Shown: in pieces, positions 1 through 64,000 of the stretch
Numbering within the stretch: position 1 is the stretch's first letter
How the letters are laid out: each line of letters opens with the position of its first letter
NCBI GenBank assembly: GCA_026005175.1
Contig: BPKO01000001.1
Location: forward strand, 682,001 to 746,000
Direction of reading: 5' to 3'
Length of the DNA: 64,000 nt
DNA from: Candidatus Tectimicrobiota bacterium
GTDB taxonomy: Bacteria > Tectomicrobia > Entotheonellia > Entotheonellales > Entotheonellaceae
Made by a program: the position numbers and the translations under genes
Notes under the pieces: generated by a model
What the model was told of the DNA's origin: nothing
Seen by the model: the letters and a program-made list of their open reading frames with translations, nothing else
Databases searched by the model: none

Positions 1-2115
<2,115 letters not shown>

Positions 2116-3165
2116 TCATGGGTGCGCCGCGGGCCAGAGCTGGCGCGCAGCGTCCAGCACTTGCTCGCTGCTCAGGCCGCGCATGCACTGGTGGTGCTGC
2201 CGGGGACAGCGGCGGGAGCCTTTGGTGCTGCACGGCCGGCAGGGCAGCGCCAGGCTTACCACTTGCGCCGTGGCCTGAAAAGGATAAAAGCCGAACTCGG
2301 CCACCGTGGGGCCAAAGACGGCCACCACGGGGACGCGCAGCGCCGCTGCCAGGTGCATGAGGCCCGAATCGTTGCTCAGCAGCAGCCGGCAGCGCTGCAG
2401 CAAGGCGGCGGTCTGCATGAGGGAAAGGCGTCCGGTGCCGTCGAGGACGGGCGCGCGCAGCTGCTGGCAAATGGCCTGCGCCAGCGGCACGTCGTCGGCA
2501 TCGCCCAGCAGCACCACGGCGGCGCCGTGCGCGTCGGCCAGCGCCTGGGCCACGGCGGCAAAGCGCTCGGCCGGCCAGCGCTTGGTGGCCCAGCGCGCCC
2601 CCGGCGCCACGGCCAGCAGCGGCTGCCGCTGGCCAGCGGGCAAGGCCTGCTCCAGGTAGGCCGCGGCTGCCGCCTGGCTCTCGGGGGTGAGGTGCATCTC
2701 CAGAGGCGGCAGCGGGGCCGTCAGCCCCAGGCGCCGCAGCGGCCGCGCGTACAGCTCGGGCACGGCCAGAGGCGGCCGCAGCAGGTTCCAGCCCAGGTGC
2801 ACCAGCAAGGCGCGGCGCACGGTGCGCTTGTTGTAAGCGAGCCGGTGGGTCGCCCGCACTCCCCACAGCAGCACCCGGCTGCGCAGGGTGCGCTGCCAGT
2901 CCAGCACCAGGTCGTAGCGCTGCTGCCGCAGGCGGCGCCACATCGCCCGCAGCGACTCGCCGGGCGGCACGAGGAGCAAGCGGTCGACGCAGGGGTTGGC
3001 GCGCAGCAAGTCGGCGTAGGGTGCCTTGAGGGCAAAGTCGAGGCGCGCCTGCGGGCAGGCCTGGCGCAGGAGGCGCAGCACCGGGGTGGTGAGCAGAATA
3101 TCCCCGATGGAACTCAGGCGCACCAGCAAAACGGTGCGCAGCTGCGCCAGGTCAAGGCGTGCCAT
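2116..3165 (-). CDS. Glycosyltransferase family 9 (heptosyltransferase-type), last gene of LPS operon
   Basis: Predicted ADP-heptose:LPS heptosyltransferase, 349 residues, cytoplasmic, acting on the LPS inner core. The N-terminal fold shows LLVRLSSIGDILLTTPVLR, typical of WaaF/RfaF. The C-terminal donor-binding half has GARWATKRWPAERFA and SNDSGLMHLAAAL. A Cys-rich tail (LPCRPC, then RRCP and QCM) is shared with the GT9 protein at 4234. The ATG at 3165 was chosen because it opens the conserved domain and lies 14 bases inside the upstream GT4 gene. Exact sugar specificity cannot be read from sequence. Confidence 0.9.
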   Translation of the reverse strand: MARLDLAQLRTVLLVRLSSIGDILLTTPVLRLLRQACPQARLDFALKAPYADLLRANPCVDRLLLVPPGESLRAMWRRLRQQRYDLVLDWQRTLRSRVLLWGVRATHRLAYNKRTVRRALLVHLGWNLLRPPLAVPELYARPLRRLGLTAPLPPLEMHLTPESQAAAAAYLEQALPAGQRQPLLAVAPGARWATKRWPAERFAAVAQALADAHGAAVVLLGDADDVPLAQAICQQLRAPVLDGTGRLSLMQTAALLQRCRLLLSNDSGLMHLAAALRVPVVAVFGPTVAEFGFYPFQATAQVVSLALPCRPCSTKGSRRCPRQHHQCMRGLSSEQVLDAARQLWPAAHP

Positions 3166-4237
3166 GGCCGAGCACCCGCCGGTAGACTTGCGCCGTTTCG
3201 CAAGCCATGCGTGCGGCGGTGAAACAGCGCGCCACCCGCTGGCGGCCGGCTTCGCCGAGCCGCTGCGCCTGCTGGGGATGGAAGAGCAAGTAGCGCAAGG
3301 CAGCGGCCAGGGCGGGGGGATCAGCGGGCGGCACCAGCAGCCCGCTGACGCCGTCCTGCACCACTTCCGGGATGCCGCCGGCGCGGCTGGCCACCACCGG
3401 CTTGCCCAGCGCCATGGCGTCGAGTAGGGAGGTTCCCAGGCCCTCGAGCACCGAGGGAAAAGCAAACACCGTCAAGCAGCGCACCAGGGCCAGCACGTCT
3501 TGCCGGAAGCCGGCAAACCACACCCGCTCGGCAATGCCCAGCGCCCGTGCCTGCGCCTGCAAGGCGGGCCGCAGCTCGCCGTCGCCAACCAGCACCAGCC
3601 CAAGGTCCGACACTTCTGACGCCAGGAGGCGAAAAGCCTCTAGGAGGTAGCGCTGCCCTTTGTGCCCGGCCAGGTGGCCAACGGTGCCGATGAGCCGCGT
3701 GCCCGGCGCAAAAGGCAGTGACGGCGGCGGCAAGGCGGTAGCGTCGGGCAGCTCGACGCCGCTGTAAACGGTCTGCACCTGGTGCGGGGCAACCCCGCTG
3801 GCCAGCAGCACCTGCCGCACCGCTTCTGACACCGCCAGGTACTGCACGTCACGGCGCTGGTACTTCCAGCGGTTGAAGCGGTGCCGTGCCGGCGGAAAGT
3901 CAACGCGGCGCGACACCACCTTGCGCAGGCGCGGCAGGAACAGTCCGGCGAGCAAGCCCAGGGTATGGGCGTGCGGGTCGTGCATGTGCAGCAGCGCGAT
4001 GCCTTGCCTTCGCAGCAGCCGGGCCAGGCGCCAGGCGGCCAGCACATCGAGTTCGTGGCGCGCGCGCAGCGCCACCGCCGGCACTTCCAGGGCGGCGGCG
4101 CGCTGCCACAGCGCGCTGTGGGGCTGGCAAAGGATAAGAGGACGGCAGCCGTAAGCCGGCAAGTGGCGAGCCAGATACAGCACCTGCTGCTCGCCGCCGC
4201 GCCAGTGGCGCTGGGTATCCAGCTGGGCGACGTTCAT
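3152..4237 (-). CDS. Glycosyltransferase family 4 (group 1)
   Basis: Retaining GT-B glycosyltransferase, 361 residues, probably extending the LPS core or an attached glycan. The N-terminal acceptor domain begins MNVAQLDTQRHWRGGEQQ. The C-terminal GT1-type donor domain contains GTVGHLAGHKGQ, VLVGDGELRPAL and the E-x7-E motif region FPSVLEGLGTSLLDAMA with GGIPEVV. The start overlaps the stop of the upstream GT9 gene by four bases (ATGA) and the end overlaps the next gene by 14, indicating translational coupling. Related to RfaG/WaaG-like enzymes; the precise sugar is unknown. Confidence 0.9.
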   Translation of the reverse strand: MNVAQLDTQRHWRGGEQQVLYLARHLPAYGCRPLILCQPHSALWQRAAALEVPAVALRARHELDVLAAWRLARLLRRQGIALLHMHDPHAHTLGLLAGLFLPRLRKVVSRRVDFPPARHRFNRWKYQRRDVQYLAVSEAVRQVLLASGVAPHQVQTVYSGVELPDATALPPPSLPFAPGTRLIGTVGHLAGHKGQRYLLEAFRLLASEVSDLGLVLVGDGELRPALQAQARALGIAERVWFAGFRQDVLALVRCLTVFAFPSVLEGLGTSLLDAMALGKPVVASRAGGIPEVVQDGVSGLLVPPADPPALAAALRYLLFHPQQAQRLGEAGRQRVARCFTAARMACETAQVYRRVLGHGTP

Positions 4238-5322
4238 CCTTCCTCCCGCAGCGCGCTTTTGGCCAGCAAACGCTGCACTTTGGCCGCCACCTGCTCGGCC
4301 GTCAGCTCGCGCATGCAGCGCCAGTGGCGCAAGGGACAGCGCCGCGGCCCGTGGGGGTGGCACGGCCGGCAAGGCAGGGCCACGCTGGCCTCTTCCCAGG
4401 GCACGCCGTAGGGGAAAAACCCCAGTGCCGGCGCCGTGGGACCGTAGAGCACCACGACCGGCGTGCCCACCGCCGCCGCCACGTGCACCAGGGCGGTGTC
4501 GTTGCTGACCAGCAGGCGGCAGCGCTGCACGTAGGCCGGCAAGTCGGCCAGCGGCGTGCGTCCCACCAGATCGAGCACCGGTTCCGGGCAGCGGGCCACG
4601 ATGGCCTCGGCGAGGGGCCGCTCTGCCGGGCTGCCCAAGAGGACAAAGCGTGCTTTGAGGCGCCCACGCAGGCAGGCCATCAGGGCAGCAAAGTGCTCGG
4701 GAGGCCAGCGCTTGGTGGCCCACTGCGAGCCGGGCACCAGGCCGATGAGCGTCTCCTGTGGCATCACCCCGGCGCGTGCCAGGGCCGCGGCGACGCGGCG
4801 CCGTGCGGCGGCCGGCACGTGCAGCCGCAGGCGCGCGGGCAGCGGCACCGCCGGAGGCGCCAGCGGCGAAAGCAAGGCGTGGTTGCGGGCCACCTCGTGG
4901 CCGCTGCGCGGACGGGGTACGGTGTCGGTGTAAGCCCAGCGCACGCCCCAGCGGGCAAACCCCAGGCGCCGCGGGATGCCGCTCAGGCACAGCAGCAGGG
5001 CCGAGCGCCACGAGCGGTGAGGAGAAAGTGCCAGGTCGTAGCGCCGCGCGCGCAGCACGCGCGCCATGGCCAGCAGGCCACGCAGGCCCCGCTGCCTGCC
5101 GCGCTTGTCAAAGGCAAGCACGGCAGCAATCTGCGGCTGGGTTTGCAGCAGCGGCACGTGCGCCGGCACGGTAAGGAAGTCGACCTGCGCTTGAGGAAAG
5201 CGCTGGTGCAGCGCTGCCACCAGGGGCAAAGCGAGCACCACGTCGCCCAAAAAGGCGGTCTGCACCACCAGCACCCGCTGCGGCGGCCACCGCTGTTGCC
5301 GGCTTGCCTCAAAGATAGCCAT
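4234..5322 (-). CDS. Glycosyltransferase family 9 (heptosyltransferase-type)
   Basis: Second of three GT9 proteins in this operon, 362 residues. It has the heptosyltransferase signature LVVQTAFLGDVVLALPLV near residues 18-35, a donor-site segment GSQWATKRWPPEHFAAL, and SNDTALVHVAAAVGTPVVVL. The C-terminal Cys motif (LPCRPC, RRCP, RCM) matches that of the GT9 gene at 2116, suggesting these two are the closer pair. This fits a WaaF-like role adding a core heptose. The ATG at 5322 lies 14 bases inside the upstream sulfotransferase-like gene. Confidence 0.9.
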   Translation of the reverse strand: MAIFEASRQQRWPPQRVLVVQTAFLGDVVLALPLVAALHQRFPQAQVDFLTVPAHVPLLQTQPQIAAVLAFDKRGRQRGLRGLLAMARVLRARRYDLALSPHRSWRSALLLCLSGIPRRLGFARWGVRWAYTDTVPRPRSGHEVARNHALLSPLAPPAVPLPARLRLHVPAAARRRVAAALARAGVMPQETLIGLVPGSQWATKRWPPEHFAALMACLRGRLKARFVLLGSPAERPLAEAIVARCPEPVLDLVGRTPLADLPAYVQRCRLLVSNDTALVHVAAAVGTPVVVLYGPTAPALGFFPYGVPWEEASVALPCRPCHPHGPRRCPLRHWRCMRELTAEQVAAKVQRLLAKSALREEG

Positions 5323-6109
5323 AGCGCCTCAGCGTTGCGCCAATGCACCGTTCGACGTCGCGTACCTGCTCCGGGTCCTGCTTGCAGTACTCGGCCACTT
5401 TGCTGGGATCGACGAGGGCGGCAGCCGCCGCCCTCTGTGCTGGCGATACCGGCACGCCAAGAAACACCCCCAGCGCCGTCATCACCTCTGCCGGATGCTG
5501 GCAGAGGGTTTCAAAGCGTACCTCGAAGAGCTGCGCCCGGGGAAGGGTCATCGCGAAGCCCCGAAACTGCTCTACCTGGAAGGCCCAGGAGAGCGCCGCC
5601 TGCAAGTGGTGCGGCAGGCCCAGCGCCCCCTGCTGCGCCAGCAGCCGGCGGCCAAGCCGGCGGGCGGGGTCGTCGGTGAGGTGCCGTTTAAAAGCCACGT
5701 CGCGGCCGTCGCGCACCAAGTGCAGGTAGCGGGCCAGGGGGAAAGTGCGGGCCACGTAAGGCGCAATGAGGTACGTCTCGGGAAACTTCCAGCCCCACAG
5801 CCCCTGGGGCTGACCCAAGCGCCGGTAATAGCGGTACACGGCGCGCTGGAACCGCCGCAGGCGGCGTGCGGTCACCACCGGCGTGCCCAGATGGCGGTAA
5901 GCCAGTGCTTTGAGGTGGCGGGTAAAGGCCCGATCGGCCGGATCGCCGGCAGGAAGATGGGGTGCGGTCCCCAGCTGCACGCCCAGCTGGGTGCAGAGGG
6001 AAGCCAGGACTCGCGTGCCCGAGTGGCCACGGCCCATGATCACCACGGGACGCTGCTGGGCCAGGAAGCGCGCCCGCTTATCCTGAGACCATCTCTGCCA
6101 TAGGCCCAT
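5309..6109 (-). CDS. Sulfotransferase-family protein in LPS operon
   Basis: 266 residues. The PAPS-binding 5'-phosphosulfate loop is seen as IMGRGHSGTRVLA (about residues 24-36) and the 3'-phosphate-binding region as LHLVRDGRDVAFKRH (about 130-145). Sulfotransferases of this type transfer sulfate from PAPS to sugars or proteins. Inside an LPS-core operon the natural inference is sulfation of core or O-glycan sugar, but the acceptor is not deducible. It overlaps the downstream GT9 gene by 14 bases and sits 9 bases after the upstream GT9 gene. Confidence 0.8.
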   Translation of the reverse strand: MGLWQRWSQDKRARFLAQQRPVVIMGRGHSGTRVLASLCTQLGVQLGTAPHLPAGDPADRAFTRHLKALAYRHLGTPVVTARRLRRFQRAVYRYYRRLGQPQGLWGWKFPETYLIAPYVARTFPLARYLHLVRDGRDVAFKRHLTDDPARRLGRRLLAQQGALGLPHHLQAALSWAFQVEQFRGFAMTLPRAQLFEVRFETLCQHPAEVMTALGVFLGVPVSPAQRAAAAALVDPSKVAEYCKQDPEQVRDVERCIGATLRRYGYL

Positions 6110-6118
6110 AGAGGTCCC

Positions 6119-7177
6119 CTACCCTGGCTCTGCGACACGGCGCAGCTTGGGCACCCAGGGGGCGCAGGCCTGCACGGCAGCAAAGACCTGCTCTGCGGAG
6201 AGCGTCCGCAGGCAGGCCACGTGCAGCGGCGCGCCGCAGTAAACTTTGCCGCAGGGCTGGCACGGCAGGCCGGCAGCAATTGCCCGGTGCTGCGGCGCCG
6301 GAGGGCTCCAGTTGCCCGGGCGCGTGGCGCCATGGATGGCCAGCGTCGGCGTGCCTTGGCTTACGGCAATGTGCAACGGGGCAGAGTTACAGCCCACGAA
6401 GAGGTCGGCACGCGCCAGCAAAGCCGCCAGGGTGGAGAGGTCCCACGGCGGAATCAACAGCGGCCGCGAGCGGGCACGGGCGGCAAGGGTGGCCACGTAG
6501 TCCTGCTCCCCTGGCCCCCACAAGAGCAGCACGCGAGCCCCGAGGCGCTCGCTGAGCAAATCGGCAAGGCGGCTGACCTGCTCCCCCGGCCACTGGCGCG
6601 TCGGCACGCGGCTGGTGGGATCGAGGCAAATAAGGAGGTCGTCGGGAGTGATGCCCTGGCCATCCAGGAAGCCCTTGACCGCTTCTGCGTCCTGGGCCGT
6701 AAAGGGCAAGCATAGCGAGAGGTCTGTCGCGGTGATGCCCAGGGGGGCCAGCAGGCGCAGGCGCTTGTATACCGTGTACTCTTGCACTGCGCGCTGGCGG
6801 TCCACCCGCACGGTGTAGCAAAGCGCGCGCGGCAGGCCGGCAAAGCCGATGCGCTGCCGCGCGCCGCTGCTCAGCGCGAGCAGGGCACTGCGCGGGTTGC
6901 CCATGAGGTCGAGGACCAGATCAAAGCGGTAAGCGCGCAGGCGGCGCATGAAGCGATACGCCTGCTGCCAGGTGGCCGGGCGGGGATAGACGAGCACCTC
7001 GTCGAGGAAAGGGTTGTGCTTGAGCACGCGCGCCGGCGAAGGCTCAGCACAAAAGGCCAGGTAGCTCTGGGGGTAGTGCTGGCGCAGGGCGCGCAGCAGC
7101 GGCGTGCTCAGCAGCACGTCGCCGATCTGGCGAAACTGGATAACGAGGATACGCCGGGCGGCAAGGCAAGGGGTCAT
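6119..7177 (-). CDS. Glycosyltransferase family 9 (heptosyltransferase-type)
   Basis: First-transcribed of three GT9 genes, 352 residues. It begins with the typical ILVIQFRQIGDVLLSTPLLR segment and has donor-side motifs PTRQWPGEQVSRLADLL and VGCNSAPLHIAVSQGTP. A Cys-containing tail (LPCQPC, YCG, ACL) parallels the other two but is more divergent, so it may add a different residue. The WaaC-like position, early after waaA and lpxK, suggests the first core heptose; this is inference from order only. It starts 10 bases downstream of the DUF4254 gene. Confidence 0.88.
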   Translation of the reverse strand: MTPCLAARRILVIQFRQIGDVLLSTPLLRALRQHYPQSYLAFCAEPSPARVLKHNPFLDEVLVYPRPATWQQAYRFMRRLRAYRFDLVLDLMGNPRSALLALSSGARQRIGFAGLPRALCYTVRVDRQRAVQEYTVYKRLRLLAPLGITATDLSLCLPFTAQDAEAVKGFLDGQGITPDDLLICLDPTSRVPTRQWPGEQVSRLADLLSERLGARVLLLWGPGEQDYVATLAARARSRPLLIPPWDLSTLAALLARADLFVGCNSAPLHIAVSQGTPTLAIHGATRPGNWSPPAPQHRAIAAGLPCQPCGKVYCGAPLHVACLRTLSAEQVFAAVQACAPWVPKLRRVAEPG

Positions 7178-7187
7178 GCCACGCGTC

Positions 7188-7847
7188 CTATGGGGTGCGA
7201 TGGCGGTAGATCTCCGGGTTGAGCTCCGGGTCGTTGTACATTTTGCACTGATAGTAAACTTTGAACCATTTGCGCCGCCACCACAAGTCGAGGCACAGGC
7301 TTCCCAGGCAAGCGTAGAGGTCGTCGTACTGGGTGCGCAGCAGCGCCAGGCGCTGGCGGCACGCCTGCCGGTGGCCAGGCGCGGCGTCCTGCCGCCTGGC
7401 CTCCCGGCCCATATGATACACCTTCAGGGTGAGAATGGAGAGGCGATCCACCAGGTTGGCCGGGGTTTCCGAGTGCAGCTCGGCGGTGGCCTGCGGCGGG
7501 CCGCTGCCGGCATAGAGGCGCGTGTAAAGCAGCGTGTCGAGCTGCTCGATGCAGTCGTGGCGCTGCTGGTTAAGGGTGTCGATGCAGCGCTTGGTCTCGG
7601 CAATGAGGCGATCGGGCGCGCCGGGGCGCCGTGCCCGGTCCTCGGCGTGCCAGAGGCGAAAGTTGGCCAGGTGCAGGCGCACCACCAGGGTGCGCACCGG
7701 CGTGGGGGCCCGCGGGGCGTTGGGCAGGCGCACGTGCCACGCCGCGGTGAGCCGCCGCAGCCGGGGAACGCTTGCGAGCAGCTCGCAAAGCTCCGCCGGC
7801 AGGCGGGAACGCAGGCGGGCAAGCAGTGGGGCTACGGGAGTCGGCAT
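7188..7847 (-). CDS. DUF4254 family protein
   Basis: 219 residues, soluble and probably helical. The central region has features of the DUF4254 family: LANFRLWHAEDRAR, CIDTLNQQRHDCIEQLD and ETPANLVDRLSILTLKVYHM. This family is frequently found next to heptosyltransferases in LPS operons of delta-type proteobacteria and relatives, but its biochemical role is not established to my knowledge. It lies two bases after lpxK and ten before the GT9 gene, so it is firmly inside the operon. Function is therefore only inferred to be LPS-related. Confidence 0.82.
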   Translation of the reverse strand: MPTPVAPLLARLRSRLPAELCELLASVPRLRRLTAAWHVRLPNAPRAPTPVRTLVVRLHLANFRLWHAEDRARRPGAPDRLIAETKRCIDTLNQQRHDCIEQLDTLLYTRLYAGSGPPQATAELHSETPANLVDRLSILTLKVYHMGREARRQDAAPGHRQACRQRLALLRTQYDDLYACLGSLCLDLWWRRKWFKVYYQCKMYNDPELNPEIYRHRTP

Positions 7848-7849
7848 GC

Positions 7850-9004
7850 TTAGCGCTTCCCTTCTGGCAGCAGGCGCTGCAGGTGCTGCCCAAAGTCTTC
7901 AGCGCCGGCGGTGAAGCTCACCCCAACGCGCAGCCGGTAAAGCGGCACCGGCGCCGGCCACGCCGGCGACAGCCGCACGGCGTCTTTTTCCGTCGTCACC
8001 AGGCAGGTGGCCTGCCGCTGCCGGGCCACCTCGGCGATGGCCTGCCAGTCGGCCGCGCGGTAAGGGTGGTGATCGGGAAAGCACAGCAGCACGGGCACCT
8101 CGCAGCCAAGCGATTGCAGGGTGGCAAGAAACGCCCCGGGATTGCCGATGCCGGCAAACGCCACCGCGCGCTGCCCTTGGAGAAAGGCCAGCGGGTACGT
8201 CTCGCCGGCGCCCCCCACCAGGGCTTCTGCCTGCAAGGTCAAGGCGCAAAGCGGCTTCTGGGCCAGCCAGGGGCGCAGCGGCGCTGGCAGCGCCGCCGCC
8301 GCGGCTGCCGGGGCGCGCGTCACCACCACCACGTCGGCGCGCTCAAGAGCCGGCAGCGGCTCGCGCAGGATGCCCCGCGGCAGCAAGGCGCCAGCACCCA
8401 GGGGATTGCTGGCATCGAGGAGCACCACGTCCAAGTCGCGCGCCAGGCGCCAGTGCTGAAAGCCGTCGTCGAGGAGCACCACTTCGCTACCAAAAGCCGC
8501 GCAGGCGTAGCGGCCGGCGGCGTAGCGGTCCTTGCCGGCCAGCACCGGAATGCCCGGCAGCGCCTGGGCCAGAAAGTAGGCCTCGTCTCCCACCACGTGC
8601 CAGGGCTGCTGCGGGCCCTCGCCGCACGAGGCGACACCGAAGCGCCCCTTCAGGGTGCCGCCGTAGCCGCGGCAGAGCACCGCCACGCGGCAGCCCGCCT
8701 TCTGGTACCAGCGGGCCACCCACAGCGCCAGCGGCGTTTTCCCCGTGCCGCCCACGGTCAGGTTGCCGATGCTCAGCACGCGGCAAGGCAAGCGCCGCGG
8801 CTGCCGCAGTCCTGCCCGATAGGCGGCGGCGCGCAAGGCAACAGCAGCGCCGTAAAGGGACGCCAGCCCATGCAGCAGGCGCAGGGCAAGCGCCCAGGAG
8901 GGCGAGGGAGGCGGCTGCCCGTACAGGCAAGCCAGCAGCCTCTGGCGCCAGCGGCGGCTGCCCAGCGCCATGACGTCGGTGCGGCAAGCGATCTCCGGAC
9001 TCAT
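7850..9004 (-). CDS. lpxK: Tetraacyldisaccharide 4'-kinase LpxK
   Basis: Phosphorylates the 4' position of the lipid A disaccharide precursor at the inner membrane, 384 residues. The Walker A loop is NLTVGGTGKTPLALWVARW (about residues 80-98) and the conserved LDDGFQHWRLARDLDVVLLD follows at about 175. A hydrophobic N-terminal segment (about 36-63) would anchor it to the membrane. The C-terminal CLVTTEKDAVRL stretch is also typical. The start overlaps the waaA stop (ATGA), as expected for the common waaA-lpxK coupling. Confidence 0.97.
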   Translation of the reverse strand: MSPEIACRTDVMALGSRRWRQRLLACLYGQPPPSPSWALALRLLHGLASLYGAAVALRAAAYRAGLRQPRRLPCRVLSIGNLTVGGTGKTPLALWVARWYQKAGCRVAVLCRGYGGTLKGRFGVASCGEGPQQPWHVVGDEAYFLAQALPGIPVLAGKDRYAAGRYACAAFGSEVVLLDDGFQHWRLARDLDVVLLDASNPLGAGALLPRGILREPLPALERADVVVVTRAPAAAAAALPAPLRPWLAQKPLCALTLQAEALVGGAGETYPLAFLQGQRAVAFAGIGNPGAFLATLQSLGCEVPVLLCFPDHHPYRAADWQAIAEVARQRQATCLVTTEKDAVRLSPAWPAPVPLYRLRVGVSFTAGAEDFGQHLQRLLPEGKR

Positions 9005-10299
9005 GCGCAGGCCTCCTCACCGACTTCGGCCAGCACCGCAGCCACGGCCGCCACGGTGCGCTCTAGGGCGCCACGGTTTTGCTTCAGGGCTTGCAAGGCG
9101 CGCTGCCCCATGGCAATGCCGCGTTCGGGATGGCGCAGCACGCTGTCGATTTCCGCGTGCAGCGCCGCGGCGTCCGGCACCTGCACCGCCCCTCCCGCAG
9201 CGCACAGCATGGCCGCCAGGTCGGGGAAGTGGTGCAGGTAGGGACCAAAGAAGAGGGGCTTGGCAAACACCGCCGGCTCCAGGAGGTTGTGCCCGCCTAC
9301 CGGCACCAGGCTGCCGCCGACAAACGCGACGCTGGCCAGGCGGTAAAGCGCCGCCAGCTCCCCCAGGGTATCGAGGACGAGCACGCAGGGCTGGCCAAGG
9401 TCGGCGGGCCGCAGGCCGGCGCACTGCGACCGCCGCACCACCGGGCACCCGGCCGCGCGCCCCAGCCGCACCACGCGCGCCACGCGCTCGAGGTGGCGGG
9501 GGGCAAGCACCAGGAGCAAGTCGGGATAAGTGGCCTGCAAGCGGCGATAGACCTGCAGCAGCAGTTCCTCTTCTCCGGCGTGGGTGCTGCCGGCCACGAA
9601 CACCCGCCGGCCGCTGAGCAGCGGCGCCAGGGGATGCGGTGCCGCAGGGGCTGCCGCGGCCAGCAGGGCGCGGTCGATGTTGGTATTGCCCGTCACGCGC
9701 AGGCGCGCCGGCGGCGTGCCCAGCTCACGAAAGCGCTGCGCCATGGTGTCTGACTGCACCAGCAGCAGGCGCACGTCGTGCAGCACCCGCCGCAGCAGCG
9801 GCCGCAAATAGCGGTAGCGGCGAAAGGCGCGCGGGGAGAGGCGCCCGTTGAGCAGCACCACCGGGACCTGCCGGCGGCGGGCTAGCCGGAAGAGCTGGGG
9901 CCACAGTTCGGTCTCCTGCACCAGCAGCGCCCGGGGTTGCAGGCGGGCCAGCACGCGCTTGAGCGTCCAGGGAACGTCCACCGGCAAGAGGAACACCAGT
10001 GCTGCCTGGGGAATCGCCTGCCGGGCCAGCCGCTTGCCACTGGGGGTAAACGTCGACACCACGACGGGGCGCTGCGGCAGGCGCTGGTGCAGGGCGGCGA
10101 CAATGGGCGCAAGGGCCTGCACTTCCCCCACCGAGGCGGCATGGAACCAGAGGCAGCCGGCAAGCGCCGGGGCGGGGGGCAGCAAGCCCAGGCGCTCGCG
10201 CCAGTCGCCTTTTTCCGCACCCCACCAGGCGCGCCGCAGGAGGCGGGGAAAAAGCAGCACCCCGGCAACGCAGAGCCCCAGGGTGTAGAGGGCATACAT
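9001..10299 (-). CDS. waaA: 3-deoxy-D-manno-octulosonic acid transferase WaaA (KdtA)
   Basis: Transfers Kdo from CMP-Kdo to lipid IVA, the first step of core assembly, 432 residues. The N-terminus has a single membrane-anchoring helix (YALYTLGLCVAGVLLFPRLL). Family motifs include WFHAASVGEVQALAPIV, FTPSGKRLA, QETELWPQLF, VTGNTNIDRA and the C-terminal VGGSLVPVGGHNLLEPA. It is the first clear member of the LPS operon; the gene upstream is a broken dehydrogenase 27 bases away. Mono- versus bifunctionality cannot be decided from sequence. Confidence 0.97.
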   Translation of the reverse strand: MYALYTLGLCVAGVLLFPRLLRRAWWGAEKGDWRERLGLLPPAPALAGCLWFHAASVGEVQALAPIVAALHQRLPQRPVVVSTFTPSGKRLARQAIPQAALVFLLPVDVPWTLKRVLARLQPRALLVQETELWPQLFRLARRRQVPVVLLNGRLSPRAFRRYRYLRPLLRRVLHDVRLLLVQSDTMAQRFRELGTPPARLRVTGNTNIDRALLAAAAPAAPHPLAPLLSGRRVFVAGSTHAGEEELLLQVYRRLQATYPDLLLVLAPRHLERVARVVRLGRAAGCPVVRRSQCAGLRPADLGQPCVLVLDTLGELAALYRLASVAFVGGSLVPVGGHNLLEPAVFAKPLFFGPYLHHFPDLAAMLCAAGGAVQVPDAAALHAEIDSVLRHPERGIAMGQRALQALKQNRGALERTVAAVAAVLAEVGEEACA

Positions 10300-10326
10300 G
10301 GCGGCGCGCTTCCTCCGCTTGGCCGC

Positions 10327-11373
10327 CTAGGCCGGCGGCACCAGCCCGTACTCCCGCTGCAGCGCGGCAAGCTGCTGCCACGTGCGCTCGTCGACGTCGA
10401 TGCCTTCACGCCGGCGTCGCTGCGCCGTGCGGTACTCGAGCTCCCCGGGATAGAGCACCTCCTCGTGGCCGGCCGCCGGGGGCGTGGCTTTGAGATAAGC
10501 GATGAAATCGGCCAGGTCGCGCTTGAAGTCGGCCAGCGGCCGGAAGGCATCGACGCGAAACACGGCAAGGAACGTGCCGTCGTTGTGGCGGCCCTGGGGA
10601 TCGAGGCCAAAGCCCAGCCCGGTCAGGATCCCCGACAGGGTCTCCACCATGAACGAGAGGGCGTAGCCTTTGTGGGCCTGGTCGCCGCCCATGGGCAGGA
10701 TGGCGCCGCCGTCGTAAAACGCCGCCACGTCGGTGGTGGGCCGGCCGTGCTTGTCGATGATCCAGCCCGGCGGAGCTGGCTCGCCACGGTTGCGCCGCAC
10801 GGCGAGCTTGCCGGCGGCCACGGCGCTGGTGGCCATGTCGAGGAACACCGGGCCTTCGAGGTCGCTGGGGAAGGCCACGGCCAGGGGGTTGGTGCCCAGG
10901 CGTGGCGCCCGCCCGCCGTAAGGCGCGACGACTTTCGGCGCCCGGCCAGAGTCACAGGTGATCAGGCCGATCATAGCCCTCGCGGGCCGCCATGAGGGGG
11001 TAGTCGGCCAGCCGCCCCACGTGTCCTTGCTGGTAAATGGTGATGGCGGCCACCTGGTGGGCTTTGGCTTTGGCAATGGCCAGCTCCATGGCGCGCGTAG
11101 TCACCACGTAGCCAAAGCCCCAGTTGCCGTTGATGCGAGCGGTGGTAGGCGTTTCGCGCTCGATTTCTAGCGGCGCGCCGGGGACGATGTGGCCGCGCTT
11201 GATGCGCTCGATATACGTGGGCAGCAGGATGATGCCGTGCGAGTCGTGGCCGGCCAGATTGGCCCCCACCAGGTGCTCCATGACGATGTGCGCTTCGTCG
11301 GGCCCGGCGTGCCTGCCGCCTGCAAGAGGGCATAGCCAAGGTCGTAGAGCGCTTCGGGTGTCACGATGGGCAT
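10327..11373 (-). pseudogene. Malate/L-lactate dehydrogenase family (Ldh_2), two frameshifts
   Basis: NAD(P)-dependent 2-hydroxyacid dehydrogenase of the malate/L-lactate/ureidoglycolate type, about 348 residues when joined. It reads in three pieces. The start is MPIVTPEALYDLGYALL (ATG at 11373). The middle runs from PDEAHIVMEHLVGANL to MAAREG, with catalytic-region HDSHGI. The last piece is MIGLITCDSGRAP through GGRAPRLGTNPLAVAFP, LDMATSAVAAGKL and KGYALSFMVE to the end. The first shift, near 11305, looks like one base missing in a GGG/CCC run; the second, near 10971, is one extra T. All conserved blocks are present, so sequence error is at least as likely as true decay. Confidence 0.8.
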
Positions 11374-11388
11374 TGAGGATTCTCCCCT

Positions 11389-11766
11389 TCAGGCTTGCTG
11401 GCGTTGCCAGGCAGCCTTGATCTTCTGGTAGGCTTCTGTCAGGATCTGGGTCAGCTCTGTGGCCGCAGCCAGCTTCTCCGGCTCCGTGGCATGGCGGTCG
11501 GGGTGGCACCGCTTGAGGTAAGCTTTCCACCGCCGCGTCACCTCTTCCAGCGGAGCGCCAAACGGCAAGTCAAGGGCGGCATAGCAGCGCGCCAGTTCCT
11601 CGCTGTAAGGGAGGGAACCGGAGGCGGTGGAGGTTGCCTGCCCCTCGGCCGCTGCGGCAGCAGAAGGAGCGTCCTCCGCTGCGGCCGCAGCATCAGCAGG
11701 GGGGAGGCGCAGCGGCCCCACCTGGGCACGCGCGATGGCTGCCAGGCGTCTCCACCAGCTCGTCAC
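11389..11766 (-). CDS. Small J-domain (DnaJ-like) protein
   Basis: 125 residues with an Ala-rich low-complexity N-terminal linker and a J domain at about residues 60-120. The domain includes CYAALDLPFGAPLEEVTRRW, the diagnostic HPD tripeptide in KRCHPDRHA, and a final helix ILTEAYQKIKAAW. J domains stimulate DnaK ATPase activity. There is no Gly/Phe or zinc-finger region, so this is a class C type co-chaperone with an unknown client. It ends 15 bases upstream of the dehydrogenase start on the same strand. Confidence 0.82.
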   Translation of the reverse strand: MTSWWRRLAAIARAQVGPLRLPPADAAAAAEDAPSAAAAAEGQATSTASGSLPYSEELARCYAALDLPFGAPLEEVTRRWKAYLKRCHPDRHATEPEKLAAATELTQILTEAYQKIKAAWQRQQA

Positions 11767-11863
11767 GGGCGTGGTGCTCCTGCGACACGGCGTCTTTTAT
11801 CGTACCAGAAGCGGCGAGCCGGCAACAGGGTCGTGTCGCTGCGGCGCGCTTGGGGCAAGCGGC

Positions 11864-12565
11864 ATGCGGCTGGTTCTGTTCGACATTGATGGCACCTTGC
11901 TCACCACAGGCGGCGCCGGAGCCGAGGCGATGCGGCGCGCCTTTGCCGACCTTTACGGCATTGCTGACGCCTTGGCCGGCATTCCCATGGCGGGCAACAC
12001 CGACCGGGCCATCGTGCAGGAAGCGCTGCGCAGGCAGCGCTTGCCCTACCACGAGGCCGCGCTGCAGGCCATCGAGCGCCGCTACCTTTATCACTTGCGG
12101 CAGACACTTCAGGAGCCGCACCGGCCGCGCCGGTTGCTCCCAGGCGTGGCGCCGCTGCTTGCCGTTCTCAATGCCCGCCGTGACCTCATCGTTGGCCTGC
12201 TCACCGGCAACTTTGCCGCGGCGGCGCGCCTGAAGCTGGAAGCCTTTGGCATCTGGCACTACTTCCGCGTCGGTGCCTACGGCAGCGATGCCGCCGACCG
12301 CAATGCCCTCTTGCCGCTGGCCCAAGTGCGTGCGTACCGGCTGCTGGGCCAGGCGGTGCCGGCGTCGCAAACGGTGGTCATCGGCGACACCCCGCGCGAC
12401 ATCGCCTGCGCGCGGGCCCACGGCGCTCGCGTTATCGCCGTTGCCACGGGCAGCTATGACCTTGCTACGCTGCGGCAGCATGCGCCTGACCACTGCCTGC
12501 GCGATCTAGGAGATGTCCCGACCGTCGTGCGCCTCATCACCGCCGATGGGCAATCCCCGTCCTAA
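11864..12565 (+). CDS. HAD-family hydrolase (phosphoglycolate phosphatase-like)
   Basis: 233 residues, Rossmann-fold HAD phosphatase. Motif I is LFDIDGTLLTTGGAG with the nucleophile Asp at about residue 7. Motif II Thr is in GLLTGNF. The motif III Lys region follows near LKLEAFGI, and motif IV is VVIGDTPRDIACARAHG. An alpha-helical C1 cap lies between motifs I and II, as in Gph-type enzymes. The ATG at 11864 was chosen because it is two codons before the domain begins. Substrate is unknown; it converges on the luciferase-like gene with a 3-base gap. Confidence 0.87.
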   Translation: MRLVLFDIDGTLLTTGGAGAEAMRRAFADLYGIADALAGIPMAGNTDRAIVQEALRRQRLPYHEAALQAIERRYLYHLRQTLQEPHRPRRLLPGVAPLLAVLNARRDLIVGLLTGNFAAAARLKLEAFGIWHYFRVGAYGSDAADRNALLPLAQVRAYRLLGQAVPASQTVVIGDTPRDIACARAHGARVIAVATGSYDLATLRQHAPDHCLRDLGDVPTVVRLITADGQSPS

Positions 12566-12568
12566 GCC

Positions 12569-13626
12569 CTACTCGATATAGGGCATGACGCGCTCGGCAA
12601 ACAGCGTCATCGAGGCCATCACCTGCGGGTGCGGCAGCAGCCCGCCGGTATTGAACCAGCAGACGAACTGGCCGACGCCAAAGGTCTCCTTCAATGCCTG
12701 GAGGCGGTCGATGCAGTAAGCCGGATCGCCAAAGACCGCACAGCTTTGGCATATTTCCTCGTACGTCAGGCGTTGCAAGCGAGGCGCGCAGCTCCTGCAC
12801 GCGCGACGCTGCGGCGGCGGCCGCCACCGCTTGCGGCGTGCTGTAGAGACGCCGCAAGACCTCGAAGTAGTGCATGATACTGGCTTTGGGCTCTTCCTGG
12901 GCCCCCGCGGCAGCGAGGCCGCCACATGCACAGGGAGCATGAGGGCCACGGCGTCTTGCCGGCGTGGCGTGCCGTGGGGCCTCGAGCAGCTGGGCGTATA
13001 CGGCAAGGTCGTCGCGCAGCCGGGCGCTGGGCACCACCACCGGCGAGCACAGAATGCGCCAGCCGCGCTCCCCCGCGAGGCGAAACGACTCGGAGCTGTT
13101 GCAGGCAATGCGCAGCGGCGGATGGGGCTTCTGGAGCGGCTTGGGCACCACCTGCACGTCGCGGGTAGCGGTAGTACTTTCCTTCGTACGAAAACGCCGT
13201 GGACGTCCAGGCCAGCAAGATGACGTCGAGGGCTTCGAGAAAGCGCTGGCGGCTTTCTTCGAGGGGCACGTTGTAGCCGGCAAAGTGGTGGGGCAGCGAG
13301 CCGCGGCCGGCACCGTACTCCAGGCGGCCGTGGCTGAGCAGATCCAGGGTGGCAGCGTCTTCGGCGTTGCGCAGCGGGTTGTGTAGCGGCAGCAAGTTGA
13401 CGGCGATGCCCAGGCGAATGCGGCGGGTGCGCTGCGACAGGGCACTGGCCACCAGCAGCGGAGAGGGCATAATCGAGAAGTCCGGGTAAAAGTGAAGCTC
13501 GGCCAGCCAGGCCACGTCAAAGCCCAAGGCATCGGCGTGCTGGATCTGGATCATGGTATCTTCATAGCGCTGGAGGGGCGACTGGTGGGAAGCACAGGGG
13601 AGCTGATAGAACGTGGCGAACTGCAT
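12569..13626 (-). pseudogene. Luciferase-like (LLM) flavin-dependent oxidoreductase, several frameshifts
   Basis: TIM-barrel monooxygenase of the bacterial luciferase-like family, about 350 residues when assembled. The first half is intact from ATG 13626 (MQFATFYQLPCASHQS; AWLAELHFYPDFSIMPSPL; GHRSLPHH-type segment at about residues 110-125; YEGKYYRYP). Coding then jumps frame near 13165, near 12990, near 12900 and near 12775, with family-like blocks in each piece (KPHPPLRIACNSSESF; ASIMHYFEVLRRLYSTPQAV; GDPAYCIDRLQAL). Three of the four shifts look like an extra base and one like a missing base. This density of damage is the highest in the window, so either genuine decay or locally poor sequence is possible. 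Confidence 0.8.
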
Positions 13627-13744
13627 GGGCGCTCTCCAGACACGGGGCCACCACCACACCACCGGCGTAGAGCATAAAGGACGGGGCAGCCCCTGTCAAA
13701 AGCGGGGCGTTCTGGCGCGGGGACAGCAGCGAAGGAGGGACGGG

Positions 13745-14692
13745 GTGCAGGCGGATCGGCACCTCCTGGTCGAAGCAGAGGCGGTGTGTGTTGAGGCCGT
13801 GCGGCAGGCCAGCGCCGTCCTCATGGAGTACTTTCGCACGCCGCTGGCCGTCGAGTTCAAAGAAAAAGGCCAGCAGGCGCCGGTGACCGAAGCCGACCGC
13901 CATGCCGAAGCCTTGCTGCGCCGTGCCCTCACGCGCGCGTTTCCGAGCCACGGCATCGTGGCCGAAGAGGACGAGACGGCGGTCAACGCGGCGGCCGACT
14001 ATCTCTGGTTTCTCGATCCCCTGGACGGTACGGCAAACTTTGCCGCCGGTCTGCCGGCGTTTGCCGTCTCGGCCGGGCTCTGCTACCGCGGCACTCCCGT
14101 GCTCGGCGTGATTGCCATTCCCGGAGAGGGCGCAGCGGGAACCTTGCTGCGGGCCCACTGGGGCGGTGGCGCTTACTGCAACGACCGGCGCATTCACGTC
14201 GCCGCGGAGGACGTGCCGGCCGGCACCCAGCTCGTCAGCATGCCTTTTTGGTTCCTGCGGCAGTACCGCCTGCGCCACGGCGCCCAGGTGTGGCGCTGGA
14301 ACGTGCGCGCCCACGGCAGCATTGCTTACGAGCTGGGCTATACCGCCTGCGGCGCCCTCCAGCTGGCCATCATCAGCGGCGCCCGCCTCTGGGACATGGT
14401 CGCCGGGGTGGTCTTGGTCCATGAAGCAGGAGGGATGGCCGTCTTCGGCAACGCGCGGGTGCGCCGCTGGTGCGCTTGGGAGGCCTTTGTGCAGCGGGCC
14501 CTCGACGGCCCGTTTGGGCAAAACCCGGCCGCCTTGCGCGCCTTGCGGGTGCACCTCTTGGCCGGCAATCCCCGCCTGGTGCAGCAGCGGGCGCAGCAGA
14601 TCCGGCTTCGCATGACGCCCTGGCTGCTGCGACAAGTGCGGCGACGCTGGCGGCAGCTCCGGCCACGCCGCACGCAGGCGGCCGACGCCTAA
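13745..14692 (+). CDS. Inositol-monophosphatase-family phosphatase
   Basis: Mg-dependent Li-sensitive-type phosphatase, 315 residues. Metal-site motifs are visible: PVTEADRHAEALLRR, IVAEEDE, FLDPLDGTANFAAGLPAF (about residues 88-105) and the C-terminal LWDMVAGVVLVHEAGG. The start is set at GTG 13745 because AAGGAGG lies five bases upstream; the frame is open further upstream but would overlap the divergent LLM gene. Possible substrates are inositol phosphate, histidinol phosphate or PAP; no specificity marker is visible. The Arg-rich C-terminal tail is unusual. Confidence 0.88.
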   Translation: MQADRHLLVEAEAVCVEAVRQASAVLMEYFRTPLAVEFKEKGQQAPVTEADRHAEALLRRALTRAFPSHGIVAEEDETAVNAAADYLWFLDPLDGTANFAAGLPAFAVSAGLCYRGTPVLGVIAIPGEGAAGTLLRAHWGGGAYCNDRRIHVAAEDVPAGTQLVSMPFWFLRQYRLRHGAQVWRWNVRAHGSIAYELGYTACGALQLAIISGARLWDMVAGVVLVHEAGGMAVFGNARVRRWCAWEAFVQRALDGPFGQNPAALRALRVHLLAGNPRLVQQRAQQIRLRMTPWLLRQVRRRWRQLRPRRTQAADA

Positions 14693-14707
14693 AAGGGCTG
14701 CTGGGTC

Positions 14708-14736
14708 TTGGCAACCCCGCGGCCACCGCGTATACT
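14708..14736 (+). promoter_or_regulatory. Sigma-70-type promoter for enoyl-CoA hydratase gene
   Basis: TTGGCA (14708-14713), a 17-base spacer and TATACT (14731-14736), each 5 of 6 to consensus. This predicts a short leader of about 27 bases before the GTG at 14770. Confidence 0.65.
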
Positions 14737-14769
14737 GCGGCGACAACGCGGAGCGAAGAGGGGACAACC

Positions 14770-15591
14770 GTGACGTATCAGACTATCCGTTTTGAAAAGC
14801 GCGACGGCATCGGCTACCTGACCCTCAACCGGCCGGAGAAGCTCAACGCCATCAACCGGCAGATGCTGGCCGAGCTGCGCCACGTCTTGGCCGCCATTGA
14901 CAAGGACCCCGAGGTGGGGGTGGTGATCCTGACCGGGGCCGGGCGCGCCTTCTCGGCCGGCTTTGACATCAGCCACGAGGGCGAAGAGCGGGAAATCTAC
15001 GAGCGGCAGCCCGACGAGTGGCGCGAGCACCTCAAAGAAGACATCGACACGTTTTTGATGATTTGGAACCTGGGCAAACCGGTGATCGCCGCCATCAACG
15101 GCTATGCCCTCGCCGGGGCGTGTGAGCTGGCCCAAGTCTGCGACATCAAAATTGCCTCTGAGCGGGCGGTGCTCGGCGAGCCCGAGATCCGCTTTGGCAC
15201 CGGGCCGCCCCTGCTCATCACCCCCTTTAGCGTTGGGCTGGCCAAGGCCAAAGAGCTGCTCCTTACCGGCGACACCATCGATGCCTACGAAGCCCAGCGC
15301 CTGGGCATGATCAACCGTGTCGTGCCGCACGAGCAGCTCATGGCCGAGTGCGAGCGGCTGGCCCGCAAGCTGCTGAAGATCCCGCAGGTGGGCCTGAAGA
15401 TGACCAAAATCGCGGTCAACCGCGCCCTAGAGGGGATGGGGTTTTTGCAGGCCATCCAGCACAACCTCGAGCTGGTGGTGCACTTTGACACCACCCGCAC
15501 CCCCGAGCAGGAGACCTTCAACCGCATCCGGGCCGAGCGGGGCCTGCGGGCTGCCCTGGACTGGCGTGACGCGCGCTTTCGCGAGGACTAA
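14770..15591 (+). CDS. Enoyl-CoA hydratase/isomerase (crotonase) family protein
   Basis: 273 residues of the crotonase superfamily, acting on CoA thioesters. It shows LTLNRPEKLNAINRQML near the start, the oxyanion-hole segment AGRAFSAGFDIS (about residues 58-69), KPVIAAINGYALAGACELA (about 101-119) and EPEIRFGTGPPLLI. The usual catalytic Glu positions of hydratases lie in ACELAQVCD and GEPEIRFG. GTG at 14770 is used as start; it lies just after the predicted promoter, with a GAAGAGGGG-like ribosome site. It stands alone, so the pathway is undetermined. Confidence 0.9.
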   Translation: MTYQTIRFEKRDGIGYLTLNRPEKLNAINRQMLAELRHVLAAIDKDPEVGVVILTGAGRAFSAGFDISHEGEEREIYERQPDEWREHLKEDIDTFLMIWNLGKPVIAAINGYALAGACELAQVCDIKIASERAVLGEPEIRFGTGPPLLITPFSVGLAKAKELLLTGDTIDAYEAQRLGMINRVVPHEQLMAECERLARKLLKIPQVGLKMTKIAVNRALEGMGFLQAIQHNLELVVHFDTTRTPEQETFNRIRAERGLRAALDWRDARFRED

Positions 15592-15611
15592 GCCCTGGGC
15601 GGGGCCTCCTT

Positions 15612-15905
15612 TTACGTGGACGCCCCGCCGGGGCGCTGCGCAGCCTCTTTTTGCAAGTTGGCCAGCACCTCGCGCGCCTCGGCTTCCGAAAGACGGCTCA
15701 TTTTGCTCGTCAGCTTCTGCAGCTCCTCCGGGGGCACTTCGGCATCGAGCCAGGCGTCGAGCACCGACTTGCGGATGCGCCAGCGGCCGTCGATTTTCTC
15801 GCCGGCCAGCTCGCCGCTTTCGAGCAGTTCGTAGATGGCTTCGATTTTCAACCCCGTGTAGTCGGCTGCCTGCCAGGGGGAGAGAAACATCTCGGTTCTG
15901 CGCAT
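15612..15905 (-). CDS. Small helix-turn-helix (excisionase/MerR-type) DNA-binding protein
   Basis: 97 residues. The first 55 form a MerR-like/HTH_17 winged helix: SPWQAADYTGLKIEAIYELL, then EKIDGRWRIRKSVLDAWLDA. A short charged helical tail follows (LTSKMSRLSEAEAREVLANL). Such domains bind DNA in excisionases and small regulators. No integrase, att site or phage gene is near, so a recombination role is not supported. A good ribosome site (AAGGAGGAGT) precedes the ATG. Confidence 0.75.
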   Translation of the reverse strand: MRRTEMFLSPWQAADYTGLKIEAIYELLESGELAGEKIDGRWRIRKSVLDAWLDAEVPPEELQKLTSKMSRLSEAEAREVLANLQKEAAQRPGGAST

Positions 15906-15967
15906 GCGTGACTCCTCCTTACCTCCCCGGGGACGGCCGCGTCGACGCCGCGGCGGGATGGGGTGGG

Positions 15968-16357
15968 CTAGCCCTGCAGCGCTTCCTGAATGGCGGTATG
16001 GATGAGCTGGGACTTCTTGCGGCTGCCAAAGAAGCCCACCCGCACCCCCACCACGGTGCTACGTTCCCCCAGGGGCTTGAGCTGCACTTTGACCGGCGTG
16101 CCGTCGGCCCGATAGGCAAGAATTTCGCCGCCTAGGGCATCCATGTGCTGCTTTTCCACCCGCAGGCGTAACTTTTCCATGGCTTCGAGCGCCGCCGGCC
16201 ATACCTGGTCAATGGTGAGCGTATAAGTCGCTTTTAGCTCTCCGGTTACGTATGTGTAGGTTCCCACCCCGGCGCCAGCACCCACGCCCACCGCGGTGGG
16301 CACGCAGCCACCGGCGAGAATGGCGAGAGCGAGAACCCCCCACGCGCTTCGTTTCAT
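15968..16357 (-). CDS. DUF3568-type lipoprotein
   Basis: 129 residues. A lipoprotein signal peptide is clear: MKRSAWGVLALAILAGGC, with the lipobox LAGGC placing the acylated Cys at about residue 18. The mature part starts with a Gly/Val-rich stretch (TAVGVGAGAGVGTYTYVTG), then a compact domain (YTLTIDQVWPAALEAMEKL; VGVRVGFFGSRKKSQLIHTA) matching small DUF3568-like envelope proteins. ATG 16357 follows GAGGAGGAG. Function unknown; probably anchored in the outer or inner membrane facing the periplasm. Confidence 0.75.
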   Translation of the reverse strand: MKRSAWGVLALAILAGGCVPTAVGVGAGAGVGTYTYVTGELKATYTLTIDQVWPAALEAMEKLRLRVEKQHMDALGGEILAYRADGTPVKVQLKPLGERSTVVGVRVGFFGSRKKSQLIHTAIQEALQG

Positions 16358-16456
16358 AGCTCCTCCTCGCTGCGGGCGCCTGTACCAGCCAGGCCTGCGC
16401 CTTGCCGACCGGGGTGATTGTAGCACAGAGTTCGGCCTCCCTGGGTGGGGGCCGGC

Positions 16457-16485
16457 TTGTTTTTCGCCTTGGCGTGTGCTACGAT
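16457..16485 (+). promoter_or_regulatory. Sigma-70-type promoter for larC-like gene
   Basis: TTGTTT (16457-16462), 17-base spacer, TACGAT (16480-16485). It is followed by AGAGGAGG at 16498-16505 and the GTG start at 16512. Confidence 0.5.
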
Positions 16486-16511
16486 GTGCCGTGCGCCAGA
16501 GGAGGCTAGAA

Positions 16512-17280
16512 GTGCGTCTTGCTTACTTTGACTGCTTTGCCGGCATCAGCGGCGACATGACCCTGGGGGCGCTCGTCGACGCCGGGGTCGACCTTGACTG
16601 GCTGCGGGCCGAGCTGGCAAAGTTGCCGCTCCGTGGCTACCGCCTGGAGGCCAACGTCGTGACCCGTGCCGGGCTGCGGGGCACGAAAGTTGACGTCGTC
16701 GTCGAGGCTGCCGACCAGCCCCGGCGTCACTACACTGAGATCGTCGCTTTGCTGCGCGACAGCGCCCTGCCGCCGGCGGTGCAGGGCCAAAGCCCTCGAA
16801 GTTTTTCGCCGCTTAGGCAGCGTGGAAGCGGCGCTGCACCACGTCTGCCTCGAAGCAGTACACTTTCATGAAGTGGGGGCAGTGGACGCCATTGTCGATG
16901 TGGTGGGGGCGCTGCTTGGCCTGCACGCCTTGCACGTCGACGCCGTCATGGCCTCGCCGGTGAACGTGGGCAGCGGGCGGGTCCGCACCGCGCACGGCTG
17001 GCTTCCTGTACCAGCGCCCGCCACCCTCGAACTGCTCAAAGGATGCCCGGTTTACGCGGGTGAGGTGGCCTTGGAGCTGGCCACCCCCACGGGCGCCGCC
17101 TTGCTGACCACCCTGGCGCAGCACTTTGGTCCCCTGCCTCCCATGCGCGTCGAGCGTATCGGCTACGGGGCCGGCCACCACGACCCGGCCGGCTTTCCTA
17201 ACCTCCTGCGCCTGATCCTGGGAGAGAGCACGGCGCCGGCTACCCCGCCCGTTCTCCCTGCGCACGCCCCTGCGTCCTAG
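16512..17280 (+). CDS. larC: LarC N-terminal domain protein (Ni-pincer cofactor nickel insertion family), one frameshift
   Basis: LarC inserts nickel into the pyridinium-bisthiocarboxylate cofactor of lactate racemase-type enzymes. The N-terminus LAYFDCFAGISGDMTLGALV and the block VHFHEVGAVDAIVDVVGALL are diagnostic; PVPAPATLELLKG and ELATPTGAALLTTLA follow. The frame changes at a GGG run (16784-16786): removing one G joins PPAVQ to AKALEVFRRLGS. Joined length is about 255 residues. It stops after the N-terminal (LarC1) domain and no C-terminal LarC2 domain is encoded downstream, where the convergent MFS gene overlaps by 41 bases. Some bacteria split LarC, but a missing C-domain leaves activity uncertain. 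Confidence 0.85.
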
Positions 17281-18913
17281 CTGCTTCTCCGGCTTCCCGC
17301 ACGCGGGGAGCAGAAGGCGGCGCCGCCGCACGGGCAGGCTGCGGCGGGTGCCTGAGCCACTTCCAGCAGCGCTCATCAACCAGCAAGGCAGGCACGAGGG
17401 CCGCAACGGCCAGCAAGGCATTGAACAGGAAGTAGTCCTGCCACGCCGCGGTGCCTGCTTCGGCCAGAAGCTGCTGCTGCACCAAGGCCATGGCCTTGCT
17501 CGGCACCGTTGCCGGCACCTCCCCGGCGTTTGCAAGCACCAGGTGGAGTTCCTGCACCATGCCGGCCACCCCTGCGGCATCAAGCGGGGTTTCCTCGGCA
17601 TACCGCTGCGTGTAGTAGTGGTAGCGGGAGTCCCAAAGCACCGCCGCCACTGCCGGTCCCATGGTGTTGGCGATGCTGCGCAGCAGCCCCAGGAGCCCGG
17701 AAGCCATCATGACTTGGTGCTCGGGCAAGGCGCGCAGCGCCGTTAAGTTGTTGGGCGAAATGATCAGGCCTTCGGCAATGAAGCGATAAATGAGAAAGGT
17801 AGCAATCACCAGCGAGGTAGCCAGTTCGTTGATCCCCGCATACGCGATGAACGTCCCGGCATACAGGATCAGCCCCCCCACCACGAGCAGCTGCGGCGAG
17901 AGCCAGTCCGAAAGGCGTCCGGCAAAGAGGACCGCCAGGCCGTAGATGCAAAAGGCCGGCGCCATCGTCCAGGCCACCAGGAGCGGCGGGAAGCCCAGCA
18001 TGCGCTGCATGAGCACCGGCAGCATGGGTCCGGTGCTGCGAAAGGCCATGGTGGTGAGAAACAGGACCACGGTGGCCATGATGAAGGGGATAGAGCGGAA
18101 GAGGCGCAGCTCGACCAGGGGTTCGGGGTGGCGGAGCTCGATGACCACGAAGAGGATGCCGGTGAGCCCAGCGACGACAAACAGCGTCAAGATGTACTGC
18201 GAATCCCAGCCTTCGCGATTTCCCTGGCTCAGAGCCAGCAGCAGCGTAGTCACCGCCACCGCCATGCTCAGCAGGCCGTAGAGGTCCAGCCGCCGCCGCT
18301 CCGGGCGGCGCAGCGGCGGCAGCAGCCACCAGGCCAGCAGCAAGCCGCCGCCGCCCAGTGGCAAGATCATCGAGTAGATGACCCGCCAGGAAGCGAATTC
18401 GAGCAAGTACCCGCCCATCAGGGGGCCCACCGCCGGGCCGATCGACCACCCGAGCAGGGAGAGCGCCAGGGCCAAGCCGCGCTGGCGCGGCGGAAAGATC
18501 TGGTAAAAGATGGCCATCGACAGCGGCGGGATCATGCCGCCTCCGGCCCCGGTAAGGATGCGAAACACCAGCAGCGACGCCCAATCCCAGGCCAAGGCGC
18601 TGCCCAGAGTTCCCACGCAGAACGTCCCCAAGCAGGCCAGATAAAGCCCCCGGGGGCCCAGGACGCCGCTCAACCAGCCCAGCATAGGAATGGTAATCGT
18701 GCGGGCAATGCCAAAGGCGGTGAGCACCCAGTGCACCTGGTAGAGCTCAACGCGCAGGCTGGTCATGAGGTCAGCCAGGATGAGGTTGGTGGTCGAAGCA
18801 TTGATGGCAAAAGCGATCAGCCCCATGCCCAGCAACCCGGCGGTGAGCCACCGCTCTCGGGGCCGCAGCGGGGCAAGGGTAGTCGCCGCGGAAGTGCCTG
18901 CACCGGTTGTCAT
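17240..18913 (-). CDS. MFS transporter, DHA2 (EmrB/QacA-like) family
   Basis: 557 residues with about 14 hydrophobic segments, typical of DHA2 proton-driven drug or metabolite exporters. Family-like motifs include GWLSGVLGPRGLYL (motif A region), FRILTGAGGGMIPPLSMAIF and the motif C region LLGWSIGPAVGPLMGGYLL. An unusual hydrophilic insert near residues 450-500 (AGVAGMVQELHLVLANAG) and a long charged C-terminus follow. ATG 18913 is preceded by AGGAAAGG; an in-frame ATG 60 bases upstream is less likely. It is divergent from fabI. Confidence 0.88.
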   Translation of the reverse strand: MTTGAGTSAATTLAPLRPRERWLTAGLLGMGLIAFAINASTTNLILADLMTSLRVELYQVHWVLTAFGIARTITIPMLGWLSGVLGPRGLYLACLGTFCVGTLGSALAWDWASLLVFRILTGAGGGMIPPLSMAIFYQIFPPRQRGLALALSLLGWSIGPAVGPLMGGYLLEFASWRVIYSMILPLGGGGLLLAWWLLPPLRRPERRRLDLYGLLSMAVAVTTLLLALSQGNREGWDSQYILTLFVVAGLTGILFVVIELRHPEPLVELRLFRSIPFIMATVVLFLTTMAFRSTGPMLPVLMQRMLGFPPLLVAWTMAPAFCIYGLAVLFAGRLSDWLSPQLLVVGGLILYAGTFIAYAGINELATSLVIATFLIYRFIAEGLIISPNNLTALRALPEHQVMMASGLLGLLRSIANTMGPAVAAVLWDSRYHYYTQRYAEETPLDAAGVAGMVQELHLVLANAGEVPATVPSKAMALVQQQLLAEAGTAAWQDYFLFNALLAVAALVPALLVDERCWKWLRHPPQPARAAAPPSAPRVREAGEAARTQGRAQGERAG

Positions 18914-18977
18914 GGCCAGCCTTTCCTGCCACAGGACGCCTCCTGTTATACCCAAGCGCCGCCGCGCTGGCAATCGA

Positions 18978-19006
18978 TTGACCTAAGGGCGCGCCCTTTT
19001 TATAGT
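18978..19006 (+). promoter_or_regulatory. fabI promoter with palindrome in spacer
   Basis: TTGACC (18978-18983), 17-base spacer, TATAGT (19001-19006). The spacer holds the perfect 14-base palindrome AAGGGCGCGCCCTT (18985-18998), positioned like a repressor operator. The site lies between the divergent MFS and fabI genes. Confidence 0.6.
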
Positions 19007-19083
19007 CAAAGAGGCGCACAGGCGCGGCACTTCCTTGCCCCCTGCGAGGCGCGCGCCACAATCCAGGTTGGAGGGACTCATCC

Positions 19084-19860
19084 GTGGATGCTCTACAGCT
19101 TAAAGGAAAAACGGCGCTGGTGGTGGGCATCGCCAACCGCTGGTCCATTGCCTATGCCATTGCCCAGCAGCTACAAGCGCACGGCGTCAGGCTTGCCGTG
19201 ACTTACCAGAACGAACGGGTCGCCGCCGAGGTACACAAGCTCACCGCCGCCTGGCCCAACACCCTCCTTTTGCCTTGCGAGCTCACCGACGAAGCCCAGA
19301 TCGACGCCGTGTTTGCCCGCCTTCGAGACGAGTTTGGCCAGCTCAACCATCTCATCCACTGCGTTGCTTTTGCCGAACGTGCCGATCTGCAAGGGGCTTT
19401 CCGCGCCATCTCGCGCCAGGGATTTCGCACCGCGCTTGACATCAGCGTTTACTCCTTGCTGGCCTTGGCGCAGCGCGCCGTCTCCCTCATGCCGCCCCAG
19501 CAAAGCAGCATCCTGACCCTGACGTACATGGCCAGCGAGCGCGTGGTGCCCAACTACAACGTCATGGCCCTGGCCAAGGCGGCGCTGGAAAACGCCGTGC
19601 GCTATCTCGCCAACGACCTCGGCCCTCTGGGCATCCGGGTCAACGCCATCTCCGCCGGCCCGGTGCGCACGGCTTCGGCGCGGGCCATCGCCGGCTTTAC
19701 CGAGATGCTCAAGCAGCACGCCGAAAAGGCCCCCTTGCGGCGCAACATCACCGCTGAGGAAGTGGGCAAAGCGGCGCTTTACTTGTGTAGCGACTTGGCC
19801 AGCGGCGTCACCGGCACCGTCCACTTCGTCGATGCCGGCTACCACATCCTGGGGGTGTAA
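19084..19860 (+). CDS. fabI: Enoyl-[acyl-carrier-protein] reductase FabI
   Basis: NADH-dependent reductase for the last step of each fatty-acid elongation cycle, 258 residues, SDR fold. The cofactor loop is ALVVGIANRWSIAYAIAQ, which has the FabI-type spacing. Catalytic Tyr and Lys lie in NYNVMALAKAALE, with the second conserved Tyr upstream in LTYMASERVVP. The C-terminus has ISAGPVRTASARAI and VTGTVHFVDAGYHILGV, typical of FabI. It starts at GTG 19084 after TTGGAGGG. Triclosan/isoniazid-type inhibitors target this family. A start of the next MFS gene may overlap its end. Confidence 0.95.
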   Translation: MDALQLKGKTALVVGIANRWSIAYAIAQQLQAHGVRLAVTYQNERVAAEVHKLTAAWPNTLLLPCELTDEAQIDAVFARLRDEFGQLNHLIHCVAFAERADLQGAFRAISRQGFRTALDISVYSLLALAQRAVSLMPPQQSSILTLTYMASERVVPNYNVMALAKAALENAVRYLANDLGPLGIRVNAISAGPVRTASARAIAGFTEMLKQHAEKAPLRRNITAEEVGKAALYLCSDLASGVTGTVHFVDAGYHILGV

Positions 19861-21160
19861 GCGCCCGCCGTCTTTCTCGGCCACGGCCGTGTTCACCGCC
19901 TTCCGGCACCCGGACTTTCGCGCCCTGTGGGGCGCCTTTGTCTGCTCCCGCGCCATCCAGCGCATGGACAGCATGGTGGCAGGCTGGCTGGCCTTGGCGT
20001 TGAGCCACTCCCCGTTGTTGGTGGGGCTGATGGGGGCGGCGCGCTTTGCCGGCTCTATTCTCAGTCCCCTGGCCGGGGTGGTGGCCGACCGCCACGACCG
20101 CCGCCAGGTGCTCCTTTACACCAGTGCCGGCATGGCCTTCCTCGTGCTGGGGCTGCTTTTCCTGGTGGCGACGCGGCGCCTCCACCTCTGGCACCTCTTC
20201 GTTGCCACCACCCTGTGGGGCCTTCTGGCGGCGTTTCAGCTGCCGGCCCAAGAGAGCGTGCAGGCCGATGTGCTTAGCGGTCAGGAGCTGGCCAACGGCG
20301 TGGCGCTGACCAATCTCGCCATGAACCTCACCACCATTGCCGCTCCCGTGCTGGGCGGGGCGCTGCTGGCCTTCGGTGCCCCCCAGCTGCGGCAGCTCGA
20401 GCGGGACGCCGGGGCCGCGTTGTCCCCAGGAGAGGTGACTGCAGGGGTGGAATGGTACTACGCCGCCTTGCTTGGCTTGCACGGCCTGCAGGGACTGAGC
20501 TACTTGTGCCTCAGTTCCCGGCCGCGCCACGCGGCGCCCGCCTCGGCGTCGCTTTGGCGCCACCTCCGGCAGGGCCTGCACCACAGCCGCACCACGCCAA
20601 GCCTCTGGACGCCCCTGGCCTGCGCCGGCATTCTCAACCTGACGGCCTTCCCTTTACAGTTTGGCCTCCTGCCGCTCTTTGCCGACGAGGTCTTCCACGT
20701 CGGCGCCAGCGGCCTGGGCCTGCTCAACGCCGCCATCGGCGTGGGGTCGCTGCTTGGCTCTCTGGGCATGGCGGCCCTCGGCTCCCTGCCGCGGGCCGCC
20801 CGCCTGATGCGCCTGGGGGCTTTCCTGTGGCTGGCGCTGCTCCTGGTCTTTAGCGTTACGTCCAGCTATGCTGCCGCCTTGGGCGTCTTGGTGGCCCTCG
20901 GGGTGGCGCAGAGCCTCGCCCTGACCAGCATCAACCTCTTGCTGCTCGGCACGGCAAGCGATGCCATGCGCGGTCGCATCATGGGGTTGCGCTTCCTGGC
21001 CGTCGCCCCGCTGCCTTTGGGCAACGCCCTCTGCGGCGCCCTGGCCGCCCACCTCGGGCCCTCACTGGCTGCCGCCTTCAGTGGTGGCCTGGGTCTGCTC
21101 TTGCTCTTGGGCATCGCCCCTTTCGTGCCAAAGGCGGCGATGCCCCCGCGTTACTCGTAA
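19832..21160 (+). CDS. MFS transporter (MFS_3/EntS-like exporter)
   Basis: Up to 442 residues, about 12 membrane segments. The N-terminus TAFRHPDFRALWGAFVCSRA and the motif A-like LAGVVADRHDRRQVLLYTSA are typical of the MFS_3 group that includes enterobactin and macrolide exporters. Later AAIGVGSLLGSLGMAALGSL and DAMRGRIMGLRFLAVAPL are also family-like. The ATG at 19832 lies inside fabI; the GTG at 19889 (423 residues) would avoid overlap and is equally plausible. Substrate unknown. It ends 10 bases inside the convergent VOC gene. Confidence 0.87.
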   Translation: MPATTSWGCKRPPSFSATAVFTAFRHPDFRALWGAFVCSRAIQRMDSMVAGWLALALSHSPLLVGLMGAARFAGSILSPLAGVVADRHDRRQVLLYTSAGMAFLVLGLLFLVATRRLHLWHLFVATTLWGLLAAFQLPAQESVQADVLSGQELANGVALTNLAMNLTTIAAPVLGGALLAFGAPQLRQLERDAGAALSPGEVTAGVEWYYAALLGLHGLQGLSYLCLSSRPRHAAPASASLWRHLRQGLHHSRTTPSLWTPLACAGILNLTAFPLQFGLLPLFADEVFHVGASGLGLLNAAIGVGSLLGSLGMAALGSLPRAARLMRLGAFLWLALLLVFSVTSSYAAALGVLVALGVAQSLALTSINLLLLGTASDAMRGRIMGLRFLAVAPLPLGNALCGALAAHLGPSLAAAFSGGLGLLLLLGIAPFVPKAAMPPRYS

Positions 21161-21561
21161 ACGATAAACTCCAGTAGGTTGCCGTCAGGATCGCGAAGGT
21201 ACACGCTGCGGCCCCTGCGGCGCCCACCATCACGCCCGCCACGGCGGGGGACCGGGCCTTCGAGGATGGCCACGCCGGCGCGGCGCAAAGTCGCCAGCAG
21301 CGCCTCCAACCCCCCTTCCCAGACAAAGCAGAGGTCGCCACAGCCCGGCCGTGCCGTTTCTCCGCGCAGCGGGGCGACAAAGCCTGGAGGATGGATGTTG
21401 ATCTTGGCTTGGGGCCCCACCTGAATGGCAAACGTGGGCGCCTGTCCTTGGCGCCACGCCTCCTCGCCAAGGATGGCAAAGCCAAGGCGCTTGTAAAACG
21501 CCAGGCACCGCTCTGCGTCCTGGGTAGGCAACGCCACATGGTCAAAACCAACCACAGGCAT
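21151..21561 (-). CDS. VOC (glyoxalase/dioxygenase) family protein
   Basis: 136 residues with paired beta-alpha-beta-beta-beta modules. The first metal-type ligand is in VGFDHVALPTQDAERCLAFY and the last in YLRDPDGNLLEFIVYE. The Gln/Asn-containing middle (KINIHPPGF) resembles fosfomycin-resistance/dioxygenase-like members rather than glyoxalase I. An insertion rich in Arg and Gly (RRGGRDGGRRRGRS) precedes the final strand. ATG 21561 has GGAGAGGAG upstream. The substrate cannot be told from sequence. Confidence 0.85.
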   Translation of the reverse strand: MPVVGFDHVALPTQDAERCLAFYKRLGFAILGEEAWRQGQAPTFAIQVGPQAKINIHPPGFVAPLRGETARPGCGDLCFVWEGGLEALLATLRRAGVAILEGPVPRRGGRDGGRRRGRSVYLRDPDGNLLEFIVYE

Positions 21562-21640
21562 CGGCACGCTCCTCTCCGCGTGTTTTCTGAGAATCTCCCT
21601 TTACCAAAACGGCTGCCACTTTGCCAGGGGGCGCCGGCAG

Positions 21641-21656
21641 TGTTTCACGTGCAACA
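21641..21656. other. parS-like ParB-binding site
   Basis: TGTTTCACGTGCAACA matches the widely conserved chromosomal parS sequence at 15 of 16 positions and lies in the intergenic gap before the methyltransferase gene. parS nucleates ParB loading and is found near the replication origin in most bacteria. Confidence 0.7.
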
Positions 21657-21725
21657 CCCTTGCAGGCGAGAGTGGGGACCGGTATGCTGTCCTCGGTGCA
21701 GCTGTTCACGCCTTGCGGAGGTGCT

Positions 21726-22575
21726 ATGTCGGCCCATCCCCTTCCCCACGCCGAAGATCCTCAGGCCTACGTGGCCATGCTTGAGCGCAGCAACCGTTTT
21801 CGGGAAGCGGAGGTGCGGGCGGCCATCGCCGCGCTGGCGCTGCCACCCGGGTCGCGTGGTCTCGACGTGGGGTGCGGCGTGGGGCTCTACACGCTCTGGC
21901 TGGCCGAAGCCGTGGGCCCGCACGGTCGGGTGGTAGGGCTAGACCGGGCCGCGGTCCAGCTGGCCGCGGCCCCGGCGCCTCGTCGGGTCTTGTCTTCCTC
22001 CAGACCGCCTGGCTTTCGTGCAGGGTGATGGGGCGGCGATTGCCGCGGCCGACACCACGTTTGACTGGGTGTGGTGCGCCGATACCCTGCACCACTTCGA
22101 CGACCCCGTGGCAGCGGTGCGCGAGTTCTTGCGCGTGCTGCGGCCAGGCGGCGGGCTGTATGTCAAGGAGTCGCAGGTCTTGCCGGCGCTGTTTCTGCCC
22201 GGCTATCCAGAGCTCGAGCGGCAGCTGCAGCGGGCAGAGGTGCAGTTCCATCAACCCGAAGCGGGGCCGCGTTCCTTCCAGGAGCGGCGGCAGCGCACCC
22301 TGGAAGCCATGCACGCGGCAGGGCTGACGGCGGTGCAGGTGCGCACTTACCTGGTGCAGCGGCAGGCCCCCCTCGACGCGGCCACCCGTGCTTACCTTCA
22401 GGAGGTGGTTTTTGCCCGCAACTGGGGGCCACGCCTGCGGGGTTTTCTGGATGCCGAGGCGTGGGCGCAGCGCACGGTGCTGTGCGATCCTGCCTCGCCC
22501 CAGGCGCTGCTTCACCGCCCGGACTACTACTGCATTTACCCCTTTACTCTGTTTGTGGCCACACGCCCGCGTTGA
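21726..22575 (+). CDS. SAM-dependent class I methyltransferase, one frameshift
   Basis: About 282 residues when joined. SAM-binding motif I is GLDVGCGVGLYTLWLAEA (about residues 42-59) with the acidic motif II VVGLDRAAVQLAA. Coding shifts by one extra base between about 21970 and 21990, then continues RLAFVQGDGAAI, FDWVWCADTLHHFDDP and VLRPGGGLYVKES to the end. This is the Methyltransf_11/25 fold; the large C-terminal part (LERQLQRAEVQFHQ; DYYCIYPFTLFVAT) may bind the acceptor. Substrate unknown. It is 22 bases upstream of the SRAP gene. Confidence 0.82.
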
Positions 22576-22597
22576 GGCGGCCTCTGGGGAAGCAGCC

Positions 22598-23275
22598 ATG
22601 TGCGGACGGTTTACCCTCTTTACCGCGCTGGAAACGCTGCAAGCCCGCTTTTGCTTCGAGGCCCAGGGGCTGGCCTACCGCCCGTCGTACAATATTGCGC
22701 CCGGGCAGCCGGTGCTGGTGGTGCTGGCTGCCCAGGGGCAGCGGCGTGCCGGCTACCTGCGCTGGGGCCTGGTGCCCTCTTGGGCCAAAGCGCCTCGCGC
22801 TGGCCTCATCAACGCCAGGGTGGAAACGGTGGCCGAGAAGCCAAGCTTTCGCGAAGCGCTGCGGCGGCGGCGCTGCCTCGTCCTGGCCGACGGCTTTTAC
22901 GAGTGGCGCAAAACGGGCGCTACCGCCTTGCCCGTTTACGTGCGGCTGCGTCAAGGCGAACCCTTTGCCTTTGCCGGACTGTGGGACACCTGGCGTCCCC
23001 CTGCGGGCCCTGCCTTGGCCACCTGCACGATTCTCACCACGGCGGCCACCGCCCTGTTGCAGCCGCTGCATCCCCGCATGCCGGTCATCCTGACCCCCGA
23101 TGCCGAAGCCTCCTGGCTGGACCCGCGCCTCAGCGACCCGGCGGCTCTTTTGTCGCTCTTGTGTCCCCTGGCCGAAGCGGCCCTAGAAGCCTACCCCGTG
23201 TCACGGCTGGTCAACTCGCCACACCACAACTCCCCTGCCTGCATCGCCCCGGCAGGGCCGCCCCTGTGGCGGTAA
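22598..23275 (+). CDS. SRAP domain (YedK/HMCES-type) abasic-site-processing protein
   Basis: 225 residues. The catalytic Cys2 follows the initiator Met in MCGRFTLF and crosslinks to abasic sites in single-stranded DNA. Other family residues are seen in YNIAPGQPVLVV, GLVPSWAKAP, LINARVETVAEKPSF, CLVLADGFYEWRK (catalytic Glu) and PLHPRMPVIL (catalytic His). Acts in protection of abasic sites during replication. The stop codon merges into the A-run of the terminator that serves the convergent hsp20 genes. Confidence 0.95.
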   Translation: MCGRFTLFTALETLQARFCFEAQGLAYRPSYNIAPGQPVLVVLAAQGQRRAGYLRWGLVPSWAKAPRAGLINARVETVAEKPSFREALRRRRCLVLADGFYEWRKTGATALPVYVRLRQGEPFAFAGLWDTWRPPAGPALATCTILTTAATALLQPLHPRMPVILTPDAEASWLDPRLSDPAALLSLLCPLAEAALEAYPVSRLVNSPHHNSPACIAPAGPPLWR

Positions 23276-23313
23276 AAAAAAGCAGGCACGGGCTGCAGCG
23301 CCCGTGCCTGCTT
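23274..23313 (-). terminator. Rho-independent terminator of the hsp20 operon
   Basis: A 14-base-pair perfect stem (23280-23293 with 23300-23313, loop of 6) is followed on the minus strand by eight T. It would end transcription of the two hsp20 genes and may also stop readthrough from the plus strand. Confidence 0.9.
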
Positions 23314-23329
23314 CCGGTGAGACGTGGCT

Positions 23330-23776
23330 TTACGCCGCCTGGATGGCGATCCGCTTGGTCTTTGCCGCTTCGGCCTTGGGCACCGTCACGGTGAGCACGC
23401 CATTGCAGTACCTGGCCTCAACCTTGTCCGCCACCACCGGGGCCGGCAAGGTGTAAGCCCGATGGAACCGGCCAGCGGCCCGCTCGTAGCGCGCCATCCC
23501 GAGGTGCTCCTCGGCCCGCTCCAGCTTACGCTCCCCGGCAATCACCAGGGTGTTGCCTTCCACGTGCACGTCGATGTCTTCGATCGCCATCCCGGGCAGG
23601 TCCACCTCCACGATGAAGGCGGTGTCCGTCTCGCGCACATCCATGCGCGGCAGCCACGTCACCCGGCCCATCTCCCCATCGCCGAAGAACTCGGCGAGAT
23701 GGGTCTCAAAGAGGCGATCGATCTCCTGCCGGAGCGTCTCCAGACCCGGTAGCGGGCTCCACCTCACCAGTGCCAT
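23330..23776 (-). CDS. Hsp20/alpha-crystallin family small heat-shock protein
   Basis: 148 residues, ATP-independent holdase chaperone. The alpha-crystallin domain covers about residues 43-140, including VDLPGMAIEDIDVHVEGNTL and the conserved GVLTVTVPKAE near the end. The short C-terminal tail (KTKRIAIQAA) carries the I-x-I-type oligomerisation motif (IAI). The ATG is preceded by AAGGAGGTGA. Second gene of a two-gene operon, 70 bases after its paralog, and followed by a strong terminator. Confidence 0.95.
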   Translation of the reverse strand: MALVRWSPLPGLETLRQEIDRLFETHLAEFFGDGEMGRVTWLPRMDVRETDTAFIVEVDLPGMAIEDIDVHVEGNTLVIAGERKLERAEEHLGMARYERAAGRFHRAYTLPAPVVADKVEARYCNGVLTVTVPKAEAAKTKRIAIQAA

Positions 23777-23809
23777 TACGCCTCACCTCCTTTCCTTGCT
23801 TCTCATCAC

Positions 23810-23837
23810 GGGTGGCAGGCGGTTTCGCCCGCCACCC
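23810..23837 (-). other. Hairpin between the two hsp20 genes
   Basis: GGGTGGC pairs with GCCACCC, with an inner GGCG/CGCC stem and GTTT loop. No U-tract follows on either strand, so it is more likely an RNA-stability or processing element, or partial attenuator, than a terminator. Confidence 0.4.
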
Positions 23838-23846
23838 TCTGGGCGC

Positions 23847-24317
23847 TTAGGAGGCCTGCACCGCAATGCGCTTCGGCTTCGCCTCCGCAGCCTTCGGCAC
23901 GTGCACCTCCAGGACGCCGTTCTTGTACGTGGCGGTGATGTGCTCGGCGTCTACCGGCACCCCGAAGGAGAAGCTGCGGTAGAAGGAGCCGTAGTAGCGC
24001 TCGCGATGCTGATAGCCGCTGTCACCCTCATAGGCGGCCTTGCGCTCGCCTTTGATGGTCAGGGTGTCGCCGTGGAATTGGATGTCGATGTCTTCGAGAT
24101 TCATGCCAGGCAGGTCGGCCTGGATGACGAACTCGTCATCGCGCTCCATATAGTCCACCCGCGGCGCCCACATCGCCTCCACGGGCAGCACCTCCCGCCC
24201 GGCCAGGTTCCAGAAGGCGTTGAACAGCCGGTCGATGTCCTGGCGCAGCGACTCAAACTCGCGCCACGGACTCCACTGCGTCGCCGGCAGCGTCGGACTC
24301 CAGCGCACCAGTGCCAT
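23847..24317 (-). CDS. Hsp20/alpha-crystallin family small heat-shock protein
   Basis: 156 residues, first gene of the hsp20 pair. The crystallin domain spans about residues 48-148 with ADLPGMNLEDIDIQFHGDTL, an RYYGSFYRSFSF segment typical of bacterial class A Hsp20, and GVLEVHVPKAAE. The C-terminal KPKRIAVQAS holds the I-x-V motif. ATG 24317 was preferred over the GTG nine bases upstream because AAGGAGGTGA is correctly spaced for it. It shares the N-terminal MALVRWSP with its paralog, indicating tandem duplication. Confidence 0.95.
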   Translation of the reverse strand: MALVRWSPTLPATQWSPWREFESLRQDIDRLFNAFWNLAGREVLPVEAMWAPRVDYMERDDEFVIQADLPGMNLEDIDIQFHGDTLTIKGERKAAYEGDSGYQHRERYYGSFYRSFSFGVPVDAEHITATYKNGVLEVHVPKAAEAKPKRIAVQAS

Positions 24318-24391
24318 ACCTGTCACCTCCTTCGTTTTTTAGACTCAAATTCTATGCGTCTTTCGCTATAACCCTTCTTTCGCCGCACAAC

Positions 24392-24441
24392 GCCGCTTTG
24401 CGAGGTTTTTATGCGTTTTTCTGGCATTTCGCGAAAGCGGC
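24392..24441 (-). other. Stem-loop in hsp20 5' leader
   Basis: In the long leader (about 160 bases), GCCGCTTT and GCGA pair with TCGC and AAAGCGGC (12 pairs, one bulged base) around a 25-base A/T-rich loop. It could be a thermosensor-like structure, but it does not obviously occlude the ribosome site. Confidence 0.4.
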
Positions 24442-24464
24442 GGCGTGCGTGCAGAACCGATATC

Positions 24465-24512
24465 TGAGTGATTTCCACTCATATAATGTAAGTCGCGCCT
24501 GGCAGGTGTCAA
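24465..24512 (-). promoter_or_regulatory. hsp20 promoter with HAIR (HspR) operator
   Basis: On the minus strand, TTGACA (24512-24507), a 16-base spacer and TACATT (24490-24485) form a sigma-70-type promoter. Directly downstream lies TGAGT-N7-ACTCA (24465-24481), matching the core of HAIR, CTTGAGT-N7-ACTCAAG, the operator of the repressor HspR. Its position over the start point suits repression relieved by heat. The orientation is opposite to CIRCE. Confidence 0.7.
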
Positions 24513-24547
24513 GGGGGATGCCAAAAAATTTTTTCTCCTGGGGGGGA

Positions 24548-25414
24548 TCACGTGCCGAGTTGCAGCAGCACCATGCCCAGCAGCATGGTCAGGCTGCCGG
24601 GGAGGATGGCGCGCACGCGGGCGCGTTCGTGGAACACGGCGTAGCCGATTCCCAGGGCAAAGAGGATCTCCGTTTGCTTGACCGCCTCCACGTAGGAGGT
24701 GAGGGTCAGCCGGTAGGCGAGGCTGTGGCAGACGCTGGCCAGGCAGGCAAAGGCCCCCATGCCGCAAAAGGCGGCCCAGTGGCGGGGAATCTGGGCAAAG
24801 TGCTTGGCCGAGCGCCGCAGGGCCAGCGGCAGCACGGTGAGCGAGGCGGCCAAGTAGGCCATGAGGTTGGCAAAGTAGGGGTCTGAAAGGAGGATCACCT
24901 GCTTGATGAGCACCACCGACGGGCCATAAAAAAGCGCCGCCAGCAGGGTATAGCGCTGTCCGGGATCGGCAACCAGCTCACGCAAGGGGGCCCAAAAGGA
25001 CAGCTGGCTTCTTTGCACGTTGAGCAAATAGACGCCCACCACGCTGGTGCACACCCCGGCCAGCCCCAGCCACGAGGGCGTCTCTCCCAAGGTCAGGTAG
25101 GCAAAGAGCACCAGGAAGAGCAGGCTTACTTTCCACAGCGCGGTGACCATCGAGATGTCGGAGAGCTTGAGGGCCTTAGAGAGGCTGAGCGTGGCCAGGG
25201 TCTGGCTCAAGCCAAAGAGCCCCACGTAGTGCCAGAAGCCGGGCTGCAGCGGCGGGATGCCGTGCCAGAGCACGAAGCCGGCCAGAAAGGGAAGGATAAA
25301 CGTAAAGCGGCCCCAGACATTGATGGTCTCGTCTAAGGCGTGCCCCAGGTGCTTCATCGACATGTTGCGTAGCACCTGGAAGAGGGCCGACAGCAGGGCC
25401 AGGAAAAACCACAT
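24548..25414 (-). CDS. EamA/DMT-superfamily transporter
   Basis: 288 residues with about ten hydrophobic helices in two repeats, typical of drug/metabolite transporters. The first repeat ends around SLLFLVLFAYLTLGETPSW, where the Glu in LGE is a conserved EamA position; the second ends at ILFALGIGYAVFHERARVRA, with the matching E-R. It begins 16 bases after the TPP enzyme on the same strand and is probably the last gene of the pheST operon. Substrate unknown. Confidence 0.87.
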   Translation of the reverse strand: MWFFLALLSALFQVLRNMSMKHLGHALDETINVWGRFTFILPFLAGFVLWHGIPPLQPGFWHYVGLFGLSQTLATLSLSKALKLSDISMVTALWKVSLLFLVLFAYLTLGETPSWLGLAGVCTSVVGVYLLNVQRSQLSFWAPLRELVADPGQRYTLLAALFYGPSVVLIKQVILLSDPYFANLMAYLAASLTVLPLALRRSAKHFAQIPRHWAAFCGMGAFACLASVCHSLAYRLTLTSYVEAVKQTEILFALGIGYAVFHERARVRAILPGSLTMLLGMVLLQLGT

Positions 25415-25430
25415 CGCGCGGGTACACCCG

Positions 25431-27150
25431 TCAGTAGCTGCCGTAGACGCCCAGCGGCGAGCGCAGCCGCGCCTGCATCGGCTCCTTGGGGTCAATGGCC
25501 ACGTCGACCACCGCAGGGCGCTCGCTGCCCAGCGCTTCGAGCAGGGCAGGGCGAATGCCCTCAGGCCGCTCCACGCGGATGCCAACGCCGCCGTATCCCC
25601 TGGCCACCGCCGCCCAATCGGTGGGAAGGAACTCCGAAGCAATGGGCCGCTCCCCTTGCCCCTGGCGCACCATGCCGAGCTGGGCATCGTTCATCACCAC
25701 AAACGTCACCGGTGCCTCGTACTGCAAGGCGGTGGAAAGCACGTGATTTTGCATGGCAAAGCCGTCACTGCACACCGCCACGCACGGGCGCTGCGGGTAC
25801 AGGAGCTTGGCGGTTAGCGCCGCCGGTAAAGACCAGCTCATGCCGGCAATGCCGTACGTGCCAAAGTACGTCCCCGCCTGCTTGGTCTGGAAGTAGCGCA
25901 GCATCCACACGCGGTTGTTGCCGGCATCAGCGCATACCAGGGCATCGGGTGCCAGGGTGGTTGACAGCTCGTGCACCAGCCGCTGCGGCAGAATGGGCAC
26001 CGCAGCGGCGCGCGCGTAGTCGTCGACAAAGTAGTGGGAGGCTTGCTTTTCTTGCTGCAGCTGCATGACCCGCGGCAGCTGCGCGTAAGGCGGCCGCCGC
26101 TTGACGTCGTCGGCCAGCGCCGCGTTGAGCAGCGCCAGCACGGCGCGCGCATCGCCCACCAGCCCCAAGTCGACGGGATAGACCCAGCCCACGTTGCGGG
26201 GCTCGACGTCGATTTGGATGAGCCGCTGGCGCGCCGGGTCGATGAGGTGCGGGCTTTCGCTCAGGGTATCGGGCGCCTTGAGACGGCAGCCAACGATGAG
26301 CACCAAGTCGGCCTCGCCGACCGTCTTGTTGGCCACCGGCGTGCCAAACACCCCCATGGGGCCCCAGCGCCAGGGGATGCGTTTCGGGAAAGGCACCTTT
26401 ACCCAAGGTGCTGGTGGCCACTGGCAGGCCCAGGCCTTCGGCCAGCGCCTGCAGCTCGGCATAGGCTTTGGCGGCGTGCACGCCGTTGCCGGCAACGACA
26501 ACCGGCCGCTGGGCGGCCAGCAGCCACTTGGCCGCGCGCTCGATGTCGGCCGCCGCCGGCACGTAGCCCGCCGTGGGCAAGTAGCCGCGGGTGTCGTAGA
26601 GGCGCGGAAACGTCTGCTCGTCCACTTCTCCGCGCAGGGCCCCGATGGCCAAGATGGCTGCAGCGGGTCCGGGGCGGGCGGTGAGGGCGTGCTTGATGGC
26701 GCGCTGCACCGCCTGCACGCCTTCGGCCGGCGTGTGGGCCACCGCAGTGAACTTGCAGGTGGCCTTGAAAATCGCTGCCAGGTCGAAGTTGCCGTACTCG
26801 CCGCCGCCGCACTGCAAGCTGCCATGCCCTGCCGGTACACCGTACGTCGTGATGTCGGTCAGAATGACCATAGGCGAGCTGCCCAGGGCCGCCTCGAGCA
26901 CGCCAAAGAGGCCGGTCGATGCGGCATAGCACCCCTGGGCGATAAATACCCCTGGCCGCCCGGTGAGCCGCCCATACATCTCTGCCATGCAGGAAGCCGT
27001 CTGCTCGTCGCGCGGCAAAATCACGCGGATGCGATCTTGCTTGTCGTACAGGGCCTGGAAGAGGCGGCCGGTGTCGCCGCCGGGGAGGCCAAAGACATAA
27101 TCGATGCCTGCTTCTTCTAGCACGGCCACGATGCGATCAACGGTGCGCAT
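25431..27150 (-). CDS. Thiamine-diphosphate-dependent enzyme (acetolactate synthase-like), one frameshift
   Basis: About 572 residues when joined. The N-terminal pyrimidine-binding domain has DYVFGLPGGDTGRLFQAL and the catalytic-type Glu in PRDEQTASCMAEMYGRLTG. The middle domain follows, and the C-terminal ThDP domain shows GIAGMSWSLPAALTAKL, CSDGFAMQNHVLSTALQYE and VVMNDAQLGMVRQGQ. The GDG-x(24-27)-N motif is present as SDG...MND. Coding shifts by one extra base in the adjoining C and G runs at 26351-26365. It lies 13 bases after pheT. It resembles IlvB, sulfoacetaldehyde acetyltransferase and oxalyl-CoA-decarboxylase relatives; the reaction is not determined. Confidence 0.85.
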
Positions 27151-27163
27151 GCTGGTTTCCTCT

Positions 27164-29632
27164 TTACTGCCGCGGCTGCGCGCCCAAGGTGGCCGCCGCG
27201 TGCTGCTGGATGCGCCGGTACAGGACGCGCACCTCGTCTTCGCTCAGGCTACGGTCGTCGGCCTGAAAAACGAGGGAAAAGGCCAGGCTCTTTTTCCCCG
27301 GTGGGATGGGGTCGCCGGTGTAAAGGTCAAAGAGGGTAACTTGGCGCAGCAGTTCACCACCAGCGGTGCGGATGGCGTCGGCGACTGCCTGCGCCGGCAC
27401 CTCGGCGTCGACCACCAGAGCCATGTCTTCCAAGACGGCCGGAAAGCGCGACAGGCGCTGGTAGCGCCGCGGCTGCCGGTGAGCCAGGAGCTGCTCCAAG
27501 TCGAGCTCGAGTAGGGCCACCGGCTGGTCCGGCAAGTCGAAGCGCTCGCGCACCTGCGGGTGCAGCTCGCCCAGAATTCCCAGGCGCTGCCCGCCCAGCT
27601 CGAGGGCGGCGGTTCTGCCCGGCAGCAGCGAGGGGTGGGAAGCTGGGACAAAGCGCACCTCTGGCACGTTGAGCCGCTGGCACAGCGTCTCGACAATGCC
27701 CTTGAGGTGGGTATAGCCGAGCTGTTCTGGGCTCTCGCCGTGGTAGTGCCAAGAAGGGGGCAGCAGCGGGCCGCTCAGGGCAATGCCCAGGCGCCGCGGC
27801 TCGCGCGGCAGCTCCTCGCCTGGCTGCGGTTCGTACACGCGCCCGATTTCGAAAAACAGCAGGCGCTTGCGAAAGCGGCTGTTGGTGCGCAGCGTCTCGA
27901 GCAGGCTCGGCAGCAGCGAGCGGCGCAGCACCTCGCGCTCTTGGCTGATGGGATTGGCCAGGCGCAGGTACGCGGCGGCGTCCACCGTCGCCGCGTCGAC
28001 CACCGAGCGCCGCACCGTCTCCAGGCTGGTCAGCGAGTAAGAGATGACTTCGGTGAGGCCACAGCCCACGAGGATGTCGCGCGTGCGTTCCACCCCTTCC
28101 AGGAGCGGTTGCGAGCGCTGCGGCGGCAGCACGTCGCGCAGCAGCGTTTCGGGAATGGCGTCGTAGCCGTGCAGGCGCGCCACTTCTTCAACAAGGTCGG
28201 CAGGGATGCTCACGTCGAGCCGGTAGCTGGGCACCTCCACGTCCAGGTAGGCACCCTCGGTGTCGTGGCGCGGCGTGCAGCGAAACTCCAGGGCCTCAAG
28301 CAGGCGCTGCAGCTCGGCCACGGCAAAGTCCATACCCAGCAGGCGCCGCACCTCTGCCGGCCGCAAGGCAATGGTCTTGGGCGCCGGCGGCAGGGGATAG
28401 GTATCGGCGATTTCCGGGTGCAGCCGCCCCCCGGCCAACCGCTCCATAAGGCGCGCCGCGCGCAGCAGCGCCGGCACCGTCAGGGTGCTGTCCACGCCGC
28501 GGCCAAAGCGCTGCCCGGCCTCGGTGGTGAGGCGCAGCCGTTGCGCGGTACGGCGAATGCTCAGGAAGTGGAAGTTGGCCGACTCGAGCAGCACGTGGCG
28601 GGTGCGTGCCGTCACTTCCGTATCTTCGCCGCCCATGATGCCGGCCAGGGCAATGGGGCCGCGGTCGTCGGTAATCAGCAGCATGCCCTCGGCGAGTACC
28701 CGCTCCACCCCGTCGAGGGTGCGCAGGCGCTCTCCGGCTGCGGCGGGGCGCACCACGATGCCCTGGCGCAGCTGCAGGGTCTCGTAGTCAAAAGCGTGCA
28801 GCGGTTGACCGGTTTCCAGCATGCAGTAGTTGGTGATGTCGACGACGTTGTTGATGGGGCGCATGCCGGACAGGCGCAGGCGCTGCCGCAGCCACAGCGG
28901 CGAGGGCCCAAGGCGCACGTTCTCGATCAGGGCTGCCGAGTAGCGCGGGCAGAGCTGCGGGTCGGCGCTGTGCACGGTGACAAACGAGGTCCTGGCCTGG
29001 TGCGGTCCGGCCGCCAGGGGATCCGGAGGGGGCCAGCCGCGCAGGCGCTGGCCGGTAAGGGCGGCCACTTCTCGTGCCAGCCCCACCACGCAGTGGGCAC
29101 GCGCCAGGTTCGGGGTAAGCTCGACTTCCAGAACCGTTTCGCCCAGCACGTCTTGCAGGGGCCGCCCCACCGGTGCCTCGGGATCGAGGAGGAGCACCTC
29201 GCTGTGGTCGTCGGAGAGGCCCAGCTCTTTTTCCGAGCAGAGCATGGCCACCGACTCGACGCCGCGGATGCGGGCGCGCCGCAGCGTCATGCGCCGCGGC
29301 ACGGCGCTGGTGCCGTCCCACAGCTCGGCCCCCTCGCAGGCTACCGCCACTTTCTGGCCGCGGTCGCCGGGGCGCAGATTGGGGGCGCCGGTTACCGCGG
29401 TGAGCGGCGCGCCGCGGCCGATGTCGACCACGGCCAGCACCAGGCGGTCTGCCTGGGGATGCGGCTTTACTTCTAGCACCTGGCCCACCAGCAGCTTGTC
29501 GCGCGGCCAGTCGGCGCCCACGTGTTCGACGGCACTCACTTCGAGGCCGGCCAGGGTCAGGCGCTCCACCAGCGTGTCGAGCGGCACCACGAGGTCGACG
29601 AACTCTTGCAACCAGCTAAGCGGCACGCGCAT
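27164..29632 (-). CDS. pheT: Phenylalanine--tRNA ligase beta subunit PheT
   Basis: 822 residues, the usual bacterial length. Order of domains: N-terminal MRVPLSWLQEFVDL; an OB-fold tRNA-binding domain at about 40-150 with VLEVKPHPQADRLVLAVVDI; the B3/B4 editing domain at about 210-380 with YSAALIENVRLGPSPLWLRQ; the B5 domain at about 405-475; a core catalytic-like domain; and the C-terminal anticodon-binding FDX-ACB domain at about 725-822 (SRFPAVLEDMALVVDAEV). It follows pheS by 40 bases. The protein pairs with PheS to charge tRNA-Phe. Confidence 0.97.
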   Translation of the reverse strand: MRVPLSWLQEFVDLVVPLDTLVERLTLAGLEVSAVEHVGADWPRDKLLVGQVLEVKPHPQADRLVLAVVDIGRGAPLTAVTGAPNLRPGDRGQKVAVACEGAELWDGTSAVPRRMTLRRARIRGVESVAMLCSEKELGLSDDHSEVLLLDPEAPVGRPLQDVLGETVLEVELTPNLARAHCVVGLAREVAALTGQRLRGWPPPDPLAAGPHQARTSFVTVHSADPQLCPRYSAALIENVRLGPSPLWLRQRLRLSGMRPINNVVDITNYCMLETGQPLHAFDYETLQLRQGIVVRPAAAGERLRTLDGVERVLAEGMLLITDDRGPIALAGIMGGEDTEVTARTRHVLLESANFHFLSIRRTAQRLRLTTEAGQRFGRGVDSTLTVPALLRAARLMERLAGGRLHPEIADTYPLPPAPKTIALRPAEVRRLLGMDFAVAELQRLLEALEFRCTPRHDTEGAYLDVEVPSYRLDVSIPADLVEEVARLHGYDAIPETLLRDVLPPQRSQPLLEGVERTRDILVGCGLTEVISYSLTSLETVRRSVVDAATVDAAAYLRLANPISQEREVLRRSLLPSLLETLRTNSRFRKRLLFFEIGRVYEPQPGEELPREPRRLGIALSGPLLPPSWHYHGESPEQLGYTHLKGIVETLCQRLNVPEVRFVPASHPSLLPGRTAALELGGQRLGILGELHPQVRERFDLPDQPVALLELDLEQLLAHRQPRRYQRLSRFPAVLEDMALVVDAEVPAQAVADAIRTAGGELLRQVTLFDLYTGDPIPPGKKSLAFSLVFQADDRSLSEDEVRVLYRRIQQHAAATLGAQPRQ

Positions 29633-29672
29633 GCCCGCTTTCCTTCCTGAGCGCCCGCCGAGGGGTCGCCCC

Positions 29673-30713
29673 TCAGCCAAATTGTTCCAGAAACCGCAAA
29701 TCGTTGCTGAAGAAGTAGCGAATGTCGTCGATGCCGTACTTGAGCATGGCGATGCGCTCCGGCCCCAGCCCGAAGGCAAATCCGGTAAACACCTCCGGGT
29801 CGTAGCCGCCGTTGCGCAGCACTTGCGGATGCACCATGCCGGCGCCGAGGATCTCGACCCAGCCGGTGTGCTTGCACACCGCACAGCCCTGGCCGCTGCA
29901 GACCAGGCAGTCGATGTCGACTTCGACGCTGGGCTCGGTAAAGGGAAAGTGGCTGCAGCGGAAGCGCACGCGGCGCTGCTCCCCAAACATACGCCGCGCA
30001 AAGGTCACCAGCACGCCCTTGAGATCGGCCATGGTGACGTGCGTGCCCACCGCCAGCCCCTCCACTTGGTGAAACATGATCTCCGAGCGCGCCGTCACTG
30101 CCTCGTAGCGGTAGCACATGCCGGGCAACACCACCCGGATGGGGTGCGGGCAGTACGCCTGCATGGCCCGAATTTGCCCCGGAGAGGTATGGGTACGGAG
30201 CACCACCCGCTCATTGAGGTAAAACGTATCCCACATGTCGCGAGCCGGATGGTAAGGCGGGATGTTGAGCAGCTCGAAGTTGTAGAGATCGGTCTCCACT
30301 TCGCGGCTTTCGAACACCTGAAAGCCCATGTCGGCAAAAATCGCGACGATCTCGCGCAGCGTCTGGGTACTGGGATGGAGGCGGCCAAGGCTGACCGGGT
30401 AGCCGGGCAAGGTGACGTCGAGGCGCTCGCGGGCCAGCGCCGCTTCCAGCTGCGCTTGCTTAACGGCCTGCACGCGGGCGGCAAACGCCGCTTCCAACGC
30501 TTCTTTGACCTCATTGCTCACCTGGCCGGCCCGCGGCCGCTGCGCGGGGGGAAGGCGTCCCAAGTCGCGCAGCACTTGCCGCAGCGCCCCTTTGCGGCCC
30601 AAGTAGCGGATGCGCCAGGCATCGAGGGCATTGAGGTCGGCCAGCTGCGCCAGCTCGGCCAGCGCCTGCTGGCGCAGGGTGACGAGCTGCTCTACCAATG
30701 GCGTCTCTGCCAT
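29673..30713 (-). CDS. pheS: Phenylalanine--tRNA ligase alpha subunit PheS
   Basis: 346 residues. An N-terminal coiled coil (about 1-95) precedes the class II catalytic core with motif 1 at LHPSTQTLREIVAIFADMGF, motif 2 as FHQVEGLAVGTHVTMADLKG, and motif 3 near FAFGLGPERIAML. A Cys cluster (CLVCSGQGCAVCKHTGW) near residue 272 resembles a zinc knuckle seen in many PheS proteins. ATG 30713 was chosen where the conserved N-terminus begins. A strong promoter lies upstream, making this the first gene of pheS-pheT-TPP-DMT. Confidence 0.97.
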   Translation of the reverse strand: MAETPLVEQLVTLRQQALAELAQLADLNALDAWRIRYLGRKGALRQVLRDLGRLPPAQRPRAGQVSNEVKEALEAAFAARVQAVKQAQLEAALARERLDVTLPGYPVSLGRLHPSTQTLREIVAIFADMGFQVFESREVETDLYNFELLNIPPYHPARDMWDTFYLNERVVLRTHTSPGQIRAMQAYCPHPIRVVLPGMCYRYEAVTARSEIMFHQVEGLAVGTHVTMADLKGVLVTFARRMFGEQRRVRFRCSHFPFTEPSVEVDIDCLVCSGQGCAVCKHTGWVEILGAGMVHPQVLRNGGYDPEVFTGFAFGLGPERIAMLKYGIDDIRYFFSNDLRFLEQFG

Positions 30714-30746
30714 GCGCTTCTCCAGGGGTAAGTCGCGTTCGCGCAG

Positions 30747-30776
30747 ATTATACGCCTGGCGCCGCGCGGCTGACAA
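30747..30776 (-). promoter_or_regulatory. Sigma-70-type promoter of the pheS operon
   Basis: On the minus strand TTGTCA (30776-30771), 18-base spacer, perfect TATAAT (30752-30747). This predicts a short leader of about 30 bases. No obvious Phe-rich leader peptide or T-box was seen. Confidence 0.75.
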
Positions 30777-30785
30777 GCATCGCCC

Positions 30786-30817
30786 TTGTGCGGGGCGCCG
30801 CGTCTCTGGTATATAGT
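30786..30817 (+). promoter_or_regulatory. Possible promoter for the zinc-ribbon coiled-coil gene
   Basis: TTGTGC (30786-30791) and TATATA/TATAGT (30810-30817) with about 18-base spacing, divergent from the pheS promoter. Confidence 0.4.
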
Positions 30818-30866
30818 AGAGGCAAGCACCGGAGGGCGGCTTTTCCACTTCCAGGGTGAGGGTGCC

Positions 30867-31169
30867 ATGGCAACCAACGACGACACGGCCAAACTCGTCT
30901 GTCCTTGCTGCAAGGCCACGCTGGTGGTCGACCGCGCCACGCTGGCGGTGCTCTATGTCAACGAGCAGCGCGACAAGGGCAGCGGCTCCTTCGACCAGGC
31001 GCTACAGGCACTAAAAGAAAAAGAAAAACAGCTCGGCTCGCGCTTCCAGCAGGCGATGGCCGAGGAAAAGCAGCGCCGGGCCCTACTCGACAAAAAATTC
31101 AAGGAGCTGCAAAAACAGGCAGCCGCCAAGCCGGACGAGCGCCCGCCACGCCCCTTTGACTTTGACTGA
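30867..31169 (+). CDS. Small protein with CxxC zinc-ribbon half and coiled coil
   Basis: 100 residues. LVCPCCKATLVVDRATLAVL gives one CxxC pair in a short beta-ribbon (about 10-30), followed by a long charged helix (about 45-90; KEKEKQLGSRFQQAMAEEKQ) likely to form a coiled coil. The tail is Pro/Arg-rich. ATG 30867 follows GGTGAGGG. I do not recognise a named family; two-Cys ribbons of this kind often dimerise around zinc. Expressed from its own divergent promoter. Confidence 0.6.
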   Translation: MATNDDTAKLVCPCCKATLVVDRATLAVLYVNEQRDKGSGSFDQALQALKEKEKQLGSRFQQAMAEEKQRRALLDKKFKELQKQAAAKPDERPPRPFDFD

Positions 31170-31180
31170 AGTCTGCTGGC

Positions 31181-31615
31181 CTAGCGTGGCGTGCCCGCTT
31201 GGGTGGTAAGCCAGGCGCCATAGAGCGACACCGCGAAAGGCACGCAGGGGGTGAGGCAGAGCTTGACCACCAGCCCCGGGGTGAGCCGGCCGGCGAGGAG
31301 CCGGTCGCCTTGGTTGAGAGCCAGAATCGCCGAGCCCACCACGAGCGCCAGGAAGAGGCTGCGCCGCACCGCCGCCCAGCCCAGGCGCGGGGGCGCGGCC
31401 AGGGCTCCCAGCAAGGTGACGCAGAAAGGAATTAGCGGCGTCAGCAGCACCTTGAGGAGTACCCGCCCTGTCACCTTGCCGGCCAGCAACACGTCACCTT
31501 GATTGAGGGCCACCAGCAGGCTGCCTACCAGCAGCGCCGCTCGGCCGGCGCGGCGCAGCAAAAAAGGGGTACAGCGCGCAGCCAAGCGCGCGCGCCACGT
31601 GTTTTCTCCCGCCAT
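31181..31615 (-). CDS. nrtS: NrtS-type nitrate/nitrite transporter with two tandem repeats
   Basis: 144 residues made of two copies of a roughly 65-residue NrtS-like unit, each with two membrane helices. Repeat 1 reads LVGSLLVALNQGDVLLAG then LKVLLTPLIPFCVTLLGAL; repeat 2 reads VVGSAILALNQGDRLLAG then VKLCLTPCVPFAVSLYGAW. NrtS proteins elsewhere are small single-unit or paired proteins linked to nitrate/nitrite uptake. The identification rests on the N-x-G-D and TP-x-VPF-x-V-S patterns. It is next to a LysR gene and near the nitrogen-assimilation operon. Confidence 0.7.
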   Translation of the reverse strand: MAGENTWRARLAARCTPFLLRRAGRAALLVGSLLVALNQGDVLLAGKVTGRVLLKVLLTPLIPFCVTLLGALAAPPRLGWAAVRRSLFLALVVGSAILALNQGDRLLAGRLTPGLVVKLCLTPCVPFAVSLYGAWLTTQAGTPR

Positions 31616-31626
31616 ACGGTGCCCTT

Positions 31627-32590
31627 TTAGGACACAGAGGCTTCTGCCGGCGCTTCTACCGCCATCAGGCGCGGGAACCAGTGGTGGCAGAGGGCAATAA
31701 ACGTCCGTGCGTATTCGGGCAGCGCGATTCCCTGCACGTGGGCGATCACCCACCAGCGCTTGAGGCCACCGCGGCCCAGCGGCAAGGCCACCAGGGATCC
31801 CTCTTGCAGCTCTTCCCGGGCCACCCAGCGCGGCACCAGGGCGATGCCCAGCCCCACCTTGACCATCTCCATCACCGCCGTGCCGTGGCGCACTTCCATC
31901 GTCTCTTTCAGCACGATACCCCGGTCGTGTAGCTCGCGCTGCAGCTTCTGGAAGGTCTCGCTGGCCCGGTTGTAAGTGATGAGCACTTGCGTGGCGAGGT
32001 CCTCCCACTGCACGCGGCGCCGTTGCGCCCAAGGGTGCGAAGGGGCCACGATCACCACCAGCTCGTCTTGGCAGAGCCGCTCCACGTGCAGGCCGTGCGT
32101 GGTGGGCGGCAGCACGAAGATGCCCAGGTCCAGCTCGCCGCCAAGCAGCCCCTGCACCGCGTTGTCGGTGTACTCGGCGGCCACAAACAGCTCCACGTGC
32201 GGGTAGCGGGCGCGAAACTCGCGCAAGACATGGGGCAAGATGAGATAGCAGCTAAAGGTGGCGGCACTCACCCGCAGCCGCCCGCGGCCTGGCTGCTGCA
32301 GCTCGGCGATGGCCTGCTGCGCCTCGAGCAGCTGCTGCAGCACCGGCGTGGCGTAGCGCAAGAGCGCCTCTCCAGCCTGGGTGAGCACCACGCGCTTGCC
32401 CAGGCGCGTAAAGACGCGCGTGCCCAGCTGCGTCTCCAGCGTCTTGATCTGGTGGCTGAGGGCCGACTGCGTCAGGTGTAGCTGCCGCGCCGCCTTGGTA
32501 AAGCCTCCCTGCGTCGACGATGGTCTTGAGCGCCAGCAAGTGCCGCGTTTCCAAGACCGGCAGGTCGCGCGATTCTTGCAAGTTTTTCAT
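31627..32590 (-). CDS. LysR-family transcriptional regulator, one frameshift
   Basis: About 320 residues when joined. The N-terminal winged HTH reads ETRHLLALKTIVDAG then, after one extra base at about 32504-32511, FTKAARQLHLTQSALSHQIK and TRVFTRLGKRVVLTQAG, the classic LysR helix-turn-helix. The C-terminal co-inducer domain has RGRLRVSAATFSCYLILPHV and HPWAQRRRVQWEDLA. It is similar in layout to CysB/NtcB/MetR-type regulators. Start is ATG 32590 (or the adjacent ATG 32593). It is 11 bases upstream of the nrtS start on the same strand, so likely co-transcribed. Confidence 0.87.
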
Positions 32591-32703
32591 CATAATAATA
32601 GACTCAATGAATTTTACTTCTAGAAAAAGTTGCCCTATACTTGCCAATAGATAATAGCGGTTTTTGATGGGCAGCTCAAAGCCCAAATCGTGAGGGTCGT
32701 CGT

Positions 32704-32913
32704 ATGGCAACGCTTCTCGACGTGTTGGATGCCCCTCCTGCCGCGGCGCCGGCGCCGCGGCAGGAGACGCCGCCGCGCCGGCGGCGGGCGTGGTGGTGGC
32801 CGTGGCGCACCTCGGTGCCGCGGTGGGAGACGGTCTTGACGCCCGACTTGCCGCCGCTTGAGCGCTTGGCGCGTGACTTTCCCCACCTTTACGTGCTGGC
32901 GATGAGCCAGTAG
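32704..32913 (+). CDS. Hypothetical small protein
   Basis: 69 residues rich in Pro, Arg and Trp (RRRRAWWWPWRTS), ending LERLARDFPHLYVLAMSQ. It opens with ATG but lacks a convincing ribosome site. No family recognised. It is divergent from lysR and might be a small regulator partner or not a gene at all. Confidence 0.35.
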   Translation: MATLLDVLDAPPAAAPAPRQETPPRRRRAWWWPWRTSVPRWETVLTPDLPPLERLARDFPHLYVLAMSQ

Positions 32914-33073
32914 CCGGCTGCCGCTCCCGGGACCGCGGTTCCCCTCCTCCCTCCGGCCACGGCCCCGGGGGCGGCGCCCTATTCCGCCGACTCCGACATT
33001 TTTGTCGTTTTTCTACGAAATTGTGAAATCCTCGACAGGTGTGTCGTCTTTTTGGCGTCAGAGGTCCGCTTGG

Positions 33074-33096
33074 CTGGCCACCGCGGCGGTGGCCAG
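33074..33096 (+). promoter_or_regulatory. 23-base perfect palindrome upstream of sigma-54 promoter
   Basis: Two 11-base arms (CTGGCCACCGC and GCGGTGGCCAG) around a central G. It ends 16 bases before the -24 element. It might bind a dimeric regulator, or fold as a hairpin in a transcript entering from upstream. Confidence 0.5.
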
Positions 33097-33112
33097 GGGG
33101 GAGTGCGGTGCG

Positions 33113-33128
33113 TGGCACGGTTTTTGCT
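33113..33128 (+). promoter_or_regulatory. Sigma-54 (-24/-12) promoter of the porin-amt-glnK-glnA operon
   Basis: TGGCAC-N5-TTGCT (33113-33128), with GG and GC exactly 12 bases apart, matching the RpoN consensus. The start point would be near 33139, about 27 bases before the porin ATG. Dependence on sigma-54 fits the downstream ammonium-assimilation genes. Confidence 0.85.
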
Positions 33129-33165
33129 CTTCTTGGCCGCGTCGACCACCACAGGAGGAAGCGCG

Positions 33166-34287
33166 ATGAGGCAGACGACAAGACGCTGGCATGGGATTGG
33201 CCTGGGCGTGCTGCTGGTGCTGGGGGTGCTGGTGCCGCGCGGCGAAGGGAAAACCACGCTGTCGGGCTTTGTGGACACCAGCTTCTTTTACGAAAGCCTC
33301 CTTGACACCAACACCTTTAGCCTCGACGAGGTGGAGCTCGACGTCGACAGCGCCCTGACGTCCTGGGCGGCGCTGCGCGCCGACCTCAACCTGCGCGCCG
33401 TCGACAGCGGTGAAGTCAACACCGACGTCCTCGGCGTTACGGTGATTTCGTTTGACGACCTGTCGGCCGATGACCTCCTGGAGCAGGGTTACGTTTCTTT
33501 GGTACTGCCGACGCGCCGCTTGGGGCTGCCCTTTGACGCCACCTTCCGCTTTGGCAAGTTCAATGCCCCCATTGGCTGGGAGCTGCTCGATCCGGTTGAC
33601 ATGTACCAGTTCTCGCACGCCTTGGTGTTCAACTTCGGCTTGCCCACCAACCTCACCGGCGCCCTGCTGGCCCTTGCGTTTCGCCCGGCAGTGGAAGTGC
33701 AGCTTTACGCTGTCAACGGCTGGGACCTGCTCAACGACAACAACAAGATGAAGACCTTTGGCGGCCGCCTCGGCCTCACGCCCTTTAAAGGGGTCCAAGT
33801 GGGCCTGTCGCTCATCAGCGGGCCGGAGCGGCCCGACAATGAGGACGATTTTCGCACCGTGGTGGACGGTGACTTGACCCTGACGCTGGTGCCGCGCTTG
33901 CTCATTGGCGCCGAGTTCAACTACGGCATCGAAGAGAACGCCGCGGCCGACGGCGGAGACGCCACCTGGGTGGGGGGGCTGCTGACCCTCCACTACCGCG
34001 TCACCGAGGTGCTGGGGGCCACGCTGCGCTTTGACGTCTTTGCCGACCACGACGCCACCCGCCTGCCCAATGCCAATCCTGCCGTCGACAGCCAAACTGC
34101 CTACGCCGTGACCTTTGCCCCCACCTTTGCCCTGGCCAAGGGGGCAGCCCTTATCGTCGAGTTCCGCTACGACAAGTCCGATGCCGACGTCTTCCAGAAG
34201 GCCAGCGGCCGCTTCACCGACCAGGTCTTTTCGGCGGCGGTGGAGTTCACCTACGCCTTTTCCCATACCTTTAACCAGAGGCCGTAG
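33166..34287 (+). CDS. Outer-membrane beta-barrel porin (OmpL-like, bbp2 type)
   Basis: 373 residues. An N-terminal signal peptide (GLGVLLVLGVLVPRGEG, cleavage near residue 28) is followed by LSGFVDTSFFYESLLDTNTF, typical of OmpL-like barrel porins. Alternating beta-strand pattern continues to the final strand FSAAVEFTYAFSHTFNQ, which ends near an aromatic residue. Ribosome site AGGAGG lies before ATG 33166. As first gene of the amt-glnK-glnA operon it probably admits nitrogen compounds across the outer membrane; this role is inferred from context. Confidence 0.85.
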   Translation: MRQTTRRWHGIGLGVLLVLGVLVPRGEGKTTLSGFVDTSFFYESLLDTNTFSLDEVELDVDSALTSWAALRADLNLRAVDSGEVNTDVLGVTVISFDDLSADDLLEQGYVSLVLPTRRLGLPFDATFRFGKFNAPIGWELLDPVDMYQFSHALVFNFGLPTNLTGALLALAFRPAVEVQLYAVNGWDLLNDNNKMKTFGGRLGLTPFKGVQVGLSLISGPERPDNEDDFRTVVDGDLTLTLVPRLLIGAEFNYGIEENAAADGGDATWVGGLLTLHYRVTEVLGATLRFDVFADHDATRLPNANPAVDSQTAYAVTFAPTFALAKGAALIVEFRYDKSDADVFQKASGRFTDQVFSAAVEFTYAFSHTFNQRP

Positions 34288-34300
34288 AAGGAGTGGAGGA

Positions 34301-35695
34301 ATGCCCGTCTCACGCGTGCCCTTGCTCAGTGCGTTGCTCCTTGCTGCCTTGCCGCTTTTGGGCTGGGCGGCCGAAGCCCCCACCGCGGCCGACAACGCCA
34401 AAGCCATTGCGCAGGTGCAGACGCATGCCAACTACCTCTGGACGCTGGTGGCGGCGTTCCTGGTGTTTTTCATGCAACCCGGCTTTGCCATGGTGGAAAC
34501 GGGCTTTACACGCGCCAAGAATGCTTGCAACATTCTGATGAAGAACCTCCTCGACTTTAGCATTGGCAGCCTGGCGTTTTGGGCCGTGGGCTTTGGTCTC
34601 ATGTTCGGAGCAAGCAACGGCTGGATCGGCACCAGCGGCTTTTTCTTCAGCGACTTTGCCCGCGACCAGGACCCCTGGGTGTTTGCATTCTGGATGTTCC
34701 AAGTGGTGTTCGCCGGCACCGCTGCCACCATTTGCTCGGGCGCCATGGCCGAGCGCACGAAGTTCTTGGGCTATGTGATCTACGCGGTGCTGGTCAGCGC
34801 CGTCATTTACCCCATTTTTGGCAGCTGGGCCTGGGGCAGCCTCTACAAAGGCGGCGGCTGGCTGGAGCAGCTCGGCTTTATCGACTTTGCCGGCTCCACC
34901 GTGGTACACTCCATTGGCGCCTGGGTGGCGCTGGCCGGCGCGGTGGTGCTGGGGCCGCGCCTGGGCAAGTACGGCCGCGACGGCAAGCCGCAGCCGATTC
35001 CCGGCCACAACCTGCCCCTGGCGGCGCTGGGGGTGTTCATTTTGTGGTTTGGCTGGTTCGGCTTTAACCCCGGCAGCACCACCACCGCCGACACCAGCAT
35101 CGCCCGCATCGCGGTGAACACCAACCTGGCGGCGGCGGCGGGGGCGGTGGCGACCATGCTCGTTACCTGGCTGCGCTTCAAAGCCCCCGATGTGGGCCTG
35201 ACGCTCAACGGCGCCTTGGCGGGGCTGGTGGCCATTACCGCGCCGTGCAACAACGTCAGCCCCACCAGCGCGGTAATCATCGGCGCCCTGGCCGGGGTGC
35301 TGGTGGTCTACGCGGTGCTCTTTTTCGAGCGCCGCGGGGTGGACGACCCGGTAGGGGCGGTGTCGGTGCACGGTGTCTGCGGCGCCTGGGGCACCCTGGC
35401 AGTGGCCCTTTTCAACGAGACCGGCTTCACTTGGGTGGCTTTGGGCGTGCAGGCGCTGGGGGTGGTGGTGGCGTTTGTCTGGGCCTTTGGGCTGGGCTAC
35501 CTGGTGTTCAAGCTGATTGCCGCCACCGTGGGGTTGCGCGTGTCCCCGGAAGAAGAGCTGGAAGGCCTGGACCTGGCCGAGCACCGCGCCCAGGCTTATC
35601 CCGACTTTGCCCTGGTGCACCCCGCCGGGGCCGGCGGCCTGCAGGGAAGCAGCCAGGGGCTGCCCATCGACGTGCGGCCGCGGCAAAACGCGTAA
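34301..35695 (+). CDS. amt: Ammonium transporter Amt
   Basis: 464 residues: a signal peptide (LLSALLLAALPLLGWAAEA) and eleven membrane helices. The twin-His pore is seen as the His in STVVHSIGAW and in GAVSVHGVCGAWG. Other family motifs are FWAVGFGLMFGASNGWIG, FAGTAATICSGAMAERTKF and FGWFGFNPGST. It conducts ammonium/ammonia into the cell and is gated by GlnK, encoded 12 bases downstream, as usual. The C-terminal tail after the last helix is longer than in E. coli AmtB. Confidence 0.97.
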   Translation: MPVSRVPLLSALLLAALPLLGWAAEAPTAADNAKAIAQVQTHANYLWTLVAAFLVFFMQPGFAMVETGFTRAKNACNILMKNLLDFSIGSLAFWAVGFGLMFGASNGWIGTSGFFFSDFARDQDPWVFAFWMFQVVFAGTAATICSGAMAERTKFLGYVIYAVLVSAVIYPIFGSWAWGSLYKGGGWLEQLGFIDFAGSTVVHSIGAWVALAGAVVLGPRLGKYGRDGKPQPIPGHNLPLAALGVFILWFGWFGFNPGSTTTADTSIARIAVNTNLAAAAGAVATMLVTWLRFKAPDVGLTLNGALAGLVAITAPCNNVSPTSAVIIGALAGVLVVYAVLFFERRGVDDPVGAVSVHGVCGAWGTLAVALFNETGFTWVALGVQALGVVVAFVWAFGLGYLVFKLIAATVGLRVSPEEELEGLDLAEHRAQAYPDFALVHPAGAGGLQGSSQGLPIDVRPRQNA

Positions 35696-36046
<351 letters not shown>

Positions 36047-36066
36047 CGGAGAAGGAGAAGCGTTCC

Positions 36067-37480
36067 ATGACCCCTAGCGACGTTCTCAAGTTTGCCTCGG
36101 AGCACGGGGCCAAGATGCTCGACTTGCGCTTTCTCGACCTGCCAGGGCTGTGGCAGCACTTGACGGTGCCCATCAGCGAGCTGCGCGAGGAGGTGTTCAC
36201 CGAGGGGATCGGCTTTGACGGCTCGAGCATCCGTGGCTGGCAGGCCATCAACGCCAGCGACATGCTGGTCATTCCCGACCCCAACACGGCGCGCATGGAC
36301 CCCTTTACCAAAGAGCCGACGCTGGTGATGATTTGCGACATCGTCGACCCGGTGACGCGCGAGAACTACTCGCGCGACCCGCGCCACATCGCCAAGAAAG
36401 CCGAAGCCTACATGCGCGCCACGGGCATCGCCGACACCGCTTACTTCGGGGCCCGAGGCCGAGTTCTTCATCTTTGACGACATTCGCTACGAAAGCAATG
36501 AACACTCTGCTTTTTACTTTATAGACTCGGTCGAAGGGCAGTGGAACACCGGCCGCGACGAGAAGCCCAACCTGGGCTACAAGCCGCGCTACAAAGAAGG
36601 CTACTTCCCTGCCCCGCCCACCGACAGCCTGCAAGACATCCGCACCGAGATGGTGCTCCTCATGGAGCACCTGGGCATCCCGGTGGAAGCCCACCACCAC
36701 GAGGTGGCCACCGCTGGCCAGTGCGAAATCGACATGCGCTTTGACTCTCTGGTCAACATGGCCGACAAGCTGATGTGGTACAAGTACATCATCAAGAACG
36801 TGGCGCGCCGCCACAACAAGACCGCCACCTTCATGCCCAAGCCGCTGTTTAACGACAACGGCACCGGCATGCACACCCACCAGAGCCTGTGGAAGAATGG
36901 CCAGCCCCTCTTTGCCGGCGATGGCTACGCCGGCCTGAGCCAGACGGCGCTTTACTACATCGGCGGCATCCTCAAGCACGCCCCTGCCCTCTGCGCCCTG
37001 GTAGCCCCCACCACCAACTCCTACAAGCGGCTGGTGCCGGGCTTCGAAGCGCCGGTGAACCTGGCCTACTCGAGCCGCAACCGCAGCGCCGGGGTGCGCA
37101 TCCCTATGTACTCGCCCAGCCCCAAGGCCAAACGCATCGAGGTGCGCTTCCCCGATCCTTCCTGCAACCCCTACCTGGCCTTTGCCGCCATGCTCATGGC
37201 TGGCCTTGACGGCATCGAGAACCGTATCGATCCCGGCGAGCCGATGGACGTCGACCTCTACGAGCTGAGCCCGGCCGAGCTGAGCAAGGTGCCCTCGGTG
37301 CCTGGCTCCCTCGAAGAGGCCCTCGTGGCGCTGGAAAACGACCACGAGTTTCTCACCAAAGGGGATGTCTTTACCCAGGACGCGCTGGAGACGTGGATCA
37401 CCTACAAGCGCAAGCGCGAAATCGACCCGGTGCGCCTGCGGCCCCACCCCTACGAGTTCACGCTGTACTTTGACATCTAG
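36067..37480 (+). CDS. glnA: Type I glutamine synthetase GlnA, one-base frameshift
   Basis: ATP-dependent synthesis of glutamine from glutamate and ammonium; about 470 residues when joined. The N-terminal beta-grasp piece ([30 protein letters not shown]) is in one frame. Removing one G from the GGGG at 36448-36451 restores [13 protein letters not shown] and the rest of the catalytic domain ([44 protein letters not shown]). The Tyr of DVDLYELSP is the adenylylation site of GSI-beta enzymes. An essential gene broken at a homopolymer is most simply a sequencing error. Confidence 0.95.
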
Positions 37481-37487
37481 CCTGCAG

Positions 37488-37526
37488 GGCAGCCTCCCGC
37501 GGCCTGGCCGCGGGAAGCTGCCTTTT
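37488..37526 (+). terminator. Terminator after glnA
   Basis: GGCAGC and CCCGCGG pair with CCGCGGG and GCTGCC around CCTGG, with a CT/AA internal mismatch, then TTTT. It overlaps the last codon of the convergent Fur-rubrerythrin gene. Confidence 0.85.
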
Positions 37527-38484
37527 AGGAGGGCGCCGCGGAGAGGTGCAGCGCCTGGTATGCCTCGCGAATGAGGCGCAGGTGCCGCCGCTCTTCGCTG
37601 GCAAACTTCTTGAAAATGGCCTTTCCTTTGGGGTACTCCACCTTGTCGGCGTAGTCGTTGAAAAACTCGTACGAGCGCCGCTCGGCGCTCATCGCCAGGT
37701 AGAGCACCTCGGCGGGGCTGGCTGCCTGTACCAGCTGCACGATGTGCTGGCGGCTCTTGGGGAAAATGCTCTCCAGCCGCTCGTAGTCAAAGTAAAGCAG
37801 CGGTGGCTCGGCATTCAGCCAGGGGTGCGCCTGCCGCAGCGCCTCGTACTCGCGCTGCAAAGCGGCCAAGTGGCGCTTTTCTTCGTCGACCAGGCGGGTA
37901 AAGACGGCGCGCGTGGCCGCGTCGCGCGTCACTTCCAGAGCGCGGCTGTAAAAGTGCAGTCCCCGCTCCTCGTTGGCAATAGCCACCTGCAAGGCGTCGC
38001 GCGACAAAATGATGTCCAAGTCTTTGCCCCGCCGCCCCTGGGGCACCGTGGCCCGGCTACAGTCGCGGCAAACGCTGAGAATGCGCACCGCATGCGTCTG
38101 CGGCAAAAAGGCGTGGTCTTCCTGCACCTTGCGCAGCAGCGTGTCGAGTTCAGGGCTGAGAAACTCCAGGGTGCGGTTGCACGCGGTGCAGATGATGTGG
38201 TGGTGCTGGAAGCGGTCGGGCTCGTAGCGCAGCGTGCCGTCCCCGTAGTCGACGGTGCGCGCCAAGCCGCACGCCTGCAAGAGCTTCAGGGTGCGGTAGA
38301 CGGTGGCAAAGCCGACGCGCGGGTTCTTGCGGCGCACCTGCTCGTAGAGCTCTTGCGCCGAAAGGTGGGTCTCTGCCGCCAGAAAGACCTCAAGAATGTC
38401 CCGACGCGGCTTGGAGTGCTTGAGGTTTCTGGCCCGCAGGAAGTTCTCGAACACCTCCACTTCGTGCTGCATGGGCCGCTTCAT
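37525..38484 (-). CDS. Fur-family regulator fused to a rubrerythrin/ferritin-like diiron domain
   Basis: 319 residues. Residues 1-145 are a full Fur-type repressor: winged helix with FATVYRTLKLLQACGLA, the metal site HHHIICTACNRTLEF and a second CxxC (CRDCS). Residues 160-319 form a four-helix ferritin-like bundle with the repeated ligands E in ANEERGLHFY, DEEKRHLAAL, then AERRSYEFF and SEERRHLRLI. The fusion would join metal- or peroxide-sensing repression to a diiron peroxidase or iron-binding module. It might control the Fur boxes further upstream in this region; that is inference. ATG 38484 or 38472 are both possible starts. Confidence 0.88.
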   Translation of the reverse strand: MKRPMQHEVEVFENFLRARNLKHSKPRRDILEVFLAAETHLSAQELYEQVRRKNPRVGFATVYRTLKLLQACGLARTVDYGDGTLRYEPDRFQHHHIICTACNRTLEFLSPELDTLLRKVQEDHAFLPQTHAVRILSVCRDCSRATVPQGRRGKDLDIILSRDALQVAIANEERGLHFYSRALEVTRDAATRAVFTRLVDEEKRHLAALQREYEALRQAHPWLNAEPPLLYFDYERLESIFPKSRQHIVQLVQAASPAEVLYLAMSAERRSYEFFNDYADKVEYPKGKAIFKKFASEERRHLRLIREAYQALHLSAAPS

Positions 38485-38543
38485 CCCCTCCCTGGGACGA
38501 TCAAGACCTGCTGGCAGATTGTACTGAACCGGCAGGCCGGCGG

Positions 38544-39041
38544 TCAACGTGTTGCCCCGCTCCACATCTCCCACAGGGCGACGAGCAGCATGCCGCCGTA
38601 GCCCAGCCACATCGCCACCCAGGCCAGCAGCTGCAGCAAGGCCCAGGCCGGGGAGAGGTAACGCAGCAGCCAGTAAGCCGCCAGGTCGCCCAGGGAGCCC
38701 CCCAGGGCCAGCAGGATAAGTGCGGCTTTCCAGGGAGTGGCAAGGCCGGTGGCCAGGCAGAGGTGGGCCAAAATCAAGAACACCACCCCCATCATGAAGG
38801 CGTGGAAGTGGGTGAGCTCCAGGAGCTCGCCAAAGGTCTTGGGAAAGGCCATCGCCTCGCCCAGCTCGCCGCCGCGAAAGTATGCCGCGATGCGCGCCAG
38901 CGAGGGGCCGATGCGCCACAGCTGCATGACACCGTTGGTGCCCAGCCCCAAGGCGACAAAGAGCAAAAAGCCCGTGTACACCAGTTTGACCTCGCGCTGC
39001 GCCCGGCGCAGGCGAAAGCCGACTCGGACGAAGTCGCGCAT
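38544..39041 (-). CDS. Integral membrane protein of flavin/iron operon
   Basis: 165 residues with four predicted membrane helices: VYTGFLLFVALGLGTNGVMQ, HFHAFMMGVVFLILAHLCLA, ALILLALGGSLGDLAAYWLL and ALLQLLAWVAMWLGYGGMLL. Conserved-looking His residues in ELTHFHAFMMG and LAHLC could bind haem, but no family is recognised. Its start overlaps the apbE stop by one base (TGATG), so it is co-translated with the flavin-transfer genes. A role in passing electrons to the periplasmic FMN protein is plausible but unproven. Confidence 0.75.
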   Translation of the reverse strand: MRDFVRVGFRLRRAQREVKLVYTGFLLFVALGLGTNGVMQLWRIGPSLARIAAYFRGGELGEAMAFPKTFGELLELTHFHAFMMGVVFLILAHLCLATGLATPWKAALILLALGGSLGDLAAYWLLRYLSPAWALLQLLAWVAMWLGYGGMLLVALWEMWSGATR

Positions 39042-39904
39042 CAGACGCTCTCCTGCCAGAAGCGGCGCAAGCCAGGGGTGCAGCACGGCACGCCGCGGGG
39101 GCCGACGTATAGGACCTCCACGCCGCGGAAGCGCTTGAGCAGCCGCCGCCAGCGGCGGCCGTAAACCAGTACCGCGGTGCTCAGGGCTTCGGCCAAAGTG
39201 GCCGTGGGGGCCAGCACGGTGCTTTGCCGCCACTGCCTGAGGGGCTGGCCGCGGCGCGGGTCGACCACGTGCCCTATGCCCGGGGCCAGCTCGCGCCCCA
39301 AAGTGCAGGAGGTGGCCAGCGCCCCTTCCCCCATCCAGAGCAGGCCCAGCCACGCGCCTTCCTGCCGGCCGCGCACCGCGATGGGCCAGCGCTCGCCGCC
39401 CGGCGGCCTCCCCAGGGCGTAGAGGCTGCTGTCGCCAAAGTTGACAAACGCGCAGCGCACGCCCCCGCGGCGCAGGCGCGCCACCACGCGGTCCACCGCA
39501 TACCCCTTGCCGATGCCTCCCAAGTCGAGGCAGGCCCCCGGCGCCAGCGCCACCCAGCCCGGCGCCGGCAGCGAGAAGGCCGGCCGCGGCACGCCAGCAG
39601 AGCCCTGGCGCAGCACGCCGCCCACCGCCACATCAAAAGTGCCGCCGGTGCGGCGCTGCAGCCGCGCACAGCGCTTTAGCAGGGTCCACAGCGGCCGCGG
39701 CACGCGCACCGCGCCGCGGCCGGCCTGGCGGTTGAGGCGGCTGAGGGCACTGACGGGGTCGTGAGCGCTCAACAGCCCTTCCAGGCGCCGCACATCTTCA
39801 GCGCAGCGCCGCAGCAAAAAGCGGCCGTGCGCTTCGGGTATACCAAAGAGGGCCACATCGAGCAGGGTGCCCATGGCGTAGTGGAGCTCGCGCACTCCCT
39901 TCAT
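39041..39904 (-). CDS. apbE: ApbE-type FAD:protein FMN transferase
   Basis: 287 residues. ApbE enzymes use FAD to attach FMN covalently to a Ser/Thr in exported target proteins. Visible motifs: LHYAMGTLLDVALFG at the start, SALSRLNRQAG, the nucleotide-binding CLDLGGIGKGYAVDRVV, and DPRRGQPL then STVLAPTATLAEALSTAV with metal-site positions. No signal peptide is evident from ATG 39904, so either the start is internal or it acts in the cytoplasm. It overlaps the FMN-binding gene (its likely substrate) by four bases. Confidence 0.92.
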   Translation of the reverse strand: MKGVRELHYAMGTLLDVALFGIPEAHGRFLLRRCAEDVRRLEGLLSAHDPVSALSRLNRQAGRGAVRVPRPLWTLLKRCARLQRRTGGTFDVAVGGVLRQGSAGVPRPAFSLPAPGWVALAPGACLDLGGIGKGYAVDRVVARLRRGGVRCAFVNFGDSSLYALGRPPGGERWPIAVRGRQEGAWLGLLWMGEGALATSCTLGRELAPGIGHVVDPRRGQPLRQWRQSTVLAPTATLAEALSTAVLVYGRRWRRLLKRFRGVEVLYVGPRGVPCCTPGLRRFWQESV

Positions 39905-40464
39905 GGCGGCTTCCCAAACAGCACTTGCACCAGGGCCAGGGCCTTGCGCACGCCGCGGCCGATGCTGTAGCACGACAGCGTGGCGCCGGTGATGTTGCGG
40001 ATGTCGCGGTAAGGCAGCAGGGCATCGCGCAGGCTCTTGCCGGTGTACTGGGCCAGGAAGCGGCCGTAGCGCACCTCGCCGCCGTAAGGCTCGCGGTAGA
40101 CCATCACCGCCACGTCCTGCACCCGCCCGTTGGGGCGTACGCCGACGATAAAGGTAATCGGGCGGTGCTTGCCGATTTCCTCGACGATGACCCCGTAGCC
40201 CAGCAGGCGCTCCCCCCGCTTGGCCTTGAAAATTACGTATTCGGGCTCCCACAGCGAGGGGCGCGTGGCGCCCAGAAGCGCCTGCACCTTGGCGCGCAGC
40301 GCCGGGGTGGCAGGCACCACCAGGCGCTCAAAGGCGGTGGCGCGGGGAAACACCGCCGCCGGGGCCTCCGTCTCGCTGAGGTAGACGCCAGCCTGCGCCG
40401 CGGCGCGCGCCGCCAGCGCGAGCGGCGTCAAGAGCCCCTGCAAGAAGGCGCGGCGCTGCAGCAT
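39901..40464 (-). CDS. Exported FMN-binding-domain protein (ApbE substrate)
   Basis: 187 residues. A twin-Arg-like signal (RRAFLQGLLTPLALAARAAA) directs export. The FMN-binding domain lies in the second half, ending with NITGATLSCYSIGRG, where the Thr of TGAT-x-S is the expected site of covalent FMN attachment by ApbE. The middle shows GYGVIVEEIGKHRPITFIVG, typical of these domains. Predicted periplasmic one- or two-electron carrier. It starts four bases before the upstream porin stop region and overlaps apbE, so the three are one unit. Confidence 0.88.
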   Translation of the reverse strand: MLQRRAFLQGLLTPLALAARAAAQAGVYLSETEAPAAVFPRATAFERLVVPATPALRAKVQALLGATRPSLWEPEYVIFKAKRGERLLGYGVIVEEIGKHRPITFIVGVRPNGRVQDVAVMVYREPYGGEVRYGRFLAQYTGKSLRDALLPYRDIRNITGATLSCYSIGRGVRKALALVQVLFGKPP

Positions 40465-40468
40465 GGCT

Positions 40469-41887
40469 TTAGAAGCCAAAAGCCACCCCCACCAAGAACG
40501 CCTGCGCGGTATCTTCGTCTTCCTGAGCCGGCAGGAAGTTGGTGAGCCCGGCCAAGGAATCGGCGTCGGTAAAGGTGACTTCATAGGCCAGGGAAAACAC
40601 CCACAGCGGCGTCGGCCGGTACGCCAGGCCCAGCGTCAGGCGGTTCAGCGTGGCGTCGGCTGTCTCAAAAGCGGTGAGCACCCCATTGGCAAACTTAACC
40701 TCGGTGACCCGCTTGTCAAAAAAGACCTGCTCCCAGCGCAGCACGGGGACAAGCTGCGGGTTGGCAAAGCCCCGCCCCAGAACCGTCTGGCTCAGGGCGG
40801 CCGGCCAGAAAGGCAGGCGCAGCTCCACCCAGTAGCCGCTTTTGCTGCGCGCCAACTCGGCCAGCTCGAACTCGATTTCCGACTCAAACGCTGGGCTGGC
40901 GGCGCTGGGGGTGGCAGCCGCCTGCGTCACCACCGTGCGGGCAAAGGCGCGGGCCACCGCTTCGATGTTCTCCCAGCGGGTAAAGACGTACTCCCCTTCC
41001 ACTTCGAGCGGCCCGAGGCTCACCTTGCCGTCCACCCCCACCGACCACACGGTCTCCTCGGCGTCAAGAAAATCGGGGGTATACTCGCCCACGTAGCCCG
41101 AAACGGCCAGCTCGTAGCCCAGAAGCGGGCTAAGAAGCAGGCGCCCCACCACCGCCTTGTTCTCGTTGAAGTCTTTGTCAAAAGGGCCGGCCACCGGCCG
41201 GAACACGGCCTCCAGCTCCAGCTTGTCACGGCTTTCCAGGCGCGTCTGGGCGATTTCTTCCACCTCGGCGTCGAGCACCACGCCGTTGACCAGGTAGAGC
41301 TCGTAGCGCAGCAGCCCCTGGCGCCCCAGCGGCGTCTCGCCGGCAAAGCCAGCGCCCAGCTCGGTCCAGGCCGCCTTGGCGGGCAGCACCGGCACCCCGC
41401 GGTCCACCAGCGGCCGGCGCGGCAGGTTCCAGCGGTTGTCGTCATGGAAAATATTGAACCGCCCTAGCGGCGGCAGCACCGCTCCCACCCGCAAGTTAAA
41501 AAACGGCGCCAAGTCGTATTGTACCCAGGCCTGCTCCAGCTTGATTTCCGACTTGTTCGAGCCTTCCACCGCCTGCTCCACTTTGAGCCCGCCTTCGGTG
41601 GCCTCTACTTCGCGCTCCAGCTCCAAGGCAGTAAAGCGCTCGAATTCCAGCTCGAAGACAAAGCGCAAGCGCTCAGCGGGCGCGGCGTCCAGCGTCAGCA
41701 CGAAGCGCCGGAAGTCAAAGCCAGCGTTGCTCTCTTCCAAGTCGTTGGCCTCGAACTTGACCGAGCCGTAGCCGCCCAGGCGTACCCGCCCCGCCACCGC
41801 CTCGTACACCGCCTGCTGCGCCTGCCCGCTGCCTGCAAGACTCACCAGCCCCAGCACTGCGGCCCAGACAACCCGTCTCCGTCGCAT
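40469..41887 (-). CDS. Outer-membrane porin (phosphate-selective O/P-like)
   Basis: 472 residues. Signal peptide RRVVWAAVLGLVSLAGSGQA, then VRLGGYGSVKFEANDLEESN and FDFRRFVLTLDAAPAERLRF, characteristic of OprO/P-like 16- to 18-strand barrels. AWVQYDLAPFFNLRVGAVLP and FNIFHDDNRWNLPRRP follow. The last strand AFLVGVAFGF ends in Phe, as needed for barrel assembly. ATG 41887 follows GGAGGGG. Preceded by a Fur box, so probably induced under iron limitation; its cargo could be iron chelates. Confidence 0.87.
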   Translation of the reverse strand: MRRRRVVWAAVLGLVSLAGSGQAQQAVYEAVAGRVRLGGYGSVKFEANDLEESNAGFDFRRFVLTLDAAPAERLRFVFELEFERFTALELEREVEATEGGLKVEQAVEGSNKSEIKLEQAWVQYDLAPFFNLRVGAVLPPLGRFNIFHDDNRWNLPRRPLVDRGVPVLPAKAAWTELGAGFAGETPLGRQGLLRYELYLVNGVVLDAEVEEIAQTRLESRDKLELEAVFRPVAGPFDKDFNENKAVVGRLLLSPLLGYELAVSGYVGEYTPDFLDAEETVWSVGVDGKVSLGPLEVEGEYVFTRWENIEAVARAFARTVVTQAAATPSAASPAFESEIEFELAELARSKSGYWVELRLPFWPAALSQTVLGRGFANPQLVPVLRWEQVFFDKRVTEVKFANGVLTAFETADATLNRLTLGLAYRPTPLWVFSLAYEVTFTDADSLAGLTNFLPAQEDEDTAQAFLVGVAFGF

Positions 41888-41906
41888 CGCGCCCCCCTCC
41901 AAAATT

Positions 41907-41938
41907 GATCTTGAAAATAGTTTTCAGGATCAGATAAT
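41907..41938 (+). promoter_or_regulatory. Fur box and divergent promoter between porin operon and iron transporter
   Basis: TGAAAAT-A-GTTTTCA (41912-41926) fits the Fur 7-1-7 palindrome at 11 of 14 positions and sits inside a 25-base near-palindrome ending in GATC on both sides (41907-41931). For the plus strand, TTGAAA (41911-41916), 16-base spacer and GATAAT (41933-41938) form a promoter that Fur would block. Confidence 0.75.
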
Positions 41939-41987
41939 AGTAGGGTCAGAACGACAACCGGAACCTACTTGTAAGGGGGAATCACCG

Positions 41988-42992
41988 ATGGGACGTGGGC
42001 GCCTGTTTTGCTCTCTTGTTGGCCTGGTGGGGCTGGCTCTGATGCTGCCGGCGGCGGAGGCCGCCGAGGTGGTGGTTTACTCTTCGCGCATCGAGCAGCT
42101 CATCAAGCCGATGTTTGATGCCTTCACCGCCGCCAGTGGCATTCCGGTGCGGTACTTTACGGCCAGCGAGGCCGAACTCATCGAGCGGCTCAAGGCCGAA
42201 GGGGCCAACACCCCGGCCGACCTCTTTATGACCGTGGACGCCGGCAACCTCTGGCTTGCCGAGCAGGCCGGCCTGCTTCAGGGCGTGGCCTCGCCGGTGA
42301 TCGCCCGCCACATCCCGGCCCACCTGCGCGCCAAGGACAACGCCTGGGTGGGGCTTTCGGTGCGAGCGCGCCCCATCATGTACAGCAGCGAGCGCGTCAT
42401 GCCCGAAGAACTCTCCACGTACGAAGCGCTGGGGGATCCCAAGTGGCGAGGCCGGCTCTGCCTGCGCACCTCGCGCAAAGTGTACACGCAGTCGCTGGTG
42501 GCCGCGATGCTCAAGGCCCTGGGAGAAGCGCGCACGGAAGCGGTGCTGCGCGCCTGGATGGCCAACGAGCCGCGCATTTTCAACAGCGACACCAAAATGC
42601 TGGAGGCGATTGCCGCCGGCCAGTGCGACGTCACCATCGCCAACACCTACTATCTGGCCCGCCTCAAGGCCAAGGATCCCGACTTTCCGGTGGCGGTCTT
42701 CTGGCCCAACCAGCAAGACCGCGGCGTGCATGTCAACATCTCCGGTGCCGGCATCACTCGCCACGCCAAGCACCGCCAGGAGGCCCTGCGGCTGCTAGAG
42801 TTCCTGAGCGGGCCGGAGGCGCAGCGGCTTTACGCCGACGCCAACTACGAGTACCCAGCCAATCCGGCGGTAAAACCCCATCCCCTGATTGCCGCCTGGG
42901 GTACCTTTAAAGCCGATACCGTCGACGTGGCCGTCTTTGGCGAGTTGCAGGCGGCGGCGGTGAAGCTGCTCGACCGTGTGGGCTACCGCTAA
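41988..42992 (+). CDS. fbpA: Ferric-iron ABC transporter substrate-binding protein (FbpA/FutA-like)
   Basis: 334 residues, exported (signal LVGLVGLALMLPAAEAAE). The fold starts VVVYSSRIEQLIKPMFDAF and includes GISVRAR-type segment at about 120-130, FNSDTKMLEAIAAGQCDVTI and the iron-ligand tyrosines in ANTYYLARL. ISGAGITRHAKHRQEALRLL is the typical lobe-2 segment. Binds ferric iron in the periplasm and delivers it to FbpBC. Follows a Fur-box promoter and precedes the permease by 10 bases. Confidence 0.93.
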   Translation: MGRGRLFCSLVGLVGLALMLPAAEAAEVVVYSSRIEQLIKPMFDAFTAASGIPVRYFTASEAELIERLKAEGANTPADLFMTVDAGNLWLAEQAGLLQGVASPVIARHIPAHLRAKDNAWVGLSVRARPIMYSSERVMPEELSTYEALGDPKWRGRLCLRTSRKVYTQSLVAAMLKALGEARTEAVLRAWMANEPRIFNSDTKMLEAIAAGQCDVTIANTYYLARLKAKDPDFPVAVFWPNQQDRGVHVNISGAGITRHAKHRQEALRLLEFLSGPEAQRLYADANYEYPANPAVKPHPLIAAWGTFKADTVDVAVFGELQAAAVKLLDRVGYR

Positions 42993-43002
42993 AGGAGGCC
43001 TG

Positions 43003-44622
43003 ATGCGCTGGACCCCCTGGCCGCTGGCCGCCGCCCTGGTGGCCCTGCTGGTGGCCACCCCCCTTTTGGTGGTGGCGGCTTCCCTGCTGACGCCGAGCCT
43101 TGAGGTATGGCGCCACCTGTGGCAGACGCAACTGCCCGGGCTCATCGCCCACACCCTGGCGCTGATGGCCGGGGTGGGCCTGGGCGCCGGGGGGCTGGGC
43201 ACCGGCCTGGCCTGGCTGGTGGCCACTTACCGCTTTCCCGGCCACGCCTGGCTGGAGTGGCTCCTCGTCTTGCCGCTGGCGGTGCCGACGTACGTGATGG
43301 GCTTTGTCTTTCTTGGCCTCTTTGACTACGCCGGCCCGGTGCAGCGCTTGTGGCGCGGTCTTTTTGGCGCCGGGGCCTGGTTTCCCGAGGTGGCCTCTTA
43401 CGGCGGCGTGGTGGGGGTGATGAGCCTGGTGCTTTACCCTTATGTCTACGTGCTGGCGCGGGCGGCGTTCCTGGCGCAGTCGGCCACCTTGCTGGAAGCG
43501 GCCAGGGCGCTGGGCGCCCGGCGAGCAGAAGTCTTCTGGCGCGTGGCGCTGCCCCTGGCCCGCCCGGCCATCGCCGCCGGGGTGGCGCTGGCCGTCATGG
43601 AGGCCCTGGCCGACTTTGGCACGGTGGCCATATACAACTACCCGACCTTTACCGTAGCCATTTACCGCGTCTGGTTTGGCCTCTTCGACCGCGGCGCCGC
43701 CACCGAGCTGGCCGCCTTGCTCCTGACCTTCACCCTGACCCTGTTTTTTCTCGAGCGCTGGCTGCGCGGGCAAGCCCGCTTCGCCGCGGGCAGCAGCCTG
43801 CGCCCGCGGCAGCCGGTGCGGCTGCGCGGCTGGCGGGCAGGGCTGGCCACCGCTGCCGCCACCGCCGTGGTGGCGGTGGCCTTTGGCCTGCCGGTGGGCC
43901 AGCTGCTGGGGTGGACCCTTGCCAGCGTGGGTGGCAGCGCGTATGATGCCCACTACCTGCAGCTGGTGCGCAACACCGTGCTGCTGGCCGCCCTCACCGC
44001 TGTGGTGGCGCTGGTGGCGGCGGTGGTGGTGGCTTACGGGCTCAGGCTGAGCCGCAGTCGCTTCGTGGCGTTTTGCGGGCGCTTGGCCACCCTGGGCTAC
44101 GCCCTGCCGGGGTCGGTGATCGCCGTGGGGGTGCTGGGGCCGCTGAGCTTCCTTGATCGCACCCTCGACGGCTGGCTGCGCGCTACCTGGGGTGTGTCGA
44201 GCGGCCTGCTGCTCACCGGCTCCTTTGCCGGCTTGGTCTTTGCGTACGTGGTGCGCTTTTTGGCCATCAGCTGCCAGGCGGTGGAAGCCGGCCTGGCGGC
44301 CATTACCCCGAGCATGGACATGGCCGGGCGCTCCTTGGGGGCTACCGCGGGAGGGGTGCTGTGGCGCCTGCACTTGCCGCTGCTGCGCGGCGGCCTGTGC
44401 GGTGCCGCCTTGCTGGTGTTTGTCGACGTCATGAAGGAGATGCCGGCGACGCTGCTGCTGCGGCCTTTTGGGTACAATACCCTGGCGGTGCGCATTTGGG
44501 AGCTAACTTCGGAGTCTTTGTGGGAAGCGGCGGCGCTGCCGGCGCTCACCCTGGTGGCCGCCGGCCTGCTCCCGGTGGCGGTGCTGGTGCGCCGCAGCCG
44601 GCGCCCCGGGGCAGCCCCTTAA
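43003..44622 (+). CDS. fbpB: Ferric-iron ABC transporter permease (FbpB-like, fused two-domain)
   Basis: 539 residues, about 12 membrane helices in two homologous halves, each with an EAA loop: EAARALGARRAEVFWRVALP and AGRSLGATAGGVLWRLHLPL. This double-length arrangement is standard for FbpB. FVDVMKEMPATLLLRPFG is also characteristic of iron permeases. ATG 43003 is preceded by AAAGGAGG. Works with FbpA and FbpC in the inner membrane. Confidence 0.94.
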   Translation: MRWTPWPLAAALVALLVATPLLVVAASLLTPSLEVWRHLWQTQLPGLIAHTLALMAGVGLGAGGLGTGLAWLVATYRFPGHAWLEWLLVLPLAVPTYVMGFVFLGLFDYAGPVQRLWRGLFGAGAWFPEVASYGGVVGVMSLVLYPYVYVLARAAFLAQSATLLEAARALGARRAEVFWRVALPLARPAIAAGVALAVMEALADFGTVAIYNYPTFTVAIYRVWFGLFDRGAATELAALLLTFTLTLFFLERWLRGQARFAAGSSLRPRQPVRLRGWRAGLATAAATAVVAVAFGLPVGQLLGWTLASVGGSAYDAHYLQLVRNTVLLAALTAVVALVAAVVVAYGLRLSRSRFVAFCGRLATLGYALPGSVIAVGVLGPLSFLDRTLDGWLRATWGVSSGLLLTGSFAGLVFAYVVRFLAISCQAVEAGLAAITPSMDMAGRSLGATAGGVLWRLHLPLLRGGLCGAALLVFVDVMKEMPATLLLRPFGYNTLAVRIWELTSESLWEAAALPALTLVAAGLLPVAVLVRRSRRPGAAP

Positions 44623-44634
44623 GAGGCACGCGAC

Positions 44635-45669
44635 GTGGCGTTTTTGCAGCTCAAAGGCCTGGCCAAACGCTACCGGCCGCACGAGCCGCCAGCGGTAGAG
44701 GACCTCAGCTTCGGCGTGGCGCAGGGGGAAATCGTGGCCCTGCTGGGGCCCAGCGGCTGCGGCAAGACGACGACGCTGCGCCTCATTGCCGGCTTTGAGC
44801 GCCCCGACGCCGGCAGCGTGGAGCTGGGCGGCACCCTGCTGGTCGACCGCCACCGCTTCGTGCCCCCCGAGCGGCGCGGCGTGGGCATGGTGTTTCAGGA
44901 CTTTGCGCTTTTTCCCCACCTCACGGTGGCCGCCAACGTGGCCTTTGGCCTGCGGCGGCTCGACGCCGCGGCGCGCGCCGCCCGCGTCGAGGAAATGCTC
45001 GCCTTGGTTGAGCTCACGGCCCTGGCGCGGCGCTACCCGCATGAGCTCTCCAGCGGCCAGCAGCAGCGCGTGGCCCTGGCGCGTGCCCTGGCGCCGCGCC
45101 CGGCGGTGCTGCTGCTCGATGAGCCCTTCAGCAACCTCGACGCCCGCCTGCGCTGGCAGATGCTGCACGAAGTACGCGCCCTGCTGCGCCGCCTGCACGT
45201 CACCGCCCTCTTTGTTACCCACGACCAGGAAGAAGCCTTTGCCCTGGCCGACCGCGTGGGGGTCATGCAGCAGGGGCGGCTGGAGCAGCTGGACACCCCC
45301 GAGGCCCTTTACTACGCGCCGCGCACCCGCTTTGTTGCCAGTTTTGTCGGCCCGGCCAGCTTCCTCCCCGGCCAGGTGACGGGCGGCGGCATCCTTACCG
45401 AGCTGGGCACCTTTCCCAACGACACCGGCCTTTCCCCCGGCGCCCGCGTCGAGGTCATGCTGCGACCCGACGCCTTGCACCTGCGCCCGCACCCGCAGGG
45501 CCAAGGACGCGTGGTGGCCCGCCACTTCCGCGGCCCCTTCACCCTCGTCGAGGTGCAGCTCCCCTCCGGCGCCCGCCTGCAGGCCGCCCTCTCCGGCACC
45601 GGCGCCCTGCCAAGCCGCGTGCACGTGGAAGTCGACCCGCAGCGCGCCGTTGCCTTCCCTTGCGCCTAG
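44635..45669 (+). CDS. fbpC: Ferric-iron ABC transporter ATPase (FbpC-like)
   Basis: 344 residues. Walker A is LLGPSGCGKTTTLRLIAG, the signature is LSSGQQQRVALARALA, Walker B is VLLLDEPFSNLDARL and the H-loop is VTHDQEEAF. A C-terminal TOBE-type regulatory region follows (VEVMLRPDALHL; GPFTLVEVQLPSGARL), as in FbpC. GTG 44635 is used with GAGG upstream; the permease stop lies 12 bases before. Last gene of the fbpABC operon. Confidence 0.95.
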   Translation: MAFLQLKGLAKRYRPHEPPAVEDLSFGVAQGEIVALLGPSGCGKTTTLRLIAGFERPDAGSVELGGTLLVDRHRFVPPERRGVGMVFQDFALFPHLTVAANVAFGLRRLDAAARAARVEEMLALVELTALARRYPHELSSGQQQRVALARALAPRPAVLLLDEPFSNLDARLRWQMLHEVRALLRRLHVTALFVTHDQEEAFALADRVGVMQQGRLEQLDTPEALYYAPRTRFVASFVGPASFLPGQVTGGGILTELGTFPNDTGLSPGARVEVMLRPDALHLRPHPQGQGRVVARHFRGPFTLVEVQLPSGARLQAALSGTGALPSRVHVEVDPQRAVAFPCA

Positions 45670-45711
45670 CACACCCACTTACAAGGGGGTGGCTTCCCTA
45701 GGGATTTTATG

Positions 45712-45734
45712 ATAATGAGAACTGTTCTCATTAT
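45712..45734 (+). promoter_or_regulatory. Fur box upstream of XRE regulator 1
   Basis: A perfect 11-1-11 palindrome, ATAATGAGAAC-T-GTTCTCATTAT, containing the 7-1-7 core TGAGAAC-T-GTTCTCA. It matches two overlapping Fur dimers and is the strongest Fur box in the window. It overlaps a GATAAT -10-like hexamer. Confidence 0.85.
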
Positions 45735-45755
45735 TCGCCGCGAGGAGAGGAGCGT

Positions 45756-46010
45756 ATGGACGCGATGCCGCAGGCAGATGTATCGCAGGAGCAAGTCCTT
45801 CGCGCTTTTGGCAAGCGCTTGCAGGCCCTGCGCAAGGCGCGCCGGCTGCGCCAGCTCGACATGGCGGCGCGGGGCTTGAGCTACAAGTACTACCAGCGCC
45901 TCGAAGCCGGGCAAGTCAACCCCACGCTGCTCACCCTGTGGCGCGTCGCTGCGGCGCTGCAGGTGCCGCTGCGCGCCTTGCTCGACGACCAGGGCGTCCC
46001 TGGGGCCTGA
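45756..46010 (+). CDS. XRE-family regulator 1
   Basis: 84 residues, a single HTH_3 domain: FGKRLQALRKARRLRQLDMA, then the recognition-helix area GLSYKYYQRLEAGQVNPTLL and LWRVAAALQVPLRALLDD. Starts at ATG 45756 after GAGGAGAGGAG. It is a paralog of the regulator at 46795 (shared YKYYQR-x-E-x-G-x-x-N). Expression is probably iron-controlled through the adjacent Fur box. Its targets are unknown; the ferritin-like gene follows 83 bases downstream. Confidence 0.85.
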   Translation: MDAMPQADVSQEQVLRAFGKRLQALRKARRLRQLDMAARGLSYKYYQRLEAGQVNPTLLTLWRVAAALQVPLRALLDDQGVPGA

Positions 46011-46093
46011 AGGGGCACTTTAAGAGGGGTGTCTGCAAGGGCGGGGCGGGCGTATATTGAGGGGCGGTGGAACCTTGGGAGAGGAGAAGGCCT

Positions 46094-46558
46094 ATGGACG
46101 TGCAAGCCGCCCTGCAAGTCTTGAACAAGGCCCTGGCGCTCGAGTATGCGGGGGTCTTGCAGTACCTGCAGCAGAGCTTCTTGGTGCAGGGGCCTTACCG
46201 CGAAGTGCATGCCGACTTTTTCCGCAAGCTGAGCGACGAGTGCCGCACGCACGCGGCTCGCCTCGGCACTTACATTGTGCTCCTCAACGGCGTCCCCACC
46301 GTGGAGCCGGCTCCCATCAGGCAGTCCACCGACCTCACCGAGATGCTCAAAAACAGCCTCGAGCTCGAGCGCGAGGCGTACAACACCTACCTTGAAGGCG
46401 TGCGCGTGGCGGCCGACGAGGTGCCGCTGCGCTTGCTGTGCGAGGAGCTTGCTTACGACGAGCGCCTGCACATGGAAGCGTTCGAAAAGATGCTGGCGCA
46501 GAAAGCCCTGCGCCTTGCCGACGCCGAGCGCGAGATCGTGCTTACCCGGAGTGCCTGA
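46094..46558 (+). CDS. Ferritin-like diiron protein (bacterioferritin-type bundle)
   Basis: 154 residues, four-helix bundle. Ligand pattern: Glu in NKALALEYAGVLQYLQQS, E and H in SDECRTHAARLG, Glu in ELEREAYNTYLEGV, and DERLHMEAFEKML. The spacing fits a diiron ferritin-like protein rather than Dps. It lacks the Met52-type haem ligand that would mark a true bacterioferritin as far as I can see. Start ATG 46094 follows GAGGAGAAGG. Role could be iron storage, ferroxidase or peroxide removal in the iron region. Confidence 0.8.
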   Translation: MDVQAALQVLNKALALEYAGVLQYLQQSFLVQGPYREVHADFFRKLSDECRTHAARLGTYIVLLNGVPTVEPAPIRQSTDLTEMLKNSLELEREAYNTYLEGVRVAADEVPLRLLCEELAYDERLHMEAFEKMLAQKALRLADAEREIVLTRSA

Positions 46559-46832
46559 GCGGCAGCAGCTTCCCCTTGCCCGGGCGCAGCAGGCCGCTGG
46601 CCTTTTGCAGCAGCGCCAGCAGCGGCTGAAGCTGCTGCGGGTCGAGGGGCAGCGTGCGCTGGGGATACCAGCCCACCCCGGTCCCCCAGCGCGACACGCG
46701 CAAGACGAGCTGAGAAGTCCCGTCCTCGCGGCGCCACAGAAGCTCGAGCCGCTCGTCGGGCGCCGCGCCGGCCACCGTCCCGAGCAGCCGCTCCTCAAGG
46801 GGAGAGGATGTTCTGCGTGGAAAGGCGTGCAT
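46542..46832 (-). CDS. Hypothetical protein co-transcribed with XRE regulator 2
   Basis: 96 residues, no signal or membrane segment. Contains RLELLWRREDGTSQLVLRVS and LPLDPQQLQPLLALLQKA. Starts 38 bases inside the XRE gene and ends 17 bases inside the convergent ferritin-like gene. Family not recognised. The extensive overlaps weaken the call, but the amphipathic pattern is protein-like. Confidence 0.5.
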   Translation of the reverse strand: MHAFPRRTSSPLEERLLGTVAGAAPDERLELLWRREDGTSQLVLRVSRWGTGVGWYPQRTLPLDPQQLQPLLALLQKASGLLRPGKGKLLPLRHSG

Positions 46833-47070
46833 CGTCTTTGCTCTCCGCGTTTGGCGTATCGCAAAACAGCTCGTGCAGCGGCACCTCGAGGAGGGCGGCT
46901 AGCCGCGCCAGGGTGCGCACCGTGACGTTGATGCGGCCGCGCTCAATGCGCTGGTAGTACTTGTAGTTGATGCCGCGCTCGGCCACCTGCCACTGCGTCA
47001 GGCCCCGCGCCTGCCTGAGCTGCCGCAGGCGCTTCCCTAGCCGTCCCAACACGTCTCTCTCTGCCGCCAC
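46795..47070 (-). CDS. XRE-family regulator 2
   Basis: 91 residues with one HTH_3 domain: LGKRLRQLRQARGLTQWQVA, then GINYKYYQRIERGRINVTVR and LARLAALLEVPLHELFCD. Clearly related to regulator 1 at 45756 across the whole domain. The tail (NAESKDDARLSTQNILSP) differs. A Fur box lies 16 bases upstream of the ATG. The pair of paralogs under parallel Fur control suggests a layered iron response. Confidence 0.85.
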   Translation of the reverse strand: MAAERDVLGRLGKRLRQLRQARGLTQWQVAERGINYKYYQRIERGRINVTVRTLARLAALLEVPLHELFCDTPNAESKDDARLSTQNILSP

Positions 47071-47086
47071 GCCGCATCCTCAATAA

Positions 47087-47101
47087 TGATAATAATTCTC
47101 A
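47087..47101 (-). promoter_or_regulatory. Fur box upstream of XRE regulator 2
   Basis: TGATAAT-A-ATTCTCA fits the Fur 7-1-7 palindrome at 13 of 14 positions. It lies in the 37-base gap between the XRE gene and the gene before it. Confidence 0.8.
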
Positions 47102-47107
47102 TCCTCA

Positions 47108-47608
47108 TCATACGACATCGGGCGCCGCGGGTCCAGCCCCACGGAAATGGGGGTCGGCCAGGGTCTGCAGGGCCAGCACCTCCACCTCCTCGACGAGGCG
47201 CTCTTCGAGCTTGCGGAAGAAGGGCTCCGGGCGGCGCGCCACGCTCCACAGCAAGGCGGCCAGCCCTTTGCCCCGCAGCCTTGCCCGCTCCCGGGCCCAG
47301 CGCGCCGCCAGTTCGGCCAGCGGCTGCTCCCGGAAGCGCGGCGCCTCTGCCTGCACCTGCGCCGCCAGCAGCGCTTCCAGGTGCTGGGCCGCCGGCGCAC
47401 TGGCCCGTGCCAGCCGCACCAGGTCGGCCAGCAGCGCGGCGTCGCGCACCCCTTCCGGACGCGCGGCGCCGCAGAGCTGCACCCATGCCGCGGTTGCTGC
47501 CGTGCGGTCGAGCGCCAGCACGAGGAGCAGACGCAGGAGGCGAGGCGAGCAGGCGGCGAGCGGCCGCTGTGGCGTTTCGGGGGATGCTGGTGCGGCCGGC
47601 TCCGGCAT
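47108..47608 (-). CDS. Hypothetical helical protein in iron region
   Basis: 166 residues, Ala/Leu/Arg-rich and predicted almost wholly helical (LLRLLLVLALDRTAATAAWV; HLEALLAAQVQAEAPRFREQ; EERLVEEVEVLALQTLADPH). ATG 47608 is preceded by GAGGGAG. No family recognised. It follows the 71-residue protein by 22 bases and precedes the Fur box of XRE 2, suggesting it belongs to the operon that starts at the 48248 Fur box. Confidence 0.6.
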   Translation of the reverse strand: MPEPAAPASPETPQRPLAACSPRLLRLLLVLALDRTAATAAWVQLCGAARPEGVRDAALLADLVRLARASAPAAQHLEALLAAQVQAEAPRFREQPLAELAARWARERARLRGKGLAALLWSVARRPEPFFRKLEERLVEEVEVLALQTLADPHFRGAGPAAPDVV

Positions 47609-47630
47609 GGCCGCGCTCCCTCGCTGGGTC

Positions 47631-47846
47631 TCAGCAGCCCGCTTCGCCGCGCGGCGGCAGGAGCTCGGCGCGGCGCTGCGCCACCAGGGCGTCACGGGCC
47701 TCTCTTACCAGCAGGACCAAATCGGCAAAGGCCTGCTCGCGCAGGCGCAGGGTGACAAAGCCGCAGGCGAGGTGGATGACTCCGTCGGGACACTGAAAAA
47801 CGGCACCAAAGCCTTCTCTTTCGCTGAGCATGGGGATATCGGCCAT
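47631..47846 (-). CDS. Small conserved protein, paralog A (CPDGVIHL type)
   Basis: 71 residues. Core sequence: FQCPDGVIHLACGFVTLRLR followed by EQAFADLVLLVREARDALVA. It is about 40% identical by eye to the 70-residue protein at 47990, aligning without gaps from CP(D/E)G through the EQAF helix. A strand-turn-strand then helix layout is likely. ATG 47846 follows AAAGGAGAG. I do not recognise the family. Context makes it part of the Fur-controlled set. Confidence 0.7.
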   Translation of the reverse strand: MADIPMLSEREGFGAVFQCPDGVIHLACGFVTLRLREQAFADLVLLVREARDALVAQRRAELLPPRGEAGC

Positions 47847-47989
47847 GGCTTCTCTCCTTTGCCTCCTCCACAAAACCGCCTGGGGTGCCAGACCTGGCCA
47901 CCGCCACGGCTCCGCTTTCAGCCCTGTAAGGAAGGGAATCGCAACCCGCCCCCCCTCGGGAAACGCCGCGCCAAACACGGCCCCGCCGC

Positions 47990-48202
47990 CTAGCACGGCG
48001 GCAAGTGGTGCCGCTGTGGTGGCATCAGGAGACGGCTGAGGCGGCGCTCGGCCAGGGCAGCAAAGGCCTCCTGTGTCATGTCGGCAAGCTCGATGAAAGC
48101 CTGCTCGTGCAAATGCAGGGTGACGTATCCCCAGCTCAGGTGAATGGCCCCCTCAGGGCAGCGAGACACCACCCCCACGCCTGGCTTCTGACTCAAGACC
48201 AC
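47990..48202 (-). CDS. Small conserved protein, paralog B (CPEGAIHL type)
   Basis: 70 residues with SRCPEGAIHLSWGYVTLHLH and EQAFIELADMTQEAFAALAE, plus a His-rich end (QRHHLPPC) that could bind metal. GTG 48202 has AGGAGGAG eight bases upstream. A Fur box lies 45 bases before the start. It is a duplicate of the 71-residue gene 143 bases downstream. Family unknown to me; a metal-related regulator or carrier is possible but not shown. Confidence 0.7.
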   Translation of the reverse strand: MVLSQKPGVGVVSRCPEGAIHLSWGYVTLHLHEQAFIELADMTQEAFAALAERRLSRLLMPPQRHHLPPC

Positions 48203-48247
48203 TGTCTTCTCCTCCTGTTGGCCGCAGCGCTGCCGCCGCGGCTTATA

Positions 48248-48262
48248 TGATAATGAATTTCA
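48248..48262 (-). promoter_or_regulatory. Fur box upstream of small paralog B
   Basis: TGATAAT-G-AATTTCA fits the Fur 7-1-7 palindrome at 12 of 14 positions. It lies upstream of the minus-strand small-protein operon. Confidence 0.65.
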
Positions 48263-48387
48263 AAATCATGATACGTCGCCTGCAGGCGCCTGTAAACCTC
48301 CTTCTGTGGTGGTTTTTACACCATCGCAGAGGTTCTCCTGCGCCGCAGGGCGCTGGCAGCTCTCGCTGGCCGCCCCTCCTCAGGGGC

Positions 48388-48403
48388 CGTTTCACGTGAA
48401 ACG
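48388..48403. other. parS-like ParB-binding site
   Basis: CGTTTCACGTGAAACG is a perfect 16-base palindrome containing the 14-base core GTTTCACGTGAAAC of the universal parS. Only the two outer bases differ from consensus. It is intergenic, 8 bases after the phosphatase stop codon. Confidence 0.8.
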
Positions 48404-48410
48404 CGGCGCT

Positions 48411-48977
48411 TCAGGCGACTTGCCAGGAGGGGGGCAGAGAAAGCAGGGCGGGGGGTTGCGGCAGGCGGGCGGCGAAGTCGGCGAGGGCGCGCCGCTGGCG
48501 GCGCGTGGGGGCCACTTGCGGGCGGCGGCGCTTGAGGTAAGCCAGGGCCTGGGAGGGACTCCACCCCTGCGTGGCCACGTACCAGCAGGCCAGCAAGGTG
48601 GCCGAGCGGCCGATACCGGCGGCGCAGTGCACGTACACGGCGCGGCCGGCGGCGAGCTGGTCCGCCATCCAGGTCAGGGCGTCGTGGAGCTGAGCGGGGG
48701 TGGGCGGCAGGGCATTGGGCACCGGCAGCCACAGGGCGTCCAGGCCGGCCCGCCGGAGGTGCTGGTGGTCGTGGGGGCGCTCGGCGCAGAGATTGACCAC
48801 CGCCCCCACGCCCTGCTGCTGCAGCCGCTCTAGGTCGTCGAACATGGGCAGGCCCCCGAGCAAGAGGTGTTCGTCGATGACGTCCCACCAGTTGAGGGCC
48901 AGCACCAGGCCCCAGTAAGCACGGGTAAGCACCAGGGAAGCCGTCTGCAGCCACGGCCAGCCGCGCCCGGGACGCAT
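48411..48977 (-). CDS. Dual-specificity protein phosphatase-like protein
   Basis: 188 residues. The C-x5-R active site is VHCAAGIGRSATLLACWY (Cys at about residue 118), with the general-acid region around LWLPVPNALPPTPAQLHDAL. The N-terminus has one hydrophobic helix (AYWGLVLALNWWDVID) and LLLGGLPMFDDLERL, typical of DSP/PTPMT1-like enzymes. Could act on phosphoproteins or phosphatidylglycerol phosphate. ATG 48977 chosen; a GTG lies one codon upstream. Confidence 0.87.
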   Translation of the reverse strand: MRPGRGWPWLQTASLVLTRAYWGLVLALNWWDVIDEHLLLGGLPMFDDLERLQQQGVGAVVNLCAERPHDHQHLRRAGLDALWLPVPNALPPTPAQLHDALTWMADQLAAGRAVYVHCAAGIGRSATLLACWYVATQGWSPSQALAYLKRRRPQVAPTRRQRRALADFAARLPQPPALLSLPPSWQVA

Positions 48978-49014
48978 CACGGCTCTCCCCAGAGCCCTGC
49001 TGGCCGCCGGCGGC

Positions 49015-49043
49015 TTGCCGGCGCGCCGGCGGTGCGGTACACT
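49015..49043 (+). promoter_or_regulatory. Promoter of thrB
   Basis: TTGCCG (49015-49020), 17-base spacer, TACACT (49038-49043). The start point would fall within a few bases of the ATG at 49052, implying a leaderless or very short-leader mRNA. Confidence 0.55.
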
Positions 49044-49051
49044 GAGCAGCC

Positions 49052-49993
49052 ATGGAGGCAGGAAGGGCAGGCCAAGCGCTGCGCTACCGGCGCGTGCAGG
49101 TGCGGGTGCCAGCCACCACCGCCAACCTGGGCAGTGGTTTTGACGTCCTGGGCTTGGCCCTGCAGCTGTACAACACCTTTACCCTGACGGTGACCGCCGA
49201 GCCCGGCTGGCGCGTCGAGGGGCCACCGGGGCTCGCCGTGCCGCGAGACGATCGCAACTTGTTTTACCATGCGGCCCGCCGCCTCTTTTCCCGCTTGGGG
49301 GTGGTGCCTGAGGGCTTGCGGCTGGCGCTGCAGGTTGACATTCCCCTGGCCCGCGGCCTGGGCAGCAGTGCCTCGGCCATCGTCGGCGGCTTGCTGGCCG
49401 CCAACGCCTTGCTGGGGCAGCCGCTGCCCGCGGCGGCGCTGCTGGCGCTGGCCGTCGAGCTCGAAGGCCACCCCGACAATGTCACCCCGGCGCTGGTGGG
49501 CGGGCTCACCTTGGCCTACCGCATCGACAGTGAGCCGCGCTACCTGTCGCTGCCCTTTCCCCACGAGCTTTCCTTGCTGCTGGCCATCCCCGAGCTGGAG
49601 GTGCCCACCCACCAAGCCCGCGCCGTGTTGCCCGCGCAAGTGAGCCGGGCCGACGCGGTGTTCAACTGCAGCCGCACGGCGCTTTGGGTCTATGCCCTGC
49701 AAAACCGCCGCTACGACTTGCTGGCAGTGGCCATGGAGGACCGCCTGCACCAGCCCTACCGCACCGCCCTGGTGCCCGCGCTGCCCGAGGCCTTGGCTGC
49801 CGGTTACCGCGCCGGGGCCCTGGGGGTAGCCCTGAGCGGTGCTGGCCCAACGGTGGTGGCCATCACCCAGGGCGCCGAGGCCGCAGTGGCCGCCGCCCTG
49901 CAGGAGGCGTTCGCCCGCCACGGCCTTGCCTGCCAGGTGCGCTGCGTGCGTGCCGACAACCAGGGTGCCACCGTCTTGGGCGTAGACCCTTAG
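49052..49993 (+). CDS. thrB: Homoserine kinase ThrB
   Basis: Phosphorylates homoserine in threonine synthesis; 313 residues, GHMP kinase fold. Signatures: VRVPATTANLGSGFDVLGLA near the start, the ATP loop IPLARGLGSSASAIVGGLLA (about residues 97-116), ELEGHPDNVTPALVGGL, and the C-terminal GVALSGAGPTVVAI. The ATG at 49052 has no standard ribosome site and sits right after the promoter; GTG codons at 49094 and 49100 are alternatives that would trim the non-conserved N-terminus. Confidence 0.95.
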   Translation: MEAGRAGQALRYRRVQVRVPATTANLGSGFDVLGLALQLYNTFTLTVTAEPGWRVEGPPGLAVPRDDRNLFYHAARRLFSRLGVVPEGLRLALQVDIPLARGLGSSASAIVGGLLAANALLGQPLPAAALLALAVELEGHPDNVTPALVGGLTLAYRIDSEPRYLSLPFPHELSLLLAIPELEVPTHQARAVLPAQVSRADAVFNCSRTALWVYALQNRRYDLLAVAMEDRLHQPYRTALVPALPEALAAGYRAGALGVALSGAGPTVVAITQGAEAAVAAALQEAFARHGLACQVRCVRADNQGATVLGVDP

Positions 49994-50198
49994 CCGCATG
50001 TGTCCCTTCCCAGGGTGAAGCCATCCGGGCGCCTGGACCTCCTCCCCGATGGGCCTGTCCCAGGGCGCCCTGCCGGGGTCTGCTTACCGTACCTTGCCAG
50101 CACAGAGGCGTCAACTCCTTCTGGCGCCTTTCGCCGCAGGCACAAAAGCGCGGCGCCCCACTTCGGTGCTAGGGGCGTGGCGCCGCCACCGCTACCTT

Positions 50199-50218
50199 GC
50201 CTTCCCAAGGGCTTTTTT
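50199..50218 (+). terminator. Weak terminator after thrB
   Basis: GCCTT pairs with GGGGC-side bases of AAGGGC (five pairs, one G-T) around a four-base loop and is followed by TTTTTT. Confidence 0.45.
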
Positions 50219-50228
50219 ATCCTGCGGT

Positions 50229-50256
50229 TAAAGCCAGTTATGCCAATTGCCGATAA
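50229..50256 (+). promoter_or_regulatory. Possible sigma-28 (FliA-type) promoter
   Basis: TAAAGCC (50229) and a perfect GCCGATAA (50249-50256), spaced one base longer than the E. coli consensus. It would transcribe the HTH-ExeA-TPR operon. Confidence 0.4.
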
Positions 50257-50330
50257 AGACAACGCCTGTGCTGCCACCGGTAATCCCGCGTCGGCCTCAC
50301 CCAGGCACGCCGCAGGAAAGGAACGCGCTT

Positions 50331-50840
50331 ATGGAAAAAGTGAACCTCATCGCGTGGCGCCGCCGGGAGAAAAAATTCCCTGAGACCGAAGCCCAGCGGC
50401 GGGCTCGCCTGCGCGCCTTGGAGGGCCCCGCCTCACCTGGAGTGTCCTCATCTATCCCCTGTTCTGATGCCTTTGCACCAGCGGGCGAGTCCCTCGCCGA
50501 GGTGGCGCTGGCCCTGAGCCCGGAACAAAGCCGACTCCTAGAGGCATTGCCCCTCTGGACTGCGCCAGGTGGCGACGAGGCCCCCAGGTGGCTGTTCGAG
50601 ATGACGACTTCCCAGGACCGCCAAGGGATCGTCCTGCACTTTTCGCTCCACACCGAAGCGGTGCCGGAGATGCTCTCGCTACAAGAGCTGTGCCGCCAGC
50701 TAAAAGTGGGACGTCGTGCGGTGATGCGACTAGTGCGCCAGGGGCGCCTTCGCTGCTATCGCATCGGCCGGCAGTACCGCTTTGTCGCCGCCGAGGTGCG
50801 CCACTCTCTGGCGCACCTGGCGTGGCAGCAGCAGGCGTGA
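50331..50840 (+). CDS. Protein with C-terminal excisionase-type helix-turn-helix
   Basis: 169 residues. The first 110 form no known domain (NLIAWRRREKKFPETEAQRR; low-complexity middle). The last 50 are an HTH_17/excisionase-like winged helix: MLSLQELCRQLKVGRRAVMR, LVRQGRLRCYRIGRQYRFVA. ATG 50331 follows AAAGGA. It lies 11 bases upstream of the ExeA-type ATPase, so likely its operon partner or regulator. Confidence 0.75.
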   Translation: MEKVNLIAWRRREKKFPETEAQRRARLRALEGPASPGVSSSIPCSDAFAPAGESLAEVALALSPEQSRLLEALPLWTAPGGDEAPRWLFEMTTSQDRQGIVLHFSLHTEAVPEMLSLQELCRQLKVGRRAVMRLVRQGRLRCYRIGRQYRFVAAEVRHSLAHLAWQQQA

Positions 50841-50851
50841 AGGAGTGCCGT

Positions 50852-52094
50852 ATGGAGCCGCGGGAGAAGTACTACGAGTACTGGGGCCTGCACAAGCCCC
50901 CCTTTGACAACGTCCCCGATCCCTCGATGTACTTCGACATGCACACCAGCGTCGAAAACGCCGTGGCGGAAACCCTCTTCGCCATCGAAGAGGGCAATGA
51001 ATGCCTGGTGGTGATCGTGGGTGATGTCGGCTTGGGCAAAACCATGACCCTGCGGGTGATCGTCGATGCCCTGGAGCCGGAGAAGTACCGCATCGCTTTT
51101 GTCACCAACCCCGACATGACCTTCATGCAGCTGCTCAGGGAGATCCTCGGGCAGCTCACGGGGGAGCAGTGCACCGAAAGCCGCCGCGAGCATATCCTGG
51201 AGGCGTTCAATCGCACCCTCTTCGAGGCCCCGGGAAGCCGGAAAAAAGGTGCTGATTTTCATCGATGAGGCCAATGCCATGAAGCCGGCAGCGCTGGAAA
51301 GCCTGCGGCTGCTCACCAACATGCAAAGCGACGACGAGAACCTGCTGACCATCGTGCTTGCCGGCCAGCTCGAGCTGGCGCGGCGCCTCGAGCACCCCCG
51401 GCGTGCCAACCTCTTCCAGCGCATCGGGGTGTACTGCCGCTTGCACAAAATCGAAAGCCGCGACCTGGTGCGCGACTACATCGAACACCGCCTGGAGCGG
51501 GCAGGCACACGGCAGCGGCTGTTTACCGAGGCTGCCTATGACGCCATCTGGGAGTATTCCGAACACGGCGTCCCGCGCCTCATTAACAAAATCGCCAAAT
51601 TGGCCCTCAAAGCCGGGCAGACGCACCGGCTGACGCGTCTCGACGCGCCGCTCATCCACCAGATCGGCGCCCGCTTCCGCCACATGTCCGAGGCCATGCC
51701 GCCGGAGCGGCGAGACCGCGTGCGTGCCCCCGCTCTGTCACCGCAGGAGCCACTCCTCGTGGAGGCGCCATCGGCCGCGCCGCCGCCCAGTGCGGCTGCC
51801 CCATCCCCGCCGCCGCCTGCAGCGGTAGGCCATGCCCAGCCTGCGGCGATGGCCGAAATCATCAAGTTTCCGGAGCACATCTACGCCAAAGCCCGCAAGA
51901 TGCCGCCCGAGCAGCGGCTGCGCTACGCCGGCCAGCTGGCCGCCGAAGTGCTCAAACGCTATCCCCACCTCATCCAGCAGTTTGGGGCCAATAACGACCC
52001 GGTTCCGGCCTGGAATGTGCTGCGCAACGTGGTAATGCGCCAGATCGAGCAACGCCTGACAGGAGAAGCCGCCCCTGTTGCCGCGCCGCACTGA
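50852..52094 (+). CDS. ExeA/GspA-type AAA ATPase, one frameshift
   Basis: About 413 residues when joined. YYEYWGLHKPPFDNVPDPSM is the classic ExeA N-terminus; Walker A is VIVGDVGLGKTMTLRVIVDA. After removing one base in AAAAAAGG (51242-51249), Walker B reads KKVLIFIDEANAM, followed by sensor-type LRLLTNMQSDDENLLTIVLA and GVPRLINKIAKLAL. The C-terminal part has a Pro/Ala linker and a helical domain (FPEHIYAKARKMPPEQRLRY). ExeA homologs energise assembly of secretin or pilus structures; no secretin gene is in view. A TPR gene follows 13 bases later. Confidence 0.88.
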
Positions 52095-52107
52095 GGCAAG
52101 ATCCCGC

Positions 52108-53124
52108 ATGGCCAAACGCCACCACGAGGCCCGGCACGCCTTTGCCGAAGGGATGGCACACCATCGGCAGGGCCGCCTCGAGCAGGCCAAGGCGGCCTAC
52201 TTGCGAGCGGTTAAGGCCGATCGCACGTTTGCCGCTGCCTACAACAACCTCGGCTTTGTCTGCCTCAAACTCGGCGAGTACGCTGCCGCCGTCCGCCACT
52301 TCCGCCGTGTCCTGGCTCTGGAACCCGACAACATCGAGGCCCTACACAACCTCGGCTACGCTTATGAGCGCCAGGAGATGACGGGGACAGCCAAGACGCT
52401 TTACCGCCGTGCCCTGGAGCTTGATCCCCAAAACCAGGAAGCGGCGCTTAATTTGGGGCTCCTTGCCCAGCGCGAAGGGGATTACGCCACTGCACGGCAG
52501 TACTTCCTCGCCGCCACCCGGCTGGAAGGCAACCCCGCCCATGCTTACTTCTGCCTCGCCACGCTATATGAGCGCCTGGACCTCTTCGATGAGGCCATTG
52601 CCGCTTACCAGGAGGCGCTGGCCCATGCCCCCACTTACGGCAAAGCGCTGTTCAACTTGGCCCGGCTCTATCACGCTCAAGGACAGCACGCCGAAGCCAT
52701 TCACTACTTCGAACGGCTTCTTGCCCTAGAACCTGACAACGCCCAGGCCTGCAACAGCCTGGGGCTCATCTACGAAGAGCGCGGCGAGTGGGCGCAGGCG
52801 GTCTCCTGGCTGCAGCGCGCCGCGGCGCTTGCGGCATTTTCTACCGAAATCCACCTTAACCTGGCCCGCGCCCTCTATCGCCAGCATCGCCATGCGCTCT
52901 GCCCTGAGGTGCAGCAATGCCTGGTGGCGCGCCTGCAGCTGGTCCTCTCTCTGGCGCCAGACCACGCCGAGGCGCAAGCGCTGCTCCACGAAGTGAGCAG
53001 CGCGCCGCTGGCGGCTCCGGCAGCTCAGAGCAGCTCGCGCAAGGCTTGCAAGAAGGCGTCGACTTCGGCGTCGGTGCCCACCGTCACCCGCAGGGCGTCG
53101 GCGGTAAGCGGGGAGGGGAAATAA
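52108..53124 (+). CDS. Tetratricopeptide-repeat protein
   Basis: 338 residues, with about eight TPR units from residue 10 to 300, for example AAYNNLGFVCLKLGEYAAAV, EALHNLGYAYERQEMTGTAK and ACNSLGLIYEERGEWAQAVS. No signal peptide. Probably a scaffold for the ExeA-type ATPase complex. The last 33 residues are Ser/Ala/Lys-rich and overlap the hisC C-terminus on the other strand by 100 bases, so the natural end may be earlier if a frameshift is present. ATG 52108 chosen ahead of the first repeat. Confidence 0.82.
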   Translation: MAKRHHEARHAFAEGMAHHRQGRLEQAKAAYLRAVKADRTFAAAYNNLGFVCLKLGEYAAAVRHFRRVLALEPDNIEALHNLGYAYERQEMTGTAKTLYRRALELDPQNQEAALNLGLLAQREGDYATARQYFLAATRLEGNPAHAYFCLATLYERLDLFDEAIAAYQEALAHAPTYGKALFNLARLYHAQGQHAEAIHYFERLLALEPDNAQACNSLGLIYEERGEWAQAVSWLQRAAALAAFSTEIHLNLARALYRQHRHALCPEVQQCLVARLQLVLSLAPDHAEAQALLHEVSSAPLAAPAAQSSSRKACKKASTSASVPTVTRRASAVSGEGK

Positions 53125-54084
53125 CGGACCAGGATCCGCCGGGCTTCCAGCGCCTGGTAGATGGCCGCAGCACGCCCCGCAGGGAGGCGCGGAAAGACGA
53201 AGTTGGCGCGCGAGGGCGGCACATGCAGCCCCATCGCCGCCAGCGCTTCGAGCATGCGGGTGCGCGTGCGCACGATTTTGGCCACGGTGTCGCGCAGCCA
53301 CGCCTGATCCTCGAGGGCCGCGCAGCCGGCCACTAGCGCCAGGCGGTCCACGTTGTAGGCGTCTTTGACTTTGCGCATCTGGGCGATCAGCTGCCGATGG
53401 GCAAACCCCAGCCCTAGCCGAAGGCCGGCCAGCGCATAGGCTTTGGAAAAGGTGCGCACCACGATGAGGTGCGGGAATTCGGGCAGCAAGTCGATGACGC
53501 TTTCCCCGGCAAAGTCGGCATAGGCCTCGTCCACCACCACCAGGCTGCGGGTGCGGGTGAGCAGCTGCCGCAGCGCGTCGCGGGCAAAGAGCACCCCCGT
53601 GGGAGCGTTGGGGTTGACGATGAGAAGCAGCTTGGCTCCACACGCCTCAAGCTCGGCCGGCAGCGTGTACGCGGGTCCCATGGGCACTTCCACGCAGCGG
53701 GCTCCCTGCAAGGCACTCAGGACGTGGTATAGGCTGTAGCTGGGGGGCCGGCGTGGCCACTACCTCCCCCGCCTCCACAAAGGTGCGGAAGATGATGGTC
53801 AGAATGTCATCGGAGCCGTTGCCGACGATGACCTCGTCGACGTCGCACCCGTAGAGACGCGCGGCCACCTCGCGCAGCGGGGTGGCCAGCGGATCGGGAT
53901 AAAGGCGCAAATCGGCGTTGATGGCCTCACGCAGCGCGGCGAGCACCCGCGGCGAGGGCGGATAAGGGTTCTCGTTGGTGTTGAGCTTGATGTAAGGGCC
54001 ATCGCTGGGCTGCTTGCCCGGCACATAGCCCTCCATGTCTCGCACGCCGCCGCGTACGTAGCGCATCACCTCGTGGCACCGCAT
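53025..54084 (-). CDS. hisC: Histidinol-phosphate aminotransferase HisC, one frameshift
   Basis: PLP-dependent class I/II aminotransferase, about 352 residues when joined. The first part is KLNTNENPYPPSPRVLAALR and VIVGNGSDDILTIIFRTFV. Removing one C from the run opposite 53742-53747 joins VVATPAPSYSLYHVLSALQ to the rest. The rest includes IVNPNAPTGVLF, VVVDEAYADF and the PLP-Lys in VVRTFSKAYALAGLRLGLG. Acts in histidine synthesis; related enzymes act on aromatic amino acids. Start ATG 54084 (54066 also possible). Confidence 0.92.
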
Positions 54085-54307
54085 CGACTCGTCCTCATCT
54101 GGCACTGCCCTTGGTTCCAGCCCCGCTTCAGGGGTAGCAGACCTCACGGTAACGTGCTATATTCCCTGCTTAATCTGGAGGCCTGCCCCTTCCCTCGTCT
54201 CACGCCTCGCCGAGGCACACGACCTGCGATGGCCTTATACTTTACCATACCTAGCACGGCGGGGGAGGAGATGACGCTCGGCGGTTCTGATACAGGAGGA
54301 CGACCCG

Positions 54308-55534
54308 ATGGCTGCCCCCACGCCCGGTCCGCTGACGCTGACGCCGGCACAGCGTGAGCGTCTCGAGCGCACGGCGCGCACCCTCACCGCACCCTACCGC
54401 GACGTGCTTCAGGCCAAGATCCTGCTCTACGCGGCTGACGGTTACTCCCACGAAGACATCGCCCGGCGCCTGGACTGCGACGGCCGTCTGGTTGCCGAGA
54501 CGTACGCGCAGTTTGCTGCCAACGGCTTGCCGCGTCTTGCCGGCAGCGCAGCCGATTCGCCCGAGCCTGCCCCGGTGACGGTCGGCGCCAGCCCGGTTGG
54601 CCTCTTCCCTTTTGGCGTCCCGGAGGCCAGCGTGCTGTACGCGTTTGCCGAGACGGCCGAACGTCTTGGCTTTGCGGGGCTCTGGCTGGGCGACCACCTG
54701 ACGTTTCACGTGCCCGTGCTCGAGTCGCTCACGTTCCTGACGGCGCTGGCCGCGCGGACCGAGCGCATCAAAGTGGGCACCTCGGTTTACTTGCTGCCCC
54801 TGCGCCACCCCACGCTGGTGGCCAAAGTGACCAGTACGCTTGACATTCTCAGCGGCGGCCGGCTGATTTTCGGCATCGGCATCGGTGGGGAAAACCCCAG
54901 CGAGTTTGAAGCCAACGGCACCCTGGTGCGCCAGCGCGCCTCGCGCACCGAAGAGGGCCTGCTGGTGCTGAAGCGGCTGTGGACCGAGGCCCACGTCACC
55001 CACCACGGCCGCCATTTTCACCTCACCGACATCACCCTGGAGCCCAGACCGCTCCAGGTGCCGCACCCGCCGATCTGGGTGGGGGGACGCTCGGAAGCGG
55101 CGCTGCGGCGTGCTATCCGCGTGGGCGACGGCTGGGTGTCGGTGATGGTGGCCCCGCAGCGCTTCCGCCAGAGCCGCCAGCGCCTGGAAGAGCTGGCGCA
55201 GCAGCAGGGACGTTGTCTTGAGGGCTTTACGTTTGCCCACTACGCGTTTTTGTACCTCACCGAGGACGTGGCCGCCGGTCGGCGCACGGCCGCAGAATTC
55301 CTCTCGCGCCTCTACAACCTGCCTTTCGAGCCGCTCCTGGAGCGCTGCGGCATCGTCGTTGGCCCGGCCGAGGCGTGCATCGAGCAGCTCCAGCGCTTTA
55401 TCGATGCCGGGGTCACTTACTTGATCTTGGCCCCGACGTGTGCTGCTCCAGAACAAGTGCAGCAGCTGGAGCTCTACGCCACTTACGTCTTGCCGCACTT
55501 GCAGGCAACTCGAGAAGAAGTCCAAAGGAGGTAA
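54308..55534 (+). CDS. Luciferase-like monooxygenase fused to IS630-type helix-turn-helix
   Basis: 408 residues. Residues 1-80 match the N-terminal HTH of IS630-type transposases and related regulators: LTPAQRERLERTARTLTAPY, DVLQAKILLYAADGYSHEDI and ARRLDCDGRLVAETYAQFAA. Residues 95-400 form an LLM TIM barrel: GLFPFGVPEASVLYAFAETA, DILSGGRLIFGIGIGGENPS and PIWVGGRSEAALRRAIRVGD. The fusion is in one open frame with one start, so it is not a transposase remnant. It might be a DNA-binding flavin or F420 enzyme. It lies six bases before a pterin dehydratase. Confidence 0.82.
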   Translation: MAAPTPGPLTLTPAQRERLERTARTLTAPYRDVLQAKILLYAADGYSHEDIARRLDCDGRLVAETYAQFAANGLPRLAGSAADSPEPAPVTVGASPVGLFPFGVPEASVLYAFAETAERLGFAGLWLGDHLTFHVPVLESLTFLTALAARTERIKVGTSVYLLPLRHPTLVAKVTSTLDILSGGRLIFGIGIGGENPSEFEANGTLVRQRASRTEEGLLVLKRLWTEAHVTHHGRHFHLTDITLEPRPLQVPHPPIWVGGRSEAALRRAIRVGDGWVSVMVAPQRFRQSRQRLEELAQQQGRCLEGFTFAHYAFLYLTEDVAAGRRTAAEFLSRLYNLPFEPLLERCGIVVGPAEACIEQLQRFIDAGVTYLILAPTCAAPEQVQQLELYATYVLPHLQATREEVQRR

Positions 55535-55540
55535 AGGGGT

Positions 55541-55894
55541 ATGGAAACGCTGGCCCGCATGCGCTGCACCGCCTGTCGCCCGGGAGAGCCCACGGTCACC
55601 ACAGAAGAAATCGCCGCCTTGCAGCCGCAGATCCCCGCGTGGCAGGTGGTCGAGCGTGATGGCATCCAGCGCCTGGAGCGCGTGTTTCGCTTCCGTAATT
55701 TTGCCGAAGCCCTGGCCTTTACCACCAAGGTGGGAGAACTGGCCGAGGCCGAAGGCCACCACCCCGCCCTGCTGACCGAGTGGGGACGGGTGACGGTTAC
55801 CTGGTGGACTCACAAAATTAAGGGCTTACACCGAAACGACTTCATCATGGCGGCCAAAACGGACGAGCTCTACGCCGGCTTTGCCCCGTCATAG
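55541..55894 (+). CDS. Pterin-4a-carbinolamine dehydratase 1
   Basis: 117 residues. The active-site His pair is in AEGHHPALL and the conserved Trp-His region reads [20 protein letters not shown], then AAKTDELY. This longer type, with an N-terminal [16 protein letters not shown] stretch, is common in bacteria and plants. It dehydrates 4a-hydroxytetrahydropterin in phenylalanine-hydroxylase recycling or acts in Mo-cofactor work. AAGGAGG precedes ATG 55541. A second copy lies at 59063. Confidence 0.93.
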
Positions 55895-56308
55895 GGGGTC
55901 AGGAGAACACCAGACTTCGTCGCGCTGGCCGGCGCGGGCGCGCAGCGCCTCGAACTGCTGCACCCGCTCCGGCCGCAAGGCGCCGCGGTCGTCGTACATG
56001 TTGAGAAAGAAAGCGCGCAGCAGGGCCTGTCCATCGGCGTCAAAAAAGCGCACGCTGTAGCTCAACCGCTCGCTGTGGTGCGCGGTGTCGGGTTTGACTT
56101 CAAAAGCAATCCGCCGCACCTGCGCCGTGTCGAAGTGAAGATGCCAAGGCGTGCTCTCCAGCGTCACCCAGGTGCCCTCAAGGCGCACCGCCAGCGCGGC
56201 CGGCTCCACGAAGGCTTCGCACACGGCGGCGTCGGGCCCGACCACCAGGCAGACCTCGGGCAGGCGGACCAGTTCGCACAGCAGCGTGGCAGCAAGGTTA
56301 GGCGCCAT
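55889..56308 (-). CDS. Small protein, possibly haem-utilisation ChuX/HutX-like
   Basis: 139 residues. [20 protein letters not shown] and [20 protein letters not shown] resemble the ChuX/HutX haem-degradation fold (beta strands then FFDA-x-G-x-A-L), but the match is weak and the expected His ligands are not clear. ATG 56308 after GGAG. It overlaps the EEP gene start-side by 11 bases and is on the same strand, so co-transcribed with it. Treat the family as tentative. Confidence 0.5.
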
Positions 56309-57239
56309 TTTCGTTTCTCCGCGGTTGGTGTCCCGGCAAGGAGGTCCAGCGCAGGTGCAGCACCAGTGACGTCTGCCCGGCACCGGTGGGCACAAACTGC
56401 GCCCTGCTACACTGCACCCCGGAACCCACAAAGACGAACATGTCCTCCCCGCCTTTCTCTACCGATACCGGCCGCAGGCGCTCCCCGAGGCCAGTCCGGA
56501 GGCGCGCCACCACCTCGGCGCTGCCGTAGGGGCCCACCAAGAGGCAGGCCGGGGCCGCCACTTGGCAGACGAAGTCGACCAGCTCCTGCGCCTGGCGGCG
56601 GCGTGTGGCTCCGTTGCGCGGCGACAAGGCAGCGCTGAGCAGCCGCAGCGTCGCCCTGCCGCACTGGACATCCACCAGCTGTACCAGCGGGAAAGGAGCG
56701 AACAAGGCCGCCAGCAGCGGCTCGCGTACCGAGGATGTCAGCCGCTGCCGCACGTTCTGCACCAGCGGATAGGGGCTGAGCACCCCCATGCCGGCGCTCA
56801 GGCGTCCCAGGCGGCGCCGCGGCGGCCACGGCAGGTAGCGGCACTCCCAGGTAAACGCCCGGGCCAGGTACTTCCAGCCCAGGGCCGTGGCAATGTAAGT
56901 GAGCTGGTCTAGGCCGTACGTCCGCTGGCTGGCAAAGTCCACTTCCTGCACCACCACCACATCGGCACCCACCGCAGCCACCGCTTCGATGAAGGCGTCA
57001 AGCCGGTCGTAGAGGGCTTCTGGCGACGCCGTCGTCCAGGGCGTTTCCAGGCCGTAAGCCAGGCGGGCAAACAGCACCACCAGCGTCTCCGGTGTGGTGG
57101 CCGGCGCCTCAGGCGCCTCGGGAATGGCCTCGATAATCCCGGCACTGCAGCGCTCGGAGACCGTCTTCCCCCCTCCCGCCCAAAGCAGCGCCGCCAGAAG
57201 GAGCAACGCCGCAGCCAGCGTCACCAGCACCAGGGCCAT
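56298..57239 (-). CDS. Membrane-anchored endonuclease/exonuclease/phosphatase (EEP)-like protein, degenerate active site
   Basis: 313 residues with an N-terminal membrane helix (VLVTLAAALLLLAALLWAGG). The EEP fold is suggested by VVVVQEVDFASQRTYGLDQL and LSAGMGVLSPYPLVQNVRQ. The catalytic Glu of QEVD remains, but the usual GDFN is replaced by VGPYGS and the terminal SDH is missing. It is therefore probably inactive as a nuclease/phosphatase, perhaps a binding protein. ATG 57239 follows AGGAGG. Confidence 0.7.
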   Translation of the reverse strand: MALVLVTLAAALLLLAALLWAGGGKTVSERCSAGIIEAIPEAPEAPATTPETLVVLFARLAYGLETPWTTASPEALYDRLDAFIEAVAAVGADVVVVQEVDFASQRTYGLDQLTYIATALGWKYLARAFTWECRYLPWPPRRRLGRLSAGMGVLSPYPLVQNVRQRLTSSVREPLLAALFAPFPLVQLVDVQCGRATLRLLSAALSPRNGATRRRQAQELVDFVCQVAAPACLLVGPYGSAEVVARLRTGLGERLRPVSVEKGGEDMFVFVGSGVQCSRAQFVPTGAGQTSLVLHLRWTSLPGHQPRRNENGA

Positions 57240-57289
57240 CGCTCCACTCCTCCTGGCTCCTCGCGCCGCCCTGCCCCAGGCGTGCCCCC

Positions 57290-57880
57290 TCACGGGGCGG
57301 CGGCCATGTCCGTGGGCTGAAGCGGCGCTGCCGCGGTATGGCGTAGTCCTTGCCATACCGCTTCCCCAATCGGCACCCGCTGGGGTGAGACGCCGTGTTC
57401 GCGGACAAAGAGGGCGTTGATGGCCACCAGCGTGCAGTTGACCACGTCGAGGTTGTACACGGCCTGCGGCTCGAGGGTGGCCAGGGGCAGCTCGCGGAAG
57501 TTGAGCGGGCAGCAGTCGCGCCGGCCGCCGAGCAGACGACTGGTCAAAGGAAAGCCGTGCATGCGGCACAGCAGCGGCCGCGCCGCGTACAGGCTGCAGC
57601 GCCCCTGGCGAAGGAGCACGCAGGGCTGTGGTTCTCCCCACTGCGGCAGCGCCGCGGCCTGGAGGTGTTGCCGCAGCTGCTGCTTGGCCGCCGGGGGCAG
57701 CGCCGCGGCCGCGCGAGCGAGGTGATACGCTTCGACGGGAAACACGGTGAGCTGCTGATAGCAGCAGGCATCGCAGCCGGGCTGGCAGACGATCTGGGAG
57801 GGATAGCGAGCGCGAATGGCCTCGCCAAACGCCTCCACGCGCGCCACCAGCTGCAAGTACTGACGGTAAGCAGTCCCCAT
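57290..57880 (-). CDS. YkgJ-family CxxxCxxCC metal-binding protein
   Basis: 196 residues. The N-terminal Cys cluster VCQPGCDACCYQQ (C-x3-C-x2-CC) and later CVLLRQGRCSLYAARPLLCR are typical of the Fe/Zn-chelating CxxCxxCC family. Further Cys occur in DCCPLNFREL. Role unknown, possibly metal trafficking or an enzymatic cluster. ATG 57880 follows AGGAGGG. It sits upstream of the EEP gene with a 50-base gap. Confidence 0.8.
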   Translation of the reverse strand: MGTAYRQYLQLVARVEAFGEAIRARYPSQIVCQPGCDACCYQQLTVFPVEAYHLARAAAALPPAAKQQLRQHLQAAALPQWGEPQPCVLLRQGRCSLYAARPLLCRMHGFPLTSRLLGGRRDCCPLNFRELPLATLEPQAVYNLDVVNCTLVAINALFVREHGVSPQRVPIGEAVWQGLRHTAAAPLQPTDMAAAP

Positions 57881-58031
57881 CGTTTCCCTCCTACCCCTGG
57901 GGCATTGTAACACCGCTAGCCCCAAGCTGCTACTGTGCCGGCCCCTTGCCACCGCCCGGGGTAGACGAAGGGGGCAAGGCTGTGGCATGCTTTGATATTC
58001 ATGGATTGGGCTTGGCAGAAAGGCGGGTGAC

Positions 58032-59051
58032 ATGACGCACGAGCACCTGGCACGCGTGGCGGCGCTTGGTGAGGAAATTGATCGCCTTTGTACCCTTGAC
58101 CTGCGTCCTTCCGGGCCCATCGGGGGGTACATCGGCCGCTTTTACGCCGCCGCTCGCCAGCAATGCGACACCGCCCTTACCTTTGCCGCGGCCCGCTGCC
58201 TCAACAGCGTGGCGCCAGGCGACACGGTGGTGATCGCCACCGGCTTTTGCGATCCCCCTCGCTTGCCTCAGGGAGAGACAGATGGCCCACCAGGGGCGGC
58301 GGTTTTGGCCCGCGCCGTGCTCCTGGGGCTGCAAGCCACGCCCGTGCTCGTGGGGGAAGCGGCAATTGCCGAGCCGCTGCAAGCCTGCACGCGGAGCCTG
58401 GGGCTGCGCCTACACCCCGACCTGGCCGTGGCGCGCCAAGTGCCCTACGGCGTCGGGTTTTATCCCTTTCCCCTTGCGCCACAAGAGGCGCAGGCTGCTG
58501 CCTGCACGCTTCTTGAGCAGACGCGCCCGGCGGTCGTGGTGGTGACCGAGCGTGCCGGCCCCAACCGCCTTGGCGTGGCCCACAGCGCTATGGGTCGTGC
58601 GCTTCCCGCCGGCTCGCGCGCCCTTGTGGAATACCTGCTCGAAGCGGCACACGCCGCCGGCATTCCCACCATTGGCGTGGGGGACAACGGCAACGATATG
58701 GGCTTTGGCTGCATCGAAGACGTGGTGCGGCGCCACAAACCTTACGGCGACGTCTGTCAGTGCCCGTGCGGTGGCGGCCTGGCCACGGTGGTCAAAACCT
58801 CGCTGCTGGTCACCGCGGCGGTAGCCAACTGGGGCGTGTACGGGGTGGTGGCTTGTCTGGCCGCCCTGCGGCAGCAGCCGGCGCTGCTGCACAGCGCCGC
58901 CGAGGAAGCCGACATGCTCCAGGCCTGCGTAGGTGCCGGGGCCGCCGACGGCATTACCGGCCGCCCGCTGCCCACCGTGGACGGGTTGCCCACGGCAGTG
59001 CAGTGTAGCATCGTCGAGCTCTTGCACGCCTTGGTGGCCAAAGTGTGCTAG
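58032..59051 (+). CDS. D-glutamate cyclase-like (DUF4392) protein
   Basis: 339 residues. The domain is recognised by [38 protein letters not shown] and [18 protein letters not shown]. In vertebrates the related domain converts D-glutamate to 5-oxo-D-proline. An N-terminal [14 protein letters not shown] segment is also shared. A Cys-rich stretch [15 protein letters not shown] follows. Enzyme activity in bacteria is largely inferred. ATG 58032 is usable. It ends 11 bases before the second PCD gene. Confidence 0.8.
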
Positions 59052-59062
59052 GGAGGAACGCC

Positions 59063-59359
59063 ATGGTCGAAACACAGAAACTCTCGGACGCAGAAGTCAC
59101 GGCCCGTCTTGCCACCCTTCCTGGCTGGGAAGTGGTGGCCGGCAAGCTGCAAAAGACGTTTACTTTCGCTTCCTTCGTGGAAGCGTTTGGCTTTATGACT
59201 CGCGTGGCCTTGGTGGCCGAAGCCATGGGGCACCACCCAGAGTGGTCCAATGTCTACAATCGGGTCACCATTGCCCTTACCACGCACGACGTGGGGGGCA
59301 TCAGCCCGCTCGATTTTACCCTGGCCCAGAAAATCGACGCCCTTGCCGGCAAGGCATAA
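59063..59359 (+). CDS. Pterin-4a-carbinolamine dehydratase 2
   Basis: 98 residues, the short canonical form. Active-site histidines are in [20 protein letters not shown], with the third His in [13 protein letters not shown]. Begins [16 protein letters not shown] after GGGAGGA. The window thus has two different types of this enzyme but no phenylalanine hydroxylase. Confidence 0.93.
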
Positions 59360-59393
59360 AGCGGGTCCGCATCCGTGTAGAAGGAGCATACCT

Positions 59394-59807
59394 GTGGACG
59401 ACAAGCCGAGTGCCAAACACCTCGAGCGCATGTGGAAGTATGCCGAAAAGTTCGCCGAGAAGTCCGGCACCTACCTGCATCCCAACCGCAAGGTCACCGA
59501 AGTGGTCATCGAAGGTCTGGCACGGCACATCGAGGAGGTGGGCAAACCCCTGTGCCCGTGCAACTTTTACCCCGACAAGCAAGCCGAGGCCAAGCTGCGC
59601 CGCTGGATCTGCGCCTGTGACGAGATGCAGATTTACAAGTACTGCCACTGCCTGCTCTTTGTGACCCCCGAAGGGCTGCCCATCACCGAATACTTGCCCG
59701 AGGACCACGAAGGGCGGCAGATCTACGGCCTGGTCAAAGACCCTCACCCCGACAAGGGGCGGGCCCTGCGCCACCGTGCCGGCGAGGCAGCCAAGCCCCA
59801 GCCCTAA
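59394..59807 (+). CDS. Ferredoxin:thioredoxin reductase catalytic (beta) chain
   Basis: 137 residues. The Cys layout CPC (KPLCPCNFYP), then WICACDEM, then YCHCLLF matches the FTR pattern CPC-x16-CPC-x8-CHC, holding a 4Fe-4S cluster and an adjacent redox disulfide. GTG 59394 follows AGAAGGAG. Transfers electrons from ferredoxin to thioredoxin-like proteins. No FTR alpha subunit is near, as in many non-photosynthetic bacteria and archaea. The long basic C-terminus is unusual. Confidence 0.9.
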   Translation: MDDKPSAKHLERMWKYAEKFAEKSGTYLHPNRKVTEVVIEGLARHIEEVGKPLCPCNFYPDKQAEAKLRRWICACDEMQIYKYCHCLLFVTPEGLPITEYLPEDHEGRQIYGLVKDPHPDKGRALRHRAGEAAKPQP

Positions 59808-59832
59808 AGGGGGACAAGGGAGCGGTGGGGGG

Positions 59833-60936
59833 TCAGGGGGTGCCCCACACGTCCTGCGCCACCTCCACCACCCGCTCGAGTTTGGCCCACTGCTCGGCTT
59901 CGCTGAGCAGGTTGCCCTCCTCCGTAGAGGCAAAGCCACACTGAGGGCTGAGGGCAAGCTGCTCCAGCGGCACGTACCTGGCTGCCGCCTCAATGCGGCG
60001 CTTGAGGAAGTCCTTGTCTTCCAGCTCGCCGGTTTTCGTGGTCACCAAGCCGAGCACCACGGCCTTGCCAGGGGGCACGAAGCGCAGCGGCTCAAACCCC
60101 CCGGCACGCTCGGTGTCGTATTCCAGGAAGTAAACGTCGACGTTGAGGGTGTTAAACAGCACCTCGGCAATGGGCTCGTAGCCGCCCTGAGCAATCCACG
60201 AGGAGCGGAAGTTGCCGCGGCACAGGTGCATCCCCAGCGTCATGCCCGCCGGCCGCTCGGCGAGCGCCAGGTTGATGAGCCGCGGATAGGCCTGCAGCAA
60301 GTACTGGGGGTCCTCACCCCGGCGGCGAAGCTCCTCGTGCTGCTGGGGATCGCACAGGTAGGCGAGGTAGACCTCGTCGAGCTGCAAGAAAGTGCATCCG
60401 GCCTGGGCAAAGGCGGCGAGGACTTTCTGGTAAGCGCGGCCCAAATCGTCGAAGAAGGCCTCGAGGTCGGGATAGACGGCAGTGGAAATGGCCTTGCGGC
60501 CGCCGCGGTAGTGCAGCGCCGTAGGCGAAGGCAGCGTCTGCTTGGGCGTCTGGCGGGTGTGGTCACGCAAAAACGTAAAGTGGTCGACCATGTGGGGACG
60601 GGTGTAGTCGAGCTTGCCGGTCACTGCCGGGGCGACGGGCCTGAGCTGTTGGCCACCACGGAACTGGACCGGCGTCTCTACGGGGACCATTTCGACGCCG
60701 TCGAGGCCGGCGAGGAAGTCGTAATGCCAGAAGGCGCGGCGGTACTCGCCGTCGGTAACCACGCGCAGGCCAATGGCCTCTTGCCGGCGGATGGCCTCCT
60801 CAATGCAGCGGTCTTCCACTTCTCGCAGCTGCTCGGCGCTGAGCGTCCCGGCAGCGTGCTGGGCCCGCGCTGCCTTGAGCGCCTCAGGCCGCAGCAGACT
60901 GCCCACGTGGTGAGCCCGAGACGGGAGCTGAACCAT
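59833..60936 (-). CDS. MetE C-terminal-domain-like methyltransferase 1
   Basis: 367 residues, the size of YxjG/YxjH-type core MetE enzymes. HHVGSLLRPEALKAARAQHA, TDGEYRRAFWHYDFLAGL, CTFLQLDEVYLAYLCDPQQH and LGMHLCRGNFRSSW are characteristic, the last His/Cys pair being zinc ligands with the later Cys in LSPQCGFAS. It probably methylates homocysteine from a methylated donor other than polyglutamyl folate. Divergent from the second copy at 61027. Confidence 0.9.
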   Translation of the reverse strand: MVQLPSRAHHVGSLLRPEALKAARAQHAAGTLSAEQLREVEDRCIEEAIRRQEAIGLRVVTDGEYRRAFWHYDFLAGLDGVEMVPVETPVQFRGGQQLRPVAPAVTGKLDYTRPHMVDHFTFLRDHTRQTPKQTLPSPTALHYRGGRKAISTAVYPDLEAFFDDLGRAYQKVLAAFAQAGCTFLQLDEVYLAYLCDPQQHEELRRRGEDPQYLLQAYPRLINLALAERPAGMTLGMHLCRGNFRSSWIAQGGYEPIAEVLFNTLNVDVYFLEYDTERAGGFEPLRFVPPGKAVVLGLVTTKTGELEDKDFLKRRIEAAARYVPLEQLALSPQCGFASTEEGNLLSEAEQWAKLERVVEVAQDVWGTP

Positions 60937-61026
60937 GGTCTCTCTCCCCTTGCCAATGGCTTTCCTGTGGCGGAGGTTATACTGGAAGAGGCGACCGCTG
61001 GCAACCCAAAGCAGAAAGGACACGCC

Positions 61027-62062
61027 ATGCGAGGACTCCTCTTGCCGACTACCGTGGTGGGCAGTTATCCCCAGCCGGCGTGGTTAATTGACCGCGACAC
61101 CCTCGCGCGGGGCATCGTGCCGCGCGTGCCTGCCCGCGAGCTGTGGCGCATTCCCCCGCCGCTGCTGGCCGAGGCGCAAGATGACGCCGTACTGCTGGCA
61201 CTGCGTGACATGGAGCGTGCCGGCATAGACATCGTCACCGATGGTGAAGCGCGGCGCGAGAGCTATTCCAACTACTTTGCCACAGCGCTCGAAGGCCTCG
61301 ACCTAGAGCACCCCGGCACGGTCATCGGCCGCACCGGCCAGCCGGTACCGGTCCCCAGGGTGGTGGGGCCGCTGCGGCGCCCGCACCCCATTCAGGCGCG
61401 CGATGTGGCCTTCCTGCGTCAGCACACCACCCGCCTCCTCAAGGCCACCCTGCCCGGGCCCCTTTACCCTGAGCCAGCAGGCGCAAAACGAGTACTACCC
61501 TGACGAGGAAGCCCTGGCCATGGCGTACGCCGAGGTGGTGAATGCAGAGGTCCGCGATCTTTTTGCAGCCGGCGCCGACATCGTCCAGCTTGACGAACCC
61601 TGGCTGCAGGCGCGGCCCGCGCAAGCCGCGCGCTATGCCGTCAAGGCCATCAACCGCGCCCTCGCAGGCGTGCAGGGCACGACCGCCCTGCACCTGTGCT
61701 TTGGCTACGCGGCGGCCGTGCATCACAAGCCCAGCGCCTATGACTTTCTGCCCGAACTGGAGCAGACGGTCGTCCAGCAGGTGTCGATCGAGGCCGCCCA
61801 GCCCCGGCTTGACTTGTCGATTCTCACCGCCTTGCCTTCAAAGACGATCATTCTGGGCGTTCTTGACCTGAGTACGCCGGAGCCAGAAACGCCCGAGGTG
61901 GTGGCCCAGCGCATCCGTGCAGCCCTGCGGTATGTGCCGCCGCAGCGGCTGGTCATCGCTCCTGACTGCGGCATGAAGTACCTGCCGCGGCAGGTGGCTT
62001 ACCGCAAGCTGCGCGCCATGGTGCTGGGGACGGCAATCGTGCGGGAAGAAGTGGTCAGCTGA
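61027..62062 (+). CDS. MetE C-terminal-domain-like methyltransferase 2, one frameshift
   Basis: About 344 residues when joined. TTVVGSYPQPAWLIDRD, TDGEARRESYSNYFATAL and DIVQLDEPWLQARPAQAARY are family-typical; zinc-type ligands are in LHLCFGYAA and IAPDCGMKYLPR. Removing one C from CCCC (61459-61462) joins ATLPGPFTLSQQAQNEYY. It differs from the divergent copy by being the archaeal-type core MetE. Role likely methionine synthesis or demethylation of a methylated substrate. Confidence 0.88.
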
Positions 62063-62089
62063 AGCAAGAGACCGCATGGCCAGAAGAGA

Positions 62090-62120
62090 ACGGCTCGCCC
62101 CGGCTGCCGGAGCGAGCCGT
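62090..62120. terminator. Hairpin between MetE-like gene and selenoprotein gene
   Basis: Nine-base arms ACGGCTCGC and GCGAGCCGT with an inner CCGG/CCGG stem. It sits between two convergent genes. No strong U-tract on either side. Confidence 0.5.
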
Positions 62121-62130
62121 CAAAGCGGGG

Positions 62131-62364
62131 TTACTCTGCCAGCGCCGCGTCGATGGCGGCGGGATTGAAGCCGCTGAGGCGCTTGTCACCAATGACGATC
62201 ACCGGCAGCGAGCGCAGCCCCATGCTCATCAGCTCCTGCACCGCTTCGGGATCGCGGGCCACGTTTTTCTCGATGTAAGGCACGCCTTTTTGCGATAGAT
62301 ACTCCATCGCTTGGTGGCAAGCCCCTCAACCGATGTTGCTGTATACGATGACCTGCTTTGCCAT
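62131..62364 (-). CDS. Glutaredoxin-like selenoprotein (in-frame UGA read as Sec)
   Basis: 77 residues if TGA at 62326-62328 is Sec. From ATG 62364 the sequence is MAKQVIVYSNIG-U-GAC, so U-x-x-C replaces the CxxC of glutaredoxin/NrdH-like proteins; the second Cys is at residue 16. The rest is intact: MEYLSQKGVPYIEKNVARDP, the cis-Pro segment RSLPVIVIGD and SGFNPAAIDAALAE, then TAA. AAAGGAGG lies five bases upstream of ATG 62364. A bacterial SECIS-like hairpin begins 15 bases after the TGA. It lies 35 bases after the ArsC-like selenoprotein and is likely a thiol/selenol redox enzyme. Confidence 0.88.
62292..62310 (-). other. Bacterial SECIS-like element of the glutaredoxin-like gene
   Basis: In mRNA sense GCGATGGA-GTA-TCTATCGC forms an 8-pair stem (one G-U) with GTA as apical loop. 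The loop lies 23 bases after the UGA, within the range used by SelB, and contains the expected G-U. Confidence 0.75.
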
Positions 62365-62399
62365 CATGGCCTCCTTTGCCAGCGTCACGTCGACGGCGC

Positions 62400-62747
62400 T
62401 CACCGGAAGACGTCGGCAAACACCTGCTCATTATAGCCAACGAGCAGCGTTTGCCCCACCCGCAGCGTGGGAGCACGCAGGTTGCCCGTGGGCCCAAGCA
62501 GGAGCGCCGCCAACGCCTCCTCCGACGGCGGTGCTGCCTTCAAGTCCACGGTGGTGACGTGTTTCCCTTTCATGGCAATGAGCCGCTGTGCCGTACGGGC
62601 CAGGGCCAGGGCTTCGGCACGGCCAAGCCGCTTGGCGGCGCTGACCGTTTCCCGCACGGCGATGCCATGCGTCTCCAGAAACTTGGAGACTTTGGCACAC
62701 GTGGCTCACCCCTTGCGATGGTAGTACCAGTCGACCTCTGCGGCCAT
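62400..62747 (-). CDS. ArsC/Spx-family selenoprotein (in-frame UGA read as Sec)
   Basis: 115 residues if TGA at 62706-62708 is Sec. ATG 62747 opens MAAEVDWYYHRKG-U-ATCAKV, matching the ArsC/Spx-family start (Y-x-x-x-x-C-x-x-C) with the first Cys replaced. The rest continues FLETHGIAVRETVSAAKRLG, MKGKHVTTVDLKAAPPSEEA and the cis-Pro region GNLRAPTLRVGQTLLVGYNE. A non-recoding reading would start only after the TGA and lose the active site. A SECIS-like hairpin follows at the same distance as in the next gene. Function may be arsenate-, peroxide- or disulfide-related. Confidence 0.88.
62671..62690 (-). other. Bacterial SECIS-like element of the ArsC-like gene
   Basis: GTCTCCA pairs with TGGAGAC (7 perfect pairs) around AGTTTC, which includes the G-U needed by SelB. 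The hairpin starts 15 bases after the UGA, and the apical loop is 22 bases away. Confidence 0.78.
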
Positions 62748-62833
62748 AGCTTTCCTTTCTGCGCGACACGCGGTCCCCTTTGGCCAGCCAGGGAAGGAGT
62801 CTATCAGACCTCCGGCAGGCAGCGCAACGGGCG

Positions 62834-63670
62834 TCAGTCGTGCTTGAAACGCAGGTGCTCGCCGTGCACGGGAAAAAAATCCCCGTCGCGTAAAGCCACC
62901 ACCAGGTCGTCCAGAGAGCGGATGGGGCCGTCAAAGAGGGTAAGATACGAGTAGAGGCGAGACATCTGGTGCGCGTCGCTGCCGCCCAGACCGCGCAGGC
63001 CGTGTTTGCGGGCGTACTCGATGGCCATCAGGTTCTGGTCGGCCGGCGTCTTGCCGTTGAGGATCTCGAGCGTCACCAGCTCTGAAGCCAGCTCGTCGGC
63101 GGGCAGCTCGCGCAGCAGACTCGTTTCGCGAAACGGGTGTGCCGGCACCGCCACCCCGGCGTCGAGGGTCTTCACCAGCTCGAAAAACTCGGGCCCGGTG
63201 GGCTTCACCGTAAGCTGGGGGCGGTCAAGTTCATAAGTGTAAATGATTTCCGGGTGTGACCCGTAGTAGAGGACGTGGCCGTGCTCGGTGCTCACCTCGG
63301 CGCCGGCAAGAAACCGCAGCGTCTCTCCCTGGTTGAGGCGCTTGAGCGCCGCCGGATCGTAAATGTAGTCGTGGTCGGTAATGACGATAACCAGGGGTAC
63401 GCAGAAGTGTTCGTAGCAAAAATACCCCTTTTTGTAGAGGGCCTGCGTCCAGGAAAGGATGCGTTCGGGCTCGATGAGGCCGTCGGAGCGCGGCGTGTGG
63501 CTGTGCATTTCCACCGCCGTGACCGGCCGGGACTTGAGCAACTGGAGGAGGTACGCCGGGGGGCTGAGCTCGCGGCGCTGTTTTTTGCTAAACGTGCGCG
63601 GGTCGTACCAGCCCGCCTCGACGAGTTCGTCTAAGTACCGTTCTCTGACCGCAGCAAAGCTCGCTTGCAT
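62834..63670 (-). CDS. PHP-domain metal-dependent phosphoesterase
   Basis: 278 residues. The four PHP metal motifs are visible: VEMHSHTPRSDGLIEPERIL, IVITDHDYIYDPAALKRL, GAEVSTEHGHVLYYG and the late VPAHPFRE with GGSDAHQMSRLY. This arrangement matches trpH/YciV-type phosphoesterases and polymerase PHP domains. An N-terminal helical part (RERYLDELVEAGWYDPRTFS) precedes it. ATG 63670 chosen after GAGGAT. It lies 86 bases upstream of the two selenoprotein genes, on the same strand. Confidence 0.87.
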   Translation of the reverse strand: MQASFAAVRERYLDELVEAGWYDPRTFSKKQRRELSPPAYLLQLLKSRPVTAVEMHSHTPRSDGLIEPERILSWTQALYKKGYFCYEHFCVPLVIVITDHDYIYDPAALKRLNQGETLRFLAGAEVSTEHGHVLYYGSHPEIIYTYELDRPQLTVKPTGPEFFELVKTLDAGVAVPAHPFRETSLLRELPADELASELVTLEILNGKTPADQNLMAIEYARKHGLRGLGGSDAHQMSRLYSYLTLFDGPIRSLDDLVVALRDGDFFPVHGEHLRFKHD

Positions 63671-63814
63671 CCGTGTCCCATCCTCTACGCGCGCCCCAGT
63701 GCGCCGCACCGGGCTGGTCGTCTGCTCACGCGTGCGCTAAGATTGTACCATGCCTTGCGTGGGACGCGTCACGGAGAGAAGCCATCACGACGGGCACCGG
63801 CAAAGGAGCGGCGC

Positions 63815-64000
63815 ATGGGGCAACTCGTCTTCGTTGATCTTGAGACCACCGGCCTCGACGTCGAGCGGCACGGCATCATTGAAATCGCCTGCATCTTCGA
63901 GACCGACGGCCAGCGAGACCCCGAGGATTTCGTCTCGCTGGTCAACCCGGGCACGGTAGAGTTCTCCTCCGAGGCCGCTGCCATCCACGGGATCTCTCCT
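63815..64000 (+). CDS. DEDDh 3'-5' exonuclease (DnaQ/epsilon-like), 3'-truncated by window edge
   Basis: 62 residues visible. LVFVDLETTGLDVERHGIIE carries the first two acidic exonuclease residues (D-x-E) and GIIEIACIFETDG continues the ExoI motif. FSSEAAAIHGISP is the usual bridge toward ExoII. Probably a proofreading-type or RNase T-like exonuclease; the rest is beyond the window. ATG 63815 follows AAAGGAG. Confidence 0.87.
   Translation, partial: MGQLVFVDLETTGLDVERHGIIEIACIFETDGQRDPEDFVSLVNPGTVEFSSEAAAIHGISP

Follow-up and report, generated by a model that had tools for sequence, protein, structure and literature searches.

A complete Fur regulator joined in one protein to a predicted diiron ferritin-like domain in a family of Candidatus Tectimicrobiota

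In a Candidatus Tectimicrobiota genome, from a family with kinship to the sponge symbiont Entotheonella, we found a gene whose single protein product consists of a complete Fur regulator connected by a short linker to a ferritin-like four-helix bundle. The gene lies in a stretch of 64,000 nucleotides, the whole of which is referred to here as the window. The features of the gene are as follows, in window positions:
37525–38484, minus strand: Fur-diiron fusion gene, 319 aa from the ATG at 38484 (open reading frame and translation, full-length orthologues)
ATG 38472, minus strand: alternative start of the fusion gene, 315 aa
38053–38472, minus strand: Fur domain, residues 5–144, a winged helix (Pfam FUR, matches to Fur structures in the PDB, residues invariant in four orthologues)
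38029–38052, minus strand: interdomain linker, residues 145–152, with no stop and no ATG
37537–38028, minus strand: ferritin-like four-helix bundle with a putative diiron site, residues 153–316 (Pfam, AlphaFold model, structural matches, alignment to TM1526)
38518–38547, minus strand: predicted sigma-70-type promoter, TTGACC-N18-TACAAT (motif match)

The Pfam FUR match spans residues 19–135 (E 1.4e-29; 103.1 bits against a curated cut-off of 23.1), and with profile positions 2–120 of 121 covered the domain is complete and the protein belongs to PF01475. On the C-terminal half, the best stretch of the Rubrerythrin profile PF02915 covers residues 259–314 (E 3.6e-12; 47.3 bits against a cut-off of 22.8), and this profile matches all four orthologues of the fusion; DUF2383 matches residues 163–217 below threshold. 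Since the orthologues begin at the second ATG, 38472 is probably the true translation start. Promoter hexamers identical to those in the window, with a spacer of N17 or N18, stand 5′ of the gene in all four orthologues.

To exclude a false joining of two genes, we considered the orthologues and the junction. In a search of 60 related genomes, a full-length fusion without internal stop was present in all four genomes sampled of the family, at 65–69% identity, and a later class-wide search returned the same four. Besides the window's own genome, these are two single-contig chromosomes titled uncultured Candidatus Entotheonella sp. and one genome titled a proteobacterial MAG. The junction residues are collinear in the four orthologues save for a two-residue gap in the linker, and the proposed ligands of both halves are all invariant. 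For the two orthologues closest to each other, dN/dS amounts to 0.076 in the Fur half and 0.071 in the diiron half, values indicative of purifying selection on both. That neighbouring fur and rubrerythrin genes were falsely joined by an assembly error or frameshift is a practically negligible prospect: at least one probable indel is present in the assembly, but the identical in-frame junction recurs in three further, independent assemblies, of which two are single-contig chromosomes. The earlier note had described a Fur protein continuing in-frame into a ferritin-like bundle, and had named a stop codon or an assembly join near 38010–38050 (residues 145–160) as what would speak against it; no stop is found there, the frame is open in the window and in three further genomes, and the conserved junction rules out a join or a missed stop. 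It is also unlikely that the C-terminal half is translated on its own from an internal start, because the linker holds no ATG and no start codon occurs at a position common to the four orthologues. The indel mentioned above is in glnA (glutamine synthetase; 36067–37480, plus strand), which is split by a frameshift of one base at a GGGG run near 36450; a sequencing indel is the probable cause, a real mutation a possible one.

Within the Fur half, the structural Zn site is formed by the CxxC pairs C99/C102 and C139/C142, in agreement with the earlier description of a complete Fur-type regulator with two such sites. The proposed sensing site consists of H40, E88, H94, H96 and E107. The equivalence of Fur and PerR positions was set by motif alignment, with B. 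subtilis PerR as reference. According to published criteria, members of the Fur subclass retain the His ligands and have Glu where PerR has Asp104, PerR proteins have Asp as the O-donor at positions 85 and 104, and Zur proteins have Cys replacing Asp85 and no equivalent of His37 (PMC4866751). Given that the His ligands are retained and that the O-donors are Glu rather than Asp, the Fur half is, by its ligand set, of the Fur type. A PerR-type, peroxide-sensing regulator is ruled out by E88 and E107 in all four orthologues in place of the Asp/Asp pair, and a Zur-type regulator by the presence of H40 and of E88 instead of Cys.

Each of the four family genomes carries one further Fur-family gene. 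In G000 (the window's genome) and G001 this gene is PerR-like, with His, Asp and Asp, while in G002 and G003 it is without the sensing His and is Zur-like. The fusion is thus the only Fur-type regulator detected in the four genomes, whose completeness of 77–93% means that a second Fur could be missing. In G000, the PerR-like gene (Asp/Asp) is followed by a rubrerythrin gene (L002, 1438–2359; G000:C1, about 473.9–474.8 kb). Compared with other Fur proteins (PF01475), the fusion shares the complete winged helix, both structural CxxC pairs, Fur-type ligands and Fur boxes near iron-uptake genes, but adds a ferritin-like domain of ~165 residues, where the matched Fur chains in the PDB are about 130–170 residues long.

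For the C-terminal half, AlphaFold2, run with the four-sequence alignment, gave a confident winged helix and a confident four-helix bundle at residues 153–316, most ten-residue blocks having pLDDT 70–92; the Fur dimerisation region was poorly predicted (pLDDT 40–56) and the model is of a monomer only, so that it does not fix the relative placement of the domains. Structural alignment of the bundle gave Z 14.5 (rmsd 3.3, 138 residues aligned) with the COG1633 protein 2oh3, Z 13.0 (rmsd 3.4, 139 aligned) with rubrerythrin 1ryt and about Z 13 with Dps-like proteins, within an overall range of Z 12–14.5 for ferritin-like proteins, and Z values of this size for helical bundles indicate fold, not function. 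By sequence, the only solved relative found to be collinear over nearly the whole domain is TM1526 (1vjx), to which the profile aligns at positions 22–166, keeping the Glu residues and the ExxH pairs in register.

There are two ExxH pairs, EEKRH (E202/H205) and EERRH (E298/H301), and ahead of each stands one helix Glu (E172 and E268, respectively), so that the pattern E...ExxH...E...ExxH is complete and its six residues are invariant; over the whole domain about half of the alignment columns are invariant in the four orthologues. These six residues are the proposed diiron ligands, and the domain looks able to hold two iron atoms. The two EExxH-type pairs of the earlier note are therefore present; its description of the domain as rubrerythrin-like stands for the ferritin-like bundle and the PF02915 match but not for the rubredoxin module, which is missing because no cysteine follows residue 142 (the last is C142, and residues 145–319 contain none). 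A canonical rubrerythrin is ruled out by the absence of the rubredoxin Fe(SCys)4 cysteines, for which reason we assign the C-terminal half, from its sequence, to the erythrin/COG1633 type. A site of four Glu and two His is of the erythrin or bacterioferritin type, and four Glu and two His are what the sequence of the diiron half offers. The residue at +3 after the third-helix ligand, where rubrerythrin has an extra Glu, is Ser in an ambiguous alignment: against the genome's own rubrerythrin, E273 can take the place of the extra Glu with a gap. The fusion shares with rubrerythrin (PF02915) and the COG1633/TM1526 type the four-helix bundle and its ligand pattern, and differs from them by the attached DNA-binding regulator and by having neither a rubredoxin domain nor a cysteine in this half. 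With no rubredoxin, a four-Glu, two-His site and TM1526 as the only solved relative found to be collinear by sequence, the peroxide reduction proposed in the earlier note is not indicated over iron sensing or iron oxidation.

The surroundings of the gene were then analyzed, with Fur boxes scored against the 19-bp consensus; the following features were located:
38544–41902, minus strand: tightly packed genes upstream of the fusion gene, for a porin-like, an FMN-binding, an ApbE and an unassigned membrane protein (Pfam, open reading frames)
41907–41931: two overlapping predicted Fur-box matches, between fbpA and the minus-strand string of genes whose last gene is the fusion (13/19 at 41907)
41988–45669, plus strand: fbpABC-type ABC transporter, putatively for Fe3+, comprising binding protein, permease and ATPase (Pfam ABC families)
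45711–45729: predicted Fur box (14/19)
47082–47106: predicted Fur box cluster (best match 16/19)
48249–48267: predicted Fur box (15/19)

The porin-like, FMN-binding, ApbE and membrane protein genes form a minus-strand string, divergent from fbpABC, of which the fusion gene is the last member; they are possibly a module for flavin-based extracytosolic ferric reduction. Gene order, sequence type and the Fur box suggest that the transporter is specific for Fe3+. Matches of at least 14/19 occur at 4 positions in the window, versus 0.0 expected per dinucleotide shuffle, and the four Fur boxes of the window, at 41907, 45711, 47082 and 48249, are well above chance, which bears out the placement of the gene at the edge of an iron region with four such boxes. 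The two strongest, at 47082–47106 and 48249–48267, are well away from the fusion gene; the open reading frame at 47086–47796, at the first of them, is without a Pfam match. A separate ferritin-like (PF00210) gene at 46067–46558 (plus strand) lies downstream of the box at 45711. In three of the four family genomes the fusion gene has a divergent fbpABC nearby, and the intergenic region between the divergent units contains a Fur box. The window is one of these cases; in G002 and G003 the fusion gene itself is the direct divergent neighbour of fbpABC, and a Fur-box-like site separates the two. In L034 and L035 an equivalent box is predicted in the interval from fbpA to the fusion gene, and L033, the fourth genome, has no adjacent fbpABC. 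Neither in the window nor in L033 was a Fur box predicted at the fusion gene's own promoter, which leaves autoregulation unsupported in these two cases.

As far as sampled, the fusion looks confined to this family. In a sampling of 386 genomes across the domain and some 45 others, about 425 genomes besides those of the family lacked it, and in the single sister-family genome of the class Fur is unfused. A scan for the diiron half in a collection of 84,980 species, which depends on exact matches to short peptide patterns and would overlook distant relatives, matched only the three relatives, and among plasmid records none covered 80% of the fusion protein. Phylum searches around G035 and G101 covered just 1 and 4 genomes and added little. 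Long-frame Fur matches in other lineages (L066–L072 and L076), inspected by eye, have no ferritin-like domain and were rejected as further fusions of this kind; all but one of them, a Fur-FeoA fusion, are ordinary Fur proteins, in most cases with a spurious extension upstream. The Fur-FeoA fusion (L070, G047:C122) is a minus-strand open reading frame of 227 aa with Fur and a C-terminal FeoA domain (Pfam FUR 6.7e-35, FeoA 2.1e-22); like the protein described here it has an iron-related domain C-terminal to Fur, but that domain is FeoA and not a diiron one. No published Fur-rubrerythrin or Fur-ferritin-like fusion was found in the open-access literature, which is weak evidence of absence. The architecture is apparently undescribed so far, although both component domains are already known.

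A coupling of Fur DNA binding to diiron chemistry is plausible, and three mechanisms by which the diiron domain might modulate Fur were considered: a sensor in cis, a local scavenger, and a domain for iron delivery or partner docking. We tentatively favour, at somewhat less than even confidence, the view that the fusion is the family's iron-responsive Fur repressor, which acquired a C-terminal diiron domain and is modulated by it in cis as a second sensor. We rank the sensor first because the Fur ligands are of the H2O2-insensitive kind, the diiron ligands are strictly kept, and there is no electron-donor module for an efficient peroxidase. The Fur half would bind Fe2+ and repress iron uptake from the Fur boxes, while the diiron half would be filled when iron is plentiful and would react with O2 or H2O2. 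Its metallation or redox state could then feed back on the Fur half via dimerisation, conformation or local iron supply, whereby iron sufficiency and oxidant stress would be integrated within one protein. The diiron domain would thus be a built-in second sensor, much like the diiron hemerythrin domains of FBXL5 or BRUTUS, which control iron regulators of eukaryotes. The stronger version, in which a Fur master repressor is gated in cis by the diiron centre as a combined sensor of iron sufficiency and of O2 or peroxide, and is an independently evolved bacterial counterpart of the eukaryotic diiron sensors, is more doubtful.

Rubrerythrin is an established peroxide reductase, and its role lends some weight to the idea that the diiron half acts in cis as a peroxidase or ferroxidase, consuming H2O2 or excess Fe2+ beside the Fur iron site and sparing it Fenton damage without any allosteric signal. 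PerR-rubrerythrin gene pairs and perR-rbr operons are known (PMC545781), one such pair is also present in the window's genome, a hydrogenase-rubrerythrin chimera has been proven to reduce H2O2 (PMC11926857), and all six metal ligand positions are retained. We nevertheless consider this unlikely: the domain has no rubredoxin, no cysteine and no obvious electron donor, the extra Glu specific to rubrerythrin is off its usual +3 spacing on the third long helix (with the alignment ambiguous), and regulators, being present in few copies, would make poor bulk scavengers.

Dimerisation is common among ferritin-like domains, and Fur proteins function as dimers or tetramers, so the bundle could in principle be a structural add-on for oligomerisation or stability only, with a vestigial metal site. 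This is improbable, since six of six ligand positions are invariant versus about half of the domain columns, and dN/dS is as low in the diiron half as in the Fur half. Slightly less improbable, though still quite unlikely, is that the role of the ferritin-like half is to dock with ferritin or bacterioferritin, or to pass iron to the Fur site, with no oxidant sensing. The ferritin-like domain of MbfA dimerises, and a section of the same source, headed as evidence of interaction, describes a two-hybrid assay with bacterioferritin (PMC4902296); a ferritin-like gene also lies within the same iron region of the window. Against such a role, no PF00210 ferritin was found in G002 despite the conserved fusion.

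Several known systems resemble the fusion in part. The PerR-rubrerythrin pairs of Desulfovibrio and Geobacter likewise link a Fur-family regulator to a rubrerythrin-type protein, but as two separate proteins and with PerR, not Fur, and the window's genome has its own pair elsewhere. In the iron exporter MbfA an erythrin-type ferritin-like domain is likewise fused to another iron-homeostasis module, but this partner is a membrane exporter, where here it is a repressor. Diiron hemerythrin domains have been proposed as iron sensors in plants (PMC12022348). The analogy that we propose with FBXL5 and BRUTUS is that of a diiron four-helix domain sensing iron or O2 and controlling an iron regulator; those proteins belong to unrelated families (hemerythrin, E3 ligase), are eukaryotic and act through protein degradation.

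Few bacterial regulators are as well studied as Fur, whose iron loading under oxidant stress and tuning to oxidants are debated. An apparent sole Fur-type regulator joined to a conserved diiron domain would be a natural construct in which to study diiron-to-repressor signalling of iron or oxidant status, and the fusion could be more than a new pairing of known domains if coupling is shown. Research on the group's sponge symbionts also concerns metal accumulation and natural products, which makes their iron control of interest in its own right.

Follow-up and report, generated by a model that had tools for sequence, protein, structure and literature searches.

The involvement of flavinylation in assimilatory iron reduction has been proposed by Meheust et al. 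(2021), who distinguished five transmembrane classes and reported Fur repression for the PepSY-like clusters (PMC8238504). The systems of that study (PepSY-like/DUF2271, MsrQ-like and P19-associated) combine, as the locus described here appears to do, an ApbE, a flavinylated exported protein and co-location with iron transporters, whereas the membrane protein of this locus falls, by Pfam, outside the five classes (PMC8238504). Huang et al. (2024) characterised DUF4405 and FezC as flavinylation- and ferrosome-associated cytochromes, and in models of FezC the heme sites arise through homodimerisation (PMC11334425). These resemble the protein encoded here in that they lie next to ApbE, lack an established name and have conserved histidines in the membrane; however, DUF4405 has six helices (PMC11334425), while the protein of this locus has four, only one of them histidine-bearing, and is unmatched in Pfam. 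Porins are mentioned in the text of neither PMC8238504 nor PMC11334425.

The locus lies in a stretch of 64,000 nucleotides, referred to as the window, from a Candidatus Tectimicrobiota bacterium of Entotheonellaceae type. Its central module is probably a Fur-controlled machine for the reduction of ferric iron in the periplasm. A search of the open-access literature (subscription papers and supplements lying outside its scope) returned no description of the gene set, and the combination with this membrane partner is probably undescribed, although flavinylation-linked iron systems as such are already known. The original prediction had placed a porin, an FMN-binding protein, an ApbE and a membrane protein at 38544-41887, and all four are present there on the minus strand, among the following features.

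37525 to 38484, minus strand: fusion of a Fur-family repressor with a ferritin-like (rubrerythrin) domain (FUR 1.4e-29, Rubrerythrin 3.6e-12)
38544 to 39041, minus strand: four-helix membrane protein with E-x2-H-x-H-x12-H in helix 2, outside named families (model, alignment)
39041 to 39904, minus strand: ApbE, putative FAD:protein FMN transferase, without signal peptide (ApbE profile, motifs)
39901 to 40464, minus strand: FMN-binding protein, predicted to be exported, with TGAT motif and Tat-like signal (FMN_bind; RnfG match in the PDB)
40469 to 41887, minus strand: porin, modelled as a 16-strand barrel with OprP/OprO-like fold (Porin_O_P, AF2, Foldseek, family alignment)
41906 to 41932, no strand assigned: Fur-box palindrome TGATCTTGAAAA-TAG-TTTTCAGGATCA, an inverted repeat with 12-nt arms between the porin and the iron transporter
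41911 to 41938, plus strand: promoter-like TTGAAA-16-GATAAT belonging to the divergent transporter; the Fur box overlaps it
41988 to 42992, plus strand: Fe3+ ABC transporter substrate-binding protein of FbpA/FutA type (PDB 7li0, E 3e-99)
42976 to 44622, plus strand: two-domain ABC permease of FbpB type (BPD_transp_1 matched in two stretches)
44635 to 45669, plus strand: ABC ATPase with a TOBE_2 domain, FbpC type (Pfam; 57% identical to its counterpart in the G358 cluster, see below)

From the porin to the membrane protein, the first two genes are separated by 4 bases, and the next two junctions are overlaps of 4 bases and of 1 base, which makes the translational coupling that had been suggested plausible. 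An Rfam scan of the 64-kb window gave no matches. The porin falls marginally below the cut-off of Pfam Porin_O_P (19.7 against 20.9 bits, E 5.5e-4). Nevertheless, its AF2 model (mean pLDDT 72) contains 16 long strands, and the nearest solved folds retrieved by Foldseek are OprP (E 2e-13) and OprO, so that, as modelled, the protein is a 16-stranded barrel of the OprP/OprO type and its earlier reading as a porin stands.

The recurrence of the four-gene order, which had been put forward as a check, was evaluated with the alignment of the membrane protein in a scan of contigs from 84,980 species, and 80 of the 116 relatives retrieved were kept. Because the membrane protein alone was used for the scan, its neighbours provide an unbiased test. 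In all 80 loci the gene immediately upstream of that for the membrane protein encodes an FMN protein, at a distance of -4 to +60 bases. A porin accompanies the pair in 72 of the loci and an ApbE in 53; 13 loci have a Fur gene, mostly directly before the porin. The last three counts are lower bounds, since several loci end at contig edges, and the 80 loci share descent and are thus not phylogenetically independent. The hosts belong to the Methylococcales, Myxococcota and other deltaproteobacteria, Binatota, Rokubacteria, Tectomicrobia and Krumholzibacteriota. In a separate profile search, relatives of the membrane protein were detected in 41 of 386 genomes and in two of the four genomes of the window's family. 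The porin, which after the FMN protein is the most constant neighbour in the 80 loci, could on that account be regarded as forming with the FMN protein a conduit across the outer membrane, in which flavin would take the part played by cytochrome in porin-cytochrome complexes and through which electrons would leave the cell. However, a general-porin barrel of about 16 strands is probably too narrow for a protein of 20 kDa, a single flavin cannot span the outer membrane and no surface reductase was seen, which renders such a conduit highly improbable.

With regard to the other neighbours, the operon divergent from the porin in the window encodes, as judged from its substrate-binding protein, a ferric ABC importer. 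It belongs with the FbpABC/FutABC systems, which to our knowledge are not normally reported alongside a porin and a flavin module. In the nearest relative (G358), a single strand carries genes for Fur, a ferric substrate-binding protein, a permease, an ATPase, the porin, a multicopper oxidase, the FMN protein, ApbE and the membrane protein. Identity to the window proteins amounts to 56% for the porin, 62% for the FMN protein, 36% for ApbE and 51% for the membrane protein, and the best PDB match of the binding protein is a ferric iron-binding protein (E 1e-37). A second member of the same genus (G229) has the same set in a different order. In a further locus (G347), the row reads ABC ATPase, P19 (PF10634, E 1e-46), porin, FMN protein, ApbE and membrane protein, so that a ferric ABC importer or parts of it join the module in the window, in the genus of G358 and G229, and in G347. 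Elsewhere the linked importer is of another kind, as FeoA and FeoB are encoded divergently from the porin in three loci (L081, L087 and L092; the Feo profiles were run on L087, with which the FeoB genes of the other two cluster). No convincing FeoB was found in the source genome of the window (77% complete), where the FeoB_N matches, which are short frames with weak scores, were set aside as other GTPases.

Control by iron was part of the original prediction, and it has fared well. The operon has at its promoter a palindromic site with three mismatches to the E. coli-type consensus, found in a 100-base promoter region and covering the -35 element of the divergent promoter. Within the 64-kb window, TGATAATnATTATCA is matched with up to three mismatches at three positions, against 0.08 expected. 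Across the family, searches for the E. coli-type 7-1-7 pattern with at most three mismatches located a Fur box near the start of the porin gene in 26 of 62 loci, whereas of 399 other genes in these loci 11 had one (Fisher 3e-17); shuffling the regions left 1.6 boxes in 74, against 27 in the real ones. The signal does not extend to a wider and more divergent set of 37 loci, in which 18 boxes near the module compare with 18 expected from the whole loci. Likewise, no E. coli-type box was found in G358, in G229 or in the Entotheonella relative (OY282375, an uncultured Candidatus Entotheonella among the closest whole-genome relatives of the same family). Outside the four-gene interval, the Fur-ferritin-like fusion gene follows the operon on the same strand after 60 bases, and the full-length fusion is shared, at 65-69% identity, by three genomes of the window's family. 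Taken as a family trait, control by iron through Fur is well supported by these sequence patterns.

Regulation by iron would also be compatible with a flavin route whose periplasmic redox task is a different one, for instance the reduction of copper, the maturation of oxidases or a respiratory reaction, and which is simply co-regulated with iron uptake. Some methanotroph loci do encode a CCP_MauG di-heme protein between the porin and the FMN gene, a multicopper oxidase is present in G358 and G229, and the PepSY_TM protein CrpH is reported to aid heme-copper oxidoreductase function (PMC13038864). Yet the module is repeatedly accompanied by genes for Fur, by Fur boxes and by iron importers of several unrelated kinds, and the multicopper oxidase of G358 and G229 aligns best with ceruloplasmin, a ferroxidase, each third of which it matches at about 300 bits. 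A task other than iron reduction is accordingly regarded as distinctly unlikely.

The FMN protein exceeds the FMN_bind cut-off of Pfam (29.8 against 22 bits), and it carries the flavinylation motif DIRNITGATLS, in which TGAT corresponds to residues 159-162, together with a Tat-like N-terminal leader (MLQRRAFLQGLL...AAAQA), in keeping with the signal and motif ascribed to it beforehand. The profile built from its family finds RnfG among PDB sequences (E 4e-11), but the protein itself reaches only 19.4 bits against the rnfG profile, whose cut-off is 102, and is thus not assigned as the RnfG/NqrC subunit of an RNF/NQR complex. The ApbE encoded beside this substrate was likewise identified by profile (150.7 bits against a Pfam cut-off of 25.6), and its motifs GGIGKGY, HVVDPRRG and AEALSTA are as in relatives. 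One gene each for ApbE and FMN_bind was found in the source genome (77% complete), and from the motif and the coupled ApbE the FMN protein is predicted to carry one covalent FMN. A loss of ApbE activity owing to the replacement of a canonical Asp by Glu in the window was considered and rejected, as Glu is the commoner residue in the family (31 against 16, counted over the ApbEs in which the motif was found and including some repeat fetches of one gene).

The site of flavinylation seems to be unusual. The ApbE domain in the window starts at residue 11 and is preceded by no hydrophobic leader, so the signal peptide of an extracytosolic ApbE is absent, whereas most loci elsewhere combine an FMN protein that has a Sec-type leader with an ApbE that has a leader of its own, in some cases a Tat-like one (the leaders of ApbE and the FMN protein were called by eye and not by a signal-peptide program). 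G358 shares the pattern of the window, with an FMN protein beginning MLSRRHFL and a leaderless ApbE, and TatC is present in the source genome. The combination of a signal-less ApbE with a Tat-like leader on its substrate suggests that in the window ApbE is cytosolic and that the flavin is probably attached before the FMN protein is exported by Tat, which differs from the usual, wholly periplasmic flavinylation.

The membrane protein is modelled with high confidence (pLDDT 91.5) as the four long helices that had been foreseen. In an alignment of 50 members, E75, H78, H80 and H93 are invariant, as are N36, G57, M84 and W124. The first group maps to helix 2 of the model, with E75-H80 near one end, which would be periplasmic by the positive-inside rule, and H93 near the opposite end. 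The 13 residues from H80 to H93 resemble the spacing of heme ligands in b-type cytochromes. The invariant histidines are confined to this one helix in both alignment and model, and in the absence of a second such helix a heme would require a dimer. In remote relatives, most of which are still encoded beside an FMN protein, H-x-H is often kept and H93 is lost. No relative was found among PDB sequences, and a comparison of the 50 members with Pfam at E 1 gave no match to any named flavinylation transmembrane class (NapH, MsrQ, PepSY, DsbD, NQR/RNF-like and DUF4405 were compared), a result that leaves room for distant fold kinship. Fold matches by Foldseek and VIA-align were no better than those of generic helical bundles, and weak matches to GtrA and mPGES-1 were dismissed as chance or as a common arrangement.

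A membrane protein unrelated to redox families had been named in advance as a finding that would speak against an electron route, and in the literal sense this is what Pfam and the PDB returned. The objection is weaker than it sounds, given that the FMN gene adjoins in every one of the 80 loci and that the membrane histidines are invariant, although the redox role is itself putative. The same data could be read as Fur-regulated uptake in which the four-helix protein acts as a permease or handler of metal instead of carrying electrons; its E-x2-H-x-H near the periplasmic face would bind iron released from the FMN protein, whose flavin would be reduced by another component. The invariance of the four helix-2 residues, the persistence of mainly H-x-H in remote relatives and the lack of a redox family all fit this interpretation. 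Nonetheless, an inner-membrane importer already adjoins in the window, G358, G229 and partly G347, and the constant partner of the membrane protein is the FMN protein and not a transporter; a metal-handling role is consequently judged unlikely.

The preferred reading, a machine for periplasmic ferric-iron reduction, builds on features evident in the sequences: the order of the genes, their domains, the flavinylation motif, the Fur box, the recurrence of the set in several phyla and its repeated co-location with iron importers. Ferric reduction itself and the source of electrons are inferred. The porin would admit small ferric complexes to the periplasm, where the FMN protein, flavinylated by ApbE in the cytosol and exported in its loaded form through Tat in the window's genome, would hand electrons from its predicted covalent FMN to ferric iron. 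In what is the weakest step, the membrane protein would relay electrons from the quinone pool to the FMN protein, possibly by way of heme held on the conserved histidines of a homodimer. Iron would then enter through the linked importer, be it the divergent ferric ABC system here or FeoAB and ABC systems elsewhere. Of the flavin route originally proposed for iron uptake, the assignment to Fur-controlled uptake is thus well supported by recurrence, Fur boxes and genes, and importers. The proposal as a whole is supported in part, and the signal-less ApbE sets the locus apart from the usual, wholly periplasmic flavinylation.

The importer of the window is of the ferric type, which needs no reduction, and yet it adjoins a putative ferric reductase. 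Reduction may serve to free iron from its complexes, with re-oxidation before capture, a sequence that the ceruloplasmin-like oxidase of G358 and G229 would fit; no multicopper oxidase was found in the source genome of the window (77% complete). Reductive-oxidative iron uptake in yeast and algae combines a ferric reductase, a multicopper ferroxidase and a ferric permease, and bacterial FtrABCD is a further point of comparison. In G358 and G229, similarly, a putative flavin reductase occurs together with a ferric importer and an oxidase resembling ceruloplasmin, but this importer is an ABC system instead of Ftr1, and the oxidase is missing from what is available of the window's genome. It is conceivable, though doubtful, that the module represents a new reductive-oxidative importer composed of the porin, a flavin reductase with a four-helix carrier, in some cases a ceruloplasmin-like ferroxidase, a ferric ABC system and Fur, with cytosolic flavinylation and Tat export in the window's branch. 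Bacteria would then possibly have a parallel to the reductase-ferroxidase-permease chain of eukaryotes.

If the preferred reading is true, the membrane protein would constitute a new class of transmembrane partner for flavinylation-based electron routes, and such routes would be linked with the iron supply of methanotrophs, Myxococcota, Binatota and Tectomicrobia, in which periplasmic iron reduction has been little studied. Cultured hosts of the module can be named, for example Methylomonas, where Methylomonas koyamae has the genes for the porin, the FMN protein and the membrane protein (L095 and L097). Additionally, FMN protein and ApbE are fused in four loci (L113, L168, L177 and L189), and in two of these (L113 and L177) the fusion gene is followed by that of the membrane protein. 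In 13 of 37 cases the FMN protein of the family falls short of FMN_bind at E 1e-3, so that a Pfam-based survey would overlook many of these loci.

The iron repressor Fur appears in the window fused to a ferritin-like domain:

37525-38484, minus strand, Fur/ferritin-like fusion gene (also at L120, L121 and L122, loci from other genomes)

The ferritin-like domain carries two ExxH motifs, a possible di-iron site within the repressor itself. Three genomes of the same family encode proteins with 65-69% identity to the full-length window fusion, while the remaining genomes searched gave single-domain matches only, with no full-length fusion, and a literature search found no description of it. In the window, three more Fur-box-like sites lie within 7 kb; the first precedes two genes, one small and of the helix-turn-helix type, the other ferritin-like (46094-46558):

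45712-45734, perfect 11-1-11 palindrome
47087-47101, second site
48248-48262, third site

Elsewhere, the iron cluster, in which module genes stand together with Fur and ferric ABC importer genes, includes a two-domain bacterial multicopper oxidase, with single ceruloplasmin repeats as its best likeness (about 300 bits each):

L163, 9080-10237
L192, 8247-9443

At four loci, the FMN-binding protein and the flavin-attaching enzyme ApbE are read as a single fused frame, so that, judging from the sequence, one polypeptide would comprise the substrate and its modifying enzyme:

L113, 5258-6763
L168, 3936-5108
L177, 7557-9344
L189, 5387-6748

In methanotroph loci (L023, L062, L069, also L095 and L097), a CCP_MauG di-heme protein gene lies between the porin and FMN genes or adjoins the porin. 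A convergent NQR-operon-like gene set, named by eye from sequence, is apparently headed by the module-adjacent ApbE in L064, L068, L077 and L085, and thus a single ApbE may serve both the module and the NQR-like system there.

Two genes appear broken. The porin gene of Entotheonella OY282375 (L015, 7741-9019) lies in two overlapping frames and looks frameshifted. Downstream of the P-II gene in the window, the glutamine synthetase gene (36067-37480) is split, apparently by a frameshift or an assembly error:

36067-36477, plus strand, first frame
36650-37480, plus strand, second frame

Follow-up and report, generated by a model that had tools for sequence, protein, structure and literature searches.

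A predicted Fur-controlled iron-acquisition island with an accessory cassette of under-described gene families in a Candidatus Tectimicrobiota bacterium

Layout of the iron island

The window analyzed here, a 64,000-nucleotide stretch of contig BPKO01000001.1 from a Candidatus Tectimicrobiota bacterium, carries between 45.7 and 48.3 kb a cassette of small genes interspersed with Fur-type boxes (Table 1). The initial annotation had read this segment as a 2.6-kb iron cassette, suggestive of an undescribed iron-response module and made up of three Fur boxes, two paralogous XRE regulators, a ferritin-like protein, a helical protein, and two paralogous proteins of about 70 residues. All of these are found there, and to them we add two features that had been omitted, a fourth box at 41908 and a gene for a 96-residue protein, whose two ends run into XRE2 and the ferritin-like gene, respectively. 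The cassette does not stand alone, being instead the right end of a ~10.7-kb, partly familiar iron island with its left limit at about 37.5 kb, in which genes for Fur (fused to a rubrerythrin-like domain), ApbE, an FMN-binding protein, a porin, and FbpABC come before it. Taken together, the locus represents a known kind of Fur-type iron island in variant form, and its accessory genes have been little described. It resembles Fur regulons with FbpABC-type transporters in holding fur, fbpABC, and Fur-type boxes in one locus, and it differs from them in its two Fur-boxed XRE genes, its several unnamed families, and the fusion of Fur to a rubrerythrin-like domain.

Table 1 Features of the iron island, in window coordinates
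Feature	Position	Strand	Evidence or remark
Fur-family regulator with C-terminal rubrerythrin-like domain, 319 aa	37525..38484	-	PF01475 E=1.4e-29, PF02915 E=3.6e-12
ApbE (FAD:protein FMN transferase)	39041..39904	-	PF02424 E=7.4e-44
FMN-binding-domain protein	39901..40464	-	PF04205 E=9.8e-7
Porin-like outer-membrane protein	40469..41902	-	weak PF07396, 19.7 bits (cut-off 20.9)
Fourth Fur-type box, porin gene/fbpA interval	41908..41930		28.2 bits
fbpA-type ferric-binding protein	41988..42992	+	SBP_bac_8 E=2.3e-20; syntenic in G002/G003
fbpB-type permease	42976..44622	+	41% to syntenic G002/G003 ORFs; named from sequence reading and order
fbpC-type ATPase	44635..45669	+	49% to syntenic G002/G003 ORFs; named from sequence reading and order
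Fur-type box 1, 22 bp before XRE1	45712..45734		32.9 bits
XRE1, small HTH-only regulator	45756..46010	+	HTH_3 38.5 bits (cut-off 23)
Bacterioferritin-like protein, altered di-iron site	46094..46558	+	PF00210 E=4.3e-21; PDB 9qq4 E=4.9e-16; ligand alignment
96-aa protein, unnamed family (GLGWYxQKTLRL motif)	46542..46832	-	homologs in G003, G286
XRE2, XRE1 paralog	46795..47070	-	HTH_3 45.1 bits (cut-off 23)
Fur-type box 2, 13 bp before XRE2	47083..47105		27.0 bits
Helical protein; possible alternative start ATG at 47608	47108..47695	-	profile match to N-terminal part of DUF2325 proteins
S1, 71 aa, unnamed CGxIHLxxGPVTLRL family	47631..47846	-	model pLDDT 89
S2, 70 aa, tandem paralog of S1	47990..48202	-	sequence comparison with S1
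Fur-type box 3, 42 bp before S2	48244..48266 (other register of palindrome 48250-48272)		22.9 bits

The Fur-rubrerythrin fusion has ORFs about 67-71% identical to it in two relatives of the same family (G002 and G003), and the genome encodes a second Fur-family gene besides it. A Fur protein with a possible di-iron domain of its own would be an unusual iron regulator. Directly past the cassette lies a dual-specificity phosphatase gene (48411-48980, minus strand; PF00782 E=3.7e-17), and an ORF at 64-2115 (plus strand), read by eye, is presumably a catalase-peroxidase (KatG).

To the left of the fourth box, on the side away from fbpABC, the porin-like, FMN-binding, and ApbE genes follow one another, an arrangement that suggests a possible flavin-based reduction of iron at the cell envelope. 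Flavin-based iron reduction has been discussed for other flavinylation clusters (PMC8238504). As in such iron-assimilation clusters, the iron uptake genes of the island are accompanied by ApbE and an FMN-binding protein; the difference is that these two are partnered here with a porin-like protein and fbpABC, and that iron reduction is a prediction from this arrangement.

Fur-type boxes and gene order in related genomes

The textbook 7-1-7 Fur consensus is TGANAATNATTNTCA. By inspection, the box at 45712 departs from it at two positions, those at 41908 and 48244 at one each, and that at 47083 at none. Scored with a weight matrix built only from the Fur-like sites of G002 and G003, these four boxes outrank all other positions of the window, with 22.9-32.9 bits against a top score of 12.9 bits in ten Markov-shuffled windows. 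As the training sites were picked for their resemblance to the Fur core, the independent evidence is the position of boxes in relatives: in both G002 and G003 the XRE ortholog is immediately preceded by one, and a second lies in the fur-fbpA interval; boxes 2 and 3 of the cassette have no counterpart there for comparison. The DUF2325 genes of these two genomes are each preceded by a perfect 7-1-7 match, and canonical Fur-like boxes lie upstream of two members of the ~70-residue family in myxobacterial loci (L067 and L070). Across the 3.99-Mb genome, the pattern ATAATGA-N9-TCATTAT is matched with two or fewer mismatches at the three cassette boxes only (box 3 with one mismatch), a scan that is partly circular because the pattern was derived from those boxes; at up to three mismatches there are 30 matches, compared with 8 for a reversed control pattern. 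Judged by their sequences, the four promoter palindromes are of Fur type and above background, and they are predicted to bind Fur.

The order fur, fbpA, fbpB, fbpC, XRE is the same in G002 and G003, where the XRE1 ortholog follows fbpC (60-64% to the window protein). XRE1 and XRE2 are 52% identical over 69 residues (E=3e-22), and both score above the HTH_3 cut-off. XRE1 is the copy retained in synteny; XRE2 is a paralog that has diverged further. G003 also has a second XRE copy, with a box before each; this copy lies in a heme-uptake region (L114, G003:C1:1942000-1961900) that has most of the gene types of the cassette, among them a DUF2325 protein whose N-terminal part matches the helical protein and a pair of 96-residue and ferritin-like genes, as well as Fur-like boxes. 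The region also encodes two di-heme proteins, imelysin, a TonB-type receptor, and a heme-type ABC transporter.

The whole gene set of the cassette was not found in any other genome examined, so it is not a fixed module. In other genomes the cassette genes travel in different subsets, and relatives of every gene type occur either in iron or heme loci or as part of the same gene pair. The initial annotation had named a lack of co-occurrence as speaking against its module; the neighborhood comparison found the opposite, since the genes recur in iron and heme loci of other genomes. What survives of its proposal is the link to iron, with Fur-like boxes conserved in position and genes in iron or heme loci, and what falls away is the self-contained 2.6-kb unit.

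Accessory protein families

S1 and S2 are 48% identical over 60 residues and are closer to each other than to the remaining members of their family. No strong third copy was found in the genome, and neither protein has a convincing match in Pfam, NCBIfam, or PHROG. The conserved family motif is C-x-C-G-x-I-H-L-x-x-G-P-V-T-L-R-L, of which S1 and S2 retain the first Cys, the His, and the Gly and do not keep the second Cys. The family was not found in the other four genomes of the phylum searched; gain of the family and then tandem duplication would fit as its history here, and the two duplications in the cassette look like separate events. Searching plasmids with S1 returned a single weak match, and the L054/L077 match in a genome of the same class is no homolog, as it stems from a chance frame within a long ORF that reads as PriA.

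In a sample of the phylum of Citreicoccus, the family is present in 58 of 146 genomes. An earlier scan with three sequences had returned no loci, and a broader scan of genome contigs returned 18. Heme oxygenase is encoded directly downstream in 17/17 named Myxococcaceae-type loci; these come from close relatives and so do not count as 17 separate events. Imelysin, di-heme proteins, Fur, and a DUF2470/CREG protein are encoded in the vicinity of more distant members, and other such members lie near genes that we take, from reading of the sequence, to be feoAB, TonB-receptor, and fecBCD-type genes; in an uncontrolled count, three of ~14 divergent loci (L064, L066, and L121) have no clear iron gene. 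A record titled Comamonas sp. KCTC 72670 (L088, BNCN01000001.1) has a Myxococcaceae-like pair of small-protein and heme-oxygenase genes and may be misnamed. Cys-containing small proteins are encoded near the family gene in two different genomes (L119, 1360-1590, minus strand; L120, 331-810, minus strand); they are alike by eye (CLPYGC.. and CAPYCP..) and could be a further partner.

The AlphaFold model of S1 is confident and has a bbbba fold, for which the best structural matches are mostly to the nucleic-acid-binding folds of Pur-alpha, Sub1/PC4, and YdbC, with Z of about 5. Pur-alpha (Z 5.4, rmsd 2.5 over 59), MoSub1 (Z 5.3, rmsd 2.9 over 58), and PC4 (Z 4.9, rmsd 2.5 over 52) all fall below Z 8, where a match can reflect a common arrangement. 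A distant member, L122, matches DUF6686 (PF20391) with E=5e-4 and 20.5 bits, below the cut-off of 23.9; a C..C..IHLAW..LTLHL motif is common to both, whereas S1 and S2 do not match the family. A literature search found nothing on DUF6686 or on Fur and heme oxygenase in Myxococcus.

The helical protein has no Pfam match. Its profile matches the N-terminal part of the DUF2325 (PF10087) proteins of G002 and G003 (E about 1e-6), while the DUF2325 domain itself is absent. In a genome of another phylum (G061), an FMN-binding gene (E=7e-50 to the window FMN-binding protein), a small-protein gene, and a helical-protein homolog stand in a row, in what reads as a porin/FMN-binding operon.

The ferritin-like protein is clearly homologous to bacterioferritin over the four-helix domain and differs from it in that the helix-B Glu of ExxH is Cys. 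In the ligand alignment the window protein keeps the other di-iron ligand positions and is thereby short of the complete bacterioferritin set at helix B; its relatives in G003 and in another genome, G286, lack the helix-B Glu and have lost further ligands. Because of these altered or lost ligands, classical iron storage is doubtful. The gene is convergent with the 96-residue gene in three genomes, those of the window, G003 (in the heme/imelysin region), and G286. The 96-residue protein has no Pfam match, and its homologs were found with E=2e-8 (G003, pairwise) and E=5e-12 (G286). A link between this family and the ~70-residue family was dropped, as the profile overlap spans 21 columns only; weak matches of the 96-residue profile to designed TPR repeats among PDB sequences were a summation artefact, and structural matches from a single-sequence model (pLDDT 61) were set aside.

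Predicted regulation and role of the cassette

The explanation that we favor, and consider probable, is that the cassette is the accessory part, at one end, of an iron-acquisition island that Fur represses and iron starvation turns on. When iron is replete, iron-loaded Fur, probably the Fur-rubrerythrin fusion at 37.5 kb, would occupy the four boxes and shut off fbpABC, the porin/FMN-binding/ApbE genes, both XRE genes with their partners, and the putative S2-S1-helical-protein transcription unit. As iron falls, all of these would be expressed, and the transporter and the probable flavin-based reduction system would import iron. The two small XREs are best read as predicted second-tier DNA-binding regulators, a tier to which the small proteins perhaps also belong, and together with the helical protein and the ferritin-like/96-residue pair the small proteins would assist in regulating or handling iron as it enters.

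In three genomes each iron-linked XRE gene has a box immediately upstream, which could also mean that the palindromes are XRE operators, through which XRE1 and XRE2 regulate both themselves and the iron genes with Fur not directly involved. We think this improbable, as the sites agree with the classical Fur core, without any mismatch at 47083 and before the DUF2325 genes of G002 and G003, and similar boxes precede small-protein genes in L067 and L070, where an unsystematic look noticed no such XRE. We think it likewise improbable that a PerR-like sensor, either the Fur-rubrerythrin fusion or the product of the second Fur-family gene, binds the boxes in response to peroxide or redox state rather than iron. 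The rubrerythrin-like domain of the regulator and the existence of the second gene would suit such a sensor, as would the Campylobacter DUF2325 protein that is under PerR control (PMC9426514); however, the genes alongside, and those that recur as partners, are for the uptake of iron and heme, and the boxes carry Fur-type TGA/TCA ends. Finally, gene sets vary among genomes, and none of those examined has all of them, as would be expected if the unnamed genes were passengers, brought under Fur control by where they lie and without a part in iron metabolism. This seems to us the least likely account, given that the gene types each turn up independently elsewhere, in iron loci or as the same convergent pair, and that every predicted transcription unit of the cassette has its own box.

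The closest analogy for S1, S2, and their family is with HemP/HmuP/ChuP, small regulators with a Fur-type box that are encoded by the first gene before heme or iron genes (PMC9131926). The small size, the Fur-type box, and the position ahead of heme/iron genes are alike; the difference is that S1 and S2 match no Pfam family. A Pfam search at E<=1 returned nothing concerning HemP, the presence of a HemP model in that library being unconfirmed. A HemP-like regulatory role is suggested as an analogy rather than as membership. A more speculative proposal, which we regard as rather doubtful, is that S1 and S2 represent an undescribed multi-phylum iron-starvation family with a PC4/PUR-like fold that binds RNA or DNA, tunes iron and heme uptake in a HemP-like manner with an independent origin, and makes up, with the Fur-controlled XREs, a second tier below Fur.

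At least three unnamed or poorly described families, namely the ~70-residue CGxIHLxxGPVTLRL family, the 96-residue GLGWY family, and the DUF2325-N-like helical protein, are tied to predicted Fur control here through position, synteny, and recurrence, which makes the small cassette proteins good candidates for overlooked iron-starvation proteins. Heme oxygenase immediately follows the ~70-residue gene in the loci examined from Myxococcus and Corallococcus, which opens the role of this family to experiments in a standard laboratory bacterium.

Follow-up and report, generated by a model that had tools for sequence, protein, structure and literature searches.

An ArsC/Spx-like selenoprotein gene next to a glutaredoxin-like selenoprotein gene in Entotheonellaceae and its predicted role as a disulfide reductase

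Two neighbouring genes with in-frame TGA codons

The window analysed here is a stretch of 64,000 nucleotides from the genome assembly of a Candidatus Tectimicrobiota bacterium (contig BPKO01000001.1, positions 682,001 to 746,000), and all window coordinates refer to its forward strand. On the minus strand it carries an ArsC/Spx-like selenoprotein gene (62400..62747), which reads from 62747 to 62400 and yields a UxxC protein of 115 aa when its TGA is translated as Sec; translation bore out the boundaries drawn in the original prediction. The product reads MAAEVDWYYHRKG-U-ATCAKVSKFL...FADVFR, with a second in-frame TGA as the true stop. Codon 14 is the Sec (TGA) codon (62706..62708, minus strand), lying in the context HRKG-U-ATC at the catalytic Cys position, and a likely ribosome-binding site, AAAGGAAA (62751..62758, minus strand), stands ahead of the ATG. 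After a gap of 32 nt (62368-62399) follows a glutaredoxin-like selenoprotein gene (62131..62367, minus strand), encoding 78 aa from its first ATG, again with UxxC (GU-GAC), in the product (M)MAKQVIVYSNIG-U-GACHQAMEYLSQKG... and with its in-frame TGA at 62326..62328 (minus strand). Between the two genes lies a strong ribosome-binding site, AAAGGAGG (62370..62377, minus strand; like the first, read from the sequence), which a second ATG at 62364 fits better than the first. Judging by this site and the short gap, the two genes probably share one transcript.

The glutaredoxin-like protein matches Pfam Glutaredoxin (PF00462) with 52.3 bits (cut-off 22.9), while it reaches 74.2 bits against YruB (TIGR02196, cut-off 88.55) and 46.1 bits against Uxx-star (NF041212, cut-off 66). 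It shares the glutaredoxin fold and a Sec at the first active-site position with YruB (TIGR02196), NrdH and Uxx-star (NF041212, NF041114), but scores under the cut-offs of all YruB, NrdH and Uxx-star models. Its second Cys is retained (UxxC), unlike that of Uxx-star family 1, a UxxT family; the latter appears as 'Distant Grx-like protein 1 (UXX-star family 1), UxxT' in the accessible part of a selenoprotein review (PMC13188914). In a comparison confined to loci with an unambiguous glutaredoxin sequence, we found TGA at the Sec codon in 4/4 Entotheonellaceae and in outside homologs from several genomes, with Cys in others. The source genome holds further glutaredoxin-like genes with an in-frame TGA, namely L120 (G000:C6:12721-12927, ASUGACQHVKEFLS) and, about 11 kb from it, L125 (G000:C6:1077-1289, GUSSCAKTKELLS).

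Evidence for selenocysteine coding

To collect relatives of the ArsC-like gene, each species was represented by a single genome and scanned with a pattern that was derived from an alignment, ends ahead of the Sec codon and hence introduces no bias toward Sec. The original prediction had TGA standing in for the catalytic Cys, and both states of this position were found: among the best 80 of 277 relatives, codon 14 is TGA in 75 and a Cys codon in 5. Relatives showing the TGA/Cys exchange belong to Planctomycetota, Myxococcota, Acidobacteriota, Pseudomonadota, Krumholzibacteriota and Gemmatimonadota. Across 59 aligned rows, D6, W7, Y9, R11, G13, U/C14, G61, G85, G88, P93 and G104 are invariant and C17 is nearly so, being replaced by Ser in three rows and by Ala in one. 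Four relatives from Krumholzibacteriota and other groups (L064, L069, L091, L107) keep the Sec and have Ser or Ala for the resolving Cys (UTSS/UTSA); they are apparent one-selenol forms, so that a UxxC mechanism does not hold for every family member.

Both genes are followed by a SECIS-like stem-loop. That of the ArsC-like gene (62671..62690, minus strand) consists of 7 bp (GTCTCCA/TGGAGAC), all Watson-Crick, around a 6-nt loop (AGTTTC), and starts after a 15-nt spacer from the TGA (fold z -3.6); that of the glutaredoxin-like gene (62292..62310, minus strand) has eight pairs, one of them G-U, and a 3-nt loop, begins exactly 15 nt after the TGA (fold z -5.6) and recurs in three relatives. The 7-pair stem and the spacing common to both genes were as predicted. 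For comparison we counted the TGAs of the window that are preceded by a start codon and have no fewer than 50 codons of open frame after them. Of these 166, six, both Sec genes included, are followed by a 7-bp stem at +15 when G-U pairs are permitted; under strict Watson-Crick pairing the ArsC-like site is the sole case. Stem geometry was accordingly rejected as proof by itself, and the matching spacing of the two genes reflects recognition by SelB, not joint function.

Covariation in the ArsC-like stem was assessed on 33 sequences in the same register, where 97.8% of cells are paired versus 25-39% when the register is slid by one to three columns, and 15 double-change cells were observed versus 3.6 expected in shuffles. 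Four of the seven pairs never vary, and the covariation signal comes from the three basal pairs. Most Cys homologs have no comparable stem, and one (L074) has a partial one. In addition, the genome encodes selA, selB, tRNA-Sec and selD, all over cut-off, with selA and selB side by side and the tRNA-Sec (anticodon tca) about 7 kb away, which confirms the sel genes that Sec coding calls for. From these sequence comparisons we conclude that the ArsC-like gene is a genuine selenoprotein gene, because the TGA/Cys position is conserved, the stem covaries and the Sec machinery is there, and not because of its geometry. The original prediction had found two adjacent Sec genes of matching geometry hard to explain by chance, an argument that conservation and covariation sustain, since they exclude chance stop codons, and that is weak for the geometry alone. 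It is scarcely credible that the two TGAs are simply stop codons, or errors of sequencing, in broken or short ORFs: +15 stems with G-U allowed are not rare (6/166), the sequence comes from a metagenome assembly and a MetE-like gene close by looks frameshifted, but the same TGA recurs in independent assemblies from many phyla with Cys as its alternative, next to covarying stems and a complete Sec machinery.

The selD gene of the source genome (L007, G000:C9:120631-121554) contains an in-frame TGA as well, and its selenophosphate synthetase is probably itself a selenoprotein.

An ArsC-related family with a predicted Spx/YffB fold

The ArsC-like protein matches the NCBIfam model NF041106, 'ArsC family (seleno)protein' (ArsC_rel_Se_1), with 130.2 bits (cut-off 85), its residues 5-110 aligning to model positions 1-107 of 107, and thus shares with this curated-model family the UxxC motif and the Sec site. 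In contrast, it barely passes Pfam ArsC (PF03960; 24.5 bits, cut-off 24) and stays under the cut-off of Spx/MgsR (TIGR01617; 28.2 bits, cut-off 75.05). An AlphaFold model built from 59 relatives (pLDDT 90.4) matches YffB and Spx in the PDB with moderate Z scores of 8.0-8.4, and a profile sequence search finds the same proteins. According to this model the protein has the Spx/YffB fold, and the ArsC/Spx-like assignment of the original prediction holds. With Spx/YffB (PDB 3gfk, 6ghb, 1rw1) it has in common the fold, the position of the CxxC motif and the 'LRxP...VGYNE' core, yet it differs from them in having Sec for the first Cys, no C-terminal extension and a score far under the Spx/MgsR cut-off.

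The accessible part of a 2026 review of prokaryotic selenoproteins lists the family as 'Arsenate reductase-like protein, NF041106, UxxC' (PMC13188914), and that of the Global Ocean Sampling selenoproteome from 2008 gives 'Arsenate reductase 2, cd03032, UxxC' with 42 sequences (PMC2398784), which is probably the same family. Going by these portions of the literature, it is already known as a selenoprotein family, by bioinformatic prediction only. The covariation described above adds firm support for Sec coding of NF041106 across many phyla.

The original prediction had included arsenate among the possible substrates, and the active-site surroundings bear on this point. R91 is conserved and lies at the conserved Arg position of Spx/ArsC; the region of the second Arg has K60/K62 and that of the third F/Y-N, and the residues following R91 are VG(F/Y)N, like those of Spx. 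Arsenate reductases carry a third Arg where this family has none. An arsenate reductase with its own glutaredoxin beside it, as in glutaredoxin-coupled ArsC, would suit a member of the ArsC fold family by the PF03960 score, the conserved R91 and an adjoining glutaredoxin that recalls the logic of ArsC plus glutaredoxin. However, no NCBIfam arsenate reductase model matched the protein even at E = 1, Spx and YffB are the nearest proteins of solved structure, the sequence after R91 follows Spx, ars genes were not seen next to the pair, and glutathione synthetase was not found (see below). We thus regard an arsenate reductase as very improbable and do not retain arsenate as the substrate.

Alternatively, the protein could be a redox-sensing regulator of the Spx type that binds RNA polymerase, with Sec14 and Cys17 as its switch, as its best matches in the PDB, by sequence as well as by fold, are Spx proteins and include the CxxC position. 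This is quite improbable given a TIGR01617 score of little more than a third of the cut-off and a protein without C-terminal extension past residue 115; moreover, a sensor switch would be an uncommon place for Sec.

Pairing of the two genes in Entotheonellaceae

In 4/4 Entotheonellaceae genomes from three genera the two Sec genes stand side by side, separated by only about 20 to 40 nt, a spacing typical of operons. The nearest three relatives come from two 'Candidatus Entotheonella' chromosomes and a bin labelled 'Proteobacteria bacterium', all of the source's family; together with the window's protein, theirs group as a single clade of four (support 100/96). In 77 other loci, for which as much as 8 kb of flanking DNA per side was covered (with some contigs short), no such glutaredoxin was found near the ArsC-like gene, and in two genomes (G101 and G367) the glutaredoxin stands without an ArsC-like partner gene. 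ORF clustering gave no conserved operon across the NF041106 family, its output being mainly shadow ORFs and near-copy genomes; the other members inspected have no conserved neighbour, whereas here a Sec glutaredoxin gene comes next. Since the pair was not found in the loci outside Entotheonellaceae and each gene stands alone elsewhere, the pairing is lineage-specific and each protein can work alone. The coupled redox module put forward in the original prediction is partly supported, gene order being conserved within this family and not in the loci covered beyond it. Gene order suggests that a functional link between the two Sec proteins is likely in Entotheonellaceae, while the specificity of the partnership may be weak, the pair not having been found outside this group.

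Co-located selenoprotein genes have been described before: the accessible part of the review names operons of Prx with SelW-like and of Prx-like with AhpD-like proteins, and states that such genes often belong to one pathway (PMC13188914). A further parallel is offered by 'Tandem use of selenocysteine' (cited in the accessible parts of PMC13188914 and PMC9312934), where a Sec MsrA is reduced by a glutaredoxin that contains Sec itself. As proposed here, a Sec glutaredoxin there serves a Sec enzyme; the client in that system is MsrA, whereas our proposed client is the ArsC-like protein, a relation suggested by inference only. In the accessible selenoprotein literature we found no mention of a Sec pair of ArsC-like and Grx-like proteins.

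The evidence on gene order also bears on the possibility that the two genes encode stand-alone antioxidant selenoproteins, brought together by chance in one lineage and serving the general thioredoxin/glutaredoxin pool. Each gene does occur alone elsewhere, and the pair has no other conserved neighbours and is flanked by ordinary genes. Nevertheless, a very short gap has been kept in all four genomes of the three genera although the flanking genes have partly changed, which makes an accidental association unlikely.

Proposed mechanism and source of electrons

We favour, with a probability of roughly two thirds, the reading that the ArsC-like protein is an NF041106 selenoprotein oxidoreductase that is re-reduced by its probably co-transcribed Sec glutaredoxin, the latter being recharged by thioredoxin reductase or FTR and not by glutathione. 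Sec14 of the thioredoxin-fold protein would attack a disulfide or an oxidised substrate, and Cys17 would resolve the intermediate through a selenenylsulfide bond with Sec14. This bond would then be reduced by the NrdH/YruB-like Sec glutaredoxin, most likely, or by the thioredoxin system, and thioredoxin reductase or FTR would recharge the Sec glutaredoxin. The favoured activity is thus that of a selenol/thiol disulfide reductase, whose chemistry, partner and direction of electron flow we infer. As gene order ties a widespread selenoprotein family to a Sec glutaredoxin, its electron donor becomes directly testable.

Regarding the electron source, glutathione synthetase was not found in any of five genomes of the phylum, which disfavours glutathione; the window's genome is only 77% complete, so that a missing gene says little there. 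An NADPH thioredoxin reductase is present, and the window encodes an FTR catalytic chain (59373..59804, plus strand; PF02943, 87.6 bits, cut-off 22) with CPC, CAC and CHC motifs. FTR occurs in four of these five genomes, and we consider thioredoxin reductase or FTR a likelier electron source than glutathione. In two relatives FTR is the next gene downstream of the glutaredoxin, on the opposite strand, and in the window it lies about 2.3 kb from the pair; near the glutaredoxin relatives of G101 and G367 none was found within about 8 kb. We did not retain FTR adjacency as specific evidence, which is weak in that the surrounding block, with pterin-4a-carbinolamine dehydratase and an endonuclease-like gene, is partly syntenic too. 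A further reading, in which the pair would form the end of a glutathione-free, ferredoxin-driven selenol relay running from ferredoxin through FTR and the Sec glutaredoxin to the Sec ArsC-like protein, appears unlikely.

In the third relative the FTR gene carries an in-frame TGA itself (L161, genome G001, C122:8501-8752, minus strand), changing CHC to CHU (YKYCHU) at the last Cys of the motif, which is redox-active in FTR; the window's own FTR has Cys at this position. An 8-bp stem, GTAAACCC/GGGTTTAC, starts 9 nt after this TGA, with a fold z of only -1.5 and in one assembly. Sec at redox-active Cys positions of FTR has already been reported from marine metagenomes, according to the accessible part of the Global Ocean Sampling study (PMC2398784). 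This FTR hints at the ferredoxin-driven relay; if the relay were true, all three carriers would be selenium-based in the relative that holds L161.

The MetE-like gene of the window (PF01717, 61026-62062) is split into two frames near 61460-61480 (PGPLYP / GPFTLSQQ), apparently by a frameshift or by an assembly error of a single base. Finally, pterin-4a-carbinolamine dehydratase (PF01329) is encoded twice in a stretch of less than 4 kb of the window, at 55541-55891 and 59045-59356.
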